A stretch of DNA of 64,000 nt, taken from Streptomyces sp. NBC_01268. Lineage in GTDB: Bacteria > Actinomycetota > Actinomycetes > Streptomycetales > Streptomycetaceae. The stretch spans positions 496,001-560,000 of the forward strand of contig NZ_CP108454.1 in NCBI RefSeq assembly GCF_036240795.1. The letters run 5' to 3'. Shown one piece after another: positions 1 to 64,000 of the stretch (positions are counted from its first letter, which is position 1; each line of letters starts with the position of its first letter). Under the pieces are notes generated by a model that was not told the origin of the DNA, ran no database searches, and saw nothing but the letters and a program-made list of their open reading frames with translations. The translations under genes and the position numbers were made by a program.

Positions 1-2
1 TC

Positions 3-1118
3 GAGTCGTGGTGGTTCTTCCTCTTCCGCTTCCTCACCGGCTTCGGCATCGGCGGCGAGTACGCGGCCATCAACTCCGCGATCGACGAGCTGATCCCGTC
101 CCTCTACCGGGGACGGGTCGACCTGATCATCAACGGCAGCTACTGGCTGGGCGCCATCGGCGGCGCCCTCCTGTCGATCGTCATGCTGGACACCGACATC
201 TTCCCGAAGGACCTCGGCTGGCGACTCAGCTTCGCCCTCGGCGTCGTCCTCGGCCTGGTCATCCTGCTGGTACGCCGGCACGTCCCGGAGAGTCCACGCT
301 GGCAGTTCATCCACGGCCACGAGAAGGAGGCCGACGAGCTGGTCACCTCCGTGGAGCGGGAGATCGAGGCCGAGAAGGGCACGGAGCTGCCGCCGCCGGC
401 CGGCGAGATCACCGTCCACCAGCGCAAGAGCATCGGCTTCGGCACGATCGCGAAGACGGTCTTCGGCCTCTACCCGCGCCGCGCCGTCCTCGGGCTGGCC
501 CTCTTCATCGGGCAGGCGTTCCTCTACAACGCGATCACCTTCGGCTTCGGCACCATCCTCATCACCTTCTTCGACGTGCCGACCGGCAGCACCGGCTACT
601 ACTTCGCCGTGATCGCGGCGGGCAACTTCCTGGGGCCGTTGCTGCTCGGCCGGCTCTTCGACACCGTCGGCCGCCGGATCATGATCACAGCCACCTACCT
701 GCTGTCGGGCCTCCTGCTCTTCGGGACGGCCTGGCTCTTCGGCCGGGGCTCGCTGACGGCGACGACCCTGACCGCCTGCTGGTGCGTGGTGCTCTTCTTC
801 GCCTCGACAGGCGCCTCCAGCGCCTATCTGACGGTCTCCGAGATCTTCCCGATGGAGACCCGTGCCATGGCCATCGCCTTCTTCTACGCGCTGGGGACGG
901 CGGCCGGCGGCATCACCGGCCCGCTGGTCTTCGCCGAGCTGACCGAGTCGGGGGTGGTCGGGGACACCGTGCTGGCCTTCCAGATCGGGGCCGCGCTGAT
1001 GTGCGCGGCGGGGATCGTGGCCGCCTTCCTGGCGGTGAACGCGGAGCGCCGCTCGCTGGAGGACATCGCCGCGCCGCTCTCGGCGGTGCGGGACGGGGAG
1101 GAATCCACCCGGGGCTGA
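3..1118 (+). CDS. MFS transporter, 3' part (5' end outside window)
   Basis: Polytopic membrane transporter of the major facilitator superfamily; the reading frame is open at the left edge, so about 371 C-terminal residues are visible. Near the beginning, GFGIGGEYAAINSAIDE followed by an LIPSLYRGR stretch is the helix 4-5 signature of sugar/organic-acid type MFS carriers. Further on, the RLFDTVGRR loop is the repeat of the family D-x-x-G-R-R motif, followed by four to five more hydrophobic helices (for example around 690-800 and 880-1030). The charged loop at about 300-430 is the usual central cytoplasmic loop. The substrate cannot be told from the sequence. It converges on the M20 peptidase gene with a 25-bp gap and no obvious hairpin. 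Confidence 0.85.
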   Translation, partial: ESWWFFLFRFLTGFGIGGEYAAINSAIDELIPSLYRGRVDLIINGSYWLGAIGGALLSIVMLDTDIFPKDLGWRLSFALGVVLGLVILLVRRHVPESPRWQFIHGHEKEADELVTSVEREIEAEKGTELPPPAGEITVHQRKSIGFGTIAKTVFGLYPRRAVLGLALFIGQAFLYNAITFGFGTILITFFDVPTGSTGYYFAVIAAGNFLGPLLLGRLFDTVGRRIMITATYLLSGLLLFGTAWLFGRGSLTATTLTACWCVVLFFASTGASSAYLTVSEIFPMETRAMAIAFFYALGTAAGGITGPLVFAELTESGVVGDTVLAFQIGAALMCAAGIVAAFLAVNAERRSLEDIAAPLSAVRDGEESTRG

Positions 1119-1143
1119 GCCGCCGGGACGGGACCCGTGTGCC

Positions 1144-2334
1144 TCAGCCGCCGAGGAGTTCGAGGACGGCCCGCCGGTAGACCCCGTAGACCCGCGGCAG
1201 TTCGGCCAGGTGGGCGCTTTCGTCGATGCCGTGGAGCCCCTCGTACGGGACACCGAAGCCGGCCGTCGCCGCGATGCCCTCCCCCGCCAGCAGATTCCCG
1301 ATGTTGGACGGGCCTGCGGTCTTCGCCCGGACCTTGAGGCCCTCCTCCGCGGCGGCGCGGAGGAGGGCGGCTGCCGGCTGTTCGTCCTCGGTGAGGCGGA
1401 ACGGCGGCCATGCGGCGACCGGGCTGACGTCGGTGGGGGCGGGGGCGGGCAGTTCGGTGTCGAGCGCGGTGACGGCCTCGCGTACGAGGGTCTCGGCGGC
1501 GGCGGCGTCGAAGCCGGGGGTGGTGCGGATGTCGACATGGATGTCGACCCGGTCCGGGGTGACGGAGAATCCCTGGCCGCCGTGGAAGGCGGTGACCGTC
1601 AGCTTCGGCGGCAGCGGGAACCCCGGGGCGTCCTCGGTGCCGGGCAGGCCGGCGGCGTCCAGGAGGCGTACGAGGTGGGCGCCGCGGGTGACGGCGCCGA
1701 CGGTGGTCCCGCGGGATCCGGAGTGACCGGAGGGGGCGTGCACGGTGATCGTGGCCCGCCACAGGCCCCGGCCGCCGACCACGACCTCGTCGATGCCGGG
1801 GTAGCCGATCAGCACCCCGGCGGGGCGGACCGCGTCCGGGTCGGCCAGGTAGGCGCGGGCGCCGCCGAAGCCGCCGGTGTGCTCGTCGACGTCCAGGAGG
1901 ACGGCGAGACCGCCCGCGAGTCGGGGTGCGCGGGGGGCGAGGTCGGCGGCGATGTGGCAGAACATCGCGGCGGCCAGCTTGGAGTCCGCCGCTCCCCGGC
2001 CGCGCAGCCGGCCGTCGACGACGTCGCCGCAGGCCGGCGGGAACGTCCAGGCGGTCTCGTCGCCGTACGGGGCGGTGTCCACGCACGCGTCCAGCGTCCA
2101 CCACGGCCCCGGACGCCCGCCGGGGATCTCCACCAGCAGCCCCACCGGGTCGCCCGCCGCGTCGTGCAGGCGCCGGTGGGGCAGATCGCGGACGGCGAGC
2201 CAGTCCTCCAGCACGCCCAGGACGGGCCCGTACGCGTCGATGCCGCCCCGGCTCGGACGCCGGACCAGCTCCTGGGCCAGCTCGACGACGGATGCCGTGG
2301 TGGCCTCGTCCGCACCCCGAAGGCTCTCGTTCAC
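1144..2334 (-). CDS. M20-family metallopeptidase (ArgE/DapE/carboxypeptidase type)
   Basis: Cytoplasmic zinc-dependent amidohydrolase/exopeptidase, 396 residues from a GTG start preceded by a GGGGAG ribosome site; longer ORF extensions upstream have no family similarity. Family landmarks are in order: GRGAADSK (bridging Asp117), LDVDEHTGGFGG (catalytic Glu151), and HAPSGHSGS of the dimerisation domain. The usual first ligand motif H-x-D is read here as DACVDTAP, so the ligand position holds Cys84 with Asp86 retained. That could be a Cys-ligated variant or an impaired enzyme. Substrate unknown (N-acyl amino acid or dipeptide is typical). It is transcribed away from the lanthipeptide genes, and nothing links it to leader-peptide removal beyond adjacency. 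Confidence 0.8.
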   Translation of the reverse strand: MNESLRGADEATTASVVELAQELVRRPSRGGIDAYGPVLGVLEDWLAVRDLPHRRLHDAAGDPVGLLVEIPGGRPGPWWTLDACVDTAPYGDETAWTFPPACGDVVDGRLRGRGAADSKLAAAMFCHIAADLAPRAPRLAGGLAVLLDVDEHTGGFGGARAYLADPDAVRPAGVLIGYPGIDEVVVGGRGLWRATITVHAPSGHSGSRGTTVGAVTRGAHLVRLLDAAGLPGTEDAPGFPLPPKLTVTAFHGGQGFSVTPDRVDIHVDIRTTPGFDAAAAETLVREAVTALDTELPAPAPTDVSPVAAWPPFRLTEDEQPAAALLRAAAEEGLKVRAKTAGPSNIGNLLAGEGIAATAGFGVPYEGLHGIDESAHLAELPRVYGVYRRAVLELLGG

Positions 2335-2668
2335 GCTTCTCCCCACCCTGTCGGTCGTGTCGTACCGGTACCGCGCGGACGGCTGCCATCCTCTCCGCCG
2401 CCGGGCGGACGCGCGCACCCCCGCCGACGGGGAACGTTTCCTTCCGCGTCCCGCGTCCGCGACGCCGCACGGCCGGCCCGTCCCCGCGGCCGCCGCCGCC
2501 GGGGACATTGCCCGGGGCGGCCACTCCCAGGGGCAGCACCCATGCCCTCTTGTCAGCACGTACGCCCCTCCCTACCGTGGTCCAGCGAGTCCTTGGCCCA
2601 CCGGGTCCACCGGCCCGTGCCGGCCATTTCCTGTTCCTCAGCGCACGACAGACATATGGAGGCGTCAC
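2335..2668. promoter_or_regulatory. Divergent promoter region, M20 peptidase / lanthipeptide locus
   Basis: This 334-bp non-coding stretch separates two divergent genes and must hold the promoters of both. It is GC-rich. I could not assign a convincing -35/-10 pair or operator. The only clear signal is the GGAGG ribosome site at 2658-2662 just before the precursor ATG. Confidence 0.45.
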
Positions 2669-2851
2669 ATGCCCGTAGCCGTGCCGGACGTTCTGGAAGT
2701 CGACGGTTTCCGCGACGCGGGTCCGTTGGAGATCGACGACGAGGCGATCGTGTTCGAGGACGACGACCGCAGCGACCGTGAGTACTCGGCGTGTCTTGCC
2801 GACCCCTGGGTGACCGCCACCACCCGGTTCGCCTGTGATCTGAACTCCTGA
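2669..2851 (+). CDS. Lanthipeptide precursor peptide (class III/IV type)
   Basis: 60-residue peptide starting at an ATG seven nucleotides after a GGAGG ribosome site. The first ~38 residues are a strongly acidic leader (D/E-rich, with the hydrophobic patches VPDVLEVDGF and EAIVFE that leader-dependent lanthionine synthetases could bind). The C-terminal ~22 residues carry the Ser/Thr and Cys residues needed for thioether rings: Ser40, Cys42, Thr49, Thr51, Thr52, Cys56, Ser60. The stop lies 2 nt before the synthetase start, so the two are translationally coupled. With two cysteines, at most two lanthionine/methyllanthionine (or labionin) rings can form. Thr49/51/52 to Cys56 is a likely C-terminal ring. 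The core boundary is inferred; no double-Gly or other standard cleavage motif is visible. Confidence 0.8.
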   Translation: MPVAVPDVLEVDGFRDAGPLEIDDEAIVFEDDDRSDREYSACLADPWVTATTRFACDLNS

Positions 2852-2853
2852 CG

Positions 2854-5460
2854 GTGGCCGTTTCCATCACCGGCCGCATCGGTGGGGCCGATGACACGTG
2901 GACGTATCTGAGCGATCCGCGGATGCCGGCGATGGAACACGGCTGGAAACTGCACGTCTCGGCGCGTCCCGGCGACCTCGACACCGTGATCCGGCTGGTC
3001 CTGCCCGTGCTGGAGCGGCACGTCTGCCACGCGAAGTTCGCGCGTGACCCGGAGACGCTGCGCCGCCTCAACTCCGGTGGGGTGAGCGCCGGAGCCGTCG
3101 GCAAGGCGATCACCGTGTACCCGTCGGACGGGACCGTGGTCGAGGTCGCCCGGGAACTCGCCGCCGTGCTGCGCGACCGGGAGGGCCCGCGGGTCGTCAG
3201 CGACCGGCGGGTCGACCCGAGGGCTCCGGTCTACTACCGGTACGGCCCGTTCACGGGCGAGTACCGGACCGGCCGGAGCGGACGGCTCGAGTCCGTCATG
3301 ACCGGGCCGGACGGCCGGATCTTCGACGGCCTGGCCGTCGGACGCTACCGGTGCCCGCCGTGGGCCGAGGACCCCTTCGACGCCGGCGGCGGAAACGCTG
3401 CCGAGCCGTCCGGCCCCGGCTTCGGCGGCGGACGCTACACGGTCACCGCCGGCATCGCGCGCTCGGCCCGGGGCAACGTCTACCGCGCGGTCGACCGCGC
3501 CCTCGGGCTCCCCGTGGTCGTCAAGCAGGCACGGGCCTTCGTGGGCGAGGACGAAGCCGGTACGGACGGCCGCCACCGGCTCCGCAACGAGCGCGTGGTC
3601 CTCACCGCGCTCGACGGCGTCACGGGCGTGCCGCGTGCGCTGGACTACTTCGCCCACCAGTCGGACGAGTACCTGGTGATGAGCAGCTGCGGCGACCGGG
3701 ACCTGCGCAGGGAGGTCCTGCGCGACGGCCCCTACCGGGACGACGGCACCCGTCCGGTGCGCGCCCTGTCCGACCTCGCCTCCCGGCTGCTCGGCGTCCT
3801 GGACGCCGTCCACGGCCGGAACGTGGTCGTCCGCGACCTCAAACCCGACAACGTCGTGCTCGACGACTCGGGCCCCGGCCACTGCCACCTGATCGACTTC
3901 GGCATCAGCGAATGGAACGGCGACGGTCCGGGAGGCGCGACCCCGGGATACAGCGAACCGGTTCTGCGCGGGACCGGTCCGGCCACCCCCGCCGACGACC
4001 ACTACTCCCTCGGCGCGACCCTCTTCTTCGCCGCCACCGGCATGGACCCGGTGATCGTCGACGCCGACCACGAGGTCAACCGGGACCGGACCCTGGCCTG
4101 CCTGGCATGGGCGCTGCCCGGGCGCGCCCACCGGGAGATCCGGGCGTCGATCACCGGTCTCCTCAGCTTCGACCCGGCGGTACGGACCGCCGCCGCCGGC
4201 CGGCTGCGCACGGGCGCGGCCGGAACCGCGCGGCGGCCCGCGCGTCCCCGGATCGACAGCGCACTGCTGGACGAGATCGTCGAGCACACCACCGCGTACT
4301 GCGTCGCGGAAGCCCGGGCGATCGTGGACCCGGAGCGGGCCGCGCACTTGAACGTCCCCACCTCGATCGACGTCTACGGCGGCAGCTCGGGACTCGGGCT
4401 GGAACTCCTCCGGCACGCGCACCGGCCCCCGGTCCGTTCGGCGGTCACGGCGCTGGCCCGGTGGACCGCTGATCAGTCGAGGAACCTGTCGCCCGGCTTC
4501 TACACGGGCCGCACCGGCGTCGAACTCTTCCTCGCGGAGGCCGGGGCGGAGGCCGGGGCGGAGGCCGGGACGGCGGGGGCGGCAACGCCGTCGGACGCGG
4601 GCTCGGAGTCGCGGTCGGGCGCGGACTCCCCCGCGCGGCCCGGGCACCCCGGCCTCCCGGACCGTGCACCGGACGGCGGCCCCCCGGAGGCGGACCTGAT
4701 CGCGGGTGCCGCCGGCATCGGGCTCGGGCGGCTCCTGCTCGCCCGGCACGCCCTCCGGGGCGGTGACCGAACCGCCGCGGACGGGCACCTCGCCGTCGCC
4801 GCCGCGTGCGACCGGATGCTGGCGTCCGGCACCGCCCGGCTGACCCCGGCCGGTCCGGTCACGGCCGGCAGCGCCGCACTCCGCGAGGGCCTCGCGCACG
4901 GGGAGGCGGGGGTCGCCTGCTTCCTGCTCGAATACGGCGCCGTGACCGGGGACCCCGATGCGACCAGCCGCTCCGAGCAGGCCGCCGCGCGCCTGGCCGC
5001 CGTGACGCCGGACATCATCGCGGCGGCCGCCGCGCCGGGGGCGACCCGCCGGTACGGCTCGTGGTGCCGGGGGCTCGCCGGCATCGGGACCGTACTCCTC
5101 CGGGCCGCCGTACACCTCGACGATCCCGGGTACCTCGACCTGGCCCAGCGGGCCGCGCGCGCCTGCGCCGTACTGGCGCCCCGGATGCCGCTGGTCACGC
5201 AGTGCTGCGGCCTGGCCGGAGTGGGCGACCTGATGGTGGACGTCGCCGACGCGTCCGGGTCCGAGGAGTTCCGGGACGCCGCCGAGACCGTCGCCCTGCT
5301 CATCCTGAGCCGCAGCGGCGGCAGTTGGTCGCGGCCCGTGTTCCCGGACACCGGGCTGGCCCGGTCGAGCGCCACCTGGGCCGGTGGCTCCGCGGGCGTG
5401 CTGGCCTTCTTCAGACGGCTGCGCGACCGGGGCGGTCCGCGGCTCGGCCTCCTCGCCTGA
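2854..5460 (+). CDS. lanL: Class IV-like lanthionine synthetase LanL (lyase-kinase-cyclase)
   Basis: 868-residue three-domain enzyme that would phosphorylate Ser/Thr of the neighbouring precursor, eliminate phosphate and cyclise Cys onto the dehydroamino acids. The N-terminal ~190 residues match the phospho-Ser/Thr lyase domain (GWKLHVSA with Lys32 and His34; an LNSGG...GKAITVYP block near residue 80-100). Residues ~205-470 are a Ser/Thr kinase: Lys224 in VVVKQA, catalytic Asp328 in VRDLKPDN, and Asp348 of the DFG. Residues ~480-868 are a LanC-like cyclase with SWCRGLAG (Cys738) and TQCCGLAG (Cys784, Cys785). These give a plausible zinc site, favouring class IV (LanL) over zinc-less class III LanKC. 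The cyclase carries an Ala/Glu/Gly-rich insert at about 560-620. The GTG start is 2 nt after the precursor stop with no ribosome site of its own. No dedicated protease or exporter is adjacent. Confidence 0.88.
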   Translation: MAVSITGRIGGADDTWTYLSDPRMPAMEHGWKLHVSARPGDLDTVIRLVLPVLERHVCHAKFARDPETLRRLNSGGVSAGAVGKAITVYPSDGTVVEVARELAAVLRDREGPRVVSDRRVDPRAPVYYRYGPFTGEYRTGRSGRLESVMTGPDGRIFDGLAVGRYRCPPWAEDPFDAGGGNAAEPSGPGFGGGRYTVTAGIARSARGNVYRAVDRALGLPVVVKQARAFVGEDEAGTDGRHRLRNERVVLTALDGVTGVPRALDYFAHQSDEYLVMSSCGDRDLRREVLRDGPYRDDGTRPVRALSDLASRLLGVLDAVHGRNVVVRDLKPDNVVLDDSGPGHCHLIDFGISEWNGDGPGGATPGYSEPVLRGTGPATPADDHYSLGATLFFAATGMDPVIVDADHEVNRDRTLACLAWALPGRAHREIRASITGLLSFDPAVRTAAAGRLRTGAAGTARRPARPRIDSALLDEIVEHTTAYCVAEARAIVDPERAAHLNVPTSIDVYGGSSGLGLELLRHAHRPPVRSAVTALARWTADQSRNLSPGFYTGRTGVELFLAEAGAEAGAEAGTAGAATPSDAGSESRSGADSPARPGHPGLPDRAPDGGPPEADLIAGAAGIGLGRLLLARHALRGGDRTAADGHLAVAAACDRMLASGTARLTPAGPVTAGSAALREGLAHGEAGVACFLLEYGAVTGDPDATSRSEQAAARLAAVTPDIIAAAAAPGATRRYGSWCRGLAGIGTVLLRAAVHLDDPGYLDLAQRAARACAVLAPRMPLVTQCCGLAGVGDLMVDVADASGSEEFRDAAETVALLILSRSGGSWSRPVFPDTGLARSSATWAGGSAGVLAFFRRLRDRGGPRLGLLA

Positions 5461-5469
5461 CCGGCGCTC

Positions 5470-6156
5470 TCAACCGGCGTGACCGAGACGCTCCCTCGGG
5501 GGTGCCGCGTGCGCGGGAGCCGTCCGGGGGACGAGGCCGCGGACGCCGGCGGCCAGCGCCCAGAGCAGGACCGGGAAGGCGGCGACCCGTTCCATGCCTC
5601 CCATGCCGAGACCGAGGTAGTGGTGGGAGAGGAACAGCCCGAGGGCCGTGACGGCCGCGGCTCCCAGCAGGCCGGTGCCCCACCGCAGGGGGGCCGGCGT
5701 GCGTTCCGCCAGGGCGGAACCCGCCAGGATCAGACCGATGTTGCCCGTCGCCATGATGAGCAGGGCTCCCAGGACGTGCAGGTTCTCGTCGACGTCCGCG
5801 GGAGCGAGCCCGACCAGCACGAATCCCGCCCCGGCGCCGGCGAGCAGCAGGCGGGCCACGGCAGCGGTCCGGCCACGGCGCCACAGGGCACCTCCGGTCA
5901 GGACCGCGCCGACGACGAGCAGCACCCCCAGGGCGACGAACGAACCGTTCATCAGACCGTGCTCCGGAGAACACACGTAGCGCGGCTCGGGCTCCGACTG
6001 CAGGGCGCAGTGGGCGTTCCCCAAGTCGCTGATGTTGTTCCGCGCCCAGCTGAACGGTCTCGCCCAAGCCGACTCCGTCATCACGTGGACGACGAAGAAC
6101 TGCACCACGCCCACGATCCAAGCCGCGCACCCGATCCGGACCCTCACCCTGTCCAC
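5470..6156 (-). CDS. DUF998-family membrane protein
   Basis: 228-residue integral membrane protein with six predicted helices. An N-terminal helix (near AAWIVGVVQFFVV) is followed by the DUF998 hallmark NNISDLG in the first extracytoplasmic loop, then five more hydrophobic stretches. Function of the family is unknown. Cysteines in the first loop (HCALQS and VCSPEHG) could pair outside the membrane. The gene converges on lanL with only 9 bp between stops, so it is not part of the lanthipeptide transcript; treating it as an exporter would be speculation. Confidence 0.75.
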   Translation of the reverse strand: MDRVRVRIGCAAWIVGVVQFFVVHVMTESAWARPFSWARNNISDLGNAHCALQSEPEPRYVCSPEHGLMNGSFVALGVLLVVGAVLTGGALWRRGRTAAVARLLLAGAGAGFVLVGLAPADVDENLHVLGALLIMATGNIGLILAGSALAERTPAPLRWGTGLLGAAAVTALGLFLSHHYLGLGMGGMERVAAFPVLLWALAAGVRGLVPRTAPAHAAPPRERLGHAG

Positions 6157-6248
6157 CTTCCGCTCCGTGAATCCCGTGCGGACAGCTGATCATCCGCCGA
6201 GGAGCCCGGGCACGCCGACGAGCCCCCTGGGGCGGGGTGGGGCAGGCC

Positions 6249-7112
6249 CTACCGCGGGTCGGCCGACTCGCTCGCCTGCGCGCCCCGTCGGGGATGCGGG
6301 TCGGCCTCGGCCGTGCCCAGACTCCCGAGCAGGCGCAGTCCGTCCTCGGCGGGGGTGCCGGGGGCCGCGGACAGCACCAGGAGTTCCGTGCCGGACGCGT
6401 CCGGGAGGGCGAAGTTCTCCTGGTGGAGTTCCAGGAGTCCGACGAGCGGGTGCCGGTACGCCTTGCGCCCGTGGGCGCGGGCGCGCACGTCGGCGCGGGC
6501 CCACAGACGGCGGAAGCGTTCGCTGCCCATGGACAGTTCACCGATGAGGGAGGCGAGCCGGGGGTCGTCGGGGTACGTCCCGGCGGCCAGGCGCAGGTGG
6601 CCGACCACGTCGAGGGTGCAGGTGTCCCAGTCCGCGTAGAGGCCGTGTTCGGCCTCCTCCAGGAAGAGGTGCCGGGCGATGTTGAGGCCCGGCAGCGGGC
6701 GGCCGAAGAGGAGTCCGGCGAGGCGGTTCCCGGCGAGGACGTCCAGGCGGTGGTTCATGATCAGCGCCGGTGCGCCGGCGACCAGGTCGAGGACGCGCAG
6801 GAGCTCCGGCCGGATCCGCTCGCCCGGCGTCCTGGCGGGGCGGCGGGGCTGCCGGGCGAGCCGGTCGAGGTGACCGCGCTCGGTCTCGTCGAGGCCGAGG
6901 ACACGGGCGAGGGCGTCGAGGACCTGCCCGGAGGGCTGGGTCGCGCGGCCCTGTTCGAGGCGCACGTAGTAGTCGACGCTGACCCCTGACAGGTGCGCGA
7001 CCTCTTCGCGGCGCAGGCCCGCGACCCGGCGGCGGGAGTCGGTGGGGATGCCGACGGACGCCGGGTCCACTCGGGCGCGACGGGTGCGCAGGAAGCCTGC
7101 CAGATCGTCCAT
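6249..7112 (-). CDS. MmyB-like helix-turn-helix transcriptional regulator
   Basis: 287-residue DNA-binding protein. The N-terminal ~80 residues form an XRE-type helix-turn-helix with the typical RRRVAGLRREEVAHLSGVS and YYVRLEQGR segments. The remainder matches the MmyB-type ligand-binding domain (NHRLDVLAGNRLAGLLF; RHLFLEEAEHGLYADW; RLWARADVRAR; LVGLLELHQENFALP). These regulators commonly sit divergent to the short-chain or flavodoxin-type oxidoreductase they control. Here the partner is the quinone-reductase-like gene starting at 7250, with a 137-bp shared promoter region. The effector is unknown. Confidence 0.87.
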   Translation of the reverse strand: MDDLAGFLRTRRARVDPASVGIPTDSRRRVAGLRREEVAHLSGVSVDYYVRLEQGRATQPSGQVLDALARVLGLDETERGHLDRLARQPRRPARTPGERIRPELLRVLDLVAGAPALIMNHRLDVLAGNRLAGLLFGRPLPGLNIARHLFLEEAEHGLYADWDTCTLDVVGHLRLAAGTYPDDPRLASLIGELSMGSERFRRLWARADVRARAHGRKAYRHPLVGLLELHQENFALPDASGTELLVLSAAPGTPAEDGLRLLGSLGTAEADPHPRRGAQASESADPR

Positions 7113-7249
7113 CGCTCCAGTATGGCTTCGCCCGCGCCGGCGAGGGTGGCCCTGCCGGTACCAGGAAGTCCCGTCCTACGGAAGAGGAGCCCCTGAACAC
7201 CGGGCGCCGCGACGGCCAGGATCGGGGCATCCGATGCGAAGGAGTTCCC

Positions 7250-8030
7250 ATGAAGACGCTGATCGTCCACGCCCACCCGGAGCCGAGGTCGCTCAACAGC
7301 TCGCTGAAGGACCTCGCGGTGTCCACGCTGGAGGCCGCCGGGCACGAGGTGCGGGTGAGTGATCTGTACGCGATGCAGTGGAAGGCGGTCGTGGACGCCG
7401 AGGACTACGGCTCCCACGCTTCGAGTCCGCTGAGGGTGGCCCTGGACTCGGGCCGGGCCTTCGAGGCAGGGGCGCTCACCGCGGACGTCCGCGCCGAGCA
7501 GGAGAAGCTGCTGTGGGCCGACACGATCATCTTCCAGTTCCCGCTGTGGTGGTACTCGATGCCCGCGATCCTCAAGGGCTGGGTGGACCGGGTGTTCACC
7601 TACCGCTTCGCGTACGGCGTCGGCGAGCACAGCGACACCAAGTACGGCGAGCGATTCCCGCGAGGGCACCCTCGCGGGCAGGCGGGCCCTGCTGTCGGTG
7701 ACCGTCGGCGGGCCGGAGTCGCACTACTCCGCTCGCGGGATCAACGGCCCCATCGACGATCTGCTGTTCCCGATGCAGCACGGCGTCCTCTACTACCCGG
7801 GCGTCGAGGTGCTGCCCCCGTTCGTGCTGCACGGCGTCGACCGGATGGGCGTCGAGGAGTTCCCGGAGGTCGCCAAGGCGTGGGAGGAGCGCCTGCTCAC
7901 CCTGGAGTCGACCGAGCCGATCGCGTTCCGGCGGCAGAACTTCGGTGACTACGAGATCCCCTCGCTGCACCTGAAGGAGGGTCTGGAGCCCGCGGGCCGT
8001 ACGGGTTTCGGGCTGCACGTACGCGGCTGA
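7250..8030 (+). pseudogene. NAD(P)H oxidoreductase (flavodoxin-fold, YwrO/KefF type), frameshifted
   Basis: The reading frame opening with MKTLIVHAHPEP, after an AAGGAG ribosome site, matches flavodoxin-fold NAD(P)H:quinone reductases. It shows SLNSSLKDLA, ADTIIFQFPLWWYSMPAILKG and the VDRVFTYRFAYG segment. Family similarity breaks at about residue 136 and resumes in the +1 frame as LLSVTVGGPESHYSARG, continuing to the TGA at 8028-8030 (HGVDRMG and the rest of the usual C-terminus). The shift maps to the CCC run at 7657-7659; dropping one C restores a single ~259-residue enzyme. Either a recent inactivation or a sequencing error. It would be FMN-binding, cytosolic and controlled by the divergent MmyB-like regulator. 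Confidence 0.8.
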
Positions 8031-8046
8031 ACACGGGCACCGGACC

Positions 8047-8196
8047 TCATCGGGCGGCGCGGGCGGCGCGCCGGGTGAGGTATCCGCCGTCGAGGTTGCC
8101 GACCCGGTGGCCGAGCCGGGCCGGCTGCCGGGCGGCGGTGTGGCCGCGGATGCCGACCTGGGAGTAGACGATCACCGGGCGGTCCGTCAGAGGCCC
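8047..8196 (-). pseudogene. Rhodanese-domain remnant
   Basis: About 49 codons resemble the C-terminal rhodanese module of CoA-disulfide-reductase-like flavoproteins: LTDRPVIVYSQVGIRGHTAA followed by RLGHRVGNLDGGYL. The rest of the enzyme is missing upstream. The residue where the active-site Cys normally sits (YCQVG) is Ser here. The fragment ends close behind the frameshifted oxidoreductase, suggesting deletion scars in this interval. Confidence 0.6.
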
Positions 8197-8305
8197 CACC
8201 CGCGGAGCCGAACGGCCCCTGCGCGCCGCCGTGAATCCTTTTCCGTCCCCGCCGCCTCTTGTGGGTGCACCGGCCGCAAGGGGCCGGCGGAACCAGGAGG
8301 ACACC

Positions 8306-8395
8306 ATGATGGTCATCGGTCTCGTAGCGCTCGCTGCCCTGCTCGTGGGCGCGTGCAGCTGGCACCTGCTGCGGCGCTACAAGAGCCGCGGCTGA
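8306..8395 (+). CDS. 29-residue membrane peptide
   Basis: Tiny ORF with an ideal ribosome site (CAGGAGG five nucleotides before a tandem ATG-ATG). The product is one hydrophobic helix, MVIGLVALAALLVGACSWHL, followed by a basic tail (LRRYKSRG). It ends 47 bp before the sigma-factor ATG, so it may be a leader cistron for that gene. No function can be assigned. The signal order (ribosome site, transmembrane helix, positively charged end) argues it is translated. Confidence 0.55.
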   Translation: MMVIGLVALAALLVGACSWHLLRRYKSRG

Positions 8396-8442
8396 CCGGC
8401 GCCCACCGCACGGAACGTCTTGTGATTGCGAGTAGCCCGCCC

Positions 8443-9066
8443 ATGAACCATCGCTTCAGCTGGCCCGACGAGCGGCTGATCAGAGCCGCCCAGGACGGCG
8501 ACGTCCCGTCGCTGACCACCGTCGTCATGCGGTCGCAGCCCCATGTGCGCAGGTTCGCCCTGTCGCTGTGCGCCTCCCCGCAGGACGCCGAGGACGCGGC
8601 GCAGGAGGCCCTCATCATCCTCTACCGGAAGATCGGCACCCTGCGGGCGAGCGGTGCGCTCGCCTCGTGGATGTTCCGGATCGTGCGCAACGAATGCCTC
8701 CGGCAGGTCCGTTCGCTCGTGGCGACGAGGCGCGCCGAACAGCCGGACCAGCCGGGGGCCAAGCCGGACGCGGACGCGGAGCCGTCCGCCGAGGACGCGG
8801 TACTGCGCAGGCTGGAGGCCGAGCGGATCGCGGCCGCCGTCAGCGCGCTGCCCCGCGACCAGCGGCAGGTCCTGATCATGCGGGACGTCCAGGGCCTGCC
8901 CGGCAGGACCGTCGCCGACGCGCTCGGCCTGAGCACGGCCGCGATGAAGTCGCGGCTGCACAGGGCACGTGCGGCTCTGCGTGACGCCCTGGAGGCCCCC
9001 GGCCCGGACACCGGCCTCGCCACCGACCGGATCACCGCCCCACCAGCCGAAGGAGACCCGCTGTGA
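8443..9066 (+). CDS. ECF-family RNA polymerase sigma factor
   Basis: 207-residue sigma-70 family protein of the extracytoplasmic-function group. The sigma2 region shows SPQDAEDAAQEALIILYRKI and the ASWMFRIVRNECLR promoter-melting segment. The sigma4 helix-turn-helix is at residues ~135-190 (LPRDQRQVLIMRDVQGLPG; ALGLSTAAMKSRLHRARAAL). A GTG at 8422 in the same frame is an alternative start; neither has a strong ribosome site. The stop overlaps the start of the next gene by 4 nt (GTGA), as is usual for sigma/anti-sigma pairs. The stimulus and target promoters are unknown. Confidence 0.9.
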   Translation: MNHRFSWPDERLIRAAQDGDVPSLTTVVMRSQPHVRRFALSLCASPQDAEDAAQEALIILYRKIGTLRASGALASWMFRIVRNECLRQVRSLVATRRAEQPDQPGAKPDADAEPSAEDAVLRRLEAERIAAAVSALPRDQRQVLIMRDVQGLPGRTVADALGLSTAAMKSRLHRARAALRDALEAPGPDTGLATDRITAPPAEGDPL

Positions 9067-9416
9067 AGACCGCGCAGCCCCCGCACGCCGCCGAGGCGGG
9101 TGCCACCGCACCGCCCCCGGCGCCCGCGATGAACTTCGCCAGCACGTCCGTCCCCCGCCACCTGGCACGGGGCGCCATCGGATTCGGGCTGATCATCGGC
9201 TCGATCGCCGCGGTGCCCGTCGCCGGACCGGTCACCCTGCTCGCGGCCCCGCTGGCCCTGATCGCCTTCCGCGGCTGCCCGACCTGCTGGGCCGTCGGCC
9301 TGGCCCAGACCATCTCCCGGGGGCGTCTGCAACGCCGGTGCGAGGACGGCGTCTGTTCCCTCGCGCGGACGCACCCGGCGGCGCGGGCCGCGCACGAGAC
9401 GTCCGTCAGGCCCTGA
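9063..9416 (+). CDS. Small Cys-motif membrane protein coupled to the ECF sigma factor
   Basis: 117-residue protein whose GTG start overlaps the sigma-factor stop. A Pro/Ala-rich N-terminus of ~30 residues precedes one or two hydrophobic segments (GAIGFGLIIGSIAAVP and PVTLLAAPLALIAF). Then comes a GCPTCW motif (Cys72, Cys75) and a cytoplasm-like tail with two more cysteines (Cys93, Cys98). The hydrophobic part with a Cys motif recalls DUF2892-type inner-membrane proteins. No zinc anti-sigma HxxxCxxC motif is present. Position and coupling suggest it modulates the sigma factor, possibly through thiol redox state; this is inference. Confidence 0.7.
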   Translation: MKTAQPPHAAEAGATAPPPAPAMNFASTSVPRHLARGAIGFGLIIGSIAAVPVAGPVTLLAAPLALIAFRGCPTCWAVGLAQTISRGRLQRRCEDGVCSLARTHPAARAAHETSVRP

Positions 9417-10458
9417 CGGCCACGCCGGGCCGGGTGCGGCGGTCCCCCGGGCGGGCCGGGTCCAGCGGTGCGCGCAGGGCGGTGGCGTCGGCGTCCCAGG
9501 CGCGCGTGACCTCGGCCGCGAAACGGTCCTCCAGGAGCGTGGTGGCCTCCGCTCCGAAGGCGACGTCGTCGGCGAGGTGGGGCTCCTCGGCCAGGAGGGG
9601 GGCCACCACCTCGCGGCGGACGAGCTGTTCGTGGACCGCGTCGGCCTCGACGTGTTCGTCGTAGAAGAGCGCCGCGGCTCCTCGGGCGCCGGCGCGGCGC
9701 AGGGCGGCCGCCATGCGCGACGCCGCCGGGGACGAGGTGATCTCCAGGGCGGCGAAGTGGCCCACCAGGGCGCCCCGGTGGGACCGGCGGAGCCCGAACA
9801 GCGACATCAGGTTGGCGGGGGCCAGGGCGGCCGCACCCACCGAGGGCAGGTAGTGGCCGTAGGCGGGGTTCAGGCCGAGGTCGCGGAGGAGCTCCGCGTA
9901 CAGCCTGGCGTGCACGCGTTCCGCGCGGCCGCAGCCGTACTCGTCGTACTGCACCGTCATCATCCCGGCCTTGGCGCGGCCCTGGAGCCTGGGCAGCACC
10001 CACAGGTGCGGGTCGGCCTCGCGCAGTTGGTGCACCGACCGCAGGACCGCGTGCTCCCGCAGCCGCTCCAGGGTCCCGTGCCGGATCAGGTAGTGGGAGA
10101 CGCCCGTGCCGTCGACGGGTTCCGTCAGCAGGGCGTCGAAGACCTCCGAGAGGGGCGGGACAGGACCGCACTCGGCGCGCAGCGCCTCCTCGAAACGCGC
10201 TTCCAGCTGGGCTCGCAGCCGCAGCAGGTCCACGTCCCACTCGGCGTCGTCCGGGACGTCCTCGAAACCCCGGTAGTGCAGTTCGTAGCCGAGGTGGAGC
10301 GCCAGCTGCACGTCCTCGCCGTACGGGTCGGCGGCGGCGACGGCGTCCGACCCCGGCAGGGATCCGGGGCGGCCGCGCAGCCGGGTCACCACGGCCGAGG
10401 ACAGTTCCCCGCGCGCCGGTGGCAGCGCGGGTCCCGTCCGCTCGGGGTCGGCGGTCAC
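9406..10458 (-). CDS. Iron-containing redox enzyme (heme-oxygenase-like fold)
   Basis: 350-residue protein resembling the heme-oxygenase-like iron redox family. All-helical pattern with HLGYELHYRGF, then QYDEYGCGRAERVHARLYAEL (diiron-type Glu/His ligands) and ALFYDEHVEADAVHEQL near the C-terminus. Members of this superfamily bind a non-heme diiron centre and carry out oxidations or desaturations, but the substrate here is unknown. The GTG at 10458 is chosen because it overlaps the upstream CDGSH stop by 4 nt (GTGA) and follows a GGAGGGG ribosome site; the longer ATG at 10551 would overlap that gene by about 97 bp. The 3' end overlaps the convergent membrane-protein gene by 11 bp. Confidence 0.78.
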   Translation of the reverse strand: MTADPERTGPALPPARGELSSAVVTRLRGRPGSLPGSDAVAAADPYGEDVQLALHLGYELHYRGFEDVPDDAEWDVDLLRLRAQLEARFEEALRAECGPVPPLSEVFDALLTEPVDGTGVSHYLIRHGTLERLREHAVLRSVHQLREADPHLWVLPRLQGRAKAGMMTVQYDEYGCGRAERVHARLYAELLRDLGLNPAYGHYLPSVGAAALAPANLMSLFGLRRSHRGALVGHFAALEITSSPAASRMAAALRRAGARGAAALFYDEHVEADAVHEQLVRREVVAPLLAEEPHLADDVAFGAEATTLLEDRFAAEVTRAWDADATALRAPLDPARPGDRRTRPGVAVRA

Positions 10459-10763
10459 CGGGACCCCTCCGTCCGCGTCGAGGCCCGCCGTGAACGGTGG
10501 CGGTGGCTCGTGTCGCAGAACGGCTCCCGGAGACTGCGCCGGCATCGGCACAGCGCGACCACCGGACGATCGCTGCGGCGGATCGTTCCGTCGGGCAGGA
10601 CGATCTCCACGGGGCCTTCGACCAGCAGCGGTCCCTCGGCCAGCGGGGTGATCCGCGCCGCTGCCCGCTGCCTCTCCCCGTCCGGCATCCCCTCGTCCGG
10701 CATCCCCTCGTCCGGCATCCCCTCGTCCGGCTTCTCCGTGTACCGCTCCTCCGCCTGATGCAC
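10455..10763 (-). CDS. CDGSH-type iron-sulfur protein
   Basis: 102-residue protein with a GTG start seven nucleotides after GGAGGA. The C-terminal half holds the 3Cys-1His ligand set for a mitoNEET-like 2Fe-2S cluster: LCRCRRSLREPFCDTSH (Cys72, Cys74, Cys83, His87). The canonical CDGSH is replaced by CDTSH. The N-terminus contains the pentapeptide DEGMP three times in tandem, encoded by a perfect 15-bp DNA repeat, and is acidic and probably disordered. It is translationally coupled to the heme-oxygenase-like redox enzyme, so it may be that enzyme's electron donor. It is not membrane-anchored, unlike eukaryotic mitoNEET. Confidence 0.85.
   Translation of the reverse strand: MHQAEERYTEKPDEGMPDEGMPDEGMPDGERQRAAARITPLAEGPLLVEGPVEIVLPDGTIRRSDRPVVALCRCRRSLREPFCDTSHRHRSRRASTRTEGSR
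10684..10728 (-). repeat. Three 15-bp tandem repeats inside the CDGSH gene
   Basis: The unit GGCATCCCCTCGTCC (plus strand) is repeated three times head to tail. Its length is a multiple of three, so the repeat encodes DEGMP copies without disrupting the frame and can expand or contract harmlessly. Confidence 0.9.
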
Positions 10764-10935
10764 GATGTTCCTCCGCTCCGTGGGGCGACGCCCTGGCGGC
10801 TGCCCCGGACCGGACGGGTTATGCCTCCCTGAGGCGCGTGCGCGTGGTCGGACCGGGTAGTCGCACGGGCCCAGAGAGGATTCCGCCCCTGGTCGCACGT
10901 GCGCCGGGTGCGGAACACGGCCGGAGGAGGAGACC

Positions 10936-11496
10936 ATGAGCATGGTGCAGGAGACGATCCGGGTGACCGCCCCGCTGCGCGCCGTGTACGGGCAGTGGAC
11001 CCGCTTCGAGGACTTTCCGCGGTTCATGGACGGCGTCGAGGAGGTACGCCAGCTCGACGACCGCCTCTGCCACTGGCGCACGCGGGTGGCCGGCGTGACC
11101 CGGGAGTTCGACACCGAGATCGTCGACCAGCTTCCGGACGAGCGCATCGCCTGGCGCACCGTCGGCGACGGGGTCAGGCAGAAGGGTGTCGTCACCTTCC
11201 AGCGCCTCGACGAGGAGCACACACGGGTCAGCCTGGCCATGGAGGTGGCGCCGCAGGGGATCGTCGAGAAGGCCGGTGACGCCCTCGGCTTCCTGGAGGA
11301 GCGCGTCCGAGGCGACCTGCAGCGCTTCAAGGAGTACGTCGAGGAGGGCGGCGGCACCGAGAGCGGCTGGCGCGGGCGGCTGCGTCCGGCCGACAGCGTG
11401 GGCGAGGCACCGGAGCCTCCGCCGGAACCGTTCGAGCGCCCCGGTCCCTACCCCGGGCCGCTGCCGGACTCTCCCGAAGGCGCGCCCCACACCTGA
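10936..11496 (+). CDS. SRPBCC / polyketide-cyclase-like protein
   Basis: 186-residue protein starting at an ATG right after a GGAGGAG ribosome site. The first ~145 residues follow the SRPBCC (START-like) hydrophobic-cavity fold of the cyclase/dehydrase type: TAPLRAVYGQWTRFEDFPRF at the N-terminus, a central TREFDTEIVDQLPDERIAW and a long C-terminal helix (GDALGFLEERVRGDLQRF). The last ~40 residues are Pro/Gly-rich and probably disordered. A stress-associated accessory role is usual for the family in this kind of locus, but no ligand can be named. The stop overlaps the convergent methyltransferase by 49 bp. Confidence 0.82.
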   Translation: MSMVQETIRVTAPLRAVYGQWTRFEDFPRFMDGVEEVRQLDDRLCHWRTRVAGVTREFDTEIVDQLPDERIAWRTVGDGVRQKGVVTFQRLDEEHTRVSLAMEVAPQGIVEKAGDALGFLEERVRGDLQRFKEYVEEGGGTESGWRGRLRPADSVGEAPEPPPEPFERPGPYPGPLPDSPEGAPHT

Positions 11497-12185
11497 TCGG
11501 GCGCGGGCGGCGACGGGCGGACGGCGGCCTCGCTGACGGCCCGGATCACGACCAGTTCCTCGGCGCGGGTCCCCGGCTCGACCAGGCCGCCGCGTTCGAG
11601 CCAGCCGGCCCGCGCCGCCATGACGGGGCCGAAGCGCTGGACGCGCCGTGCCGAGACGTGGGCGCGCAGCCCTTGTGCGTACAGCGCGGTGAGGCTGGCG
11701 GCGATCCCGCTGAGGGAGGACTGCACCAGGAGGAGCACGCCGTCGCGGGCCAGGAGTTCGGGGGCGATCCGGCAGATCCGGTCCAGCAGCAGGCGTCCGT
11801 CGTGGCCCGCGTCCCAGGCGCGGCGGCGTCCTCGTACGGGTGCGGTCGGCGTCCGGGCGGGGACGTAGGGCGGATTGACGGTGACGAGGTCGAAGCGCTC
11901 ACCGGCGAGCGGCGCCGCCAGGTCTCCGTGCAGGACGCGCACCCGGCAGCCGTGCAGCCGCGCGTTGGACCGGGCCGCCGCGACGGCCGGGAGAGAGATG
12001 TCGGACGCGGTCGCCTCGGCTCCCCGACGGGCCGCGGCGACGGCCAGGACGCCCGTGCCGGTGCACAGGTCCAGCGTGCGTGCGCCGGGGCCGAGGGGTT
12101 CGCGGGCCAGGCTCTCCAGGAGCAGGGCCGTGTCGCCCTGCGGGCGGTAGACCCCGGGCGGTCTGATCATCCTCATCGTGTTCAT
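11448..12185 (-). CDS. HemK2/MTQ2-like protein glutamine methyltransferase
   Basis: 245-residue SAM-dependent methyltransferase. The AdoMet-binding glycine loop is LDLCTGTGVLAVAAARRG, the acidic residue after strand 2 is in ASDIS, and residues 104-107 are the NPPY signature of N5-glutamine and N6-adenine methyltransferases. The size and NPPYVP context fit the HemK/PrmC-like group that methylates Gln in proteins such as release factors. It lacks the N-terminal helical domain of true PrmC, so it is more like HemK2/MTQ2. The ATG at 12185 is used; one at 12176 is also possible. The C-terminus overlaps the convergent SRPBCC gene. Confidence 0.8.
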   Translation of the reverse strand: MNTMRMIRPPGVYRPQGDTALLLESLAREPLGPGARTLDLCTGTGVLAVAAARRGAEATASDISLPAVAAARSNARLHGCRVRVLHGDLAAPLAGERFDLVTVNPPYVPARTPTAPVRGRRRAWDAGHDGRLLLDRICRIAPELLARDGVLLLVQSSLSGIAASLTALYAQGLRAHVSARRVQRFGPVMAARAGWLERGGLVEPGTRAEELVVIRAVSEAAVRPSPPAPDQVWGAPSGESGSGPG

Positions 12186-12375
12186 CCCGCGCGGGTACCC
12201 GTCTCTCGCGCCCGCACACACCACAGCGGTCACGCCCGGACGGTTAGCGGCCCCGGCCGGGGGTAGCCGCGCTGGCGACCGTGGTTCCCGCCGCGTGGGG
12301 CCGATGCCCGCGTGATCGACACGCGCTCCGTGAGCGCCCTGGCGGCGGGGCCGGTTCGACGCCGAGGAGGCTGTC

Positions 12376-12531
12376 ATGATTCCACTCCTACTCGTTCTGC
12401 TGGTGCTCCTGCTGCTCTTCGGCGGCGGCTTTGCCCTGCACGTGCTGTGGTACATCGCGATCGCCGTGTTGGTGCTGTGGCTGCTGGGGTTCCTGTTCCG
12501 CGGCTCCGATCGGCGCTGGTACCGCTGGTGA
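12376..12531 (+). CDS. 51-residue hydrophobic membrane protein
   Basis: Small ORF with a GAGGAGG ribosome site seven nucleotides before its ATG. Two hydrophobic segments (IPLLLVLLVLLLLFGGGFAL and VLWYIAIAVLVLWLLGFLF) are followed by the short basic/aromatic tail RWYRW. This layout matches the short hydrophobic proteins frequent in actinomycetes and other Gram-positives. Function unknown. Confidence 0.7.
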   Translation: MIPLLLVLLVLLLLFGGGFALHVLWYIAIAVLVLWLLGFLFRGSDRRWYRW

Positions 12532-12712
12532 CGGGTCCGCGCTGAGCCGTCGGCCCGTGCGCCCCGCCCTTCCGGCCCGTCAGGCCCCCACGGTCAGGCG
12601 GGCCAGCCCGTCCACCACGCCGTCGGCGTCGGTGGCCGGTGGAACAGGAGCACGATCACGGGGAACACGACCGATGTCTCGCACGTGGCGCGGCACGAGG
12701 CGGTGAACTGCG

Positions 12713-13120
12713 ATGGACGGTTTCGAACTGGTGGACCTCTCCGTGTACACGGAGGAGCTGGGACGCCTCGGAGTGGTCCCGTCCGGAGGTACGGGCACTG
12801 CTCCCCTGCTGCTGCCGGAAGGCGCGGTCATCAACATCGGGATCACGTTCCGGCTGGGCCGGGAGGTCGACGGGCTGACCTTCGAGGAGACCCGGACCCT
12901 GGACGGGACGGAGCTCCCGACCGTGCGGACCGTGCTGGGCGGCTTCCGGACCGGCGGCCCCTACGAGGTGCGGCTGCCCCCGGAGCGGCTGCCGGTCGGC
13001 CGGGCGCACTGCGGTCTGTACGAGGTCACCTGCCGTTTCACCGACGGTGACGGGCGGGAGCTGGCGGCCTTGCGCCACCGGATGCGCCTGGTGCACCAGC
13101 CCACGGTGACGGCGACGTAG
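12713..13120 (+). CDS. RhoGDI-like (Rho GDP-dissociation-inhibitor fold) protein
   Basis: 135-residue cytosolic protein. Residues ~35-130 follow the immunoglobulin-like fold of eukaryotic RhoGDI in order: INIGITFRLGREVDGLTFEE resembles the RhoGDI segment KISFRVNREIVSGMKY. The next strand carries VRTVLGGFRTGGPYEVRLPP (compare MVGSYGPRAEEYEF). Then comes a P-x-G turn, and GLYEVTCRFTDGDGREL (compare GSYSIKSRFTDDD). The N-terminal Rab/Rho-binding arm of eukaryotic RhoGDI is not recognisable. In eukaryotes the fold holds a prenyl tail; here the ligand is unknown and no small GTPase is adjacent. No convincing ribosome site precedes the ATG. The next gene is convergent, with a hairpin between them. 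Confidence 0.65.
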   Translation: MDGFELVDLSVYTEELGRLGVVPSGGTGTAPLLLPEGAVINIGITFRLGREVDGLTFEETRTLDGTELPTVRTVLGGFRTGGPYEVRLPPERLPVGRAHCGLYEVTCRFTDGDGRELAALRHRMRLVHQPTVTAT

Positions 13121-13176
13121 TCGCTGGTCGGACGGCCCAGGCCGGCCCGAGGGCAGGGACACGGGCTCGGCGCGGA

Positions 13177-13210
13177 CACGGAGCGCACGGGATGCCCCGC
13201 GCGCTCCGTG
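13177..13210. terminator. Hairpin between convergent genes
   Basis: Perfect 10-bp inverted repeat CACGGAGCGC / GCGCTCCGTG with a 14-nt loop, between the stop of the RhoGDI-like gene and the stop of the amidohydrolase. It can act in both directions. There is no U-tract, as is usual in Streptomyces. Confidence 0.65.
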
Positions 13211-13216
13211 CGCGGG

Positions 13217-14089
13217 TCACAGGCCCAGGACGCGGAGGGCGTTCTCCTTGAGGATCAGGGGGCGGGCCTCCGGCTTGATGGCGAGGGTGTCGAAGTCGGC
13301 GAGCCAGCGGTCGGGGGTGATGACCGGGAAGTCCGAGCCGAAGAGGACCTTGTGGCGGAGGAAGGAGCCGGCCGCCTTGACGAGCTGCGGCGGGAAGTAC
13401 TTCGGGGACCAGCCCGACAGGTCGATGTACACGTTGGCCTTGTGCGTGGCGATGGAGATCGCCTCGTCCTGCCAGGGCACCGACGGGTGGGCGAGGACGA
13501 TCGTCAGGCCGGGGAAGTCGGCGGCGACGTCGTCCAGGAGCATCGGGTCGGAGTAGCGCAGCTTGATGCCCCGTCCCCCGGGCAGGCCCGCGCCGATGCC
13601 GGTCTGCCCGGTGTGGAACAGGGCGGGGACGCCCAGCTCCTGAAGGGCCTCGTACAGGGGGTAGTGCTCGGGGGCGTTCGGTGCGAACGCCTGGAGGCTC
13701 GGGTGGAACTTGAAGCCGCGCACGCCGTGGTCCCGGACGAGCGCGCGGGCACGGGCGACGGCGTCCGGTCGGTGCGGGTCCACCGAGCCGAACGGGATGA
13801 GGACGTCCGGGTGGGCGGCCGCGGCTTCCGCGATCTCCTCGCTGGACAGGGCCGGGTGGCCCAGGCCCGTGGTGGCGTCCACCGTGAAGACCACGGCGGC
13901 CATCCGGCGCTCGCGGTAGTGGGCGGCGATCGCCTCGACGGTCGGGGTGCGGTCCTGGCCCGCCTTGAAGTAGGCGGCCGAGGCGTCCATCAGCTCGGCG
14001 TCGAGCGCGAGGTGGCCGTGGGCGTCCTGCTCCACGTGGACGTGGAAGTCGATCGCGGTCAGGTCGGCGGGGTTCATCGGCGTGCTCAC
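13217..14089 (-). CDS. Amidohydrolase family protein (ACMSD-like)
   Basis: 290-residue TIM-barrel metal hydrolase or decarboxylase. Metal-site motifs are in order: FHVHVE (His-x-His) after strand 1, ALFHTGQTG in the middle, VLAHPSVPW, and LFGSDFPV with the C-terminal Asp. The set is closest to the aminocarboxymuconate-semialdehyde decarboxylase/2-pyrone hydrolase branch. The GTG at 14089 overlaps the upstream dehydrogenase stop by 4 nt; ATG at 14077 is an alternative. It is the last gene of the CoA-thioester operon and may hydrolyse or decarboxylate an intermediate. The actual substrate cannot be read from the sequence. Confidence 0.82.
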   Translation of the reverse strand: MSTPMNPADLTAIDFHVHVEQDAHGHLALDAELMDASAAYFKAGQDRTPTVEAIAAHYRERRMAAVVFTVDATTGLGHPALSSEEIAEAAAAHPDVLIPFGSVDPHRPDAVARARALVRDHGVRGFKFHPSLQAFAPNAPEHYPLYEALQELGVPALFHTGQTGIGAGLPGGRGIKLRYSDPMLLDDVAADFPGLTIVLAHPSVPWQDEAISIATHKANVYIDLSGWSPKYFPPQLVKAAGSFLRHKVLFGSDFPVITPDRWLADFDTLAIKPEARPLILKENALRVLGL

Positions 14090-14970
14090 AGGTGGTCGGT
14101 TCTCTTCTTGGCGTCGAGGAGGAGGTTCAGGAGGGTGTCCCGCGCGGCGATCAGGTCGGCCTCCGGCGTGCCGGCCAGCTCGTCGGCCACGCCCTCGGTG
14201 ATCGCGCGGGTCAGTTCGGGCGTGAGGCGCGGTGCGCCGAGGTCGGCCCACCACTCCTCCATGGGCGGGCCGAGGTGCTCCAGGACGTGGGCGATGCCGC
14301 CGGGGCCGCCCGACAGGTGCTGGTTGAGGAACGGGCCGAGCAGCGCCCAGCGCAGTCCCGGGCCGTGGGCGATGGCCGCGTCGATGTCGGCGACACTCGC
14401 CGCTCCCCGCTCGACCAGGGAGTACGCCTCGCGCCACAGCGCCGCCTGGAGCCGGTTCGCGACGTGGCCGGGGAGCTCCTGGCGGAGTCGGATGGGGTGG
14501 CGTCCGAGGGTGCGGTAGAAGGCCATGGCCTCTTCGACGGCGCCCTCGGCGGTCCGCTCGCCCGGGACGACCTCGACCAGCGGGATGAGGTGGGGCGGGT
14601 TGAACGGGTGGCCGACGAGGACCCGTTCGGGGTGAGCCGCGCAGGCCTGCTGGATCCGCGACGGCAGCAGGCCGGAGGAGCTGCTCGCCAGGACGGTGCC
14701 GGGCGGGGCGGCCGAGTCGAGGACGGCGAAGACCTCGTCCTTGAGCTCGGGGCGCTCGGGGCCGTTCTCCTGGACGAAGCCGGCGTCCGCGACGGCCTCG
14801 GCCAGGTCCGGGGTGAAGGACAGGCGCTCCTGCGGGGCGGTGACCGCCGCACGGAGCCGCGCCTCCGCGCCGGGTGCGGGGTCGGTCGCGACGACCTCGT
14901 GCCCGTACTCCAGGAAGAGGGTCGTCCAGGAGGCGCCGATGACCCCGGTCCCTACGACGGCGACCTTCAT
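14086..14970 (-). CDS. 3-hydroxyacyl-CoA dehydrogenase family protein
   Basis: 294-residue NAD-dependent dehydrogenase, two-domain. The N-terminal Rossmann motif is VGTGVIGASW. The substrate/catalytic region shows LASSSSGLLPSRIQ (catalytic Ser) and VGHPFNPPHLIPLVEV (catalytic His in HPFNPP). A helical C-terminal domain follows (PGHVANRLQAALWREAYSL). Length and motifs fit single-function 3-hydroxyacyl-CoA dehydrogenases and the related L-carnitine or gulonate dehydrogenases. Strong ribosome site (GGGAGGAG) before the ATG, which also overlaps the ligase stop by 4 nt (ATGA). Third gene of the operon. Confidence 0.87.
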   Translation of the reverse strand: MKVAVVGTGVIGASWTTLFLEYGHEVVATDPAPGAEARLRAAVTAPQERLSFTPDLAEAVADAGFVQENGPERPELKDEVFAVLDSAAPPGTVLASSSSGLLPSRIQQACAAHPERVLVGHPFNPPHLIPLVEVVPGERTAEGAVEEAMAFYRTLGRHPIRLRQELPGHVANRLQAALWREAYSLVERGAASVADIDAAIAHGPGLRWALLGPFLNQHLSGGPGGIAHVLEHLGPPMEEWWADLGAPRLTPELTRAITEGVADELAGTPEADLIAARDTLLNLLLDAKKRTDHL

Positions 14971-17045
14971 GACGCGCTCCTCCCGCCGGGCGTGGTGCCG
15001 GGGGCCCGGTCGGCGGACCCCGCGTCGGCGGCGTGTCCCGGCTCGGCCGATCGGTCGGCGGATCCTCCGTCGGCCGCCGGCCCGGACGCTCGTCCCGCCG
15101 CGAACGCGACGAAGGGGCCCAGCGCGTGCGGGTCGGCGAGGACGTCGGTGCTGGCGACGGAGTCGGGCCGGGCACCGAGGAGGATGCGTTTGACCGGCAC
15201 CTCCAGCTTCTTGCCGGTCCGGTTGCGCGGGATGGCGGGCACCCGCTCGATGACGTCCGGGACGTGCCGCGGCGACAGCGCCGAGCGCAGCGTGCGGGCG
15301 ATGCGCGTCCGGAGGGCGTCGTCCAGCTCCTCGGGTCCGGTGACGAAGAGCAGCAGTTCCCCGTTGCCGCCCTCGGGGTCCTCGATGTGGACGACGAGGC
15401 TGTCGTCGATCTCGGGCAGGTCCTCGACGACCGCGTAGAACTCGGCGGTGCCGAGCCGGACCCCGCCGCGGTTGAGGGTGGCGTCGGAGCGGCCGGCGAC
15501 GACGCAGTGGCCCTCGGGCGCGAAGCGCACCCAGTCGCCGTGCCGCCACACGCCGGGATACTCCTCGAAGTACGCGGCCCGGTAGCGCGAGCCGTCGGTG
15601 TCGCCCCAGAAGCCGACGGGCATGGACGGCATCGGCTCGGTGATCACCAGCTCGCCCAGCTCGCCGACCACCCGCTCGCCCTCGCTGTCGTACGCGTAGG
15701 CGGCCACGCCCAGGCAGGGGCCGGAGATCTCACCGGCGCGCACGGTCTGGAGCGGGCTGCCCTGGAGGATGCCGGTGCACACGTCGGTGCCTCCACAGCC
15801 GACGTTGAGCAGCACCCGGTCCCCGAACTGCTCGGCCACCCAGCGGAATCCGTCGGCGGCGAGCGGGCTGCCCGCCGCGCCGAGCTGCCGCAGCCGCGAC
15901 AGGTCGAACTCCTCGGCGGGCCTGATCCCCGCCTTGCGGCAGGCCATCAGGTAGCCGGGGCTCACGCCCATCAGCGTCGCCCCGGTCTCCGCCGCGATCC
16001 GCCATTGCTCCCGCAGGTCCGGGTGGACCGGGTTGCCGTCGATCATGACGAGGGACGCGCGGACGAGCAGCGCGGAGACGAGGGTGTTCCACAGCATCCA
16101 CGCGGTCGTGCTGAACCAGAGCATCCGGTCCCCCGGCTTCAGGTCCCAGCTGAGCGCGTTGTTCTTCAGGTGCTCCACCAGGATCCCGCCGTGCCGGTGC
16201 ACGATCGCCTTGGGGATGCCGGTGGTCCCGGAGGAGAACAGCACGAACAGCGGGTGGTCGAACGGCACGGCCTCGAAGGCGGGTTCCGGCCGGTCCGCCG
16301 ACCCCGCCGGTGTCGCGAGCAGGTCCGTCCAGCCCAGCGCGTCGGGCAGGGTGTTCTCCCCGTACGGGACGTGGACGATCCGCTCCACGCTGGGGAGCTT
16401 CGCGGCGATCTCCGCGACCTCGGTACGGCGGTCGATGTCCCGCTCCCCGTAGCGGTAGCCGGCGACGGTCAGCAGCACCTTCGGTTCGAGCTGGGCGAAC
16501 CGGTCGACCACGCTGCGGGAGCCGAACTCCGGTGCGCAGGACGCCCAGACGGCGCCGATGCTCGCGGTGGCGAGGAAGGCCACCAGGGTCTCGGGGATGT
16601 TCGGCAGGTACGCGACGACCCGGTCGCCCTTGCCGACGCCGAGGCGCAGGAGTCCGGCACGGGCCCGCGCGACCTGGTCGCGGAGTTCGCCGAAGGTCAG
16701 CTCGACCGGCGCCCGGGTCTGGGAGTGGGCGACGACCGCGACGGCGTCGAGGTCCTCGTCGCGGCCGAGGGCGTGCTCGGCGTAGTTGAGGGTCGCGCCG
16801 GGGAACCACTCGGTGTCCGGCATGGCCTTGCGGCCGAGGGGGGCCGTGGGAGGGGTGTGCGGGCGGACGTCGAAGAACTCCCAGACCGACGACCAGAAGC
16901 CGGCCAGATCGGTGACGGACCACTCCCACAGGCTCGCGTAGTCCGGGAAGCTCAGCCGTCGCTCGGCCTCCAGCCAGCGGAGGTAGCGTCCGATCTCCGA
17001 GTCGTCCCTGACCGTGGCGCCGGGGGTGCTGAGGATCTCGTTCAT
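14967..17045 (-). CDS. Acetoacetate-CoA ligase (acetoacetyl-CoA synthetase type)
   Basis: 692-residue ANL-superfamily enzyme forming an acyl-CoA from acid, ATP and CoA through an acyl-AMP. Visible motifs: N-terminal ACS-type cap (YASLWEWSVTDLAGFWSSVW), the phosphate loop FSSGTTGIPKAIVHRHGG, FSTTAWMLWN typical of acetoacetyl-CoA synthetases, the adenylate-binding ELVITEPMPSMP, the hinge Asp/Arg region HCVVAGRSDATLNRGGVRLG, and the catalytic Lys region RNRTGKKLEVPVK. The last ~45 residues are an Ala/Gly/Asp-rich tail with imperfect GSADR-like repeats beyond the usual end. Overlaps both neighbours by 4 nt, so it is in the middle of the transcript. Confidence 0.88.
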   Translation of the reverse strand: MNEILSTPGATVRDDSEIGRYLRWLEAERRLSFPDYASLWEWSVTDLAGFWSSVWEFFDVRPHTPPTAPLGRKAMPDTEWFPGATLNYAEHALGRDEDLDAVAVVAHSQTRAPVELTFGELRDQVARARAGLLRLGVGKGDRVVAYLPNIPETLVAFLATASIGAVWASCAPEFGSRSVVDRFAQLEPKVLLTVAGYRYGERDIDRRTEVAEIAAKLPSVERIVHVPYGENTLPDALGWTDLLATPAGSADRPEPAFEAVPFDHPLFVLFSSGTTGIPKAIVHRHGGILVEHLKNNALSWDLKPGDRMLWFSTTAWMLWNTLVSALLVRASLVMIDGNPVHPDLREQWRIAAETGATLMGVSPGYLMACRKAGIRPAEEFDLSRLRQLGAAGSPLAADGFRWVAEQFGDRVLLNVGCGGTDVCTGILQGSPLQTVRAGEISGPCLGVAAYAYDSEGERVVGELGELVITEPMPSMPVGFWGDTDGSRYRAAYFEEYPGVWRHGDWVRFAPEGHCVVAGRSDATLNRGGVRLGTAEFYAVVEDLPEIDDSLVVHIEDPEGGNGELLLFVTGPEELDDALRTRIARTLRSALSPRHVPDVIERVPAIPRNRTGKKLEVPVKRILLGARPDSVASTDVLADPHALGPFVAFAAGRASGPAADGGSADRSAEPGHAADAGSADRAPGTTPGGRSAS

Positions 17046-17836
17046 CGGGCGGCCTTTCCGGGGGCGGCCTGCGCGGCGGCCACCTTCGCGGCGCGGCCGT
17101 CCAGGAACGCCCGCATCCGTTCCTGGGCGTCGGTGCTGCCGGCCGCGACGGCCGACATGAGGGATTCGAGCAGCAGGCCACCGGCCGGCGAGGCCTCGGC
17201 GATCCTGGGGAGCGCCTGGAGGACGGCGAAGTTGGTCAGCGGCGCGTTGCCCGCGATGCGCTCGGCGAGTTCCAGGGCCTTGGCGCGTGCCCCGCCCTGG
17301 CCGGTCAGGTACTGCGAGAGACCGGCGGCCTGGCCCTCGGCGGCGTCGAGGACGCGGCCGGTGAGCATCATGTCCGCCATCCGGTGCGCGCCGATCAGGC
17401 GCGGGACGCGGACGGAGCCGCCGCCGCCGACGAAGAGGCCGCGCTGTCCTTCCGGAAGGGCGTAGAAGGTGGAAGGGTCGGCCACCCGGAGGTGCGCGGC
17501 GGCCGCCAGCTCCAGGCCGCCGCCGATGACCGCGCCCTTCAGGGCGGCGACCACGGGGACCCGGCCGCCTTCGATGGTGTCGAAGACGCGGTGCCACATG
17601 AGCGAGTGTTCCAGGGCCTCCTCGGTGGACCGCTCGGTGAGCTCGCCGAGGTCGAGTCCGGCCGAGAAGTGGTCGCCCTCGGCGTCCAGGACGACGGCCC
17701 GCACGTCGGGGCCGGGCTTGCGGAAGAACTCCTCGATGCGCAGCACCGTGGCGTCGTCGAGGGCGTTGCGCTTGGCCGGGCGGCAGAGCGTCAGGACCGC
17801 CACTCCGTCGCGCCGGTCAATGGAAAGCGTGCTCAA
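17042..17836 (-). CDS. Enoyl-CoA hydratase/isomerase family protein
   Basis: 264-residue crotonase-fold enzyme, first gene of the operon. Oxyanion-hole segments are present: FSAGLDLGEL in the first loop and ALKGAVIGGGLELAAAAHLR in the second. The catalytic-loop Glu is in LPEGQRGLF. TTG at 17836 is preferred because GAGGAG lies 7 nt upstream and the protein then starts MSTLSIDRRDGVAVL like its relatives; a TTG 15 bp further upstream is possible. An operator palindrome lies 19 bp upstream of this start, so expression is presumably repressed by the divergent MarR protein. Confidence 0.86.
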   Translation of the reverse strand: MSTLSIDRRDGVAVLTLCRPAKRNALDDATVLRIEEFFRKPGPDVRAVVLDAEGDHFSAGLDLGELTERSTEEALEHSLMWHRVFDTIEGGRVPVVAALKGAVIGGGLELAAAAHLRVADPSTFYALPEGQRGLFVGGGGSVRVPRLIGAHRMADMMLTGRVLDAAEGQAAGLSQYLTGQGGARAKALELAERIAGNAPLTNFAVLQALPRIAEASPAGGLLLESLMSAVAAGSTDAQERMRAFLDGRAAKVAAAQAAPGKAAR

Positions 17837-17854
17837 GGGAAGGCTCCTCAATCA

Positions 17855-17959
17855 TCAGGAATCCTGAGTATCGAAGGCCGAGCCGCCGCCGAGCAAGGGG
17901 GGTGGGCTAGAATTTTCGACAGGATTCCTGATGATGGGGATTCGACAGGATTCCTAATG
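17855..17959. promoter_or_regulatory. Triple MarR operator in the divergent promoter region
   Basis: Three copies of a near-perfect palindrome built on CAGGAATCCTG/CAGGATTCCTG: 17855-17867 (TCAGGAATCCTGA), 17920-17930 within ATTTTCGACAGGATTCCTG, and 17946-17955 within TTCGACAGGATTCCT. The latter two are direct repeats (TTCGACAGGATTCCT plus ATG) spaced 26 bp apart. A TAGAAT hexamer at 17908-17913 could be the -10 box of the MarR gene. The arrangement predicts autorepression plus repression of the operon, relieved by a pathway ligand such as an acyl-CoA. Confidence 0.75.
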
Positions 17960-17972
17960 TTGGGGAGGGTGA

Positions 17973-18398
17973 GTGAAGGACGTCGCTCCGCCGTCGCTGC
18001 TGTACTCCGTGAAGCAGGTCGAGCTGGCCACCCGCGCCCGCCTCGACGACCTGCTCAAGCCCTCGGGCGTCACCGCCCTGCAGTACACGGCGCTGACCGT
18101 GCTCGAACGCCGGGACGGCATGTCCGCGGCCGAGCTCGCCCGCAACTCCTTCGTCACGCCCCAGTCCATGTCCGACCTGGTCGGCGCGCTGGAGCGGCGC
18201 GGCCTCATCACCCGCTCCCCCGACCCGGTGAGCCGCCGCCGCCACGTCATCGGCCTCACCGACGCCGGGCGCGCCCTGCTGGCCCTCCACGCCCCGGCCG
18301 TCCAGGAGTTGGAGGACGAGATGCTGAAGGGCTTCGCCGCCCGCGAGCGCACGGCCTTCCGGGACTACCTCAACCGCGCCCGCGCGGCACTCGGGTAG
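17973..18398 (+). CDS. MarR-family transcriptional regulator
   Basis: 141-residue winged-helix repressor, dimeric in this family. The core reads LLKPSGVTALQYTALTVLER, then the recognition region MSAAELARNSFVTPQSMSDL, and the wing with RSPDPVSRRRHVIGLTDAG. GTG start after GGGGAG. It lies divergent to the CoA-thioester operon with the repeated palindrome between them, so it is almost certainly that operon's regulator. It ends 22 bp before the convergent LacI-type gene. Confidence 0.9.
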   Translation: MKDVAPPSLLYSVKQVELATRARLDDLLKPSGVTALQYTALTVLERRDGMSAAELARNSFVTPQSMSDLVGALERRGLITRSPDPVSRRRHVIGLTDAGRALLALHAPAVQELEDEMLKGFAARERTAFRDYLNRARAALG

Positions 18399-18420
18399 CG
18401 CGCCGCACGGAGCCCGTCGG

Positions 18421-19449
18421 TTACCGGCTCGGCGTGCTGCCGCGCACCACGCGTTCCGCCGGGAGCAGCAGCCCCTGCGTCGCGGTCGCGTCGCGGTCCT
18501 CGACGGCACTGATCAGGCGGTCGAGGAGGGCCTGCGCGATGGCGGGCAGGGGCAGGCGGACACTGGTGAGGGTGGGCTGGAGCAGGGTGCACAGGGGCAT
18601 GTCGTTGAAGCCGGTGACGGCGACGTCGGTGCCGACGGCGAGGCCTGCGGCGCGGATGGCCTGGTAGGCGGGCAGGGCCAGCCAGTCGCTCGCGCAGACG
18701 AGGGCGGTGGGACGGTCGGGGCCGACCAGCAGGCGCTGGAGCGCCTGGGAGAGGGCGGCCGGGTCGTCGTCGGGGACGCCGACCTCGAAGGCTCCGTCGG
18801 GCGCGGCGGCCGCGGCCTGGAGCAGGCCGGCCCGGCGGTCGGCCAGCCAGGGCAGGGACGCGGCGGAGTTCACGTAGCAGATCCTGCGGTGGCCCTGGCC
18901 GAGGAGCAGCCCCACGAGGTCCGCCGTGGCGGCGGCGGAGTCGATGTCCACCCAGTTCTGCGGGCGACCGGGAGCCGTACGGCCGAAGGCGACGAACGGG
19001 AATCCGGCCTCGGCGAGCACGTCGACCCGGGGGTCGTCGTGGACGACGTCGGAGAGCACGAACCCGTCGACCTGACGGGCGGCGATCAGCCCGTTGAAGG
19101 ACTTGGCGACGGCGCCGGCACCCTGCTGGGGGTCGCAGCGGAACAGCAGGACGCGGTGCCCGACGGCGTCCGCCGCGCTGACGAGGGCCTGGAGGAAACC
19201 GCCCATCAGCGGGTTGGGGTCGGCCGGGTTGTCGGCGGGCGCGGGATAGCCGATGACCTTGCGGGTGCCGGTGCGCAGGCTGCGGGCGGACTGGTCGGGC
19301 TGGTAGCCGAGTTCCTCGATGGCGGCGGTGACCCGGGCGAGCGTGGTCGCGCGCAGCCGGTGGGGGGCGTTGAGGGCGTTCGAGACGGTCTGGCGGGAGA
19401 CGCCCGCCGTGCGGGCGACGTCCTCGATGGTCACCTGTTGAGCGGTCAT
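18421..19449 (-). CDS. LacI-family transcriptional regulator
   Basis: 342-residue sugar-responsive repressor. The N-terminal helix-turn-helix and hinge are textbook: VTIEDVARTAGVSRQTVSNA, then LNAPHRLRATTLARVTAAIE and ELGYQPDQSARSLRTG. A periplasmic-binding-protein-like sensor domain follows (ALVCASDWLALPAYQAIRAA; VAVTGFNDMPLCTLLQPTLT). It follows the GH36 gene on the same strand but behind a strong hairpin, so it may have its own promoter. The palindrome with central CG at the head of the aminotransferase-ABC-GH36 operon is its likely target. Confidence 0.9.
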   Translation of the reverse strand: MTAQQVTIEDVARTAGVSRQTVSNALNAPHRLRATTLARVTAAIEELGYQPDQSARSLRTGTRKVIGYPAPADNPADPNPLMGGFLQALVSAADAVGHRVLLFRCDPQQGAGAVAKSFNGLIAARQVDGFVLSDVVHDDPRVDVLAEAGFPFVAFGRTAPGRPQNWVDIDSAAATADLVGLLLGQGHRRICYVNSAASLPWLADRRAGLLQAAAAAPDGAFEVGVPDDDPAALSQALQRLLVGPDRPTALVCASDWLALPAYQAIRAAGLAVGTDVAVTGFNDMPLCTLLQPTLTSVRLPLPAIAQALLDRLISAVEDRDATATQGLLLPAERVVRGSTPSR

Positions 19450-19475
19450 CGTTCCTCTGTGGGGGCAGGGTGGCC

Positions 19476-19514
19476 GGTGGTCCGGGGCGGCGCCGGGCGC
19501 CGCCCCGGACCACC
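19476..19514 (-). terminator. Strong hairpin between GH36 gene and lacI-type gene
   Basis: Perfect 17-bp stem (GGTGGTCCGGGGCGGCG and its complement) with the 5-nt loop CCGGG, just downstream of the GH36 stop. It should end or attenuate the sugar operon before the regulator gene. Confidence 0.8.
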
Positions 19515-19519
19515 GTCGT

Positions 19520-21556
19520 TCAGTCCTCGCGGCTCAGGGTGAGCAGCCCGCCGGTCGGCACGGTCACCGGGTTCACCCCGGCGACGAGGTCGAGCGCGGT
19601 CTCGGACAGGATCTCACCACGGCAGTCCTGGACGAGGGCGAGGGCCCGTTCCGGCCGGGCCGCGGTGAGCAGCACCACGGGGTCGCTGTCGGCGTTGGCG
19701 ACGAGCAGCGTCCACGGAGCCTCCCCCGCGCCCCGCTCCGGGAGCGCCACCGGCAGCGGCGCGTAGCGTGCGACCACGGTGGTGCGGGGGTCGTGGGCGC
19801 GGACGAGGGGGTAGCCGAGGTCGGGGCGGGCGGGTTCCAGGACGCCCCGCTGCAGGACGTCGGCGTAGCGCCGGAAGACGCCGAGCCAGAAGCGCAGGGT
19901 GGCGAGCTGGTCCGGGGTCTGGGCGCCGAGGTCGACGGAGATCTGCGGGACCGAGAAGAGCGCGTTGACGAGGTGGACCGCCACCGCCTCGGGGGTCTCC
20001 GCGGAGTGCCACATGATCATGTCGGCGTGGACGGCGAGCGGACCCGCGACGAGCCGGCAGTCGACGGTCCGCTGGCGGTTCTCGGCGGGGCTGAGCGGGC
20101 AGTCGGTGGCCCGGACCATGGTGGCGTACGGCCAGAGGCCGGGGCCCACGTACGGCTGGCGGTGCTCGACGATCACGTCGGGCCGGGCGCGGCGCAGCCG
20201 GGCGTCGAGGTCGGCGACGAGTCGGCGTACGCCCTCGTGGACGGTGTCGTGGTCGGCGCCCGCCGGGGCGGGCGGGGGTTCGGCGACGGCGAAGAGGTCG
20301 AGGAAGTCCAGCTTCACGCCGTCCATGCCCCACTCCTCGACGGCGCGGGCGATCTTGTCGATCAGGTAGCCGCGGACCTCGGGATGCCGGGGGTCGAGCA
20401 CGGCCGCGTCCAGGCGGGGCGTCTCGCGGAGGATCATCCCCTTGAAGCGGTCCCAGGCCTCGTTGTGGCGCCCGATGAACGGGACCGCGTACCAGAGGAG
20501 GTAGGCGAGGCCCAGGCGCTGCACCTCGGCGACGTGGGCGGCGGGGTCGGGGAAGGCCGTCGGGTTCATGTCCCAGTCGCCGCAGTGCCCGTAGCCACGG
20601 GTACGGTCGGCGGTCTGCCAGCCGTCGTCGACGATGATGCTGTCGCAGCCGACGGCCGCCGCCAGGGCCGCCTGGCGCTCGACGGTGCCGGTGTCGACGT
20701 TCTGGTGGAGGCTGTACCAGGTGGAGTAGGCGGGCATCCGCGCGGCGGGCGCGACACCGGGGTGGTCGGGGCCCTCGGCCGCCCACCAGTCGGTGACGGC
20801 CCGCAGGGTCGCGGCGAAGTGCCGGCCGCTGAGGTCGATCCGCACGCGCAACGGGGGCCCGTCCGGGGTGAGTTCCTGCTCGACGGTGAACGCGAACTCG
20901 CCGCTCTCCTCCACCACGCCCGCGCCGACCCGTACGGGCGCGGTCGTCTCGCCCGCCGCGGCGGTGCACAGGGCACGGTCGCCGGTGCCGACCAGGCTGG
21001 CGACGGGGGCGCCCAGGGCGAGCGAGACGGTGCGCGGAGCGCTCCACGAGGGCGGGAGCCAGCGGGTGGCGTTGGTGTCGGGGGTCCAGTAGGCCACGGC
21101 TCCGACGCAGGGGACACGCCATTCGGCGCGGACGGTGACCGCTTCCGTCGCCGTGACCTCGACGAGCGCCACACCGTCGGCGACCGGGCTGACGGCCGCC
21201 TGCCAGCCGTCGCCGCCGAGCCCGGTGAGGTGGACGGTGAGCGGGGCCCCGGTGGAGTGGAGCAGGTCGGTGGCGAGGTTGCGGTGGACGGCGGGGCGGG
21301 CGGCGCCGGAGGCGCCCTCCGTCGGGGTGTTCGGCCGCCAGGCCGGCACGGGCCGGGGCGCGGTGGGGTCCGTCGGCTCGGCGCCCGGCGCGGTGGGGTC
21401 CGGCGCGGTGGGGTCCGGCGCGGTGGGGTCCGGCGCGGTGGGGTCCGGCGCGGTGGGGTCCGGCGCGGTGGGGTCCGGCGTGCCGGTGCCGTCCGGCGTG
21501 GCGGTGCCGTCCGGCGTGGCGGTGCCGCGGGGGGCGGCGCCCGGGGTGGTGGTCAC
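19520..21556 (-). CDS. Alpha-galactosidase-like glycoside hydrolase (GH36)
   Basis: About 678-residue cytosolic enzyme predicted to release alpha-linked galactose from imported oligosaccharides. The catalytic barrel shows SIIVDDGWQ, the nucleophile region GMDGVKLDFLDL, and the acid/base region MVRATDCPLSPAENRQ. Beta-domain residues precede and follow. The N-terminal ~65 residues are a Thr/Ala/Pro/Asp-rich segment with six copies of TAPDP, absent from typical GH36 proteins and probably disordered; there is no signal peptide. GTG at 21556 is chosen for its AAGGAG site at good spacing; GTG at 21565, overlapping the permease stop by 4 nt, is equally in frame. The specificity call rests on motifs and context only. 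Confidence 0.82.
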   Translation of the reverse strand: MTTTPGAAPRGTATPDGTATPDGTGTPDPTAPDPTAPDPTAPDPTAPDPTAPDPTAPGAEPTDPTAPRPVPAWRPNTPTEGASGAARPAVHRNLATDLLHSTGAPLTVHLTGLGGDGWQAAVSPVADGVALVEVTATEAVTVRAEWRVPCVGAVAYWTPDTNATRWLPPSWSAPRTVSLALGAPVASLVGTGDRALCTAAAGETTAPVRVGAGVVEESGEFAFTVEQELTPDGPPLRVRIDLSGRHFAATLRAVTDWWAAEGPDHPGVAPAARMPAYSTWYSLHQNVDTGTVERQAALAAAVGCDSIIVDDGWQTADRTRGYGHCGDWDMNPTAFPDPAAHVAEVQRLGLAYLLWYAVPFIGRHNEAWDRFKGMILRETPRLDAAVLDPRHPEVRGYLIDKIARAVEEWGMDGVKLDFLDLFAVAEPPPAPAGADHDTVHEGVRRLVADLDARLRRARPDVIVEHRQPYVGPGLWPYATMVRATDCPLSPAENRQRTVDCRLVAGPLAVHADMIMWHSAETPEAVAVHLVNALFSVPQISVDLGAQTPDQLATLRFWLGVFRRYADVLQRGVLEPARPDLGYPLVRAHDPRTTVVARYAPLPVALPERGAGEAPWTLLVANADSDPVVLLTAARPERALALVQDCRGEILSETALDLVAGVNPVTVPTGGLLTLSRED
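21391..21516 (-). repeat. In-frame minisatellite at the 5' end of the GH36 gene
   Basis: Six perfect tandem copies of the 15-mer CGGTGGGGTCCGGCG (21391-21480) are followed by two copies of a related 18-mer ending GGTGCCGTCCGGCG (21481-21516). They encode TAPDP and TPDG-type units. Unit lengths are multiples of three, so copy number can vary without frame loss. Confidence 0.9.
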
Positions 21557-21561
21557 GGTGG

Positions 21562-22377
21562 TCACTCCTTGGTCGCGCCGGCCAGCAGGCCGGAGATGAA
21601 CTGGCGCTGCAGGACGAGGAAGAGGGCCATCACGGGGATGGCGGCGAGGGCGCCGGCGAGCAGGACCTGCGCGTAGTTGGTGGTCGAGAGGCCCTGCAGG
21701 GTGGCGGTGGCGACCGGCAGGGTCTGCATCTCGGGGCTGCGCAGCGCGATCAGCGGCCAGACGAACTGGTTCCAGCCGCCCAGGAAGACGAACAGCGCGA
21801 GCGCCGCGATGACCGGCCGGTTGACCGGAATGACGATCCGCCACAGCACCCGCAGCTCGCCCGCCCCGTCGACGCGGGCCGCGTCGAGGAGTTCGTCGGG
21901 CATGGAGCGCAGTGCCTGCCGCATGAGGAAGATGCCGAACGGCGTGACGAGGCCGGGCAGGATGACGGACTGGTACGAGTCGATCAGTCCCAGGTCCATC
22001 ATCATCTGGAAGATCGGGATCAGCATCACCGTGTCGGGGATGACCAGGGTGCTGAGCAGCAGGACGAAGAACAGGTTCCGTCCCCGGAAGTCGAACTTCG
22101 CGAAGGCGTAGCCGGCCAGCACCGACACGACGACCGCGCCGACGGTCTGGAGACCCGCCACGATGACGCTGTTGAGCAGGACGCGCGTCAGGCCGATGGA
22201 GTCCTGGAGGCCCTGGAGGTTGTCCAGGAGGTGGCCGCCGGGCAGCAGCTTGGGCGGCCAGGAGAACACGTCCCTGTCGTCCTGGGTGGCGGCCATGGCG
22301 AGCCAGTAGAACGGGCCGACGCAGAGCCCGAAGGCACCCGCGAGCAGGACGGTGAGCAGAGGCGCGCGGGACTTCAT
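21562..22377 (-). CDS. Carbohydrate ABC transporter permease (MalG type)
   Basis: 271-residue inner-membrane protein with about six transmembrane helices. The CUT1-family EAA motif, which contacts the ATPase, is ELLDAARVDGAGELRVLWRI, followed by PVNRPVIAALALF. The ATG start overlaps the preceding permease stop by 4 nt. It forms the translocation channel with the other permease and receives sugar from the lipoprotein. No ATPase gene is in the cluster, so it presumably shares a multipurpose MsiK-type ATPase encoded elsewhere, as is common for Streptomyces CUT1 systems. Confidence 0.92.
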   Translation of the reverse strand: MKSRAPLLTVLLAGAFGLCVGPFYWLAMAATQDDRDVFSWPPKLLPGGHLLDNLQGLQDSIGLTRVLLNSVIVAGLQTVGAVVVSVLAGYAFAKFDFRGRNLFFVLLLSTLVIPDTVMLIPIFQMMMDLGLIDSYQSVILPGLVTPFGIFLMRQALRSMPDELLDAARVDGAGELRVLWRIVIPVNRPVIAALALFVFLGGWNQFVWPLIALRSPEMQTLPVATATLQGLSTTNYAQVLLAGALAAIPVMALFLVLQRQFISGLLAGATKE

Positions 22378-23369
22378 CGGCGTTCTCCCATCAGGCGGAC
22401 CTGGAGGACGCCGAGTACGGACACGATCAGCGCGAGGGCGTAGGCGAGGGCCGAGGCGTAGCCGAAGTCGAAGTACTTGAAGCCGTTGTCGTAGAGGTAC
22501 ATGGTGACCGTCAGGGTGGCGTTGTCGGGGCCGCCGCCGGTGAGGACGTACGGCTCGTCGAAGAGCTGCAGGGTGCCGATGGTCGAGAGCACGACGGTGA
22601 GCAGGAGGATCGGCCGCAGCTGGGGAAGGGTGATGGAGAGGAAGCGGCGGACCGGTCCGGCGCCGTCGACCATCGCGGCCTCGTACAGCTCCTTGGGGAT
22701 GCCCTGGAGCCCGGCGAGGTACATCACCGCGTTGTAGCCGGTGTAGTGCCAGGTGAGGACGAGGACGACGCCGATGCGGGCCCAGAAGGAACTGCCGAGC
22801 CAGTCGACCGGGTCGATGCCGAACAGGGAGAGGACCCAGTTCAGCAGACCGGCGTCGCGGTTGAGGATCACGGAGAACATCACGCCGGTGGCGACCAGGC
22901 CCGTCAGGGACGGGATGAAGACGCCGAGCCGCCACAGCGGGCGCAGCCACACCTTGGAGTGGTTGAGGCCGAGCGCGACGAGCAGGGCGAGGCCGAGCAT
23001 CAACGGGACCTGGACGACGAGGATCAGCGCGGTGTTCCTGAGCGCCGTCCAGAAGAGCGGGTCCGCCAGGAGGCGCCGGTAGTTGTCGAGTCCGGCGAAG
23101 TGCTGGGAGTCGCCGTTGCCCGTCGTGAGACTGAGCCAGAACGAGGCGGCGATCGGGTACGCCTTGAAGACGGCGAAGCCCAGGACGGCGGGCATGATCA
23201 GGACGTACGGGATGGAGCCGCGGGTCAGCAGCCGGCGCCGCCCGGAGGGGCGGGCGGGACCGGCGGGGCTCGTACCGGAGTGCCGGCGCTTCGGGACGCG
23301 GCGGGCGGCGGGGCCGTCGGCGGCGGCGTCCCCCGTGGCGCCGAGGCGTTCGGACGGGGCGAGGGACAT
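22374..23369 (-). CDS. Carbohydrate ABC transporter permease (MalF type)
   Basis: 331-residue permease. A cytoplasmic Ser/Arg/Pro-rich N-terminal tail of ~45 residues precedes about six helices. The EAA loop is ELYEAAMVDGAGPVRRFLSI. The stop overlaps the start of the second permease (ATGA), so the two subunits are made in equal amounts. It sits 2 bp downstream of the binding-protein gene in the same operon. Confidence 0.92.
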   Translation of the reverse strand: MSLAPSERLGATGDAAADGPAARRVPKRRHSGTSPAGPARPSGRRRLLTRGSIPYVLIMPAVLGFAVFKAYPIAASFWLSLTTGNGDSQHFAGLDNYRRLLADPLFWTALRNTALILVVQVPLMLGLALLVALGLNHSKVWLRPLWRLGVFIPSLTGLVATGVMFSVILNRDAGLLNWVLSLFGIDPVDWLGSSFWARIGVVLVLTWHYTGYNAVMYLAGLQGIPKELYEAAMVDGAGPVRRFLSITLPQLRPILLLTVVLSTIGTLQLFDEPYVLTGGGPDNATLTVTMYLYDNGFKYFDFGYASALAYALALIVSVLGVLQVRLMGERR

Positions 23370-23371
23370 GG

Positions 23372-24715
23372 TCAGGCCGCCTGCTTCCGGCCGGTCTGCT
23401 GGGCGAGCTGATCGGCCGCGGCCTTGAGCACGGCGGCCGGGTCGGCTCCCTTGAGCAGGACCTGGGTCTGGGCGTCGGCGGCGAACTTCAGGGCCCGGCT
23501 GTAGTCGCCGGTGAAGTTGGTGGCCGCCGCCCCCGGGCCGAGCGAGGTGACGAAGGACCGCAGCACCTGCTGACCGCCGTAGAACGGGTGCGGCGCGCTG
23601 AACTTCGGGTCGTCGTACGCCTTCTTGAGGGCGGGGAAGACGCCGCCCGAGGCGAACATGCGGTTGATCTCGGCCGGCTTGGTGAGCGCGTACTCGATGA
23701 ACCGCCAGGCCGCCTTGCGGCGCTTGCTGGTGGCGGAGACGGCCAGGTAGGTGGAGTTGACGATGGCGCTGCGGCCTCCCCCGGGGACGGCGGCGGGCGG
23801 CTGCATGACCCGCCACCTGCCGCTCTGCGCGGGGAACTTGGTGGCCAGGTACTCGACGGCCCAGGCGGGGTCGGGGGCGGTGGCCAGCTTCCCCTGGCCG
23901 ACCAGCCGCTTCCAGGTGCCTTCGCCGGCGATGTCGGAGACGAGACCGGCGTCGTTGAGCCTCTTGATCACCGTGAGGGCTTCGACAGCGGGCTTGGAGG
24001 CGAGCGTGATCCTGCCTTCGGCGTCGAAGTAGAAGGCGCCCTGGAGCTGCAGCAGGTTCTGGAAGAAGTCCACGTCCTGACTGGAGCCGGGCTTGTCGAG
24101 CCCGAGCAGCCGGGCGCCGGTCGCGGCGCGGATCTTCGGCCCCGCGGCGATCAGGTCGTCCCAGCTGGTGATCGACGCGGGGTCGACGCCGGCCTTCTCG
24201 AAGTAGTCGTGCCGGTAGAACAGTCCCAGCGGGTTGACCTCCCAGGGGAGGGCGTGGACGGCTCTGTCCTTGCCCACGACGGTCGGCCACAGGCCGTCGG
24301 CGAAGGCGTCCTTGTGCCGGTCGGCCCCCAGCCTGGACAGGTCGGCGAGCCCCTGGGGGAACTTCTCCATGTAGCCGGGCAGGTAGTCGACGCCGATGTG
24401 CAGGACGTCGGCGAGGCCCTTGCCGCCCGAGGCGAGACCGACGGTGATCTTGTCCCAGATGGCGGGGTTGCCGAGGTCCTGGACGTCGACCTTGATGCCG
24501 GGGTTGTCGCGCTCGAAGGACGGGACGACGCCGCGCAGGGCCTCGGCGGCGGTGGTCCAGCTCCAGACCGTGATCGGCCCGCTGTCTCCGTCGGCCCCAC
24601 CGGCGCCACCGCCCGAACCGCCGCTGCCGCAGGCGGTCAGGCCGAGTCCGGCGGCGGAGGCGGTCGCGAGCTGGAGTATCCGGCGGCGGCTCAGGGAGTG
24701 GGCGTGCTGGGACAT
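23372..24715 (-). CDS. Sugar-binding lipoprotein of an ABC importer
   Basis: 447-residue extracellular solute-binding protein. The N-terminus combines a Tat-like twin-arginine motif (SLSRRRILQLA) with a lipobox LTAC, so Cys29 would be lipidated. A Gly-rich linker and the SBP fold follow (ITVWSWTTAAEALRGVVPSF; FYRHDYFEKAGVDPASITSW; a GTWKRLVGQGKLA segment). The CAGGAG ribosome site is 5 nt before the ATG. Together with GH36 it suggests uptake of alpha-galactosides (melibiose/raffinose type); this is inferred from neighbours. Confidence 0.92.
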   Translation of the reverse strand: MSQHAHSLSRRRILQLATASAAGLGLTACGSGGSGGGAGGADGDSGPITVWSWTTAAEALRGVVPSFERDNPGIKVDVQDLGNPAIWDKITVGLASGGKGLADVLHIGVDYLPGYMEKFPQGLADLSRLGADRHKDAFADGLWPTVVGKDRAVHALPWEVNPLGLFYRHDYFEKAGVDPASITSWDDLIAAGPKIRAATGARLLGLDKPGSSQDVDFFQNLLQLQGAFYFDAEGRITLASKPAVEALTVIKRLNDAGLVSDIAGEGTWKRLVGQGKLATAPDPAWAVEYLATKFPAQSGRWRVMQPPAAVPGGGRSAIVNSTYLAVSATSKRRKAAWRFIEYALTKPAEINRMFASGGVFPALKKAYDDPKFSAPHPFYGGQQVLRSFVTSLGPGAAATNFTGDYSRALKFAADAQTQVLLKGADPAAVLKAAADQLAQQTGRKQAA

Positions 24716-25971
24716 GTCGGCTCCTGGCTACGGGGGTGGTTGGGGGTGCTGAGGGTGTTGGGGGTACTGGGGGCGCTGGTGCTTGTGGTGGCGCTGGTGT
24801 GGATCTCGCCCACCGGAACCCGGCGCACGGCGATGCGGCTCGTGCTCCGGGTGAGCGTGTCCAGCGCGTCGGCGAACAGCTCCGCCGCGGCGGGCGTCGT
24901 GGTGGCGTGGGGCGACAACCGGATCCACTCGTCGCGGCGCGTGGTGGTCACGCCCGCCGCTTCGAGGGCGCGGTGGACGGCGGCGGGGTCGTGGCCGGGG
25001 AGGCGGAAGGTGCCGATGCCGGCCCGTTCCCGCTCTCCCAGTCCGTCCAGCAGGACGTCGGCGCCGGCTCGCCGCGCACGGTCGAGGAGTTCGGCGAGGG
25101 TGGCGCGGATACGAGCACCCAGGACGGCGGGACCTCCCTGGGCGAGGAGGGCGTCCACGGCCGTGCCGAGGGCGGCGGCGGCCGGGAAGTCCGGGTTGGT
25201 GGCGAGGTGTCCGGCCGCTCCGGGCAGCGCCGGTGCCGGATGGCGGGCCGCGAAGGGCTCCGTGACGCCGGCCCAGCCGCCGAGCCCCGGGGCGAGCCGC
25301 TCGGCGCACCGGTCGCGGATCAGCAGCAGGGCTGCTCCCCAGCCGGCCCGCAGCCACTTCTGGCCGCCGCCGACGAGGATGTCGGCGGCGTCCGCGTCGA
25401 GGGGGACGGCGCCGAGTCCCTGGATCGCGTCGACGATCAGGAGACGGTCCGGCCCGAGGACCTCCTTGAGGGCGGCGAGCGGCGCCAGGTGTCCGGTGAG
25501 GGAGTCGACGGCGCTGACGGCGAGTGCGGTGACGTCGGGGCCGAGGTGCCGGCGCAGGAGGTCGGGCGTGATGTGCCGCTGCCCGTCCGGGTCGACGAAC
25601 CGCACGTCGGGGCCGCCGCGGCCGGCGAAGCGGAGCCACGGATAGACGTTGGCGGGGAACTCGTCCCGGGGCACCAGGACGGTGCCGGGTCCGCGCAGGG
25701 CGGCGGCCGCGGTGAAGAGGCCGTTGCTGGTGGACGGGGCGAGGGCGATCTCGTGGGGTCGGGCGTCGAGGAGTCGGGCCGCCGAGGCGCGGGCGGCGTC
25801 GCTGAGGGCGAAGAGCCGGTCGATGTCGCCGGGCCCGCATCGGCCCGCCAGGGTGACGGCGTCGGCGAACGCGGTGGCGGACTCGGGGGTGAGGGGACCG
25901 ACCCGGGCGTAGTCGAGGTAGCCGACCGGAGGGCCGCCTCCCAGAGCCGGCCGATGAATTTGATCGTTCAA
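24691..25971 (-). CDS. Class V PLP-dependent aminotransferase
   Basis: 426-residue fold-type I PLP enzyme of the class V aminotransferase/cysteine-desulfurase/isopenicillin-N-epimerase group. PLP site: VDAIQGLGAVPLDADAADI followed by GGGQKWLRAGWG with the Schiff-base Lys. N-terminal LDYARVGPL and HEIALAPSTSNGL fit the family. The C-terminal ~45 residues are a Thr/Ser/Pro tail without family similarity, encoded across a G-rich (plus strand) stretch, and the last 25 bp overlap the binding-protein gene. The TTG start at 25971 follows a GAGGGA site and overlaps a LacI-type operator. It is the first gene of the sugar operon, an unusual partner for an alpha-galactosidase. Confidence 0.8.
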   Translation of the reverse strand: MNDQIHRPALGGGPPVGYLDYARVGPLTPESATAFADAVTLAGRCGPGDIDRLFALSDAARASAARLLDARPHEIALAPSTSNGLFTAAAALRGPGTVLVPRDEFPANVYPWLRFAGRGGPDVRFVDPDGQRHITPDLLRRHLGPDVTALAVSAVDSLTGHLAPLAALKEVLGPDRLLIVDAIQGLGAVPLDADAADILVGGGQKWLRAGWGAALLLIRDRCAERLAPGLGGWAGVTEPFAARHPAPALPGAAGHLATNPDFPAAAALGTAVDALLAQGGPAVLGARIRATLAELLDRARRAGADVLLDGLGERERAGIGTFRLPGHDPAAVHRALEAAGVTTTRRDEWIRLSPHATTTPAAAELFADALDTLTRSTSRIAVRRVPVGEIHTSATTSTSAPSTPNTLSTPNHPRSQEPTCPSTPTP

Positions 25972-25972
25972 A
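25959..25972. promoter_or_regulatory. LacI-type operator overlapping the operon start codon
   Basis: TTTGATCGTTCAAA is a 14-bp near-perfect palindrome with the central CG typical of LacI/GalR sites. It spans the TTG start of the aminotransferase, so bound repressor would block the operon at its beginning. Confidence 0.7.
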
Positions 25973-26113
25973 ATTTGTCCCTCAAGAAGCCAGGGTCATG
26001 GCATCCCTGGAATTTGAAGGTTCACATTAGAGAGCTGAGGGCGCCCCGACAAGAGGTCGGACGGCGGGTTTCGGCGATCGCACCCGAGGCCGGGGCAGGC
26101 CGCCGCGCCGAAG

Positions 26114-26147
26114 CGGGCGGGGCCGGGCCCCCGCCCGGCCCCGCCCG
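26114..26147 (-). terminator. GC hairpin after the 212-residue unknown gene
   Basis: Perfect 14-bp stem (CGGGCGGGGCCGGG and its complement) with a 6-nt loop, about 17 bp downstream of the stop at 26164 and upstream of the sugar operon promoter. Confidence 0.75.
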
Positions 26148-26163
26148 GGGGCCGGGGCACGCC

Positions 26164-26802
26164 CTAGCCCAGCGCGCTCTCGATCCGGGCGGCGAGCGCG
26201 AGGACCGCCTCCGCGCCGGGGCTCCAGCCTCCGGCGGTCTGCCGGTGGAGCGTACGGGCCAGGAGCAGCCCGCCGTCCGGCCGGGGCTGGACGGTCAGGA
26301 GCCGGTCCACGTTCCACTGGTGGGTGGGGTCCGGGCCCGCGACCGTGGCGGACACGCGGTCCGCCAGGGTAAGGAGTCCGGGGTCGAGGCCGAGCCGGCG
26401 CGCCGTCTCCTGGTCGCCCTGGAAGTCGGAGGGGTGCCCGCGCCGCCGTTCGCCGAGGGCCACGGGACCCGGGACGGGGACGCCGAGCGGCACCGCGTAC
26501 TGGAGCAGGCCCAGGCCGAAGCTGCGCCGGATCGCCCGGCCGGTCATGACGGAGGCGCGCAGCTCGAAGGGTCTGGGCGCCCGGGCGTCCACGTACACGA
26601 AGCAGTGGGTCGGGGCCGGCATCCCACTGAACCGCTCGCGGGGCGGCAGCAGGCTCCCGGCCGGCACGCCTTCGCTGTCGCCCGCGAGGACGTGGGTGGG
26701 CGGTGGGCAGGGAAGGCCGAGTTCGGCGGCGAGGACGCGGGCGATGTCGGCGGCGACGACGCGGGGGTCCCGGCTGCGGCCGGTCCAGTGGGCGAGAGCC
26801 AT
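26164..26802 (-). CDS. Unrecognised protein, 212 residues
   Basis: I do not recognise the family. The product is soluble, without signal peptide or membrane helix. It reads as a compact alpha/beta protein (for example THCFVYVDARAPRPFELRAS and GDQETARRLGLDPGLLTLAD), with histidines and tryptophans in a THQWNVDRLLTV segment. Codon usage is like its neighbours and the frame is long, so it is probably real. It is transcribed behind the short coiled-coil membrane protein (18-bp gap), and the two may form an operon opposite the TetR gene. Confidence 0.65.
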   Translation of the reverse strand: MALAHWTGRSRDPRVVAADIARVLAAELGLPCPPPTHVLAGDSEGVPAGSLLPPRERFSGMPAPTHCFVYVDARAPRPFELRASVMTGRAIRRSFGLGLLQYAVPLGVPVPGPVALGERRRGHPSDFQGDQETARRLGLDPGLLTLADRVSATVAGPDPTHQWNVDRLLTVQPRPDGGLLLARTLHRQTAGGWSPGAEAVLALAARIESALG

Positions 26803-26820
26803 GAGGGGGTCCTTCCGCGC

Positions 26821-27171
26821 TCAGGCCGACCCGGTGCGGCTGCGCAGCTCCTCGAAGCGGCGCAGCGCGGACTGCCGTTCGCCCTGGAACCGGCCGACGC
26901 GGGCCTGGGTGAGGGCGGTCCAGTGGTCGACGGCCTCGCGGGCCTGGCCGAGCGCCTCGGACAGGCGGCCCTGGGCGGCCAGTTCGTCCCGGGTGCGGTC
27001 GGCTTCCTCGGCGTACCGCAGCAGGGCCTGGGTGGGGTCCTCGGCCGCGGTCTGCACGGCCTCGGCGCGGGCGACCTGCCGGCGGCGGCGCGCGACGCTC
27101 GCATATCCGACCAGGGCGACCAGGCCGCCGGTGATGGCGGCGGAGACGAGCTTCATCATCACATCATCCAT
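26821..27171 (-). CDS. Membrane-anchored coiled-coil protein, 116 residues
   Basis: One N-terminal transmembrane helix (MKLVSAAITGGLVALVGYAS) is followed by a basic stop-transfer stretch (RRRRQ) and a long charged alpha-helical region rich in Ala, Glu, Arg and Gln that can form a coiled coil. No catalytic motif is visible. It starts 28-nt from the palindrome used by the divergent TetR gene, so it is a plausible regulatory target together with the downstream 212-residue gene. Function unknown. Confidence 0.65.
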   Translation of the reverse strand: MDDVMMKLVSAAITGGLVALVGYASVARRRRQVARAEAVQTAAEDPTQALLRYAEEADRTRDELAAQGRLSEALGQAREAVDHWTALTQARVGRFQGERQSALRRFEELRSRTGSA

Positions 27172-27198
27172 GGCCGCAGTATGGACCCGCCGACGGCC

Positions 27199-27221
27199 TT
27201 TCTAGAGTTTAGTTCTAGAAA
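27199..27221. promoter_or_regulatory. Palindromic operator, TetR gene / membrane protein
   Basis: Inverted repeat TTTCTAGA - 7 nt - TCTAGAAA, perfect over 8 bp per arm, in an AT-rich pocket between divergent genes. Its spacing is as expected for a TetR dimer, so autoregulation and control of the divergent gene are likely. Confidence 0.75.
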
Positions 27222-27258
27222 AATATTCGAGATCTTCACGTCTGCCTATACTCCCCCC

Positions 27259-27864
27259 ATGGCAAAGCAGTCCCGTGGCGAGGCCACCGTCGAACGCCTC
27301 CTGACCGCGGCACTGGAGGTGTTCGCCACATCCGGGCAGGCCGGGTTCACCGTGCAGGCGGTGACCCGGGCGAGCGGGGTCAGTCTCGGCAGCCTGTACC
27401 ACCACTTCGGCAGCTTCGACGGCCTGGCGGCGGCCCTGTACGGGCACTGTCTGCAGCAGACGTACGCGGCGGCCCTCGGCGCCCTGGACCGGGCCCGGAC
27501 CGCCCGCACCGGCATCCGGGCGTTCGTGACGACGTACTTGCGGTTCATCCAGGAGAACCCGGCCGTCGCCCGCTACCTGCACGGCTCGGCGTACTCCAGC
27601 TACCTGGCCGTCGACGCCGACCGCGCCCGCGGTGTCCGGCCGGACCACTTCCCCCGGGTCGCCGACCACCTCAGGCGCTGGGCCGACGCGGGCGAGCTCG
27701 CCGAACTGCCCGGCCCGCTCCTGGAGGTCCTGATCGTCGGCCCGGTCGCGGTCGCCGCCCACCGCTGGCTGGCCACTCCGGAGGAACTCGACCTCGACCG
27801 GGCGGCCCGGGTCCTGTCGGACCGCATCTGGGCGTCGGTGCGGTCCGACGGGACCGTCGCGTGA
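27259..27864 (+). CDS. TetR-family transcriptional regulator
   Basis: 201-residue one-component repressor. The helix-turn-helix is classical: ATVERLLTAALEVFATSGQA, then GFTVQAVTRASGVSLGSLYH followed by HFGSFDGL. The C-terminal ligand domain is all-helical (RAFVTTYLRFIQENPAVARY). Start at the ATG at 27259; longer frames upstream run through the operator and are not credible. It sits opposite the coiled-coil membrane protein with a perfect palindrome in between. Ligand unknown. Confidence 0.9.
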   Translation: MAKQSRGEATVERLLTAALEVFATSGQAGFTVQAVTRASGVSLGSLYHHFGSFDGLAAALYGHCLQQTYAAALGALDRARTARTGIRAFVTTYLRFIQENPAVARYLHGSAYSSYLAVDADRARGVRPDHFPRVADHLRRWADAGELAELPGPLLEVLIVGPVAVAAHRWLATPEELDLDRAARVLSDRIWASVRSDGTVA

Positions 27865-27885
27865 ACGGTGGGACGGCGCCCGGCT

Positions 27886-28003
27886 CAGGGGCCGACGTAC
27901 GCGTACACGCCTCGTAGATGCCGGTGAGCGGGCCGGTGAGGAGTTCGAGCTGGCTCGCCAGCTCCTGCCGCGCGGTCGAGGTCCTGGCGTACCCGATGCG
28001 GAC
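27886..28003 (-). pseudogene. Serine resolvase/recombinase N-terminal remnant
   Basis: The minus-strand frame VRIGYARTSTARQELASQLE is the N-terminal signature of serine site-specific recombinases, with the catalytic Ser in the ARTST box. The similarity stops after about 25-35 residues; no helix-turn-helix or remaining catalytic domain follows. It is most simply read as the debris of a Tn3-type tnpR. Confidence 0.6.
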
Positions 28004-28373
28004 CGGGCGCTCGGTGCGGGGCGCGGGTACGACGGCGAGCGCCGGGCCCTGCTTCCCCGCGCGGCCGGGGTGGCGGTCGGCGGGGACGAGGACTTCGAGT
28101 TCCTCGCGGAGCGCGGGGACGAGGACGATGCGGGCATCCCGGCGGGACGCATGAACGTGCAGGCGTGTCGATTCCCCGGGGGTGGGACAGCGCTTCAAGT
28201 CGAAGTGGTGTCGGCCGAGCTGTTCCCGTCCAACCGCCTGCAAGGTGATGAGCCGTCAAACATCGATTTGCTGGCCTATTCAGTATGAGGACAAGTATTC
28301 ACCCGCTCTGTCAGTTCGTCTTTGCATCCAGGATGGGTCGGGTCAGCAACGGCTCGCAGAAGGGTGTTTCGGC
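28004..28373. other. Non-coding stretch upstream of the tectonin gene
   Basis: 370 bp between the resolvase remnant and the propeller gene. It is less GC-rich than the surroundings toward its right end (about 28240-28330). Short frames exist on both strands but none has a ribosome site plus recognisable family. I saw no clear Tn3-type terminal inverted repeat. Confidence 0.4.
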
Positions 28374-29090
28374 ATGGCGGATTGGGTGACGGTCGCAGGA
28401 GGTCTCTCGGCGATCTCGGCGGGGTCCAGGACGACGGTGTGGGGGGTGAACGCGGCGAGCGCGATCTACCGTTACACCAACTACGACGCCAACCCCTGGA
28501 TCAACATCCCCGGAGGTCTCAGCGACGTCGGCGCGGCCGCAGACGGCACCGCCTGGGGTGTTAACGGCGGCAACCAGATCTACCGGTACACCGGGGACAC
28601 TGACGGCGCCAACCCGTGGAAGGGCATCGACGGAAGTCTGGTGCGCATCGACGCGGGCTCGCGGACGAACGTGTGGGGCGTGGACTCCGCAGGCGGCATC
28701 TTCCGCTACACGAACCATGACGCCAACCCGTGGATCAAGATCCCCGGGTCGCTGAGTGACATCGGCGCGGGCGCCGACGGCACCGTGTGGGGCGTCAACG
28801 GGGGCAACCAGGTCTTCCGCTACACCGGAGACCAGGACAGCGCGAACCCCTGGAAGAGCGTCAACGGCAGCCTCAAGCGCATCGCGGTCGGCTCCCGGAC
28901 GAACGTGTGGGGCATCGACCCCGCCGGCAACATCTACAAGTACACCAACAACGACGCCAGCGGCGGCAACCCGTGGATCAAGATCCCCGGACACAGCGCC
29001 ATCGACATCGCCGCCGGCGCCGACGGCACGGTGTGGCACATCAACACCGACGGGGCGATCTACCGGTACACCGGCGACCAGCCGAGCTGA
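28374..29090 (+). CDS. Six-bladed tectonin-like beta-propeller protein
   Basis: 238 residues consisting of six ~38-residue repeats. Each has the pattern (A/G)-x-G-S/A-x-T-x-WG-(V/I)-(N/D)...I-(Y/F)-(R/K)-YT...NPW-x-x-I/V. They alternate between a GSRTNVWG type and a GADGTVWG type, so the protein arose from three copies of a two-blade unit. The N-terminal MADWVTVAGGLSA completes the last blade, closing the ring. Tectonin/tachylectin propellers bind glycans or lipopolysaccharide-like ligands. There is no signal peptide, membrane segment or fused effector domain, so the protein is cytosolic or leaves the cell by another route. The gene is bracketed by resolvase and Tn3 transposase remnants, suggesting horizontal acquisition. 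Confidence 0.85.
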   Translation: MADWVTVAGGLSAISAGSRTTVWGVNAASAIYRYTNYDANPWINIPGGLSDVGAAADGTAWGVNGGNQIYRYTGDTDGANPWKGIDGSLVRIDAGSRTNVWGVDSAGGIFRYTNHDANPWIKIPGSLSDIGAGADGTVWGVNGGNQVFRYTGDQDSANPWKSVNGSLKRIAVGSRTNVWGIDPAGNIYKYTNNDASGGNPWIKIPGHSAIDIAAGADGTVWHINTDGAIYRYTGDQPS

Positions 29091-29140
29091 CAGTGGACCG
29101 GCCCGGCACCCCACCCTGACAACGGTCCGGGCCCGGCCGC

Positions 29141-29537
29141 GTCCGGGTCGCGCAGCGGGCGCAGGGCGCCGGCGGCCGGGGTGGAGGCGGTGAAGCTGTA
29201 GCGGCCCCGGCCTGTGCCGCGACTCCTGCACGGTGAGCTGCCGGTTCATCTGCCTGCGGTAGGTGTCGTCGACCGGGTCGACCATCCGCATCAGGTGCTC
29301 GGTCTTGGCGATCCGCCCGTACTCCGCGAACGCCTGCCCCAGCGGAGTCGGGTGGCCCTCGCGGCCGAACATCCGCAGCAGGTCATAGGCGCGGACCTGG
29401 TTGGTGACCAGGGAGCCCGCGACCCGGAGCATGTTGATCACCGGCTTGACGCTAACCGCCGTACCGCTGTGCCCCAAGGCCGGGTTCAGCAGGGTCCGCT
29501 TCGACGGCGTCATGCTCATCGCCATCTGTGACCGGGC
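29141..29537 (-). pseudogene. Tn3-family transposase (tnpA) C-terminal remnant
   Basis: The minus-strand frame contains blocks characteristic of Tn3 transposases: NMLRVAGSLVTNQVRAYDLL, RMFGREGHPTPLGQAFAEYG, RIAKT, and DDTYRRQMNRQLTVQESRH (29211-29480). The family then normally continues for ~70 residues before the terminal GRYSFTASTP...RPLRDPD block. Here that block appears immediately (29141-29206) but in another frame, so there is an internal deletion plus frameshift. No start, N-terminal domain or DDE residues remain. The element is immobile. Confidence 0.75.
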
Positions 29538-29547
29538 CGACGCGCGG

Positions 29548-29949
29548 TCAGGCGTCGGCGCGGGCCGCGCGGCTGCGCTCACGCAGCGAGATGCGGTTGC
29601 CGTCCGGGTCCGCCGTCTCGATGCGCACGCCGAACCCGTAGTCCTCCGGCTCCGGCTGGTCGAAGGTCACCCCGCGGTCGCGGAACACCTTGAAGTCCGC
29701 CCGCAGATCGTCCGACTCGAGGATGACCGGTCCGGGCGTGGCGCCCGGCTCGGCCGGCTGCCCCGCCGCCGCGGGGTGCGCCCACAGGAGGAGCTCGACC
29801 GGGGTGCCGGGGACGCCCACCGTGAGGAATCGCCCGCCGGGGTTCGGGAAGTCGACCCGCTTCTCCAGGCCGAGCTGCTCCGTGTAGAACCTCAGCGCGC
29901 GGTCCTGGTCGGTGACGTAGAGCGTGACGTACATGAGGTTGGTCAGCAT
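29548..29949 (-). CDS. VOC-family (glyoxalase/bleomycin-resistance fold) protein
   Basis: 133-residue single-domain VOC protein. Typical pattern: LMYVTLYVTDQDRALRFYTE followed by QLGLEKRVDFP, a central VELLLWAHP strand, and GVRIETADPDGNRISL at the C-terminus with the Glu/His metal-ligand positions partly present. These small proteins act as metal-dependent isomerases, dioxygenases or drug-binding proteins; no substrate can be inferred. ATG start preceded by AGGAC-type weak ribosome site. Confidence 0.85.
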   Translation of the reverse strand: MLTNLMYVTLYVTDQDRALRFYTEQLGLEKRVDFPNPGGRFLTVGVPGTPVELLLWAHPAAAGQPAEPGATPGPVILESDDLRADFKVFRDRGVTFDQPEPEDYGFGVRIETADPDGNRISLRERSRAARADA

Positions 29950-30199
29950 GGGGTGTCCTCTTTCGTCTGTCGTTCCGTTCCACCTCCCTGACGGACCCCG
30001 ACAGGTGAATGTGACGGGTCGGCGGAGAAGTTCCGCCCCGGCTGCGCACTCAGGCCGCCGGGGCGGAGTCTCCTCGTGAAAGCGCTGGCCGGGCGGTTGC
30101 CAGGGTCCGGGCATGACGCGCCTGAAGATCGAGGTATCCGTCCCGGAGAGTCATGCGGAGGCCGTGATCGCTCCCGGCGACCCGGCGGCCGCGGCCGCC

Positions 30200-30766
30200 T
30201 CAGGCTGCCCCGTGCCGTACGTGCAGGTGTCCGTCGAGCGGGAAGGCCGGCGGGGTCGCGGGCAGGAGGCGGTCGAAGGCGTACCCGCTCTTCTCGGCGA
30301 CGCGGCAGGACGCCGCGTTGTCCACCTGGTGGAGCAGCTCGAGGGTGTGCAGCCCGCCGTCGCCGAAGGTGCGGAAGGCCCAGGCGGTGACGGCTTCCAG
30401 CGCGCGGGGCGCCACCCCCCGGCCGCGGGCGTGCGCGGCGGTCCAGTAGCCCACTTCGGCCGCCGGCTTCCCGGCCGCCGCGCCCTTGAGGGCCACGTTG
30501 CCGACCAGTTCGGCGTCGTCCGCACCGGCTCGGGTCTCGAGGACCGCGAAACTGAGGCGGGTGCCGGATGCCCATCCGGTCTCCTGGGTCCGGACCCAGG
30601 ACTCCGCATCGGCCTCGTCCTCCACGACCGAGGTCGTCCAGCGCCTCAGTACGGGGTCCCGGAACGCCTCGACCAGGGCGGCGACGTCCTCCATGGACCA
30701 GGGACGCAGGACGAGGGAGGGCGCGGACGGAGAGGCGTCCGCACGGAGGAGCACGGTGGCGTTCAT
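30200..30766 (-). CDS. GNAT-family N-acetyltransferase (RimJ/RimL type)
   Basis: 188-residue acetyl-CoA-dependent transferase. Visible motifs: LRPWSMEDVAALVEAFRDP at the N-terminus, ELVGNVALKG and AEVGYWTAAHARGRGVAPRA with the R/Q-x-x-G-x-G/A acetyl-CoA loop, then LELLHQVDNAASCRVAEKSG, a standard RimJ/RimL core motif. It would modify an amine of a protein N-terminus or small molecule; target unknown. It stands alone, divergent to the P-loop gene. Confidence 0.87.
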   Translation of the reverse strand: MNATVLLRADASPSAPSLVLRPWSMEDVAALVEAFRDPVLRRWTTSVVEDEADAESWVRTQETGWASGTRLSFAVLETRAGADDAELVGNVALKGAAAGKPAAEVGYWTAAHARGRGVAPRALEAVTAWAFRTFGDGGLHTLELLHQVDNAASCRVAEKSGYAFDRLLPATPPAFPLDGHLHVRHGAA

Positions 30767-30830
30767 CAGTCGATCCTATGCGTCACGTGCGCCCCGGAAC
30801 GGCTCCCGAGTCGCCCGTTACAGTTCCCGC

Positions 30831-31448
30831 GTGGACAGTGACGAAGGCGTACGAAACATCCCCGGCTGGCGCGTGCTCCTCGTCGGTGGCGCGTCGGGCA
30901 TGGGCAAGACCCGGGTCTCCCGGGACCTGGCGCGGCGGTACGGCGTCCCCGTCGTCGAGCTCGACGACATCGTGGAAGCCCTGCTGGCGGTGACCCGGCC
31001 CGAGCACCTCCCCGAGGTCCACTACTGGCGCACGCACCCGGAAGCGGGCCGGCGGGAGGCGGAGTTCGTGGTCGAGCGGCAGATCGCCATCGCGCGGGCC
31101 CTCGCACCGGCGGTCGAGGCGGTCGTCGCCAACCACGTGGAGACGGACACCCCGGTGATCCTCGAAGGGGACTACGTACTCCCCGGGCTCGCGGCGGCGG
31201 ACGGCCCGGTGCGCGGCGTCGTCGTCCACGAGGACAGCGAGGCCCAGGTCGTCTCCAACTACCTGGCCCGCGAGCCCCGGGAAGGGCCGCAGCACCATCG
31301 CGCGCGGATCAGCGTCCTGTACGGGCGGTGGCTCGCCGACCAGTCCCGCGCGGCCGGGGTGCCGGTGGTCGCCCCTCGCCCGTGGTCCGACCTCCCGCAG
31401 CGCGTCGACCGCCTGCTCGGGACCGAGGCCCCGCTTCCTGCGCGTTGA
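30831..31448 (+). CDS. P-loop NTPase, kinase-like, unknown substrate
   Basis: 205-residue nucleotide-binding protein from a GTG start. Walker A is VGGASGMGKTRVSRDLARRY, directly followed by GVPVVELDDIVEAL, where an Asp follows as in small-molecule kinases. The C-terminal part has RARISVLYGRWLADQSRAAG and VVAPRPWSDLPQRVDRLL. The architecture resembles phosphoglycerate-kinase-like (2PGK) or chloramphenicol-phosphotransferase-type P-loop kinases. There is no toxin partner or antitoxin gene nearby, so a zeta-toxin role is not supported. Confidence 0.7.
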   Translation: MDSDEGVRNIPGWRVLLVGGASGMGKTRVSRDLARRYGVPVVELDDIVEALLAVTRPEHLPEVHYWRTHPEAGRREAEFVVERQIAIARALAPAVEAVVANHVETDTPVILEGDYVLPGLAAADGPVRGVVVHEDSEAQVVSNYLAREPREGPQHHRARISVLYGRWLADQSRAAGVPVVAPRPWSDLPQRVDRLLGTEAPLPAR

Positions 31449-31533
31449 CGATCCGTTCGACGCGTCGGCGCACATAAGGCCCAGGTAACGGCCGGGTTCG
31501 TGGCTGAGCTCACGTCCCGTACGGTGTGTAATC

Positions 31534-32004
31534 ATGCGAAACTGGATGTTTGGCGGAATTTACGGGACGGTCCTGGCAAGCGCCCTGCTCGCGGCGTTGC
31601 AGAGCGAGGGCCAACGCTTCACGCCCGTCTACGACGCGCTGTGGATCCTCGTCACCGCGATCGCCGCGGGCCTGGTCCACGGATACGCGCACCACATGGC
31701 CACCCACCACACCGGCAGCGCCGCCGTCCGCTGGCGGCGTCTGCTCACCGCGCTGGGAGAGGAATGGCCCCTCGTGGTCGCCGTCCTGCCCACCGTGGCG
31801 CTGCTGCTGCTCGCCGGGGCAGCGGGCTGGGAAGGGGAGCCGGTCACGGGAGTCGGCCTGGCCCTCAACACGCTGCTGCTCGGCGCCTGGGGCACCTTCG
31901 CCGCGCTGAAGTCCGGCTACCGGCGCCGTTCGGCCGTGTTCGTGGGTCTGGCGGACGCGACGATCGGGTTCGCGATCGCGGTGGCCAACGCGCTGATCAA
32001 GTAG
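31534..32004 (+). CDS. Four-helix membrane protein of unknown function
   Basis: 156-residue integral membrane protein. Hydrophobic segments occur at the N-terminus (MFGGIYGTVLASALLAAL), at residues ~35-55 (ALWILVTAIAAGLVHGYA), at ~82-100 (VVAVLPTVALLLLAGAAG) and at the C-terminus (VGLADATIGFAIAVANAL). A histidine-rich loop HGYAHHMATHH lies after helix 2 and could face the cytoplasm and bind metal. No family assigned. ATG start without a strong ribosome site. It converges on the secreted propeller gene with only 4 bp between stops. Confidence 0.65.
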   Translation: MRNWMFGGIYGTVLASALLAALQSEGQRFTPVYDALWILVTAIAAGLVHGYAHHMATHHTGSAAVRWRRLLTALGEEWPLVVAVLPTVALLLLAGAAGWEGEPVTGVGLALNTLLLGAWGTFAALKSGYRRRSAVFVGLADATIGFAIAVANALIK

Positions 32005-32008
32005 GGGG

Positions 32009-32917
32009 TCAGACGCCGCCCTCGATGAGCGACCAGCCCGAGGAGACATCGGCGAGGGGGCCGACGTTGGTGTAGTGGCCGTCGACGAGGGTCGAGGTCC
32101 AGGCCGTGCCGTCGTTCTTGTAGAAGAACAGGCTGTCCGAGGTGCGGCCCACCTTGTCCCAGATGCCGGAGGCGCCGATCTTGTCGAAGGAGACGTCCGA
32201 GCCGTCGGTCGCCTTGGACACCCGGAACTCGAGTTGGCCGCCCGCCCTCGCCGTGGACAGGACGGAGTCCTTGGTCGCGGTCAGCTGCCCCAGGTAGGCG
32301 GTGCGGGGGATGCTGCCCGTGTCCGTGTAGACGCCGCCTTCGAGGACGCCGTAACCCACGTTGCTCCAGGCGGAACCGCCCGATCCGTGCCCGGCCGCCG
32401 CGAGCAGCGTGTCGCAGGAGGCGGCCATGGCCCGCCAGCCCGTACTGAAGTCGTCGTACACGCGCCCCTGCCGGTACGCGCCGCCCTTGAGCGTGCCCGT
32501 GACGCCGTGACCGGTGTTCCCGTCGTAGAAGACCACCGAGTCGCCGGAAGCCTCGACGAAGGTCCATCCCGCGGAGAAGTCGGTGTAGGTCCGCATGCGG
32601 TGGTACTGGCCGCCGCCGAAGGTGCCGACCTCGCCCGCCCCGGTGTTCTTGTTGTACAGGAGCAGCGAGTCGCGGCTCGCCGCGGCGTGGGTGTAGCCGG
32701 TCGGGAGGTGGAACAGGGCCTTCTGCTGCCAGTGGCCGGAGGAGAGCGTGCCCGTGCCGGCCTGCCCGTTGTCGGCCCGGTAGAACAGCATCGACGTGCT
32801 CGGGGTCGTCCCGTCGCAGAACGCCGAAGCCGCCGCCTCGGAGGTCGCGGGACCGGCCAGCAGGACGGCCGTCGCGGCCGTGACCGTGGCCAGTGCGGCC
32901 ACCAGGGTCTTCCTCAT
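32009..32917 (-). CDS. Secreted beta-propeller-like protein
   Basis: 302 residues. A Sec signal peptide (MRKTLVAALATVTAATAVLL then AGPATSEAAA) leads to repeated ~45-residue modules with the pattern DS-(L/V)-x-(F/L)-Y-x-x-x-x-G-x-(G/A)-x-x-G-(T/V)-L/F-x-x-G-x-Y. Examples are SLLLYNKNTGAGEVGTF, SVVFYDGNTGHGVTGTL and SLFFYKNDGTAWTSTLVDGH. This is a propeller or tachylectin-2-like arrangement, probably carbohydrate-binding and released outside the cell. Two cysteines could form one disulphide. ATG at 32917 is chosen for the GGGGAG site six nucleotides upstream. Confidence 0.75.
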   Translation of the reverse strand: MRKTLVAALATVTAATAVLLAGPATSEAAASAFCDGTTPSTSMLFYRADNGQAGTGTLSSGHWQQKALFHLPTGYTHAAASRDSLLLYNKNTGAGEVGTFGGGQYHRMRTYTDFSAGWTFVEASGDSVVFYDGNTGHGVTGTLKGGAYRQGRVYDDFSTGWRAMAASCDTLLAAAGHGSGGSAWSNVGYGVLEGGVYTDTGSIPRTAYLGQLTATKDSVLSTARAGGQLEFRVSKATDGSDVSFDKIGASGIWDKVGRTSDSLFFYKNDGTAWTSTLVDGHYTNVGPLADVSSGWSLIEGGV

Positions 32918-33285
32918 GACGCTCCCCATTTTCTCGCACGGGGCAGTCCTGAGCTCGCCCGTGCCTCACCGGCGCACGACGGGAAGAGGACGCCTTCCGC
33001 GCGGACGGCCGACTCCCGTCGGCCCGCTGCCGCCCCGAGCTCCCGTTCCGCGCTCGCGCAGAGGTCCCTGTCCATCGTGCGCCGCTCGGGGCCGCGCCGC
33101 ATCCCGATGCGGCGGAGTGGGCGGACGGACGGGCCGGGCGCCTTCGGACCTGCCCGGCGCCACGGATTCACATCGCGAGTGCGTCAATCGTCATGATCTT
33201 GGTGTTGGTGCGCGCAGGCCGGCCGATGTGAAGCTGGGCGTGCGCCCGTTCCGGGCGGTACGGCGTCGTGCGAGAGGCAGTCCAC
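32918..33285. other. Intergenic region, secreted propeller / carboxylesterase
   Basis: 368 bp between divergent genes. It must contain both promoters, but no -35/-10 pair, operator palindrome or credible small gene stood out. The only clear element is the GAGAGG ribosome site at 33272-33277. Confidence 0.4.
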
Positions 33286-34854
33286 GTGGTGTTCTTCGAG
33301 ACGGGCAGCGGCCGGGTGCGGGGCTTCCGGGCTTCCGAGGGGGTCGTCGCCGCGCTCGGCATCCCTTATGCCGCACCCCCGTTCGGCGCGGACCGGTTCA
33401 AGGAGCCCCGCCCTGCGGCGCCTTGGGCCGGGGTGCGGGACTGCACCCGCTTCGGCGTCGTCGCCCCGCAGTCGGCTCAGCTGCCCGGCGCGCCCGCCTG
33501 GTCGCCCGGCGACGAGGACGTCCTCACGGTGAACGTGTGGACCCCCGCCGCCGACGGCGGCCCCGGCGAACGGCCCGTGCTGGTGTGGATCCACGGCGGC
33601 GCGTACACCTTCGGCTCGTCCGCCCAGCCCGACTTCGACGGGACCGCGCTCGCCCGCGCGGGTCTGGTCGTGGTCACCCTCAACTACCGGATCGGATTCG
33701 AGGGCTTCGGCCGCATACCGGCGGCGGACGGGGTCGCGTACCCGGACAACCGGGGGCTGCTCGACCAGATCGCGGCGCTGCGCTGGGTCCGCGAGAACAT
33801 CACCGCGTTCGGTGGCGATCCCGGCAACGTCACCGTCGCCGGCCAGTCCTCCGGGGCGGCCTCCGTGGCCTGCCTGATGGTGATGGACCGGGCCCGCGGC
33901 CTGTTCCGGCGCGCGATCGCGCACAGCCCGGCCAGCCCCTGCTACACGCCGGAGATCGCCGCCGCGACCACCCGCGAGATCGCCGCCGCGGCGGGCTGCC
34001 CCGCCACGCCCGAGGGGCTGACGGCCTGTGCCCCCGAGGTCCTGGTCCGTGCCGGCGACCGGGTCGTCGAGGACTACCGGCGTGACCCCGGCTCGGGGTC
34101 ACGCCACTACGACCCCTCGCTCTACGCCCCCGTCCTCGACGGCGACACGCTGCCCGTCGACCCGCTCACCGGGATGGACCGGGGACTGAGCCGGGACGTC
34201 GACCTGCTGGTCTGTCACACGACCGAGGAGTACTGGCTCCTCGACGCCGTCGGCAGCTGCGCCACGGTGGACACGGAGGAGCGGCTCGCCGCGTTCGCGC
34301 GGGACTTCGGGCTTCCCGACGGCCTGATCGACGCCTACCGCGCCGCCGCGCCCCAGGCCCCGGTCCTCGACGTCTACCTCGCGGTCTTCGGCGACCTGCT
34401 CTTCGGCGCGTACGCCGACCGGCTCGCCGAACACCACGCCCGAGCGGGCGGCCGGGTCCACCTCTCCCGTTTCGACCGGCGCCGCGGCGGCCCCGGCGCG
34501 ACCGGCAAGACCGTGCGGGCCTGGCACTGCGCGGACATCCCGTTCGCCTTCGGCAACCTCCACGACGAAGCCCTCGCCTTCCTCATCGGCGGCACGCCCA
34601 CCCCCGAGGACCACGACCTCGCCGACCGCATGGTCCGCGCCTGGGCCGGCTTCGCCCGCACCGGGGATCCCGGCTGGCCCGCCCTCGACGACGGCGGCGC
34701 CCAGGAAACGACCGGGGAGACGACCGGGAAGGCGCCCCGGGAGTGGTCCCGGGAGCGGACATGGAGCACGGACGACGCCCGGTCCGTCCGGGACCGGCCC
34801 GCCGGCACCCGGGCCCTGTGGGCCCGGGCCGCGTTCCCGCTGCTGCGCGCCTGA
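33286..34854 (+). CDS. Type B carboxylesterase/lipase family protein
   Basis: 522-residue alpha/beta-hydrolase. Family marks are in order: GRVRGFRASEGVVAALGIPY, EDVLTVNVWTP, LVWIHGGAYTFGS (oxyanion hole), ALRWVRENITAFGGDPGNVT, and the nucleophile elbow GQSSGAAS, which deviates from the usual GESAG at two positions. Acidic residue in CHTTEEYWL, and His in RAWHCADIPFAFG. GTG at 33286 has the GAGAGG site; an in-frame GTG at 33268 is less well placed. No signal peptide, so it is likely an intracellular esterase. Confidence 0.85.
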   Translation: MVFFETGSGRVRGFRASEGVVAALGIPYAAPPFGADRFKEPRPAAPWAGVRDCTRFGVVAPQSAQLPGAPAWSPGDEDVLTVNVWTPAADGGPGERPVLVWIHGGAYTFGSSAQPDFDGTALARAGLVVVTLNYRIGFEGFGRIPAADGVAYPDNRGLLDQIAALRWVRENITAFGGDPGNVTVAGQSSGAASVACLMVMDRARGLFRRAIAHSPASPCYTPEIAAATTREIAAAAGCPATPEGLTACAPEVLVRAGDRVVEDYRRDPGSGSRHYDPSLYAPVLDGDTLPVDPLTGMDRGLSRDVDLLVCHTTEEYWLLDAVGSCATVDTEERLAAFARDFGLPDGLIDAYRAAAPQAPVLDVYLAVFGDLLFGAYADRLAEHHARAGGRVHLSRFDRRRGGPGATGKTVRAWHCADIPFAFGNLHDEALAFLIGGTPTPEDHDLADRMVRAWAGFARTGDPGWPALDDGGAQETTGETTGKAPREWSRERTWSTDDARSVRDRPAGTRALWARAAFPLLRA

Positions 34855-34892
34855 CGGGACCGTCGCCGGCCCCGTACGCCCGAGCGCCCCCG

Positions 34893-36068
34893 TCACACCT
34901 CGCCGGCCGCCAAGGCCTCGGCGATGCCCTGGGCCAGGAAGGGGATGCGGTGGGCGGGGACGCCCGCGATGTTGATGCGGCCGGAGGTCGTGCCGTAGAT
35001 GCCGGAGCGGCGCCGCATGCGGGCCATCTGGTCCGGCCGGAGCGGGAGCATCGAGAACATGCCCTTCTGCCCGGCCAGGGCGCTCGCCTGCCGCTCGTGC
35101 CCGAGGGCGCTCAGGTGGGCGACGAGGTCGGTGCGGTTGGCCGTGATGCGCAGGCGCATGGTCTCCAGCTCGGTGCGCCAGGCGGCCCGGAGCCGCTCGT
35201 CCGCGAGGACGGTGGCGACGACGGCGGCGCCGTGGTCGGGCGGCATCGAGTACAGGGTGCGGGCGGCGTTCTGCAGGGTGGTCTCGACGTGCCGGAGCGT
35301 ACGGGTCGAACGGCCGAGGACGATGGCGCAGCCGGTGCGGTCGCTGTAGAGGCCGAAGTTCTTGGAGCAGCTGACGGCGATCAGGACCTCGGGGAGGCGT
35401 TCGGCCAGCAGGCGGGTCGGGGCCAGGTCGGCGTCGAGGCCGTCGCCGAGGCCGTGGTAGGCGAGGTCGACGAAGGGGACCCAGCCGTTGGCCGCGGCCA
35501 GGGCGGCGATCTCCTCCCAGGCCTCGACGGAGGGCGACACTCCGGTGGGGTTGTGGCAGCAGCCCTGGAGCAGGACGACGTCACCGGGCCCGGCCTCCCG
35601 CAGGTCCGCCAGCATGCGCGCGGGGTCGAGCCAGCCGTACGTGCGGACCCGCAGGCCCGCTCCTTCCAGGATGGGGCGGTGGTTGACGTACGCGGGGTCG
35701 CTGATCCACACGGTGGCGCCCGGGCGGGTCTGCCGTACGAGGTCGGCCAGGAGGCGCAGGGCGCCGGTGCCCGCGACGGTCTGGACGGCCGTCGCGCGTC
35801 CGGTGAGGTCCTCGCCGCCGAGGACCATGGTGAGCATGGCGCGGTTGAAGGCGGCGTTGCCCGAGAGGCCGAGGTACTCCTTGGAACCGGAGCGTTCCGC
35901 CAGGCGTATCTCGGCTTCCTTGACGGCGGTCATGACGGGGGTGATCCCGGTCTGGTCGCGGTAGACGCCGAGGACGAGGTTGAGCCGCTCGGGGCGCGGG
36001 TCGTCCGCGTACTCGGCGGTGAGGTCCCACAGCGGGTCGACGGGCGGGGCGGGGAGGAGCTCAAGCAT
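34893..36068 (-). CDS. Aromatic/aspartate-type aminotransferase (class I, TyrB/AspC-like)
   Basis: 391-residue fold-type I PLP enzyme. N-terminal LNLVLGVYRDQTGITPVM and SKEYLGLSGNAAF match the AspC/TyrB subgroup rather than the more common actinobacterial Ib type. The PLP-binding segment is AVSCSKNFGLYSDRTG with the Schiff-base Lys. Asp pairing with the pyridine N lies in PFVDLAYHGLGDGL, and QGCCHNPTGV supplies the Asn. The C-terminal substrate Arg is in GRINIAGV. Its ATG overlaps the transporter stop by 8 bp, so it is co-transcribed behind the exporter and opposite an Lrp regulator. Confidence 0.88.
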   Translation of the reverse strand: MLELLPAPPVDPLWDLTAEYADDPRPERLNLVLGVYRDQTGITPVMTAVKEAEIRLAERSGSKEYLGLSGNAAFNRAMLTMVLGGEDLTGRATAVQTVAGTGALRLLADLVRQTRPGATVWISDPAYVNHRPILEGAGLRVRTYGWLDPARMLADLREAGPGDVVLLQGCCHNPTGVSPSVEAWEEIAALAAANGWVPFVDLAYHGLGDGLDADLAPTRLLAERLPEVLIAVSCSKNFGLYSDRTGCAIVLGRSTRTLRHVETTLQNAARTLYSMPPDHGAAVVATVLADERLRAAWRTELETMRLRITANRTDLVAHLSALGHERQASALAGQKGMFSMLPLRPDQMARMRRRSGIYGTTSGRINIAGVPAHRIPFLAQGIAEALAAGEV

Positions 36069-37014
36069 CGGGTGAAACCTTGGTTCGGGGGCGCCGGTTG
36101 GCGAGGACGACGCCGAGGGTGATGAGGGGGACGCCGACCAGCACGGGCAGGGTCGGCGCCTCGTCGAGGAGGAGCGTGGCGAGCAGGACGACGACGGCCG
36201 GGCTCAGGCTGCCGACGACGGAGCTGCGTTCCGGGCCGAGCCGGCGGATGGCGAAGGCGTACAGCAGTCCCGCGCACAGGCCGACGCCCAGGCCCTGGAC
36301 GACGAGGAACAGCGCGATGTCGGAGCCGGCGGCGTGGGCCAGTCCGGACGGCAGGACCCCGGTGAGGGTCAGCAGCGCGATGACCGCGAGCGAGGGGAGG
36401 CAGAGCAGGCCGATGGATCCGATGGGGTCCAGATCCACTTCGCGCAGGCCCACCGTGTAGAGCGCCCACAGGCCGCTGGCGACGAGCAGTGTTCCCGTGC
36501 CGAGCAGGGCGTCCGCGTCGAAGGCCGTCATGTGGCGCCACACCAGGGCCGCGACGCCCGCCACGATCAGCGCCAGGCCGACCGCCTGCGTGCCGCGCGG
36601 AGCGCTCTTCCCGCCGGCGACGACGAGGGCGGAGACGAACAGCGGGACCATGCCGGGCACGATCGCCCCGACGAAAGCGGCCGAGGTCAGGGAGCCGCCG
36701 TACATGGCGGCGAGGAAGAAGGGGACCCCGGCACCGCAGACGATCTTCAGGGCGGGGCCCGGGCGTACCGCGGCCAGGCGGCGCCTGCGCCGCCACAGGG
36801 CGGGCGCCAGGACCACCAGGGGCACCCCGAAGCGCAGCAGGGCGGCGTCGGCGGGCAGCAGGGTGGAGGCGCTCAGGGCGCGGGCGCTGAGCGCGAAGGC
36901 GGCCCAGATCATCACCGTGAGCAGCAGGGCGGCCATGCCCACCGCCCGTGGGGAGAGCCCCCGGGTGGGCGGCGGCTCCACCGGCCGCACCTCCGTCGTT
37001 CGTGTCGCCGCCAC
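36061..37014 (-). CDS. EamA/DMT-family transporter
   Basis: 317-residue membrane protein with ten predicted helices in two EamA halves: the first begins AVGMAALLLTVMIWAAFALS, the second LGTGTLLVASGLWALYTVGL. LTSAAFVGAIVPGMVPLFVS and SVVGSLSPAVVVLLATLLLD are typical loop/helix signatures. GTG at 37014 follows GGGAGG. DMT proteins of this type export amino acids or related metabolites. Coupling with an aminotransferase and a divergent Lrp/AsnC protein suggests an amino-acid efflux module. Confidence 0.85.
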   Translation of the reverse strand: MAATRTTEVRPVEPPPTRGLSPRAVGMAALLLTVMIWAAFALSARALSASTLLPADAALLRFGVPLVVLAPALWRRRRRLAAVRPGPALKIVCGAGVPFFLAAMYGGSLTSAAFVGAIVPGMVPLFVSALVVAGGKSAPRGTQAVGLALIVAGVAALVWRHMTAFDADALLGTGTLLVASGLWALYTVGLREVDLDPIGSIGLLCLPSLAVIALLTLTGVLPSGLAHAAGSDIALFLVVQGLGVGLCAGLLYAFAIRRLGPERSSVVGSLSPAVVVLLATLLLDEAPTLPVLVGVPLITLGVVLANRRPRTKVSPDA

Positions 37015-37161
37015 CAAAGATTCCTCCCGCTCGGAGCCGTTCGGGCGGAACCGACAGCCGGACTCCCCCGATGAGCAACCGTAGAGCTTCGCGGTAGGCA
37101 GATGATTGCTAGTTCTGCCCTCCAGACATAGCCTGGGGGCAGAATCTGCCAAGGAGTGCCG

Positions 37162-37632
37162 ATGGACGCCGTGGACTTCCAGATCATCCACGAGTTGCAG
37201 GCCGACGGACGCCTGTCGAACCAGGACCTCGCCGACCGGATCCGGCTGTCCCCCTCTCCCTGTCTGCGCCGGGTGCGACGCCTGGAGGACGCGGGCCTGA
37301 TCAGCGGCTACACGGCCACGGTGGACCAGGTCGCCTTCGGGCTGCCGATCACGGTCTTCGTCCGGATCAGGCTGGAGCGCCACACCGCGGAGGCGGTGAA
37401 CGTGTTCGAAGAGCACGTCGGGCTCATCGACCACATCCAGGACTGCTACCTGATGGCGGGCAGCAGCGACTACCTGCTGCGGGTCGTCATCGAGAGCCTG
37501 GAGGCGTACGAAGCGCTGGTCCGGACCCGGATCCATGCCATCCCGGGCATCGCGTCGATCGAGTCCAGCTTCGCCTTCGGCAGCGTCAAGCAGTCCCGGG
37601 TCTACCCGCGCCCGGAGCAGCCCTCCCGCTGA
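37162..37632 (+). CDS. Lrp/AsnC-family transcriptional regulator
   Basis: 156-residue feast/famine regulator. HTH region: DFQIIHELQADGRLSNQDLA and RIRLSPSPCLRRVRRLEDAG. RAM/effector domain: CYLMAGSSDYLLRVVIESLE and GIASIESSFAFGSVKQSR. The ATG at 37162 is preferred (AAGGAG five nucleotides away); GTG 37156 is an alternative. The 147-bp divergent region contains GGCAG/CTGCC half-sites (for example around 37093-37150) that could be its binding sites, controlling the EamA/aminotransferase pair. Confidence 0.9.
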   Translation: MDAVDFQIIHELQADGRLSNQDLADRIRLSPSPCLRRVRRLEDAGLISGYTATVDQVAFGLPITVFVRIRLERHTAEAVNVFEEHVGLIDHIQDCYLMAGSSDYLLRVVIESLEAYEALVRTRIHAIPGIASIESSFAFGSVKQSRVYPRPEQPSR

Positions 37633-37731
37633 CGCGCGGCCACCTGCCCGGAACGGGGCGGCCGGTCGGGACCACGGGGTGGTTTCGCCTCCGGTCGATT
37701 ACAGCCAATCGGAGTCACGCGCTCCGACCTC

Positions 37732-37769
37732 GGGCGGGCCGTCCGCGAAAAGTGCGCGGAGGCCCGCCC
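37732..37769 (+). terminator. Hairpin downstream of the Lrp-type gene
   Basis: Stem GGGCGGGCC/GGCCCGCCC extended by TCCGCG/CGCGGA after a single bulged G, loop AAAAGTG. Located 100 bp after the stop and before the protease gene. Confidence 0.65.
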
Positions 37770-38046
37770 TGACGGCGATCCGGCGAGGTCGGCAGGGGCC
37801 GCTGTCGCACAAGGATCGTCCGGCGGTCACACAACGGTCACACGCCCATCGTCGTCCCATCGAACTGCGCGCCGCCGCGGTGGCCTGAAGTCGTACGGAT
37901 CAACACCCCGCGCCCGTACCGCCGTTGATCACGCCCTTTCCCGCCTCGCATACTGCGCGGACCGGCGGCGGGCGGCGTTGCGCCCCCTGGCCGGAATCGA
38001 CCACACGACTTCATCCCAAGCTCCTGGGGGAGACTTGCGTCCACAT
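37770..38046 (+). promoter_or_regulatory. Upstream region of the S8 protease gene
   Basis: Together with 37633-37731 this makes a 414-bp gene-free gap. I see no small gene. It contains a GGTCACAC repeat (37826-37844 region) and a GGGGGAG ribosome site at 38026-38032. A -10/-35 pair could not be fixed with confidence. Confidence 0.4.
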
Positions 38047-41000
38047 GTGAAGCGAGCACACGCCTTCACCATCGCAGCGGCCACATCGGTGGCCCTCGTA
38101 GCGGGCATGACCGGCCCCGCGACGGCGATCGCCGCCCACGCGACCGCCGCACCGGACACCGCACGCGTCGGCGGCGACGAGCGGATCCCGCTCGTCACGG
38201 GCGACAGCGTGGTGGTGAACGCCCAGGGCCGCATGGTGGCCTTCGAGGCCGCCGAGGGCCGTGAGCGCATACCCGTGCAGGTGCAGCGCATCAAGGGCCA
38301 CACCCTGGTGGTGCCCAGCGACGCGCAGAGCCTCATCGCCTCGGGCCGGCTCGACCAGCGCCTCTTCGACCTCGAGGTGCTGACCGACCCGCGGCTGCGC
38401 GAGAGCCACCGCGCCGGGCTCAAGCTGATCGTGCAGTACGAAGGGGGTGCCACCGCCGCGCGGGCCGAGCTCCGCGCCGCCGGGGCCACCCCGTCGCTGC
38501 GCACCTTCCCGACCCTCAACGCCGACGCCGTCCGCGCTTCCGGGGACGACCTGTCCGGCGTGTGGAACGCGCTGACGGACCGGCAGCGGAGCGGCCTGCG
38601 CGCCACGGCCGCCGGCATCGCCAAGGTGTGGCTGGACGGCGTGCGCGGCGCCCGGCTCGACCGCAGCGTCCCGCAGATCGGCGCCGACAAGGCGTGGGCG
38701 TCCGGCTACGACGGCAAGGGCGTCAAGATCGCCGTCCTCGACACCGGCGTCGACAAGACCCACGAGGACCTCAAGACCCAGGTGGTGGGCGAGAAGAACT
38801 TCTCCTCCTCCGCCGACGCCGTGGACCGGGTCGGGCACGGCACGCACGTGGCGTCCATCGCCGCGGGCACCGGCGCCCTGTCCGGCGGCCGGTACAAGGG
38901 CGTCGCACCGGGCGCCAAGGTGATCAGCGGCAAGGTCCTCGACGACCAGGGCTTCGGTGACGACTCCGCCGTCATCGCGGGCATGGAGTGGGCCGCGGCC
39001 GAGGGCGCGGACGTGGTCAACCTCAGCCTCGGCAGCAGCGACTCCCCCGGCGTCGACCCGCTGGAGGAGACGGTGAACCGCCTCTCCGCCGAGAAGGGGA
39101 TCCTGTTCGCCATCGCGGCGGGCAACGAGGGCGAGGGCGGCAGCTCGACGGTCGGCTCCCCCGGCAGCGCGGACGCCGCGCTGACCGTCGGCGCGGTCGA
39201 CAAGGACGACCGGCTCGCGCCCTTCTCCAGCATCGGCCCGCGCGCCGGTGACGGCGCCGTCAAGCCGGACCTGACCGCGCCCGGCGTCGCCATCGCCGCG
39301 GCGGCCGCCGCCGGCAGCCTCATCGACACGCGCCCGGGCACGCCGCACCCCGCGCCGGGCTACCTGCAGATCGACGGCACCTCCATGGCGACCCCGCACG
39401 TCGCGGGCGCCGCCGCGATCCTGAAGCAGCGGCACCCCGACTGGAAGGCGGCCGAGCTCAAGGGGGCGCTGACCGGTTCCACCAAGGGCGGCGCCTACAC
39501 CGCGTTCCAGCAGGGCTCCGGCCGGGTCCAGGTCGACAAGGCCCTGGACCAGAGCGTGATCGCCGAGCCGGTCTCGCTGAACTACGGCACGGCGCAGTGG
39601 CCGCACGCCGACGACCGGCCCCTCACCAAGAAGCTGGCCTACCGCAACCTCGGCACCACCGACGTCACCCTCGACCTGTCGGTGGCCACCGTGGACCCGG
39701 CGGGCAAGCCGGCTCCGGCCGGGTTCTTCACGCTGGGCGCCTCGCGGGTGACCGTGCCCGCCGGCGGCCGGGCCGAGGTCGACCTCGTCGCCGACACCCG
39801 GATCGGCGACGCCGACGGCACCTACTCGGGCTACGTCACCGCGGCCGCCGCGGGCCAGTCCGTGCGCACGGCCGCGGTGGCCGTGCGGGAGGCCGAGTCG
39901 TACGACGTGACGGTCCGGACCATCGGCCGCGACGGCGCCGACGCGCAGAACTTCTCCAACACCCTCGCCGGCGTCGGCGGCCCCGCCGCCGGCTTCTACA
40001 CCCGCGTCGACAACGAGCCGGGCACCCACACGATCCGCGTGCCGAAGGGCTCGTACACCTTCAACACGGCGGTCTACGTCGACCCGTCGGACTACGCCAA
40101 GGGCACCGACTGGATCGCCCAGCCGAAGCTGGAGGTCACCGGTGACGTGACCCTCACCGCGGACGCCCGCACCACCAAGCCGGTCGAGCTCTCCGTGCCC
40201 GGCATCCAGACGCCCGACCTCGCGGGCACGTACTACGAGCGCAACACCGAGAGCGGCCGTATCGGCAACGGCTGGGTCCTGCGGGGCTTCACCGGCTTCC
40301 GCACCGCACACCTCGGTCCGGCCGTCACCGACGGCTCGCTCCTGCAGACCTGGGACGGGCACTTCGTCAAGGACGCCACCAGCCAGTACGCGGTGGCCTT
40401 CGGCGGACCGGTGAACACCGTCGCGACGGGCTACACCAAGCACGTGAAGGCCGACGAACTGGCCACCCTCAAGGTCGGTCTCGGGGCCTCCGCCCCCGGG
40501 AAGACCGCCGTCGCCTCCCCGTTCGCGCAGCTGCCGGGCGCGCCCGAGGGCAACGGGCTCTACGCGACGCAGGCGGCGCCGGGGACGCGCACCTTCTACG
40601 TCTCCACCGCCGACGGCGTCCAGTGGCTCACCCGCTTCGGGCAGCAGGGCCCGCCGGACGAGTGGGGCTACCCGGCCTACGAGGGCAGCCTGGAGATGAC
40701 CCGGGCGAAGCGCTACGAGACCGGACGCACCTACACCGAGACCTTCAACACCGGTGTCTTCGGGCCGCTCCTGAACGAGAAGGAGGGCGTCTTCCGTACC
40801 GCCCCCGACCCGGCGACGGGCGAGCAGCAGATCGTCGGCGCCCTCTCCCTGTTCGCCGACGGCAAGGGCCACTCCGGGTTCAGCCCGTTCACCTCGGCCA
40901 CGTCGACGCTGTACCGCAACGGTGTCAAGGTCGCCGAGAACGACGACCCGCTGACCGGCTCGAAGCCCTTCACGGTCGACGGCGCCGACGCCGAGTACCG

Positions 41001-41406
41001 ACTGACGACCTCCGTGGAGCGCTCGGCGGCCCTGGCCTCCGCGTCCACCAGGATCGAGACGGGCTTCACGTTCCGCTCGCGGCAGGTCGCGGCCACCACG
41101 GCGCTTCCGGTGTCCACGGTCCGCTTCGCGGCCCCCGTCGACCTCTCCTCGCGCGCCCCGGAGCGTCTGCCGGTCCTCGTCCCGGTCACCGTGCAGGGCG
41201 CGGCGGCCGGACAGAACCTCAAGTCGCTCTCGGTGTCGGTGAGTTACGACGCCGGGAAGACCTGGCAGCGCGTCGCGGTCCGGGACGGCCGGATCGCCGT
41301 GCCGAGCCCGGCGAAGGACCGCGCCGTCTCGCTGGCCGCCGAGGTCACGGACCAGCAGGGCAACACGTCGACGCTGAAGATCCACAACGCGTGGTACGGG
41401 AAGTGA
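38047..41406 (+). CDS. Secreted S8 (subtilisin-family) serine protease
   Basis: 1119-residue exported protease. Signal peptide: KRAHAFTIAAATSVALVAGM followed by Ala-rich cleavage region. A ~180-residue propeptide precedes the catalytic domain with the triad Asp232 (AVLDTGVDKTHEDL), His267 (VGHGTHVASIAAG) and Ser446 (IDGTSMATPHVAGAAAIL), plus oxyanion Asn in IAAGNEGEGG. The remaining ~600 residues are beta-rich C-terminal domains. The start is uncertain: GTG 38047 or TTG 38035, because the GGGGGAG site is awkwardly spaced for both. Likely role: extracellular protein degradation. A strong bidirectional hairpin follows the gene. Confidence 0.9.
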   Translation: MKRAHAFTIAAATSVALVAGMTGPATAIAAHATAAPDTARVGGDERIPLVTGDSVVVNAQGRMVAFEAAEGRERIPVQVQRIKGHTLVVPSDAQSLIASGRLDQRLFDLEVLTDPRLRESHRAGLKLIVQYEGGATAARAELRAAGATPSLRTFPTLNADAVRASGDDLSGVWNALTDRQRSGLRATAAGIAKVWLDGVRGARLDRSVPQIGADKAWASGYDGKGVKIAVLDTGVDKTHEDLKTQVVGEKNFSSSADAVDRVGHGTHVASIAAGTGALSGGRYKGVAPGAKVISGKVLDDQGFGDDSAVIAGMEWAAAEGADVVNLSLGSSDSPGVDPLEETVNRLSAEKGILFAIAAGNEGEGGSSTVGSPGSADAALTVGAVDKDDRLAPFSSIGPRAGDGAVKPDLTAPGVAIAAAAAAGSLIDTRPGTPHPAPGYLQIDGTSMATPHVAGAAAILKQRHPDWKAAELKGALTGSTKGGAYTAFQQGSGRVQVDKALDQSVIAEPVSLNYGTAQWPHADDRPLTKKLAYRNLGTTDVTLDLSVATVDPAGKPAPAGFFTLGASRVTVPAGGRAEVDLVADTRIGDADGTYSGYVTAAAAGQSVRTAAVAVREAESYDVTVRTIGRDGADAQNFSNTLAGVGGPAAGFYTRVDNEPGTHTIRVPKGSYTFNTAVYVDPSDYAKGTDWIAQPKLEVTGDVTLTADARTTKPVELSVPGIQTPDLAGTYYERNTESGRIGNGWVLRGFTGFRTAHLGPAVTDGSLLQTWDGHFVKDATSQYAVAFGGPVNTVATGYTKHVKADELATLKVGLGASAPGKTAVASPFAQLPGAPEGNGLYATQAAPGTRTFYVSTADGVQWLTRFGQQGPPDEWGYPAYEGSLEMTRAKRYETGRTYTETFNTGVFGPLLNEKEGVFRTAPDPATGEQQIVGALSLFADGKGHSGFSPFTSATSTLYRNGVKVAENDDPLTGSKPFTVDGADAEYRLTTSVERSAALASASTRIETGFTFRSRQVAATTALPVSTVRFAAPVDLSSRAPERLPVLVPVTVQGAAAGQNLKSLSVSVSYDAGKTWQRVAVRDGRIAVPSPAKDRAVSLAAEVTDQQGNTSTLKIHNAWYGK

Positions 41407-41465
41407 CGCTCCCGCGTCCCCTCCGACTCGCGCGCTGACCGACCGGGCCGCCGACACGGCCCGAC

Positions 41466-41497
41466 ACGGCGCCACCACCCTCGGGTGGTGGCGCCGT
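41466..41497. terminator. Bidirectional terminator hairpin
   Basis: Perfect 14-bp stem ACGGCGCCACCACC/GGTGGTGGCGCCGT with a CTCG tetraloop followed by TTCGG, between the convergent S8 protease and polyprenyl synthetase genes. Confidence 0.85.
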
Positions 41498-41541
41498 TCG
41501 GTCGCGTGGGGCCGGTCGACGGGGCGCCGCCCGGCCCGCGG

Positions 41542-42669
41542 TCACCAGGTGCGGTCGAGCAAGTGCGTGAACAGCGCGTCCAGTTCCCGCGCGGCCGCGT
41601 GCGCCAGCGGCGTGTCGCGCAGGGCGCGGCGCGCGGTGTCCAGGTGGCGGCGTGCCTCGTCGCGGGCGGCGGCACGCCCGCCGGCCTCCTCCACGAGCGC
41701 CGCGACGAGTTCGGCGGAGGCGGCGTCGACCGGCCGGGGGGACGAGAGCAGCGGGACGAGCTCGCGGGCGATCTCGCCGCCACCCGCCACGGCGACGAGG
41801 ACCGGGTACGTCTTCTTGGACCGGAGCAGGTCGGCGTGGACGGGTTTGCCGGTGACGGCGGGATCGCCCCAGATGCCGAGGACGTCGTCCACCGCCTGGA
41901 AGGCGAGGCCTAGATGGCGCCCGGCCCGGTCGAGCGCGGTCACGGTCCGCTCCGGGGCGCCGCCGAGCACCGCGCCGAGCGCGAGCGCGCACCCCAGCAG
42001 GCTCCCGGTCTTGCGCTCGGCCATGGACCGGTACTCGTCCGGTGCGACCGCGCCGGGCCCGTGCCAGGGGCGCTGCTCGAAGCGCAGGTCCTCCGCCTGC
42101 CCGGACACGAGGGCGCCGAGGGTCGCGCAGAGGCGTCGGACCGCGGCCCCCGTGTGCCGGCCCCGGGCTTCGGCCAGGACGGACACGGACTGGGCGTGGA
42201 GCGCGTCGCCCGCCAGGACGGCGGGTCCCGTCCCGTACGCCTTCCAGACGGCCGGGCGCTGCCGTCGTAAGGCGTCGGCGTCCATGATGTCGTCGTGGAG
42301 GAGGGAGAAGGTGTGGACGAGTTCGACCGCCACGGCTCCCGGGACGGCGTCGGCGGCGTCGGCACCGACGGCCTCCGCGCCCAGGACGGCGAGGGCCTGC
42401 CGCACGCCCTTGCCCTCGGATCCGCCGGGGTCCGGGGTGCCGGCCGTGTCGGCCCAGCCGAGGCCGTAGGCCGCCATCTCGCCGATCCAGGGATGCAGGC
42501 GGCCCACCGCCTCCGCCAGTGCGGGCCGGGTCAGTTCGCGGGCGCGCTCCAGGACTCCGGGCGCGGCGGGGGCGTGGCCGAGGGAGGTGCGGGGCACGGT
42601 CGGAGCCGGGGTGGCCGACGGACCCGCGGGGGTGCGGACCGGCGGGGGCGGGGTCGGGAGGGCGTTCAC
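41542..42669 (-). CDS. Polyprenyl diphosphate synthase with disordered N-terminus
   Basis: 375-residue trans-isoprenyl diphosphate synthase, building C10-C20 allylic diphosphates from IPP and DMAPP. First Asp-rich motif LLHDDIMD (Asp126, 127, 130), second motif FQAVDDVLGIWGD (DDxxG form) and SKKTYPVLVA. The first ~38 residues are Pro/Ala/Thr-rich (TPPPPVRTPAGPSATPAPT), as in polyprenyl transferases reported as family 2 encapsulin cargo, where such tails serve as loading peptides. No encapsulin shell or terpene cyclase gene is in the window. Start overlaps the TPR gene stop (ATGA). Confidence 0.87.
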   Translation of the reverse strand: MNALPTPPPPVRTPAGPSATPAPTVPRTSLGHAPAAPGVLERARELTRPALAEAVGRLHPWIGEMAAYGLGWADTAGTPDPGGSEGKGVRQALAVLGAEAVGADAADAVPGAVAVELVHTFSLLHDDIMDADALRRQRPAVWKAYGTGPAVLAGDALHAQSVSVLAEARGRHTGAAVRRLCATLGALVSGQAEDLRFEQRPWHGPGAVAPDEYRSMAERKTGSLLGCALALGAVLGGAPERTVTALDRAGRHLGLAFQAVDDVLGIWGDPAVTGKPVHADLLRSKKTYPVLVAVAGGGEIARELVPLLSSPRPVDAASAELVAALVEEAGGRAAARDEARRHLDTARRALRDTPLAHAAARELDALFTHLLDRTW

Positions 42670-43817
42670 CGCAGCGCCGCCACGTCGGCCGCGCGCAGGG
42701 CCTCCGCCCCGACGGCCGGCAGGACCGGTTCGCCGGGCACCCGTCCGTCCGCGCCGGGGTCCGGCAGCGGTCCGACCCCGAGTTCGGCGGCGGCCTTGTC
42801 CACCATGTCCCGGGCGTGCCGGAGCCCGATGCGGTCGAGCGTCGCGCGGAGTTCGGCCAGGTCCGCGGCGGTGTGCGCGGCGTCGCGGCCCAGCCGGGCC
42901 TCGGACTTGACCAGTCCCAGCCGCGACAGCGCCGTGCCGCGCGGCTCCTCCATGCCGCGGAACTCCTCCAGCGCCTGCGCGTACAGGTCGCGGGCCTCCG
43001 CGTGACGGCCCGCCCGGTAGAGCACGTTGCCGCGCATCTTGTGGTTATAGGCGAGGGCGCCCGCCAGCTCGATCTCCCGGCAGGCCTCCTCCGCCCGTGA
43101 CAGCAGGGACAGGGCCCGGTCCACGTCCCCGTCCCGTACGGACACCACGTCGGCTATGCCGCGCAGGGCCCACGCCCAGCCACGCCGGTCCTCGGCGCGG
43201 GACGCCGTCTCGGCCGCCTCCTCGAACAGGGCGAGGGCCTTGTCGAAGGAGCCGGTGTTGCGGTGCATCTGGGCTATCCCCTCCAGCGCCCACACCGTGT
43301 GCCGGGCCTCGCCGCGGCGGCGGGCCTCGGCGAGCAGCTGTTCGTGCAGACGCCCCACGGCCTCGTAGTCGCCCTGGATGCGCCCGGTCTCGGCGAGCCC
43401 GGCCAGCGAGTAGCCGCGCACGACGACGTCCCCGCCCCGCTCGCCCGCCTCGGCCGCCAGCCCCAGCAGCCGGTACGCCAGCCGGAGCGCGCCGCGCTGG
43501 CGGGCCAGCGTGCCGCCGCTCCACAGGGCCCAGGCCATCGCCCCTTCGTGCCCGGCCGTGCGGGCCGCCCGGTAGCTCGCCTTCCAGGCCCGGTCGGCGT
43601 CCTCGATCCGCCCGAGCCTGCGGCAGGCCTCGGCCACGGCCAGGCCGCAGCGCGCCACCTCGCCCAGGTCGCCGGACCGCTCCGCCGACCGGAGCTCCTC
43701 GACGCCCTTGGCGAGCACCTCGGGCAGGGAGGCGTTCACCGACAGCGACCCGAGCGCCCCCTGATACTCCGGCGCGGACGCCTTCTCCCGCGTCGCCGCG
43801 CCCACCTGACCTGCCAT
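42666..43817 (-). CDS. Tetratricopeptide-repeat protein
   Basis: 383 residues, almost entirely helical TPR-like pairs from ~45 to ~330 (for example GYSLAGLAETGRIQGDYEAV, WALEGIAQMHRNTGSFDKAL and HKMRGNVLYRAGRHAEARDL). There is no DNA-binding, catalytic or membrane segment. The sequence resembles the TPR sensor half of actinobacterial regulators but stands alone. The 4-nt coupling to the polyprenyl synthetase suggests a scaffold or regulatory partner for that enzyme; inference only. Confidence 0.8.
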   Translation of the reverse strand: MAGQVGAATREKASAPEYQGALGSLSVNASLPEVLAKGVEELRSAERSGDLGEVARCGLAVAEACRRLGRIEDADRAWKASYRAARTAGHEGAMAWALWSGGTLARQRGALRLAYRLLGLAAEAGERGGDVVVRGYSLAGLAETGRIQGDYEAVGRLHEQLLAEARRRGEARHTVWALEGIAQMHRNTGSFDKALALFEEAAETASRAEDRRGWAWALRGIADVVSVRDGDVDRALSLLSRAEEACREIELAGALAYNHKMRGNVLYRAGRHAEARDLYAQALEEFRGMEEPRGTALSRLGLVKSEARLGRDAAHTAADLAELRATLDRIGLRHARDMVDKAAAELGVGPLPDPGADGRVPGEPVLPAVGAEALRAADVAALR

Positions 43818-44046
43818 CAGACCCTCCTCAGGCCGGCTCGACGATCAAGCCGGCACGAGGATCAAGACGGCGCTCGCGCCCCGGGGTTCCGCCTCGGCCG
43901 CAAAGATCCCTCTCGGTAGGGGCGCCGGGTCATCCTCAAGTGCTACGCGGGCGTCGGCCGGTCCTCAACAAGAGGGACGACGGCGCCCGGTGGGAGGTGT
44001 CACGGAGCACGGCCCGGCCGACGGCGGGGCTCGTCCCCGAGCTCCC

Positions 44047-45015
44047 CTACGGGCCGGTGCCCACGGCCAGCAGCGTCCCGAGCGGCGTCCGCTCGTGCGT
44101 CACCGACCGTCCGGTGCGCCGCGTCGTCACCAGCCCCGCCCCGCGCAGCGCCGCCGCGTGGGCGGACGCCGTCGCGTTGCTGACGCGCAGGGCGCGGGCC
44201 AGGTCCGTCGTGGTGTGGGGTGCGGCGAGGAGGCGTAGGAGTTCGGCGCGGGTGCGGCCGAGGACGGGCGCCAGCGACCCGTCGTGCGGCGCCGGCCCTT
44301 CCGGTACGGGCGGGCGGCCGGGGCCCGCCGGGTAGGTGAGCACCACCGGGCGGCCGGGGAGGTCCCGGAGCAGCGGGCCCGCCGGGTGGTGGAAGGTCGG
44401 CAGCAGGACGAGGCCCCGGCCGGCGAGGCGCACGTCGCGCTCCTGGGCGCCCGGCCACTCCCACACGCCCTCGTGGAACCGGCTGCCCGGGGCGAGGACG
44501 ACCAGCGCGGCGGCCACACCGTGTGCGGCGACGGCCAGCGCGTGGCGGGTGAACTCGTCGCGGTGCAGGTCCTGCACGACGGACCACACCGGGGCCAGCA
44601 CCGTCTCGTAGGCGGCGTGCTGGGCCCGGCGCACGGTGCGCCAGGCCGCCTCCTCGCCCGCGTGCAGGCCGCGGACCCAGCCGGGCGCGGGCGCCGCCCC
44701 GTACACCCGCTCCAGTTCCGAGCGGACGGTGTCGGGGCTCGTCGAGCGGATGCGGGCGAAGCCGTCGGCGAGCGTGTCGCCCTCGACGCCGAGGTCGAGG
44801 AAGGTGGGCGGGCGGCCCGCCGGGACGAGGTCGGCGAGCGGTTCGGAGGCGGCCGGCAGGGCGCGGAGCACACGGCCGCGCCACGGCCCGAACAGCGGCG
44901 CGCCCCGGGGTGCGACGGCCGTCGTCAGCGCCGCGTGCAGCTCCTGCAGCGGAGCCGGACGGGCCGCGAAGCGGACCCCCGCGACGTCGTCCGCCGTGAA
45001 GTGGATCCGCAGCAC
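44047..45015 (-). CDS. ArsR-like winged-helix regulator with long N-terminal domain
   Basis: 322-residue protein with the DNA-binding domain at the C-terminus: LGRTRAELLRLLAAPHTTTD, LARALRVSNATASAHAAALR, then GAGLVTTRRTGRSVTHERTP, an ArsR-type winged helix. The N-terminal ~230 residues (from LRIHFTADDVAGVRFAARPA) form the conserved ligand domain seen in this actinobacterial subgroup. No cysteine metal-binding motif is present. GTG at 45015 has GAGGAG eight nucleotides upstream. It is divergent to the PAF-acetylhydrolase-like gene with 85 bp between, a likely regulatory target. Confidence 0.83.
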   Translation of the reverse strand: MLRIHFTADDVAGVRFAARPAPLQELHAALTTAVAPRGAPLFGPWRGRVLRALPAASEPLADLVPAGRPPTFLDLGVEGDTLADGFARIRSTSPDTVRSELERVYGAAPAPGWVRGLHAGEEAAWRTVRRAQHAAYETVLAPVWSVVQDLHRDEFTRHALAVAAHGVAAALVVLAPGSRFHEGVWEWPGAQERDVRLAGRGLVLLPTFHHPAGPLLRDLPGRPVVLTYPAGPGRPPVPEGPAPHDGSLAPVLGRTRAELLRLLAAPHTTTDLARALRVSNATASAHAAALRGAGLVTTRRTGRSVTHERTPLGTLLAVGTGP

Positions 45016-45100
45016 CCGCACGACTCCTCGCTCGACACCAGCCTTTCGGTCAGGGCCTGAACCTTCGCACGGACCCCCGTCCCGCCCCAAGGATGCCGTC

Positions 45101-46219
45101 ATGACGACGAACCACGCCATCAGCCGCCGCACCCTGGTCAGGGGCGCGCTGCTCGGCTCCGCGACCGCGCTCCTCGCCCCGGCGGGCGCGGCGCCCGCCG
45201 GGGCCTCGACCGCCGGGCCCGCCGGGGTGCCGCTCCGGCTTCCGGCGCCGACCGGGCCGCACCCCGTCGGCCTGCGCACCGTCCATCTGACCGACCCCTC
45301 CCGTACCGACCCGTGGGTGGGCGGGGTGCGGGAGGTGATGCTCACGGTCCTGTATCCGGCCCGTACCGTACGGGGCTGCCCGCGCGCCCCGCAGCTCTCC
45401 CCCACCGCCGCCGGGATCTTCGCCGACTACGCCCCGCTCGTGCACCCCGGGTTGCCCGAGCCGGGAGAGGTCGACTGGGGCGCGGTCCTCACCCACGGGC
45501 ACGTCGACGCCCCGCCGCTGCCGGGCCGGCGGCCGGTGCTGCTGTACAGCCCGGGCGGCGGCGACTCCCGCACGCTCGGCACCAGCCTCGCCGAGGACCT
45601 TGCGAGCCACGGCCGGGTCGTCGTCCTCGTCGACCATCCCGGGGACGCGACGCAGGTGGAGCTGCCGGGCGGGATGCGGACCACCGTCCTGTTCGGGCCG
45701 CCGGACCCCGCGACCTTCCGTACGATGGTCGACACCCGCGTCGCGGATCTCCGCTTCGTCCTCGACCGGCTCGGCGACCTGCCGACGGCCTCCGTGACGG
45801 ACCCGCGACGGCTCGGGGCCTACGGACACTCGGCCGGCGGCACCGCCGCCGTGTACGCGGCGCACGACGACGCGCGGATCCGCGCGGTGGCGAATCTGGA
45901 GGGCTATCTCGACCTGCGCCCCCTCGACGGCCCGGACCCCTTCGGCCGGCCCCTGCTGCTCTTCCGCAGCGAGGGATTCGAGGGTGCCGCGCGCATCGAC
46001 AGCTCCTGGGCCGGCCTGCGCGCCCACCGCGCCGTGCTCCGCCGCGGCGGTCACGGAGCGTTCACCGACTACGGGGCCCTCGTCCCGCAGCTCCACGCCG
46101 CCGGGCTGGTGACGGACGCCGCGCGGGCGGCCCTGGTCGGCACGGGCGACCCGGCACCGACCAGGGCGGCTCTCCGGCACCGGGTCGGGGACTTCTTCGA
46201 GCGGAGCTTTCGCTCGTGA
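45101..46219 (+). CDS. Tat-exported PAF-acetylhydrolase-like lipase
   Basis: 372-residue alpha/beta-hydrolase with a twin-arginine signal (ISRRTLVRGALLGSATALLA). The body shows REVMLTVLYPA, RRPVLLYSPGGGDSRTLGTS (oxyanion loop), the nucleophile elbow GAYGHSAGGTAA, and the His region RRGGHGAFTDYG. The pattern matches the platelet-activating-factor acetylhydrolase/plasma-type lipase family that cleaves short or oxidised acyl chains from phospholipids and other esters. It acts outside the membrane. It is probably controlled by the divergent ArsR-like protein. Confidence 0.83.
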   Translation: MTTNHAISRRTLVRGALLGSATALLAPAGAAPAGASTAGPAGVPLRLPAPTGPHPVGLRTVHLTDPSRTDPWVGGVREVMLTVLYPARTVRGCPRAPQLSPTAAGIFADYAPLVHPGLPEPGEVDWGAVLTHGHVDAPPLPGRRPVLLYSPGGGDSRTLGTSLAEDLASHGRVVVLVDHPGDATQVELPGGMRTTVLFGPPDPATFRTMVDTRVADLRFVLDRLGDLPTASVTDPRRLGAYGHSAGGTAAVYAAHDDARIRAVANLEGYLDLRPLDGPDPFGRPLLLFRSEGFEGAARIDSSWAGLRAHRAVLRRGGHGAFTDYGALVPQLHAAGLVTDAARAALVGTGDPAPTRAALRHRVGDFFERSFRS

Positions 46220-46246
46220 CGACGGGACACCGGGCCGGACGACGTA

Positions 46247-46286
46247 CCGCCGCCGCGGGCCGGAAGGATCCGGTCCGCGGCGGCGG
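46247..46286. terminator. GC hairpin between convergent lipase and lipid-kinase genes
   Basis: 17-bp stem (CCGCCGCCGCGGGCCGG against its complement with one G-T wobble) and loop AAGGAT, lying between the stops at 46219 and 46305. Confidence 0.8.
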
Positions 46287-46304
46287 CGGGGGTCGTCCGG
46301 TGGG

Positions 46305-47186
46305 TCAGGCCAGGACCTTGAGGGCGGCGGGGCGGACCCGGAGGGTGACCGGGAGGGTCGCGTCGACCTCGCCGTCGGCGCCGTACGGGAGGGGGCGGTC
46401 GGCCTCGATCCGGATCTCCTTGCCCCGCAGGATCTCGACCTCGGGGCGCTGCACGTGGGCCCCGGTCTTGAGCTCGTTCATCAGGGTGAAGAAGAGGTGC
46501 TTCGGCGCCTGCTTGATGACGACGACGTCGAGCAGTCCGTCGTCGACGCGGGCACCCGGCGCGACCTTCCGGCCGAATCCGTAGAAGCCGGAGTTGGCCG
46601 CGACCACCGTGTAGCCGGTGCGTTCGTGGCGTGTGCCGTCGATCGTGATCCGGTACGCGGCGGGCTTCCAGGCGAGGACCGCCCGCAGGCCGCCCGCGTA
46701 GTACGACGCGGCGCCGCGCAGGACGCGGGAGGCGTTGGCGTGGCGGTTGGCCACCGCGTCGACGCCCGCGTACACGCTGCCGAGGATGCAGGTCCGCGCG
46801 TGCCGGGCGGACTCGACCTCGATGGTGTCGACGGCCCGCGGCTCGCTGTGGAGCAGGACCTCGGCGAGGCCCGGGGCGTCGGTGGGGAGCTCCAGGGCCC
46901 GGGCGAAGTCGTTGCCGCGCCCCGCCGGGACGAGGCCGAAGACCGTGTCGGTGCCGCTGAGCGCGCCGCCGACGGTGCCGGCCATGCCGTCACCGCCGAC
47001 GGCGAGCACGACGTGCCCCTTCGCGCCCGCCTCCCTGGCGAGTTCCCGGGCGTGCTCCAGGCTGCGGCTGTAGACGGTGTCGAGTTCCGCCCCCGCCTCC
47101 CTCAGCAGCCGGGCCAGCGGGAGGAGGCTCGCCGTGCCGCTGGAACCCCCTGCGGTGGGGTTGACGACGGCGGTGAACTGTCGCAT
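46305..47186 (-). CDS. Diacylglycerol/lipid kinase (YegS/Rv2252/BmrU type)
   Basis: 293-residue soluble lipid kinase. Phosphate-loop region RQFTAVVNPTAGGSSGTASL, the nucleotide-binding GGDGMAGTVGGAL (GGDGT-like), and FGLVPAGRGNDFARALELP, all hallmarks of the DAGK catalytic domain. The C-terminal beta-domain has DGLLDVVVIKQAPKHLFF and PYGADGEVDATLP. It phosphorylates diacylglycerol or a related lipid alcohol. It is transcribed with the alkyl-DHAP-synthase-like gene (78-bp gap) and belongs to the glycerolipid block. Confidence 0.9.
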   Translation of the reverse strand: MRQFTAVVNPTAGGSSGTASLLPLARLLREAGAELDTVYSRSLEHARELAREAGAKGHVVLAVGGDGMAGTVGGALSGTDTVFGLVPAGRGNDFARALELPTDAPGLAEVLLHSEPRAVDTIEVESARHARTCILGSVYAGVDAVANRHANASRVLRGAASYYAGGLRAVLAWKPAAYRITIDGTRHERTGYTVVAANSGFYGFGRKVAPGARVDDGLLDVVVIKQAPKHLFFTLMNELKTGAHVQRPEVEILRGKEIRIEADRPLPYGADGEVDATLPVTLRVRPAALKVLA

Positions 47187-47264
47187 GGATCTGGCCTCCG
47201 GGCGGCAGGAGAAGGGTCGGGAGGAGGGAGCGGAAGGAGCGGCGGAAGGAGCGGGCCGCCGGAT

Positions 47265-48860
47265 TCAGCGGATCGGGATCAGGACCCCGGGGCTCAGCAC
47301 GCCGGACGGGTCGACCTCGGCCTTGACCGCCTGCAGCATGCGGATGCCGAGGGGGCCGATCTCGCGGGCGTACCAGTCGCGGTGGTCGGTGCCGACGCCG
47401 TGGTGGTGGCTGATGGTGCCGCCCGCCGCCAGGATCGCGTCGTTGGCCGCCCGCTTCACCGGCGCCCAGTGCGCGACGGGGTCCTCGCCCTGTGCGGAGA
47501 CGACCGTGAAGTAGAGCGAGGCGCCGTTCTCGTAGGTGTGCGAGATGTGGCACATGACGAGCGGCGGGGTGCCGGCCTCGGTGAGGGTCCGCGTCAGGGC
47601 GTCGCGGACCGCCGCGTACAGGCCGGGGATCGCGGACCAGAAGGCCGCCGTCTCCAGCGTCTCGGCGAACGCGCCGGCGTCGAGCAGCGCGTCCCGCAGG
47701 TAGGGCGCGTTGTAGCGGCCGTGCTCCCACTTGTCGCCGGGCTCCTCGCCGACGAACTCGCCGTCGCAGGCGAGGAGGAGCTCGCGGACCGCGGCGCGGC
47801 GGGCGGCCGTCTCCTCGTCCGTGCCCTCGAAGCCGACGATGGCCATGCAGCCCGGGTTCTCCGGGAGGGCGGAGCTGCCGATGGCGTCGGGCTGCGCGAG
47901 GCCGATGAAGGTCTCCGACTCGTCGGACAGGCGCAGCACGGTGGGTCGCGGGCCGTCCTGGGCGACACGGCGCAGGGCCGCCGTGCCCGCCTCGAAGGAG
48001 GCGAAGCGCCAGCCCTCGTAGACCCGCGTGCGCGGCAGCGGCCGGATGCGCACGGTGACCGCGGTGATCACGCCGAGGGCGCCCTCGGAGCCGAGGAGCA
48101 GCTGGCGCAGGTCGGGGCCGGCGGCCGAGCGGGGCGCCCGGCCGGTCTCCAGGGTGCCTTCGGGGGTGGCGACGGTCAGGCCGAGGACCATCTCGTCGAA
48201 GCGGCCGTAGCCGGACGAGGCCTGGCCGCTGGAGCGGGCCGCGGCGAAGCCGCCGACGGACGCCCACTCGAACGACTGCGGGAAGTGCCCGAGCGTCCAG
48301 CCCTGTTCGTTGAGCAGTTCCTCGCACCGGGGGCCGCGCAGGCCGGGCTGCAGCGTCGCGGTGCGCGACACCTCGTCCACGGCGAGGAGCCGGTCGAGCC
48401 GGCGCAGGTCCAGGGCGACGAAGGGCCGCCCGGTGGTGGGCGCGAGGCCGCCGACGACGGAGGTGCCGCCGCCGAACGGGACGGCGGACAGGCCGTGTTC
48501 GGCGCAGGCGCGCAGCACGGCGAGGACCTCGTCGTGGCTGCCGGGGAGCACGACGGCGGCCGGGATGTCGTCGACCTCGCCGGCGCGGATGCGCAGCAGG
48601 TCGGGGGTGGACTTGCCGCGGGTGTGCCGGATGCGGCTCTCGGCGTCGTCCCGTACGCCGTCCGGTGCGGCGACGGCGGCGCGCAGCGCGCCGTTCGCCT
48701 CGTCGGTCAGGGCCGGGGCGGGCGCCTCGATCTGGGCGAGGGCGGACGGGCCGCTCTCGCGCGGGGTGACGCCGAGCAGGTCCCGCAGCAGGCCGGTGAC
48801 CGACTCGGGCAGGGGCGCCGCCTTGGCCGGGTCGCCCCAGCCGCTCCACAACATGTCCAC
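47265..48860 (-). CDS. FAD-binding oxidase, alkyldihydroxyacetone-phosphate-synthase-like
   Basis: 531-residue flavoprotein of the VAO/PCMH fold. FAD-binding half: AVVLPGSHDEVLAVLRACAE, SAVPFGGGTSVVGGLAP, and LGHFPQSFEWASVGGFAAAR with SSGQASSGYGRFDEMVLGL. C-terminal: AAGGTISHHHGVGTDHRDWY, which is the HHH-x-x-G motif of alkyl-DHAP synthases, and DPSGVLSPGVLIP. In eukaryotes and some bacteria this enzyme makes the ether bond of ether lipids. MDMLW at 48860 is used; the ATG two codons later is also possible. It is divergent to a TetR-glpD operon, with 74 bp between. Confidence 0.87.
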   Translation of the reverse strand: MDMLWSGWGDPAKAAPLPESVTGLLRDLLGVTPRESGPSALAQIEAPAPALTDEANGALRAAVAAPDGVRDDAESRIRHTRGKSTPDLLRIRAGEVDDIPAAVVLPGSHDEVLAVLRACAEHGLSAVPFGGGTSVVGGLAPTTGRPFVALDLRRLDRLLAVDEVSRTATLQPGLRGPRCEELLNEQGWTLGHFPQSFEWASVGGFAAARSSGQASSGYGRFDEMVLGLTVATPEGTLETGRAPRSAAGPDLRQLLLGSEGALGVITAVTVRIRPLPRTRVYEGWRFASFEAGTAALRRVAQDGPRPTVLRLSDESETFIGLAQPDAIGSSALPENPGCMAIVGFEGTDEETAARRAAVRELLLACDGEFVGEEPGDKWEHGRYNAPYLRDALLDAGAFAETLETAAFWSAIPGLYAAVRDALTRTLTEAGTPPLVMCHISHTYENGASLYFTVVSAQGEDPVAHWAPVKRAANDAILAAGGTISHHHGVGTDHRDWYAREIGPLGIRMLQAVKAEVDPSGVLSPGVLIPIR

Positions 48861-48934
48861 TTCGAGAGGTTCCTCACGGTTTGTTTCACGGACGGCGCTG
48901 CCGAACGGCCTGCGCTGGCATTACACTGTGACAG

Positions 48935-49534
48935 ATGACGCCCATTCGTCACAACCATGCGGACGCAGATCCCGTGCTCGACGCCGCACGCGACTGCGTG
49001 CTCGCCGTCGGCGTACGCCGGACGACCCTCACCGACGTCGCCCGGCGGGCCGGCGTGTCCCGGATGACGCTCTACCGGCGCTGGCCCGATGTGCGCAGCC
49101 TCGTCGGCGACCTGATGACCCGTGAGTGGATCGCCGTCGCCGCCGGGGCCATGCCGCCCTCCGACGACGACCGGCCCGAGCGGGAGCGGATCGTCGAGGG
49201 ACTGGTCGAGGGGGCCGCCGCCTTCCGGGCCCACCCGCTGTTCCACAAGATCCTCGACGTCGACCCCGAGCTGCTGCTGCCGTACGTCCTCGACCGCCGG
49301 GGCGCCAGCCAGGACGCCCTGCTCGGACTCCTCCACACGGCACTGGAGGACGGGCACGAGGACGGCTCGGTGCGGCGCGTACGGCCGGACCTGCAGGCCC
49401 GCTCCCTGCTGCTCGTCGTCCAGTCCTTCACGCTGTCGATGCGCACCATGACCGACGAGACCGATCCCGAACTGAGCGAAGCCGCCTTCCTCGGAGAGCT
49501 GCGCACCCTGCTGGAGAGGACCCTCACCCCATGA
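48935..49534 (+). CDS. TetR-family regulator of the glycerolipid block
   Basis: 199-residue repressor. HTH: LDAARDCVLAVGVRRTTLTD, VARRAGVSRMTLYRRWPDV. C-terminal ligand domain helical (LVEGAAAFRAHPLFHKILDV). Its stop overlaps the glpD start by 4 nt (ATGA). A 74-bp region separates it from the divergent flavoprotein gene and contains TTTGTTTCAC and TTACACTGTGAC elements; the latter (48918-48932) is partly symmetric and could be its operator. Confidence 0.88.
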   Translation: MTPIRHNHADADPVLDAARDCVLAVGVRRTTLTDVARRAGVSRMTLYRRWPDVRSLVGDLMTREWIAVAAGAMPPSDDDRPERERIVEGLVEGAAAFRAHPLFHKILDVDPELLLPYVLDRRGASQDALLGLLHTALEDGHEDGSVRRVRPDLQARSLLLVVQSFTLSMRTMTDETDPELSEAAFLGELRTLLERTLTP

Positions 49535-51108
49535 ACCCCACGAGCAGCACCGCCCGCCCCGGTTCCTCGCTGGACGCCGGGCGACGCCGACGCGAACTGG
49601 GCCGGCTCGCCGACGGCGATGCCGGCGCCGTCGTCGACGTACTCGTCGTCGGGCTGGGCGCCACCGGAGCCGGAGCGGCGCTCGACGCGGCCACCCGTGG
49701 ACTCAGCGTCGCGGCGATCGACGCGCACGACCTCGCGTTCGGCACGTCCCGCTGGAGCTCCAAGCTGATCCACGGCGGGCTGCGCTACCTGGCCTCCGGC
49801 CAGCTCGACGTCGCCCACGAGAGCGCCGTCGAACGCGGCATCCTCATGGAGCGCACCGCCCCGCACCTCGTGCGCGCCCAGCCGTTCGTGCTGCCCCTCA
49901 CCCCGCTCGTCAGCCGCGGCCAGGCCGCCCTCGCGCGCGCCGGGTTCGTCGCCGGCGACATGCTGCGCGTCGGCGCCCGCACCTCCCGCCGCACGCTGCC
50001 GCGCCCGCGCACGCTCTCCGCCGTCGAGACCCGTCACCTCGCCCCGGCCCTGCGCCCGGTCGGACTGCGCGGCGGGCTCCTCTCCTGGGACGGGCGGCTC
50101 ACCGACGACGCCCGCCTGGTCACCGCCATCGCCCGCACCGCCGCCGCGCACGGCGCCCGCATCCTCACCCGCACCCGGGCCCTGGAGCTCCACGGCGACG
50201 GCGCCCTGGTCCGCGACGAGACCACCGGCCAGGAGCTGCGCATCCGCGCCCGTACGGTCGTCAACGCGGCCGGCGTCTGGGCGGGCGGCCTCGTCCCGGA
50301 CATCCGCCTGCGGCCCTCGCGCGGGACGCACCTCGTGCTGCGCGCCGAGACCCTCGGCCGGCTCTCCGCCGGCCTGCACATCCCGATCCCCGGCGAGACG
50401 AACCGCTTCGTGCTGGTCCTGCCACAGGGCGACGGGCGCGTGTACGTCGGGCTCACCGACGAACCCGTCGACGGCGACGTCCCCGACGTGCCGGAGGTGC
50501 CGGAGACCGACATCGGCTTCCTGCTCGACGTGCTCGGCTCCGCGCTGGACGTCTCGGTCCAGCGCTCCGACGTGGTCGGGGCGTTCGCGGGACTGCGGCC
50601 CCTGCTGGACGTCCGGGACGAGGGCGGCCGCACCGCCGACATCTCCCGCAAGCACGCCGTGCTGGCCTCGCCCGACGGCGTCGTCACCGTCGTCGGCGGC
50701 AAGCTGACCACCTACCGCCGCATGGCCCAGGACGCGGTCGACGCCGCCGTGGCCGCCCGCGGCCTGACCGCCGGCCCCTGCCGCACCGCGTCGCTCCCCC
50801 TCGTCGGCGCCGCGGGGCCGCGGACCCTCGCCGGCCTCGACCTCCCGCCCCGGCTGGTGCAGCGCTACGGCACCGAAGCGGCGGGCGTCCACGCACTCGG
50901 CGTCGAGGACCCCGCGCTCGCGCGGCCGATCGTGCCCGGCCACCCGGTCACCGGCGCCGAACTCCTGTGGGCGGTCCGCCACGAAGGCGCCCTGGACACC
51001 GCCGACCTCCTCGACCGCCGTACGCGCGTCGGCCTGGTGCCGGAGGACCGCGCGGTCGCCGAGGAGGCGGCCCGGGACGCCCTGGCCCGGGGCGAGCGGG
51101 TGGGCTGA
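49531..51108 (+). CDS. glpD: Glycerol-3-phosphate dehydrogenase (FAD-dependent)
   Basis: 525-residue flavoprotein oxidising sn-glycerol 3-phosphate to DHAP at the membrane. Rossmann FAD motif VVDVLVVGLGATGAGAALDA, TRGLSVAAIDAHDLAFGTS, the GlpD signature SSKLIHGGLRYLASGQLDVA, and VVTVVGGKLTTYRRMAQDAV near the C-terminus. No C-terminal FAD/thiolase extension. Coupling with TetR and the opposed ether-lipid-type flavoprotein suggests supply or recycling of DHAP/G3P for lipid head-groups rather than simple glycerol catabolism (no glpK or glpF nearby). A compound hairpin follows. Confidence 0.88.
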   Translation: MNPTSSTARPGSSLDAGRRRRELGRLADGDAGAVVDVLVVGLGATGAGAALDAATRGLSVAAIDAHDLAFGTSRWSSKLIHGGLRYLASGQLDVAHESAVERGILMERTAPHLVRAQPFVLPLTPLVSRGQAALARAGFVAGDMLRVGARTSRRTLPRPRTLSAVETRHLAPALRPVGLRGGLLSWDGRLTDDARLVTAIARTAAAHGARILTRTRALELHGDGALVRDETTGQELRIRARTVVNAAGVWAGGLVPDIRLRPSRGTHLVLRAETLGRLSAGLHIPIPGETNRFVLVLPQGDGRVYVGLTDEPVDGDVPDVPEVPETDIGFLLDVLGSALDVSVQRSDVVGAFAGLRPLLDVRDEGGRTADISRKHAVLASPDGVVTVVGGKLTTYRRMAQDAVDAAVAARGLTAGPCRTASLPLVGAAGPRTLAGLDLPPRLVQRYGTEAAGVHALGVEDPALARPIVPGHPVTGAELLWAVRHEGALDTADLLDRRTRVGLVPEDRAVAEEAARDALARGERVG

Positions 51109-51164
51109 CCGACCGCGGACGGGCGCTCGCCGTGCCGGGGGGCGACGGCGCCGCGCCCGTCCGC

Positions 51165-51213
51165 GCGGGCGTTCCTCCGGCACGGCACCGCCGTGCGCGC
51201 GAGGAACGCCCGC
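51165..51213. terminator. Compound hairpin between glpD and chitinase genes
   Basis: Outer perfect 13-bp stem GCGGGCGTTCCTC/GAGGAACGCCCGC enclosing an inner stem GCACGGC/GCCGTGC with an ACC loop. It serves both convergent genes. Confidence 0.82.
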
Positions 51214-51250
51214 TCTCCCGTGGGGGTTCGGGGCCGGACGGCTCAGCGGG

Positions 51251-52324
51251 TCAGCGGCCCTGGAGGGCCTTGACGTTGTTGCCGAAGGTCCAGCCCTTCG
51301 AGCCGTCCCAGTTGGCCGACCAGGTCATCAGGCCCTTGAGCTGCCCGCCGTAGCGGTTCCACGCCTGGGCCACCAGGGACGGGGCCATGTAGCCGCCGCC
51401 CGCGCCCGGCTGCGCGGGCAGGCCGGGGACCTGCTTGTCGTACGGGACCCGGATCGTGGTGCCCTGGATCACCAGGCCCTTGTTCAGGCAGTCGGTCTGC
51501 GCGGCGAAGCCGGCGACGGTGCCCGCCGCGTAGGAGTCGCCGGAGCATCCGTACATGCTGCCGTTGTAGTACTGCATGTTGAGCCACCACAGGCGCCCGT
51601 TGTCGGCGTACTTCTTGACGATCGGGAGGTACGCGCCCCAGATCGAGCCGTACGCGACGCTGCCGCCCGTGACGTACGCCGTCTCCGGCGCCATCGTGAG
51701 GCCGAATCCGGCGGGCATGCGGGACAGGACCCCGTCGATGATGTACGTCAGGTTGGCCTGCGAGGCGGAGAGCGTGCCGATGCTGCCGCTCCCGACCAGC
51801 CCGGTCTCGATGTCGATGTCGATCCCGTCGAAGTTGTACCTCTGCAGGATCGGCACGATGGTCGCGATGAACCGGTCGGCGACCGCACGGGAGCTCAGGT
51901 CGATGCCCGCGGCCGCTCCGCCGATCGACATCAGGATCGTGGCCCCGGCGGCCTTGGCGTTGCACATCTGCGCCGGGGTGGAGACCCGGACGGTGGCGTC
52001 CATGCCGTCCTCCCACAGCACCGTCCCGTCCGAACGGATCACCGGGAAGGCGGCGTTGATCACGTTGTACCCGTGGGCGGCGAACCGCGGGTCGTCGATG
52101 GGCGCCCAGCCGAACGGCGGGTGCACGCCGTTCGCGGAGCCGTCCCAGTTCTCCCAGTATCCCTGGAGCACCTTGCCGGCGGGCCTCGGCTTGAGGGCGC
52201 AGGTGTCCGCCGCGGGCGCGGCGGGCGAGGAGGCCGCCTGCGCGGCGGGGACGGCGAGCGCGGTGGCGGCCAACAGGGCGGCGAGGCCCGCGCCGAGGGC
52301 GCGGGCGATCCGGCGGACTGGCAT
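51251..52324 (-). CDS. Secreted GH18 chitinase
   Basis: 357-residue glycoside hydrolase family 18 enzyme. Signal peptide RRIARALGAGLAALLAATAL with AQA cleavage region. The catalytic signature DGIDIDIETG (D-x-x-D-x-D-x-E, with the terminal Glu as acid) is near residue 165. ATILMSIGGAAAG supplies the S-x-G-G strand, and QYYNGSMYGCSGD and LMTWSANWDGSKGW follow the family fold. There is no separate chitin-binding domain. An AAGGAG site precedes the ATG. A DasR-type element about 65-80 bp upstream ties it to N-acetylglucosamine control. Confidence 0.92.
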   Translation of the reverse strand: MPVRRIARALGAGLAALLAATALAVPAAQAASSPAAPAADTCALKPRPAGKVLQGYWENWDGSANGVHPPFGWAPIDDPRFAAHGYNVINAAFPVIRSDGTVLWEDGMDATVRVSTPAQMCNAKAAGATILMSIGGAAAGIDLSSRAVADRFIATIVPILQRYNFDGIDIDIETGLVGSGSIGTLSASQANLTYIIDGVLSRMPAGFGLTMAPETAYVTGGSVAYGSIWGAYLPIVKKYADNGRLWWLNMQYYNGSMYGCSGDSYAAGTVAGFAAQTDCLNKGLVIQGTTIRVPYDKQVPGLPAQPGAGGGYMAPSLVAQAWNRYGGQLKGLMTWSANWDGSKGWTFGNNVKALQGR

Positions 52325-52387
52325 GCGTGCTCCTTGGGACGTGGGGGGATGAGAAGAGTCCGGGGTGTGCACTCACGCCGACGGTAG

Positions 52388-52403
52388 GTTGGTCCAGACC
52401 ATT
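52388..52403. promoter_or_regulatory. Putative DasR-responsive element (dre)
   Basis: GTTGGTCCAGACCATT matches the known Streptomyces dre consensus AGTGGTCTAGACCACT at 12 of 16 positions and keeps the palindromic core TGGTC-x-AGACCA. It lies in front of the chitinase gene, as in other Streptomyces chitinase promoters. Confidence 0.75.
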
Positions 52404-52484
52404 CGTCAACAGGTCTGCGAGGGTGGGTAGTTGGGACTTCGATGGGCGTGGACCCAGGAAGCCTGCGATTCGCTGCCAGGGGCG

Positions 52485-53903
52485 TCACAGGTCCTGGATG
52501 CGGCGGAACGGGCGGTCCGCCTCCAGCTCGAACGCGAGCTCCAGCAGGGTGCGTTCGGCGCCCGGGCGGCCCGAGAACATGACCCCGATGGGCAGCCCGT
52601 CGTCCGTCGCGCCGGTGGCGGGGAGCGAGAGCGACGGCGTGCCGACGACGTTGTTGACCGGAGTGAAGGCGACGTACGCGAGGATCCGGTCGATGAGCGT
52701 CTCGTACGGGACGGTCGGGCTGAGGTGGCCGATCGGCGGAGTGGTGTGGGCGAGTACGGGCGTGAGCACGAGGTCCAGGCCGCGGAACGACGCCGCGTAC
52801 GCCTCCTTCGTGCGCTTCAGCCGCCGCAGGACGCCGGGCGTGCGCCGCCAGTCCTTCAGGTACGCCTCGCGCAGGCCCCGGCTGAGGCCGTCCATGCGGC
52901 GCCGGTCGAAGTCCGCGCCGAGCGTGCGGCCGGTGACGCCCAGGAGGAACGACAACAGCCCCCAGTAGGTGAGGAAGTCGTCGGTGAAGCGGGGGTCGAG
53001 CGACAGCTCCACCGGTGTCACCGCGTGACCCAGGCGTTCCAGTCGCGCCACCGTCTCCGTGACCGCCGCGCGGGTGGCGGGGTCGGCCCGGACGCCGTTC
53101 GGCGAGTCCACCAGGAAGCCGATGCGCAGCCGGCGCTCGGCGGGGCCTTCCACCAGGCCCACGGGCGGCAACGTGGGGTTGCGCCAGTGGGCCTCGGCGG
53201 CGGCGAGGAACGCGGCCGTGTCCCGTACGGAGCGGCTCACCACGCCGTCGGAGACGATGTCCAGGGGAAGCTGGCGGCTCTGGGCGTTGGTCACGACCCG
53301 GCCGCGGGTCGGCTTGAGGCCGACCAGGCCGCAGCAGGCGGCGGGGATCCGGATCGAGCCGCCGCCGTCGTTGGCGTGGGCGATCGGGACCGCTCCCGCG
53401 GCGACGAGCGCCGCGCTGCCACCCGATGAACCCCCCGCCGAGAAACCGGTGTTCCACGGGTTGCGGACCGGCTCGGCGCCCTCGTACTCCGTGCTCGGAC
53501 TGAACCCGAACTCGGGCAGGCGGGTCTTGCCGAGCACGGTGACACCGCTGCTGAGGAACTGGCCGGTGAAGGGCGCGTGCCGGCGGGCGGGGCGCGGCGC
53601 GAAGGCCGCGCTGCCGTGCCCGGTGGGCAGCCCCAGGTAGTCCGTGTTGTCCTTGACGAAGGTCGGCACCCCGGCGAGGGCACCGGCCGCGGACGCCGCC
53701 TGCGGCGCGGGGGCGTCGATGTGCACCTGGACCGCGTTCAGCCGCGCCTCGACCGCCCGCACGCGCTCGGCCGCGTCCCGGGCGGCCTCCGCCGCGCCGA
53801 CCTCGCCGCGCCGGATCGCCGCCGCCAGACCGACGGCGTCGTGCTCCCCCAGGGCGTCGTCCCGGAATGCGTGCACCGTGGCTTTTTCCTCGAAAGTCGT
53901 CAC
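52485..53903 (-). CDS. Amidase-signature family amidohydrolase
   Basis: 472-residue enzyme. The Ser-cisSer-Lys triad motifs are present: Lys in GVPTFVKDNTDYLGLPTGHG, the Gly/Ser-rich signature GFSAGGSSGGSAALVAAGAV, and HANDGGGSIRIPAACCGLVG with the catalytic Ser. C-terminal PVNNVVGTPSLSLPATG is typical. It hydrolyses a carboxamide of unknown identity; no signal peptide. Start at GTG 53903. Divergent to the two-component system; a TTAC-N6-GTAA palindrome lies 50 bp upstream. Confidence 0.88.
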   Translation of the reverse strand: MTTFEEKATVHAFRDDALGEHDAVGLAAAIRRGEVGAAEAARDAAERVRAVEARLNAVQVHIDAPAPQAASAAGALAGVPTFVKDNTDYLGLPTGHGSAAFAPRPARRHAPFTGQFLSSGVTVLGKTRLPEFGFSPSTEYEGAEPVRNPWNTGFSAGGSSGGSAALVAAGAVPIAHANDGGGSIRIPAACCGLVGLKPTRGRVVTNAQSRQLPLDIVSDGVVSRSVRDTAAFLAAAEAHWRNPTLPPVGLVEGPAERRLRIGFLVDSPNGVRADPATRAAVTETVARLERLGHAVTPVELSLDPRFTDDFLTYWGLLSFLLGVTGRTLGADFDRRRMDGLSRGLREAYLKDWRRTPGVLRRLKRTKEAYAASFRGLDLVLTPVLAHTTPPIGHLSPTVPYETLIDRILAYVAFTPVNNVVGTPSLSLPATGATDDGLPIGVMFSGRPGAERTLLELAFELEADRPFRRIQDL

Positions 53904-54290
53904 CGCTACCTCAGTCCCCGGCCGCCGTGTGGATGTTGACGGACATCATGACTTACCGCCGAGTAACAGGCGAGGGTTCCGGCCGCTCGCCACCCCGTCC
54001 ACTCCCCCGGACAGGTGGGTGACCGTCGGCGATTCGGCCGCACTTCTTCGCGCCCCGGCTCAGATCGGTCGACGGTGCCGGCCCTCGGGCCTGCCCCTAC
54101 GGGTCACGACGACGTGCTCGATGCCGCCCGGCGGCTTCCCGTCCCAGCCGTCCGTCCTGTCGACGACGTGGCGGCCGACGACCGTCACCCTCGTAGGAAG
54201 ACGACCGGCCGGGTGCGGGTGCGGCGGGCGTCGAGGTGTGGTCCCGGGCCTGGAGGCCGGGCCGGCGGGTCCCCGGCTAGGGTGAACGGC
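53904..54290. promoter_or_regulatory. Intergenic region amidase / response regulator
   Basis: 387 bp between divergent genes. A TTAC-6 nt-GTAA palindrome (53953-53966) could be an operator of the amidase gene. Elsewhere I find no small gene, hairpin or promoter I can defend. Confidence 0.4.
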
Positions 54291-54965
54291 GTGCGCGTAC
54301 TGCTCGTCGAGGATGACGAAGACCTCCGGTTCGGTGTGGCCGCCGCCTTGCGGGCGGCGGGCCTCGCCGTCGACGAGGTCGCCGATCTGCCGCAGGCGGA
54401 CGAGGCGCTGTTCGTCACCGCGTACGACTGCGCGGTGTTCGACCGGATGCTGCCGTCCGGGGACGCCGCGGTCTTCGTCGACGGGCTGCGGCGCGGCGGC
54501 CGGGCCGTGCCCGTGCTGTTCCTGACCGCGCGGGACACGGTGGCGGACCGGGTGGAGGGGTTCGCCAGCGGGGGCGACGACTACCTCGTCAAGCCGTTCG
54601 CCGTGCCCGAGCTGGTCGCGCGGGTGCGCAGCCTGTGCCGGCGCGCGGCGACCGTGCGCCCGCCGGTGCACCTCGTCGGGGACCTGGAGGTCGACACGGC
54701 GCGGCGGCAGGTGCGGCGCGGCGGTGTGCTGCTGATGCTGACGAGCCGGGAGTTCGCGGTCCTCGAAGTGCTCGCCTCGCGCGCGGACCAGGCGGTCTCC
54801 CGCGCCGAGTTGGTCGAGAGCTGCTGGGACGAGATGGCGGAGCCGCAGTCCAACGTCCTCGAAGTGCTCGTCTCCCAGCTGCGGCGGAAGCTGGGCGGCC
54901 CGGTGCTGATCCACACCGTTCGCGGGGTCGGCTACCGACTCGCTCCGGGCGACGAGACACCGTGA
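54291..54965 (+). CDS. OmpR/PhoB-family response regulator
   Basis: 224 residues. Receiver domain: VRVLLVEDDEDLRFGVAAAL (acidic pair), phospho-acceptor Asp in CAVFDRMLPSGDAAV, LFLTARDTVADRVEGFASGG (Thr/Ser) and DDYLVKPFAVPELVARVRSL (Lys). C-terminal winged helix: LMLTSREFAVLEVLASRADQ and VLEVLVSQLRRKLG with HTVRGVGYRLAP. GTG at 54291 preferred over GTG 54282. It overlaps the kinase start by 4 nt, so the cognate pair is certain. Confidence 0.92.
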   Translation: MRVLLVEDDEDLRFGVAAALRAAGLAVDEVADLPQADEALFVTAYDCAVFDRMLPSGDAAVFVDGLRRGGRAVPVLFLTARDTVADRVEGFASGGDDYLVKPFAVPELVARVRSLCRRAATVRPPVHLVGDLEVDTARRQVRRGGVLLMLTSREFAVLEVLASRADQAVSRAELVESCWDEMAEPQSNVLEVLVSQLRRKLGGPVLIHTVRGVGYRLAPGDETP

Positions 54966-56374
54966 GGACCGGCCTTCCCGCGCGTACGAGGGCCGGTGGG
55001 CGTGCGGCAGCCGGTGGGCGAGCCCGGGCCGGTGGGCGTGCGCGGGCGCTCACTCCGACCGCGCGCGTGGTGCGGCTGCGGCGGCGGATCAGCCTGCTGT
55101 TCGCGCTGACCAGCGCCGTCGGACTGGTCGCGATGGGCGTGCTGGCCGTGCGCAGCGACAGCGCGCGGTGGCGGGAGCAGCTCGACCACTCGATGGACGC
55201 GGACACCAGTTGGGCCCTCGGGCTCCTGGAGACCGACGCGGACGGGCGGCTCGACACCGCCGTCCTGGCCGAGACGGTCGACACCGACTGCCCTCCCCTC
55301 ACCGTGCTCCTCGTGGACGCCGACGACCCCGACGACCCCGGCGCCGTGACCGTCCAGCACGCACCGGCCAAGGCCTGTCTGGCCGTGAGCCCCGCCGTGG
55401 TCCTGGAGGCCGGGCGGGCGGCGGCCCGGGCCGACCACACGCTGGCCTTCGACCGGCGCACGCGGGACGGCGCGCCGGTACGGGTCTTCGCACAGCCCTT
55501 CTACGCGCCCGAGGCGCCCGACGACGAGGGCCCTCAGGGCGTGCTCGTCGCCTTGGCGGACGCGGCCGGCCCACGCGCCGACCACCGACGCCTCGTGTGG
55601 ATCGTGGCAGGGGGCGGCGCGGTGCTCGTGCTGCTGTCGGCGGCCGTCGGGCACGTCCTTTCCGGGTGGGCCGTACGGCCCGCGCTCGCGGCCCTGGGCC
55701 GGCAGGAGGCGTTCCTCGCGGACGCGGCGCACGATCTGCGCACCCCGACCGCCTCGCTCCGGACGCTCGCGGAGACGGCGCTGCGCGGCGAGACGGACAG
55801 CGCGGAGGTGCACCGGCGCACCCTGCGCCTGGCGGAGGGCATGGGCCGACTCGTCGACGGGCTGCTGACCCGGGCCCGGCTCATGTCGGGCACGGCCACG
55901 GTGGCCCGCCAGCCGCTGCGGCTCGACCAGCTGGCGGAGGCGGTCGTCGACGAGGCGCCCGTCGCGGGCCACCGGGTCCGGATCGAGGCGGAGGAGACCG
56001 TCGTGGCGGCCGACCCCGAGCTGGTACGCCGGGCCGTCGGCAACCTCCTCGGAAACGCGCTCGCGCACGGGCACGCTCCGGGCGTTCCGGCGGACGTGCT
56101 CGTGACGGTGACCCGGGACGGGACGCTGACGGTCGAGGACGCGGGTCCCGGGCTGCCGCCGGAGGTCGCGGGCGCGTTGTTCGAACGCTTCCGCAGCGGG
56201 TCCGGGTCCACCGGGCTCGGCCTGTCGATCGCCTCCTGGGTCGCCCACGCGCACGGCGGCACGCTGACGGTGGAGGACGTCGGGCGGGGCGACCCGGCCG
56301 AGCCCGGGGAGCCGCGCGAGTGCGGCGCGCCGGGCGGGGCCCGGTTCGTGCTCCGGCTGCCGACGTCGGGCTGA
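54962..56374 (+). CDS. Sensor histidine kinase
   Basis: 470 residues. A basic Gly/Ala/Arg-rich N-terminal tail with short repeats precedes the first transmembrane helix (ISLLFALTSAVGLVAMGVLA). A ~170-residue extracytoplasmic domain with two cysteines (TDCPPL; AKACLAV) ends at a second helix (LVWIVAGGGAVLVLLSAAVG). Cytoplasmic part: H-box FLADAAHDLRTPTASLRTLA, N-box RRAVGNLLGNALAHGH, G1 TVEDAGPGLPPEV and G2 SGSTGLGLSIASWVAHAHGG. The ligand is unknown; the secreted peptidase and exporter downstream on the same strand are candidate targets. Confidence 0.92.
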   Translation: MRTGLPARTRAGGRAAAGGRARAGGRARALTPTARVVRLRRRISLLFALTSAVGLVAMGVLAVRSDSARWREQLDHSMDADTSWALGLLETDADGRLDTAVLAETVDTDCPPLTVLLVDADDPDDPGAVTVQHAPAKACLAVSPAVVLEAGRAAARADHTLAFDRRTRDGAPVRVFAQPFYAPEAPDDEGPQGVLVALADAAGPRADHRRLVWIVAGGGAVLVLLSAAVGHVLSGWAVRPALAALGRQEAFLADAAHDLRTPTASLRTLAETALRGETDSAEVHRRTLRLAEGMGRLVDGLLTRARLMSGTATVARQPLRLDQLAEAVVDEAPVAGHRVRIEAEETVVAADPELVRRAVGNLLGNALAHGHAPGVPADVLVTVTRDGTLTVEDAGPGLPPEVAGALFERFRSGSGSTGLGLSIASWVAHAHGGTLTVEDVGRGDPAEPGEPRECGAPGGARFVLRLPTSG

Positions 56375-56496
56375 CGCCCGGGATCGGCGCCGTCCCCGCG
56401 CCTGTCGCCTGCCGTCCGCCTCCTGCCGTCTCCTCAGCAAATCCTCAGCAACCGCGCGTGATCATTCCCTGGACCGACCAGCTAAGGGAGTACCTC

Positions 56497-58146
56497 GTGA
56501 TCCGCGCCGCCGCACGCCGCCGCCAGGCCTTCGCCATCGCCCTCGCCGTCCTCGGCACCACGTCCCTCGCGGCCTGTACGTCCGGGAGCGCCCCCGCCCC
56601 GGGGCGCCCAGGGGCCGCGGCCGCCGCCGATCCCGCCGACCGCCCCGACCTGCGGCGCTTCTACGGCCAGCGGCTCGCCTGGCGGGCCTGCGGCGACTCC
56701 TACCAGTGCGCCGATCTCACCGTGCCGAGGGACTACTCCCGGCCCGGCGACGGCAGGACCTTCGTCCTGCCCGTGGCGAAGGCCGCCACCTCCGCCGCCG
56801 GCAAGCGGATCGGCTCCCTCCTCTACAACCCGGGCGGTCCGGGAGAGCGTGGCGTGCAGGCCCTCAAGGACGGGCTCGCCGACGACCTCGGGCGCGGAGT
56901 GCGCGAGCGGTTCGACATCGTGGCCTTCGATCCGCGCGGGGTCGGCGAGAGCCGGCCGGCCCTGACCTGCCGCGCCGGAACGGAGTCGGACGACGCGTCC
57001 CCGGCCGCCGCCGAGACGCCGCTCTACCCCCGGACCGCGTCCGAGCGCGCCGACGCCCTGGCGGGCGCGCGGGCCACCGCCGACGCCTGCCGGAAGGCCA
57101 GCGGGCCGTTGCTCCCGCACGTCGGGACGGACGACGCGGCCCGGGACCTGGACGTGCTGCGGGCGGCGCTGGGCGACCGCAGGCTGACGTACGTCGGCTG
57201 GTCGTACGGGACGAGCCTGGGGACCTCGTACGCCGAGCAGTTCCCGCGCCGGGTCCGCGCGATGGTCCTGGACGGGGCGGTCGACCCGTCGCTGGACTGG
57301 CGGCAGCGGATGCTGGGCCAGGCCAAGGGCTTCCGCGACGCCGTGGCGGACTACGCGGAATCCTGTGCCGCCACGGTCGGCGACGCCTGCCCCGGCGCCA
57401 CGCCCGACGAGATACGCGCGCTGATCGACCGGCTCCTCCGGCGGACGCGGGACGAACCGCTGCGGGTGGACGGTTCCGAGGAGGGACTCGACGCGGCGGG
57501 CCTGGTCTCCGTCCTCAGCCTGTCCATGTACACACCGGAGGCACAGTGGCAGGGCCTGTCAGAGGCGCTGCGGGAGGCGGACGGCGGGGACGGGACGAAG
57601 CTGGCGGCCTTGGAGGCGGGAGAGGAGGAGTCGGAGGGGGAGGAAGAAGAGGAGCAGGAGGCGGACGCGGCGTCCGCCTCGGGCCCGTCCTCCGAGGAGA
57701 GCCCCGCCGGGGCGGCGCCCGCCGTCCCCGAGGACAACAGCGACGCCGCCCTCATCGCCGTCAACTGCCTCGACGTCCCCCACCCCCGCGACGAGCGGGC
57801 CTACTGGGACGCGCTGGCCCCCGCCGACAAGGCCGCCGGCGTCTACGGCACGTCCGGCCTGACGGGCGAGCTGGTCTGCAAGGACTGGCCGGCCGGCCAC
57901 CAGCGGCCGCACCGGGTGGACGCGGCCGGGGTCCCGCCCGTGCTCGTCGTGGGCACGGCGGGCGACCCGGCCACCCCGTACGGCGAGGCGGTCAGCCTGG
58001 CGCGCCAGTTCCCCGGCGGCATGCTGCTGTCCTTCGAGGCGGCGGGCCACACCGGATACGGGCGCAACGCCTGTGTCGACCGGAAGGTCGAGGACTATCT
58101 GGTGTCGCTCACGAAGGTCAGGCCCGGCACGACCTGCGCTCCGTGA
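56497..58146 (+). CDS. Lipoprotein alpha/beta hydrolase, tripeptidyl-aminopeptidase (SlpD/E-like)
   Basis: 549 residues, exported and lipid-anchored: signal RRRQAFAIALAVLGTTSLAA ending in the lipobox LAAC. The hydrolase body shows LLYNPGGPGERGVQALKDGL (oxyanion HGGPG-like), FDPRGVGESRPALTC, the nucleophile elbow YVGWSYGTSLGTSYAEQFP, the Asp region LVVGTAGDPATPYGEA, and His in EAAGHTGYGRNAC. This is the Streptomyces tripeptidyl aminopeptidase/SlpD pattern. An acidic low-complexity insert (EEESEGEEEEEQEAD) interrupts the cap domain at about residue 375. GTG start after AAGGGAG. Confidence 0.87.
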   Translation: MIRAAARRRQAFAIALAVLGTTSLAACTSGSAPAPGRPGAAAAADPADRPDLRRFYGQRLAWRACGDSYQCADLTVPRDYSRPGDGRTFVLPVAKAATSAAGKRIGSLLYNPGGPGERGVQALKDGLADDLGRGVRERFDIVAFDPRGVGESRPALTCRAGTESDDASPAAAETPLYPRTASERADALAGARATADACRKASGPLLPHVGTDDAARDLDVLRAALGDRRLTYVGWSYGTSLGTSYAEQFPRRVRAMVLDGAVDPSLDWRQRMLGQAKGFRDAVADYAESCAATVGDACPGATPDEIRALIDRLLRRTRDEPLRVDGSEEGLDAAGLVSVLSLSMYTPEAQWQGLSEALREADGGDGTKLAALEAGEEESEGEEEEEQEADAASASGPSSEESPAGAAPAVPEDNSDAALIAVNCLDVPHPRDERAYWDALAPADKAAGVYGTSGLTGELVCKDWPAGHQRPHRVDAAGVPPVLVVGTAGDPATPYGEAVSLARQFPGGMLLSFEAAGHTGYGRNACVDRKVEDYLVSLTKVRPGTTCAP

Positions 58147-58322
58147 CGGCGCAGGCGCCGATCCGGCCGAGGAGGCCGAAGGCCGTCCCCGACCTCCGGC
58201 ACGCACCGGCCGGTGTCGTCGCCGGTCACCCCCTGGAGTGATCCCGCCGGGCGTGGGTGCGCGGGGCCTTCGGGCCGGGTAGCCCGTTCCTTCCGTCGCA
58301 ACTCCGTCGAAGGGACCGGACC

Positions 58323-60305
58323 TTGCCTTCCGTAAGCGACAGCGACAGCGTCGGCGAGAGCAGCAGCGCCCGTGCGAACGACTCGGACTCCGTCACCGAC
58401 CCCTCCCCTCCCGTCGAGCAGTACCGCTACGTCCAGCCCAAGCTGGCCGCGCTCGACGGCAAGCCGACCTCCCCGTGGGTGATGGTGCGCCGGCTGCCCC
58501 AGCTCGTCCGCAAGGGGCTCGCGCTCGGCTGGCGGGTCGACCGCCGTGCCGTGACGGTCCTGCTCTCGTGCCAGGCGCTCTCGGCGGTCCTGGAGGCGGC
58601 GGGGCTCGTCGCCACCGGCAGCACCATCACCTCGCTCGTCTCCGCCGGCGACATCCGCGAGCGGCTGTCGGAGGCGCTGCCGTCCATCGTGCTCATCGGC
58701 GCCGCCGTCGCGGTGCGCGCCGTGCTCGGCATCGTCATCTCCGACGTCTCCTCGCGCCTGTCGCCGCGGATCTCCCGCGAGGCCGAGCTGGAGATGCTGC
58801 ACGCCGCCGCGAACGCCGAGCTCACCGCGTACGACCACCCCGGCTTCAACGACAAGTGGGACCACGCCGACCGGGGTGCGGACGTGGCGAAGGACCTGAT
58901 CACCGAGTCGCAGATGCTGATGTCCTGTCTCGCCTCGATCATCGCGGCGGCCGGCGTCGTCACGGTCCTGCACCCCGTGCTGCTGCCCCTGCTCGTCCTG
59001 GCCGTGCTCCCGCAGGCCCTCGCCCGGATGAAGGGCGCCCACCTGCACTGGGAGAGCAGCCGTGCCGTGTCGGCGGAGCGGCGCACGCTCGGGCATCTGC
59101 GCTGGTACATCGCCGACCGGCAGATCGCCGACCAGCTCCGCGCGGGCACGATGTTCGGCTTCCTGCTGGGTCGCTACCGTGAGATCGGCGCCCGCGTCGA
59201 CGCCGTCACGGACCGGGCCATCCACCGGGGCGCGCGCTGGGCGTTCGCCGGGTCGCTCGCCGGCGGGATCGCCTCCGCGGTCATGTGGGGCGCGCTGGTC
59301 GGGCTGCTCGCCACCGGCCGGATGACGCTCGCGACCGCCGGAACGGCCGTCTTCGCGCTGCAGACCGTGAGCAACAACCTGTACGGGATCGTCGGTTACG
59401 GTACGCAGATCTTCCGCACCGGCCTGTACGTCGACGACTGGGTCGACTTCATCACCGAGGCGGGCGGCCACCGCCTCGACCGCGGCGCCGTCGTCCCCGA
59501 CCCGCCGACGACGGTGCGCGCCGAGGAGCTCACGTACACGTATCCGGAGGCCGACGAGCCCGCCCTCGACGGGATCACCCTGGAGGTACGGGCCGGGGAG
59601 ATCATCGCGCTGGTCGGGGAGAACGGTTCCGGCAAGACCACGCTGTCCAAGCTGCTCGCCGGCCTCTACCTCCCCACCGGGGGCACGGTCACCTGGGACG
59701 CCCGGGACGTCCGCACGCTCGACCCGTACGCGATGTGGAAGCACACCGCCGTCGTCCCGCAGGTCTTCGCCCACTGGCCGCTCACCGCCGAGGAGAACAT
59801 CACCCTCGGCCAGCCGCACGGCGATGCCCGGGAATCCCTCCTCCAGGCCGCCGAGCGCTCGGGCGCGGCCGAGGTCGTCCAGGGCCTGCGCAGCGGCTGG
59901 AACACGCTGCTCGCCCGCGAGTGGTTCGGCGGCGTCGAGCTCTCGGGCGGCCAGTGGCAGCGCCTCGCCATCGCCCGGGCGTTCTACCGCCCGGGCCTCC
60001 TCGTCCTCGACGAGCCCACCAGCGCCCTCGACGCCCGCGCCGAGCACCGCATCTTCGCCGGACTCCGCGAGATCGCGAAGGACCGCCCGGTCGTGCTCGT
60101 CACCCACCGACTCGCCAACGTCGCCGTCGCCGACCGCATCATCGTGCTCAGCCACGGCAGGGTCATCCAGCAGGGCACGTACACCCGGCTCGCCGAGGTC
60201 CCCGGCCTGTTCCGGGAGCTGCTGGAGCTTCAGAACGACCGGGGGATCCCCTCGCAGCGCACGGCGGAACCCGAGTCCGAGGCGGGAGCGGGCGCGACCG
60301 CCTAG
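58323..60305 (+). CDS. ABC exporter half-transporter (permease fused to ATPase)
   Basis: 660 residues from a TTG start with an AAGGGA site. A Ser/Asp-rich cytoplasmic tail of ~40 residues precedes an ABC type-1 membrane domain of about six helices (AVTVLLSCQALSAVLEAAGL and PVLLPLLVLAVLPQALAR among them). The C-terminal ATPase has Walker A ALVGENGSGKTTLSKLLAGL, Q-loop TAVVPQVF, signature VELSGGQWQRLAIARA, Walker B LLVLDEPTSALD and the H-loop VLVTHRLANV. Exporter topology suggests efflux of a peptide, lipid or drug as a homodimer. It lies behind the tripeptidyl-peptidase gene; co-regulation is possible. Confidence 0.9.
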   Translation: MPSVSDSDSVGESSSARANDSDSVTDPSPPVEQYRYVQPKLAALDGKPTSPWVMVRRLPQLVRKGLALGWRVDRRAVTVLLSCQALSAVLEAAGLVATGSTITSLVSAGDIRERLSEALPSIVLIGAAVAVRAVLGIVISDVSSRLSPRISREAELEMLHAAANAELTAYDHPGFNDKWDHADRGADVAKDLITESQMLMSCLASIIAAAGVVTVLHPVLLPLLVLAVLPQALARMKGAHLHWESSRAVSAERRTLGHLRWYIADRQIADQLRAGTMFGFLLGRYREIGARVDAVTDRAIHRGARWAFAGSLAGGIASAVMWGALVGLLATGRMTLATAGTAVFALQTVSNNLYGIVGYGTQIFRTGLYVDDWVDFITEAGGHRLDRGAVVPDPPTTVRAEELTYTYPEADEPALDGITLEVRAGEIIALVGENGSGKTTLSKLLAGLYLPTGGTVTWDARDVRTLDPYAMWKHTAVVPQVFAHWPLTAEENITLGQPHGDARESLLQAAERSGAAEVVQGLRSGWNTLLAREWFGGVELSGGQWQRLAIARAFYRPGLLVLDEPTSALDARAEHRIFAGLREIAKDRPVVLVTHRLANVAVADRIIVLSHGRVIQQGTYTRLAEVPGLFRELLELQNDRGIPSQRTAEPESEAGAGATA

Positions 60306-60363
60306 CGAGGCGTGGAAAGACGGAGGAACGGACAGGGGGAAGGCGGAAAGGGGGACGGATCGC

Positions 60364-61632
60364 TCAGCGGCAGGCGGCCGTGTCGTCCGAGGCACCCGGG
60401 TAGGCCGCGGCGCGCACCTGACCGAAGTTGACGACGAAGGCGTCGTACACCGACGGCGTGGTGATCCGCAGCATCGTCTCGTCGTTGTCGCGGAGCGCGG
60501 GGCCGCTCCAGTTGTGGCTGCCGGTGAAGACCAGCGTGTCGCGCACCCCGGCGTACATGCCGTCGATCATGAGGTTCTTGGAGTGGACGATGCGGTTCGG
60601 GGTGGCGGAGTCGGCGTCGTGGTCGTGCTGGTAGCAGCGGGTGGTGAGGCGCGTCTGGCCGTGCAGGGCGCTCCACGTACCGCTGTCGGTCTCGCTGTAG
60701 ACGATGTCGACGGTGCAACCGGCGGCGGCGAGCGCCCGCAGCTTGTCGGCGACGCCCTGCCGGGTGATCTTCAGCATGGCGGCGCGGATGGCGGTGCGGT
60801 GGGTCCCGGCGGCGTCGGTCCAGGTGCAGCCGACGTTGTCGAGGGCGTTGACGACGGTGTCGGTGTCGTCCGTGGTCCCCGCGCGCGGGAAGAAGTACGC
60901 CTTGTAGTCGCCCGACCCGGCGTACGTGTAGGTCCAGTCGGCGCGGTCCTGCCGGGCGAGCGCGGTGAAGTAGGAGGTGTAGGCGGAGTACACGGTGGGG
61001 TTGCCGGCGAAGGCGACGGCGCTGTTCCAGTAGCGGGAGTAGTTCGACGGCGTCAGGTTGGACGTCATCTGCAGCACCGCCTGCGTCACCGCGCCGCCGC
61101 CGACGCTGCTGAACAGCAGGAACTTGTTGTGGTTGATCCCGCTCGCGCTCGTCCCCAGACAGGACCGGCCCTTCGCGCACAGGGTGACGTACGAGCTCTT
61201 GGTGAGGTCGGTGCCGAGCGCCGCCTTGAGCGTGTTGTAGGAGGCGGGGCTCCCGGCGGGGTCGCTGAACGTCGTCTCGTCCAGGACGACCTGGACGTTC
61301 ACGCCGCGGGCGGTGTGCGCGTCGGACAGCTCCTGGGCGACGGTGGCGTCCCACAGGTGGTACATCGCCATCCGGATCGTCGATCCGGTGTCGGCGGCGG
61401 CGATGAACTCGCGCGCACGGTCCCGGACGGCGTTCTGCCGCGCCGGGTCGGTCGACGTCGGGTCGTTGAACACCGGCCCCAGCTGCGGCACGGCGACCTC
61501 GCCCTCGGCCGCCACCCTGGACGGAGCCTCCCCTTCCGGTGCGCTCGCCGCCTGCGCGGGCCCGAGCGCACCGGTCGCGAGTATGAGAGCGAGTCCGGCC
61601 ACGCCGAGGCGTCGGCGGATGCTGGAGAGCAT
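60364..61632 (-). CDS. Secreted phospholipase-D-like protein
   Basis: 422 residues with signal peptide (RRRLGVAGLALILATGALGP then AQA). Two HKD-like half-sites can be seen: SGINHNKFLLFSSVGGG and PNRIVHSKNLMIDGMYAGV, each keeping His-x-Lys, followed by TGSHNWSGPALRDNDETML, which fits the second PLD repeat. Asp is missing from the first site (HNKFLLFS), so the motif is degenerate on that side. Several cysteines suggest disulphides. Secreted phosphodiesterase or nuclease-like role; substrate not determined. Confidence 0.8.
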   Translation of the reverse strand: MLSSIRRRLGVAGLALILATGALGPAQAASAPEGEAPSRVAAEGEVAVPQLGPVFNDPTSTDPARQNAVRDRAREFIAAADTGSTIRMAMYHLWDATVAQELSDAHTARGVNVQVVLDETTFSDPAGSPASYNTLKAALGTDLTKSSYVTLCAKGRSCLGTSASGINHNKFLLFSSVGGGAVTQAVLQMTSNLTPSNYSRYWNSAVAFAGNPTVYSAYTSYFTALARQDRADWTYTYAGSGDYKAYFFPRAGTTDDTDTVVNALDNVGCTWTDAAGTHRTAIRAAMLKITRQGVADKLRALAAAGCTVDIVYSETDSGTWSALHGQTRLTTRCYQHDHDADSATPNRIVHSKNLMIDGMYAGVRDTLVFTGSHNWSGPALRDNDETMLRITTPSVYDAFVVNFGQVRAAAYPGASDDTAACR

Positions 61633-61764
61633 GAATCCCCCTCGATCTGCTGCTGGTTGAAGGGACGACCTTAGTGGATCGCAAACCGGGCACCATACCA
61701 GCGGCGCCTCTCCGCCGGACGGCTTTGACTACTCTCCACACTCGCGTGGCTCCATGGCGTAATC

Positions 61765-63078
61765 ATGAGCGCGGGAGGGAACATCTTGATCTTCAGCCTG
61801 AGCCGCCGCCGCAAGTCCGCGCCGATGTCCGCGTCCGCGCCCGCATCCGTGCCCGCGCCCGCATCCGCTTCCTCATCCACGGCCGGGTCCGCGCCCGCCC
61901 CCGTCAGCCATGCCTGCCCCTACACGTCGGTCGCCCCAAGGCGCGACGCGCCCACAGCCGTGGCCCGCGTCCGGTCCGAGCCGGAGGCGGCGTCCGATGT
62001 CGTCGACCGGCGGCAGGCGGAGACCTTCATCCGGCAGTTCCATCACGAGCAGCCGAACGAGGGGGACGCAGAGCGCAGGGTCCGGGCGGTCCTGGACGAG
62101 ATCGACCGGACCGGCAGCTACGAGCACTCCCCCGCCGAGCTCGCGTTCGGCGCGCGGGTCGCGTGGCGCAACGCGGCACGGTGCATCGGGCGGCTGTACT
62201 GGCGCAGCATGGTGGTACGGGACCTGCGGCACCTGACGGACGCCGACGACATCGCCGCCGCCTGCTTCGAGCACCTGCGGCTCGCCGGAAACGGCGGCCG
62301 CGTCCGTCCGGTGCTGTCCGTCTTCGCGCCCGACCGGCCGGGCAGGCCCGCGCCGCGGATCGTCAACGACCAGCTCGTGCGGTACGCCGGACACCGGACC
62401 GGTGACGGCGACTGGATCGGCGACCCCCGCAGCTCCCTGCTGACCGCCCGCGCCCGCCACTTGGGCTGGAAGCGCGACGAAGAGGCCTTCCAGACCCTCC
62501 CGTTGATCGTGCAGGAACGTCCCGGCCTGCGCCCGGACTGGTACGAGCTGCCGGACGACACGGTGCTGGAGGTCCCGCTGAGCCATCCCGATCACGACTG
62601 GTTCGCGGAGCTGGGGCTGCGCTGGTACGCCGTGCCCGCGATCAGCGACATGACGCTGGAGATCGGCGGCGTACGGTATCCGGCGGCGCCGTTCAACGGC
62701 TGGTACATGGGCACGGAGATCGGAGCCCGCAACCTCGCCGACCCCGAGCGCTACGACCTCCTGCCGGTGGTGGCGGACCGGCTGGGCCTCGACCGGACGT
62801 CGGAGCGCACGCTGTGGCGGGACCGGGCGCTGGTCGAGCTCAACGTGGCGGTGCTGCACTCCTACCAGGAGGCCGGGGTGACGATGGCCGACCATCACAC
62901 CGAGTCGGACCGGTTCCTGCGCCACATCGCCCAGGAGACCCGCCTCGGCCGCTCGACCCCCGCCGACTGGAGCTGGATCGTCCCCCCGATATCCGGCTCC
63001 GCCACGTCCGTCTTCCACCGCTACTACGACCCCGTGGATCCGTCCCTCCGCCCCGCGTTCCTCCCCCGGGAGGCGTAG
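61765..63078 (+). CDS. nos: Bacterial nitric oxide synthase oxygenase domain
   Basis: 437-residue NOS making NO from L-arginine through a heme-thiolate centre with pterin; no reductase domain is fused, as in other bacterial NOS. The heme ligand is Cys140 in VAWRNAARCIGRLYWRSM. Substrate pocket: PFNGWYMGTEIGARNLAD with the Arg-binding Glu318. Later AVLHSYQEAGVTMADHHTES and WSWIVPPISGSATSVFHRYY carry pterin-site residues. The first ~75 residues are an Ala/Ser/Pro-rich extension (SASAPASVPAPASASSSTAG) beyond the usual catalytic core, containing CPYTSVAPRR. It stands alone, divergent to the PLD-like gene, with no thaxtomin-type nonribosomal synthetase nearby. Confidence 0.93.
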   Translation: MSAGGNILIFSLSRRRKSAPMSASAPASVPAPASASSSTAGSAPAPVSHACPYTSVAPRRDAPTAVARVRSEPEAASDVVDRRQAETFIRQFHHEQPNEGDAERRVRAVLDEIDRTGSYEHSPAELAFGARVAWRNAARCIGRLYWRSMVVRDLRHLTDADDIAAACFEHLRLAGNGGRVRPVLSVFAPDRPGRPAPRIVNDQLVRYAGHRTGDGDWIGDPRSSLLTARARHLGWKRDEEAFQTLPLIVQERPGLRPDWYELPDDTVLEVPLSHPDHDWFAELGLRWYAVPAISDMTLEIGGVRYPAAPFNGWYMGTEIGARNLADPERYDLLPVVADRLGLDRTSERTLWRDRALVELNVAVLHSYQEAGVTMADHHTESDRFLRHIAQETRLGRSTPADWSWIVPPISGSATSVFHRYYDPVDPSLRPAFLPREA

Positions 63079-63099
63079 CCGGCCGCGCCCACAGAAGAC

Positions 63100-63567
63100 T
63101 CACGCGCTCCCCGCGCCCGGCTCCTGCCCCGCCCCCGGCGAGACCGGCCGCTCGAAGAAGGTCTCCAGAACGACGGTGGCCTGCGTCCCGCTGACCCCGT
63201 CGATCGCATAGATCCGGCGCAGCACGTCCTGGAGCTGCTCGGTGGTCGCCGTCCGCACCTTCACCAGCACGGAGGCGCTCCCGGCTATGACGTGCGCTTC
63301 CACGAGTTCGGGGAGCGCGGCGAAGTCCCGCGCCGAATCACCCATCCAGGCGGTCGAGTCGACCATCACGTACGCCAGCACGCCGCTGCCCACCGCCGCC
63401 GGGTCGACCTCGACGGTGGTGCGCCGGATGACGCCCGACTCCCGCAGTTTGCGTACCCGCTCGTGGGCGGCACCGGCGGAGAGGCCCACCGCCCGGCCCA
63501 GTGCGGCATAGGACTGGGTGGCGTCCTGCTGGAGCTGCGCCAGCAGGCCGCGATCTATGTGATCCAC
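63100..63567 (-). CDS. Lrp/AsnC-family regulator
   Basis: 155 residues. HTH: LLAQLQQDATQSYAALGRAV, GLSAGAAHERVRKLRESGV. RAM domain: AHVIAGSASVLVKVRTATTE and IDGVSGTQATVVLETFFERP. GTG at 63567 (GGAGAG just upstream) gives the usual N-terminus MDHIDRGLLAQL; an ATG at 63612 would add 15 unrelated residues. Divergent to the SMP-30-like gene (101 bp), its most likely target. Confidence 0.87.
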   Translation of the reverse strand: MDHIDRGLLAQLQQDATQSYAALGRAVGLSAGAAHERVRKLRESGVIRRTTVEVDPAAVGSGVLAYVMVDSTAWMGDSARDFAALPELVEAHVIAGSASVLVKVRTATTEQLQDVLRRIYAIDGVSGTQATVVLETFFERPVSPGAGQEPGAGSA

Positions 63568-63668
63568 AACTCTCCGTTCGACACCGTCTTGCCGAGACCG
63601 TATCCCATCCATCAGTGTCGGTCACAGGCCGAAGGTGATTCGGCAGATCTCATCACGAGGAGAACGGC

Positions 63669-64000
63669 ATGCCCACGCCCACCGAACGCCCCGCCTTGTA
63701 CGAGATGTTCGACGAGCGGTTCCGTACCGGCCGGTGCATGAACGGCGACGCGGAGCTGGAGGTCCTGTACACGGGCTGCCGCTGGGCGGAGGGGCCCGTC
63801 TACCTGCCCGCCTGGCGGCAGGTCGTCTGGAGCGACATCCCCAACGACCGGATGCTGCGCTGGGACGAGGAGACGGGGGCCGTCAGCGTCTTCCGCCGCA
63901 CCGCCGGGCACACCAACGGCAACACGCTGGACCGCGAGGGCCGCCTGATCACCTGTGAGCAGGGGAATCGCCGGGTGACCCGGACCGAGCACGACGGCAC
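63669..64000 (+). CDS. SMP-30/gluconolactonase-like protein, 5' part
   Basis: Starts at an ATG seven nucleotides after GAGGAGA and runs off the right edge; about 110 residues are visible. The sequence follows the SMP-30/gluconolactonase/LRE six-bladed propeller N-terminus: CRWAEGPVYLPAWRQVVWSD (metal-ligand Glu in WAEGP), MLRWDEETGAVSVFRR, GHTNGNTLDREGRLITCEQG. Likely a sugar lactonase, cytosolic. Confidence 0.85.
   Translation, partial: MPTPTERPALYEMFDERFRTGRCMNGDAELEVLYTGCRWAEGPVYLPAWRQVVWSDIPNDRMLRWDEETGAVSVFRRTAGHTNGNTLDREGRLITCEQGNRRVTRTEHDG

Follow-up and report, generated by a model that had tools for sequence, protein, structure and literature searches.

An SflA-type class IV lanthipeptide gene pair in Streptomyces sp. 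NBC_01268 and its relatives in Streptomyces and Kitasatospora

The described systems closest to the locus reported here are the sfl locus, which encodes the class IV lanthipeptide SflA, and the ven locus, which encodes venezuelin. SflA was reportedly solved by Ren et al. in 2020. In the accessible text of one study, the SflA rings are given as non-interlaced and Streptomyces sp. NRRL S-1022 is listed as the Sfl strain (PMC8358304). According to the available part of another, AplP-like M1 proteases lie outside the biosynthetic loci in class III and class IV producers, and one of them acts on SflA, for which PDLLK is quoted as cleavage site (PMC10885120). For venezuelin, the part of the paper at hand describes an ABC transporter, venTH, linked to the locus, and names Lys51, His53, Arg83 and Tyr108 as the lyase residues of VenL (PMC2843593). 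Expression in E. coli yielded product from only 2 of 7 class IV clusters in another study (PMC9576775).

Here, we describe a lanA-lanL gene pair in the 8.5-Mb, single-contig genome of Streptomyces sp. NBC_01268. The window, that is the whole stretch of 64,000 nucleotides that was analysed, corresponds to positions 496001-560000 of this contig, and coordinates below are those of the window unless a contig position is given. With a probability of about 0.93, we consider the pair orthologous to the sfl locus: a class IV lanthipeptide cassette, made up of two genes and shared by Streptomyces with related genera, that would act by the mechanism outlined in the last section.

The gene pair and its lanthionine synthetase

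2669..2851 (including stop), plus strand: lanA, SflA-family class IV lanthipeptide precursor; ATG start, 60 aa; NF038148, 105.9 bits
2854..5460, plus strand: lanL, class IV lanthionine synthetase; GTG start, 868 aa; NF038150, 919.9 bits
2887..3381, plus strand: phospho-Ser/Thr lyase domain RamC_N of LanL, residues 12-176; PF25816, 146.8 bits; K32, H34, Y89
3466..4194, plus strand: Ser/Thr kinase domain Pkinase of LanL, residues 205-447; PF00069, 65 bits; K224, D328, N333, D348
4360..5421, plus strand: LanC-like cyclase domain LANC_like of LanL, residues 503-856; PF05147, 65 bits; H682, WCRG (C738), CCG (C784, C785)

The initial annotation had described a 60-residue ORF with an acidic leader, followed after 2 nt by a lyase-kinase-cyclase ORF, and the reading frames, Pfam domains and NCBIfam family matches confirm this arrangement. 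The C-terminal part of the precursor contains Cys42 and Cys56, the threonines 49, 51 and 52, and Ser40 and Ser60. The precursor belongs to the NCBIfam family NF038148, "SflA family class IV lanthipeptide", exceeding its cut-off of 25 bits by far (105.9 bits, E 6.9e-31), and since this is a match to a curated precursor family, the small ORF is not a chance one. The enzyme, initially called class IV-like, is borne out as such by its score against the class IV LanL family NF038150 (cut-off 650). All three of its domains exceed their Pfam cut-offs, and they combine lyase, kinase and LanC-like cyclase with zinc-ligand motifs, as does the class IV LanL of the ven locus. The lyase residues K32, H34 and Y89 were assigned by motif match rather than by alignment to VenL, with the counterpart of the VenL arginine left unplaced. 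In the cyclase, the second Cys of CCG presumably substitutes for the usual His ligand, as in other cyclases. The best match of LanL among solved structures is PDB 8car (514.7 bits), and TQCCGLAG is found in 8car/8cav ("Serine/threonine protein kinase") too.

In NRRL S-1022 (locus L039), an ORF at the same place is identical to the precursor in 51 of 60 residues and contains the published cleavage site PDLLK (PMC10885120, available part), and the LanLs of the two strains share 733 of 867 residues (85%). The sfl locus resembles the present one in the lanA-lanL order, the 2-nt gap, the upstream element and, as far as the accessible sources go, the lack of a reported linked protease; the two precursors differ by nine substitutions, and the present one has, for instance, Ser in place of Thr at residue 40, Ala in place of Ser at residue 44, and PDVLE where SflA reads PDLLK. 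Judged by its sequence, the gene pair is an SflA orthologue, which is a known and largely ordinary identity, the finding being the orthologue of an already characterised peptide; what stands out is the unusually strong conservation of its core and of a DNA stretch 5' of the pair.

Distribution, core conservation and predicted rings

Matches to NF038148 were found in 19 of 392 genus genomes, 47 of 394 family genomes, which represent 4 of 17 genera, and a single one of 396 phylum genomes; the three samples overlap, NBC_01268 is counted in each, and it is itself the sole match in the phylum sample. Sequence searches yielded 31 named relatives, all of them Streptomyces or Kitasatospora. Twelve ORFs of the window, among them those of LanA and LanL, were searched for in these 31 named loci, and the precursor was found in 29, the two left out (L062 and L063) being contig fragments that lack the precursor side. 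The 29, with 19 matches from the genus sample and 48 from the family sample, make up a set of 93 loci, not all from different species. The precursor is readable in 92 of them; in L089, the part of it that can be recognised does not share the frame of the apparent start. LanL lies within 1.5 kb downstream of the precursor in 76 of 76 loci and in 15 of 16 examined later (91 of 92 together), so that the small ORF is conserved beside lanL, the refuting condition named in the initial annotation did not arise, and the compact two-gene locus first proposed for this genome recurs across the relatives analysed. The exception, L114, has no LanL downstream; its genome contains another copy, and L114 is the second one, with a low score. 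In SflA-type loci, about 1-5 nt separate the two genes, compared with more than 100 nt in most others.

2669..2785, plus strand: leader, residues 1-39; boundary nominal
2786..2848, plus strand: core region, residues 40-60, with C42, T49, T52 and C56 conserved

Among the 58 distinct precursors of the first set, A41, C42, L43, P46, T49, T52 and C56 are invariant. Position 40 varies widely (T, E, S, V, M, Q or A), position 44 is A, S, P or V, position 51 is T or P, and position 60 varies or is missing. In the leader, column counts over these 58 precursors show R15-D-A-G-P-L20 and F29-E-D31 as conserved, and PDVLE (residues 6-10) is the counterpart of the SflA cleavage site PDLLK as quoted in the available part of PMC10885120. 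With 16 further loci added, most of them lower-scoring (n=73), C42 is retained in 73, T49 in 71, T52 in 70 (plus one Ser) and C56 in 71. A comparison of 26 distinct 60-codon genes gave pN/pS values of 0.572 for the leader (pN 0.104, pS 0.181), 0.208 for residues 40-60 (pN 0.054, pS 0.258) and 0.142 for residues 41-57; the leader value is raised because leader pS is itself the lower one, and the short contig L054 was left out. The core of the SflA type changes less than its leader, in statistics that, like the conservation counts, ignore shared ancestry and include several loci that represent the same species twice.

Two non-overlapping rings are compatible with the conservation of C42, T49, T52 and C56. 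Since T49 and T52 are the best-conserved hydroxyl residues and the SflA rings are reported as non-interlaced (PMC8358304, accessible text), one non-overlapping pairing results, and two rings, Cys42-Thr49 and Thr52-Cys56, are predicted. These exact partners, which we infer from conservation, are proposed for the SflA-like majority, because four low-scoring members, L114, L116, L117 and L118, break the pattern of ring residues. Both L114 and L116 have one Cys each; L117 and L118 (genomes G561 and G546) combine SflA-family leaders with quite different cores, each with two Cys. The products of these four loci would not share the SflA ring pattern. A sub-clade with a VTYVPT core (L082, L086, L090, L091, L092, L103, L104, L108, L110 and L111) has one more residue between the cysteines and no upstream element.

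Upstream element, genomic surroundings and alternative readings

2549..2578, plus strand: promoter-like element CTTGTCAG...TACCGT; hexamers at 2550-2555 and 2573-2578, 17-nt spacer
2658..2662, plus strand: ribosome-binding site GGAGG before the ATG; identical in all 20 upstream regions that were aligned

About 92 nt 5' of the precursor start lies an element that fits a vegetative-type promoter with a 17-nt spacer. All 43 distinct SflA-type upstream regions contain the pattern CTTG(T/C)CA(G/C), followed after 14 to 18 nt by TAC(C/T/G), compared with 0 of 15 others, and it was found nowhere else on both strands of the 29 named loci (1,044,646 strand-bases). In L115, a further SflA-type locus, the element is one letter off the strict pattern (43 of 44 strictly), and it was not found in 15 further loci outside the SflA type. 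The 8.5-Mb genome contains a single occurrence of a related pattern, at this locus. These counts are descriptive and provide no independent test, since the pattern was derived from the same alignment. A generic sigma-70 scan did not flag the element, so that the promoter call draws on conservation, and we regard the element as promoter-like, with a putative promoter function. A structured 5'-untranslated RNA was considered for the 124-nt stretch 2577-2700, the last 32 nt of which are coding, and was dropped because the fold was no better than that of shuffled sequences (z 0.09). Neither the upstream element nor the conservation-based ring argument is mentioned in the accessible portions of PMC10885120, PMC9576775, PMC8358304, PMC11117518, PMC2843593, PMC7268733 and PMC10604976; the primary SflA paper lay outside this set, and we do not claim that either is unpublished.

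The gene just upstream of lanA encodes an M20-family hydrolase (1144 to about 2334, minus strand), divergent across about 330 nt, and beyond it lies an MFS transporter-like ORF (183-1118, plus strand). In tblastn searches of the 31 named loci, covering at most 8 kb on each side, the M20, MFS and DUF998 ORFs had no match; at least three of these loci (L054, L062 and L063) end early on one side. Since neither the M20 nor the MFS gene has a match there, neither looks part of the locus. An all-against-all comparison of flanking ORFs from 28 loci, covering frames of at least 120 aa and missing small or very divergent genes, gave no family in more than four loci. Eleven families reach four loci: nine occur solely in a set of four Kitasatospora loci, another includes at least three of those, and the remaining one joins L039, L044, L051 and L064. 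Pfam searches of 14 neighbouring ORFs, out to 24.7 kb, revealed no ABC ATPase or permease, with three of the 14 having no match at all; an ABC-type solute-binding protein (23372-24715, minus strand) is encoded some 18 kb away. In contrast to the ven locus with its venTH (PMC2843593, part at hand), no linked ABC transporter was found beside this lanA-lanL pair. Members of the SflA family usually lack such linked genes for processing and export, and for SflA itself a compact locus with no protease gene is described in the available parts of PMC10885120 and PMC8358304.

Among the other flanking genes, an MmyB-like regulator is matched in three of the 31 named loci, and a sigma-factor-like ORF weakly in two. 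In two of the three, L040 and L042, an NAD(P)H-dehydrogenase-like gene accompanies the MmyB-like regulator, at the opposite side of the cassette. The latter gene (7250-8030, plus strand) has its halves in different frames here and is in one frame in L040 and L042; the split is either a frameshift or a sequence error.

The initial annotation had found the core unlike familiar class IV cores such as that of venezuelin, which would place the product in a new type among class IV lanthipeptides. The precursor does have just two cysteines and lacks a linked exporter of the kind known from venezuelin, and yet from residue 40 onwards it equals the NRRL S-1022 sequence except at positions 40 and 44. 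This orthologue and the score against the SflA-family model contradict an unfamiliar core, and a new type is extremely improbable. A class III (LanKC) locus with labionin rings would show the same lyase-kinase-cyclase layout, and the class III model does match LanL; its 351.1 bits stay below the cut-off of 575 and far under the class IV score. Moreover, all 27 LanLs extracted from the family contain WCRG and CCG (29 attempted; two of the 28 other than the present one could not be extracted, and L054, G000_L004 and G000_L005 were left out of the survey), and class III cyclases are described as having no zinc ligands in the accessible parts of PMC7268733 and PMC10604976, which makes the class III assignment the least credible of the alternatives.

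A cluster larger than two genes, in which the M20 hydrolase and the MFS transporter would be the locus's own processing and export genes, draws on their position directly upstream, the M20 gene being divergently oriented. However, with both genes unmatched in the 31 named loci, no flanking ORF family general, and the M20 protein matching mostly ArgE/DapE-type deacylases, none over a curated cut-off among the best 25 of 34 families, such a cluster is very unlikely. The earlier statement that no protease or exporter lies nearby stands as far as dedicated genes are concerned and needs amending for the two upstream genes. Its companion expectation, maturation by unlinked factors, agrees with the unlinked leader protease of SflA in the available part of PMC10885120. 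The sfl-type two-gene cassette is thus retained as the preferred reading.

Proposed maturation, possible role and other lanthionine synthetases

In the proposed mechanism of this cassette, lanA and lanL would probably form one transcription unit, expressed from their own upstream promoter. The acidic leader would be bound by LanL, whose kinase would phosphorylate the core threonines and possibly Ser40, whose lyase would eliminate the phosphate to give dehydro residues, and whose zinc cyclase would add the two cysteines to these. The predicted product contains two non-overlapping methyllanthionine rings, Cys42-Dhb49 (Cys N-terminal) and Dhb52-Cys56. An M1-type (AplP-like) protease encoded elsewhere may then cut near PDVLE and trim the leader. 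The two non-interlaced rings and the unlinked protease would carry over from what is available in print on SflA, and the identity of the protease, like that of any exporter, is presumptive. Six M1-peptidase domain matches are present elsewhere in the genome, and among the fragments of three that were scanned, none was identified as AplP-like. The position of cleavage may shift, since the last residue of the site, Lys in SflA, is Glu in PDVLE.

In the SflA type, the core with its predicted rings hardly varies, a promoter-like element goes with each cassette, and the neighbouring genes differ between species. A core less variable than its leader would be consistent with a single conserved target or role, and SflA-type peptides might serve Streptomyces and related genera as a conserved signal, either internal or secreted, rather than as variable weapons. 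We hold this role to be rather doubtful, and it is weakened by the divergent cores that occur on the same leader outside the SflA type (L114 and L116-L118). For the SflA type itself, the ring partners predicted from conservation and the dedicated promoter-like element are testable statements.

The genome of NBC_01268 encodes further lanthionine synthetases, given here in contig coordinates. Two other full LanLs have WC.G...CHG cyclases, in contrast to the WC.G...CCG of the SflA-type LanL. The second class IV LanL (G000:C1:7268922-7271531; L002, L095) scores 1215.8 bits and has WCHG/CHG zinc-ligand motifs, and 3' of it lies an ORF that, by eye, is ABC-transporter ATPase-like, as in the venezuelin locus. 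Just 3' of the third (G000:C1:6844443-6847115; L003, L096; 997.7 bits), a frame ends in a small Cys-containing sequence from MMEHDIDALQ, a by-eye candidate precursor. Two lanthionine-synthetase-like genes, at G000:C1:343218-345644 and 7299365-7301881, do not reach the class IV cut-off; for the former, an N-terminal fragment matches the class III model with 431.3 bits (cut-off 575).
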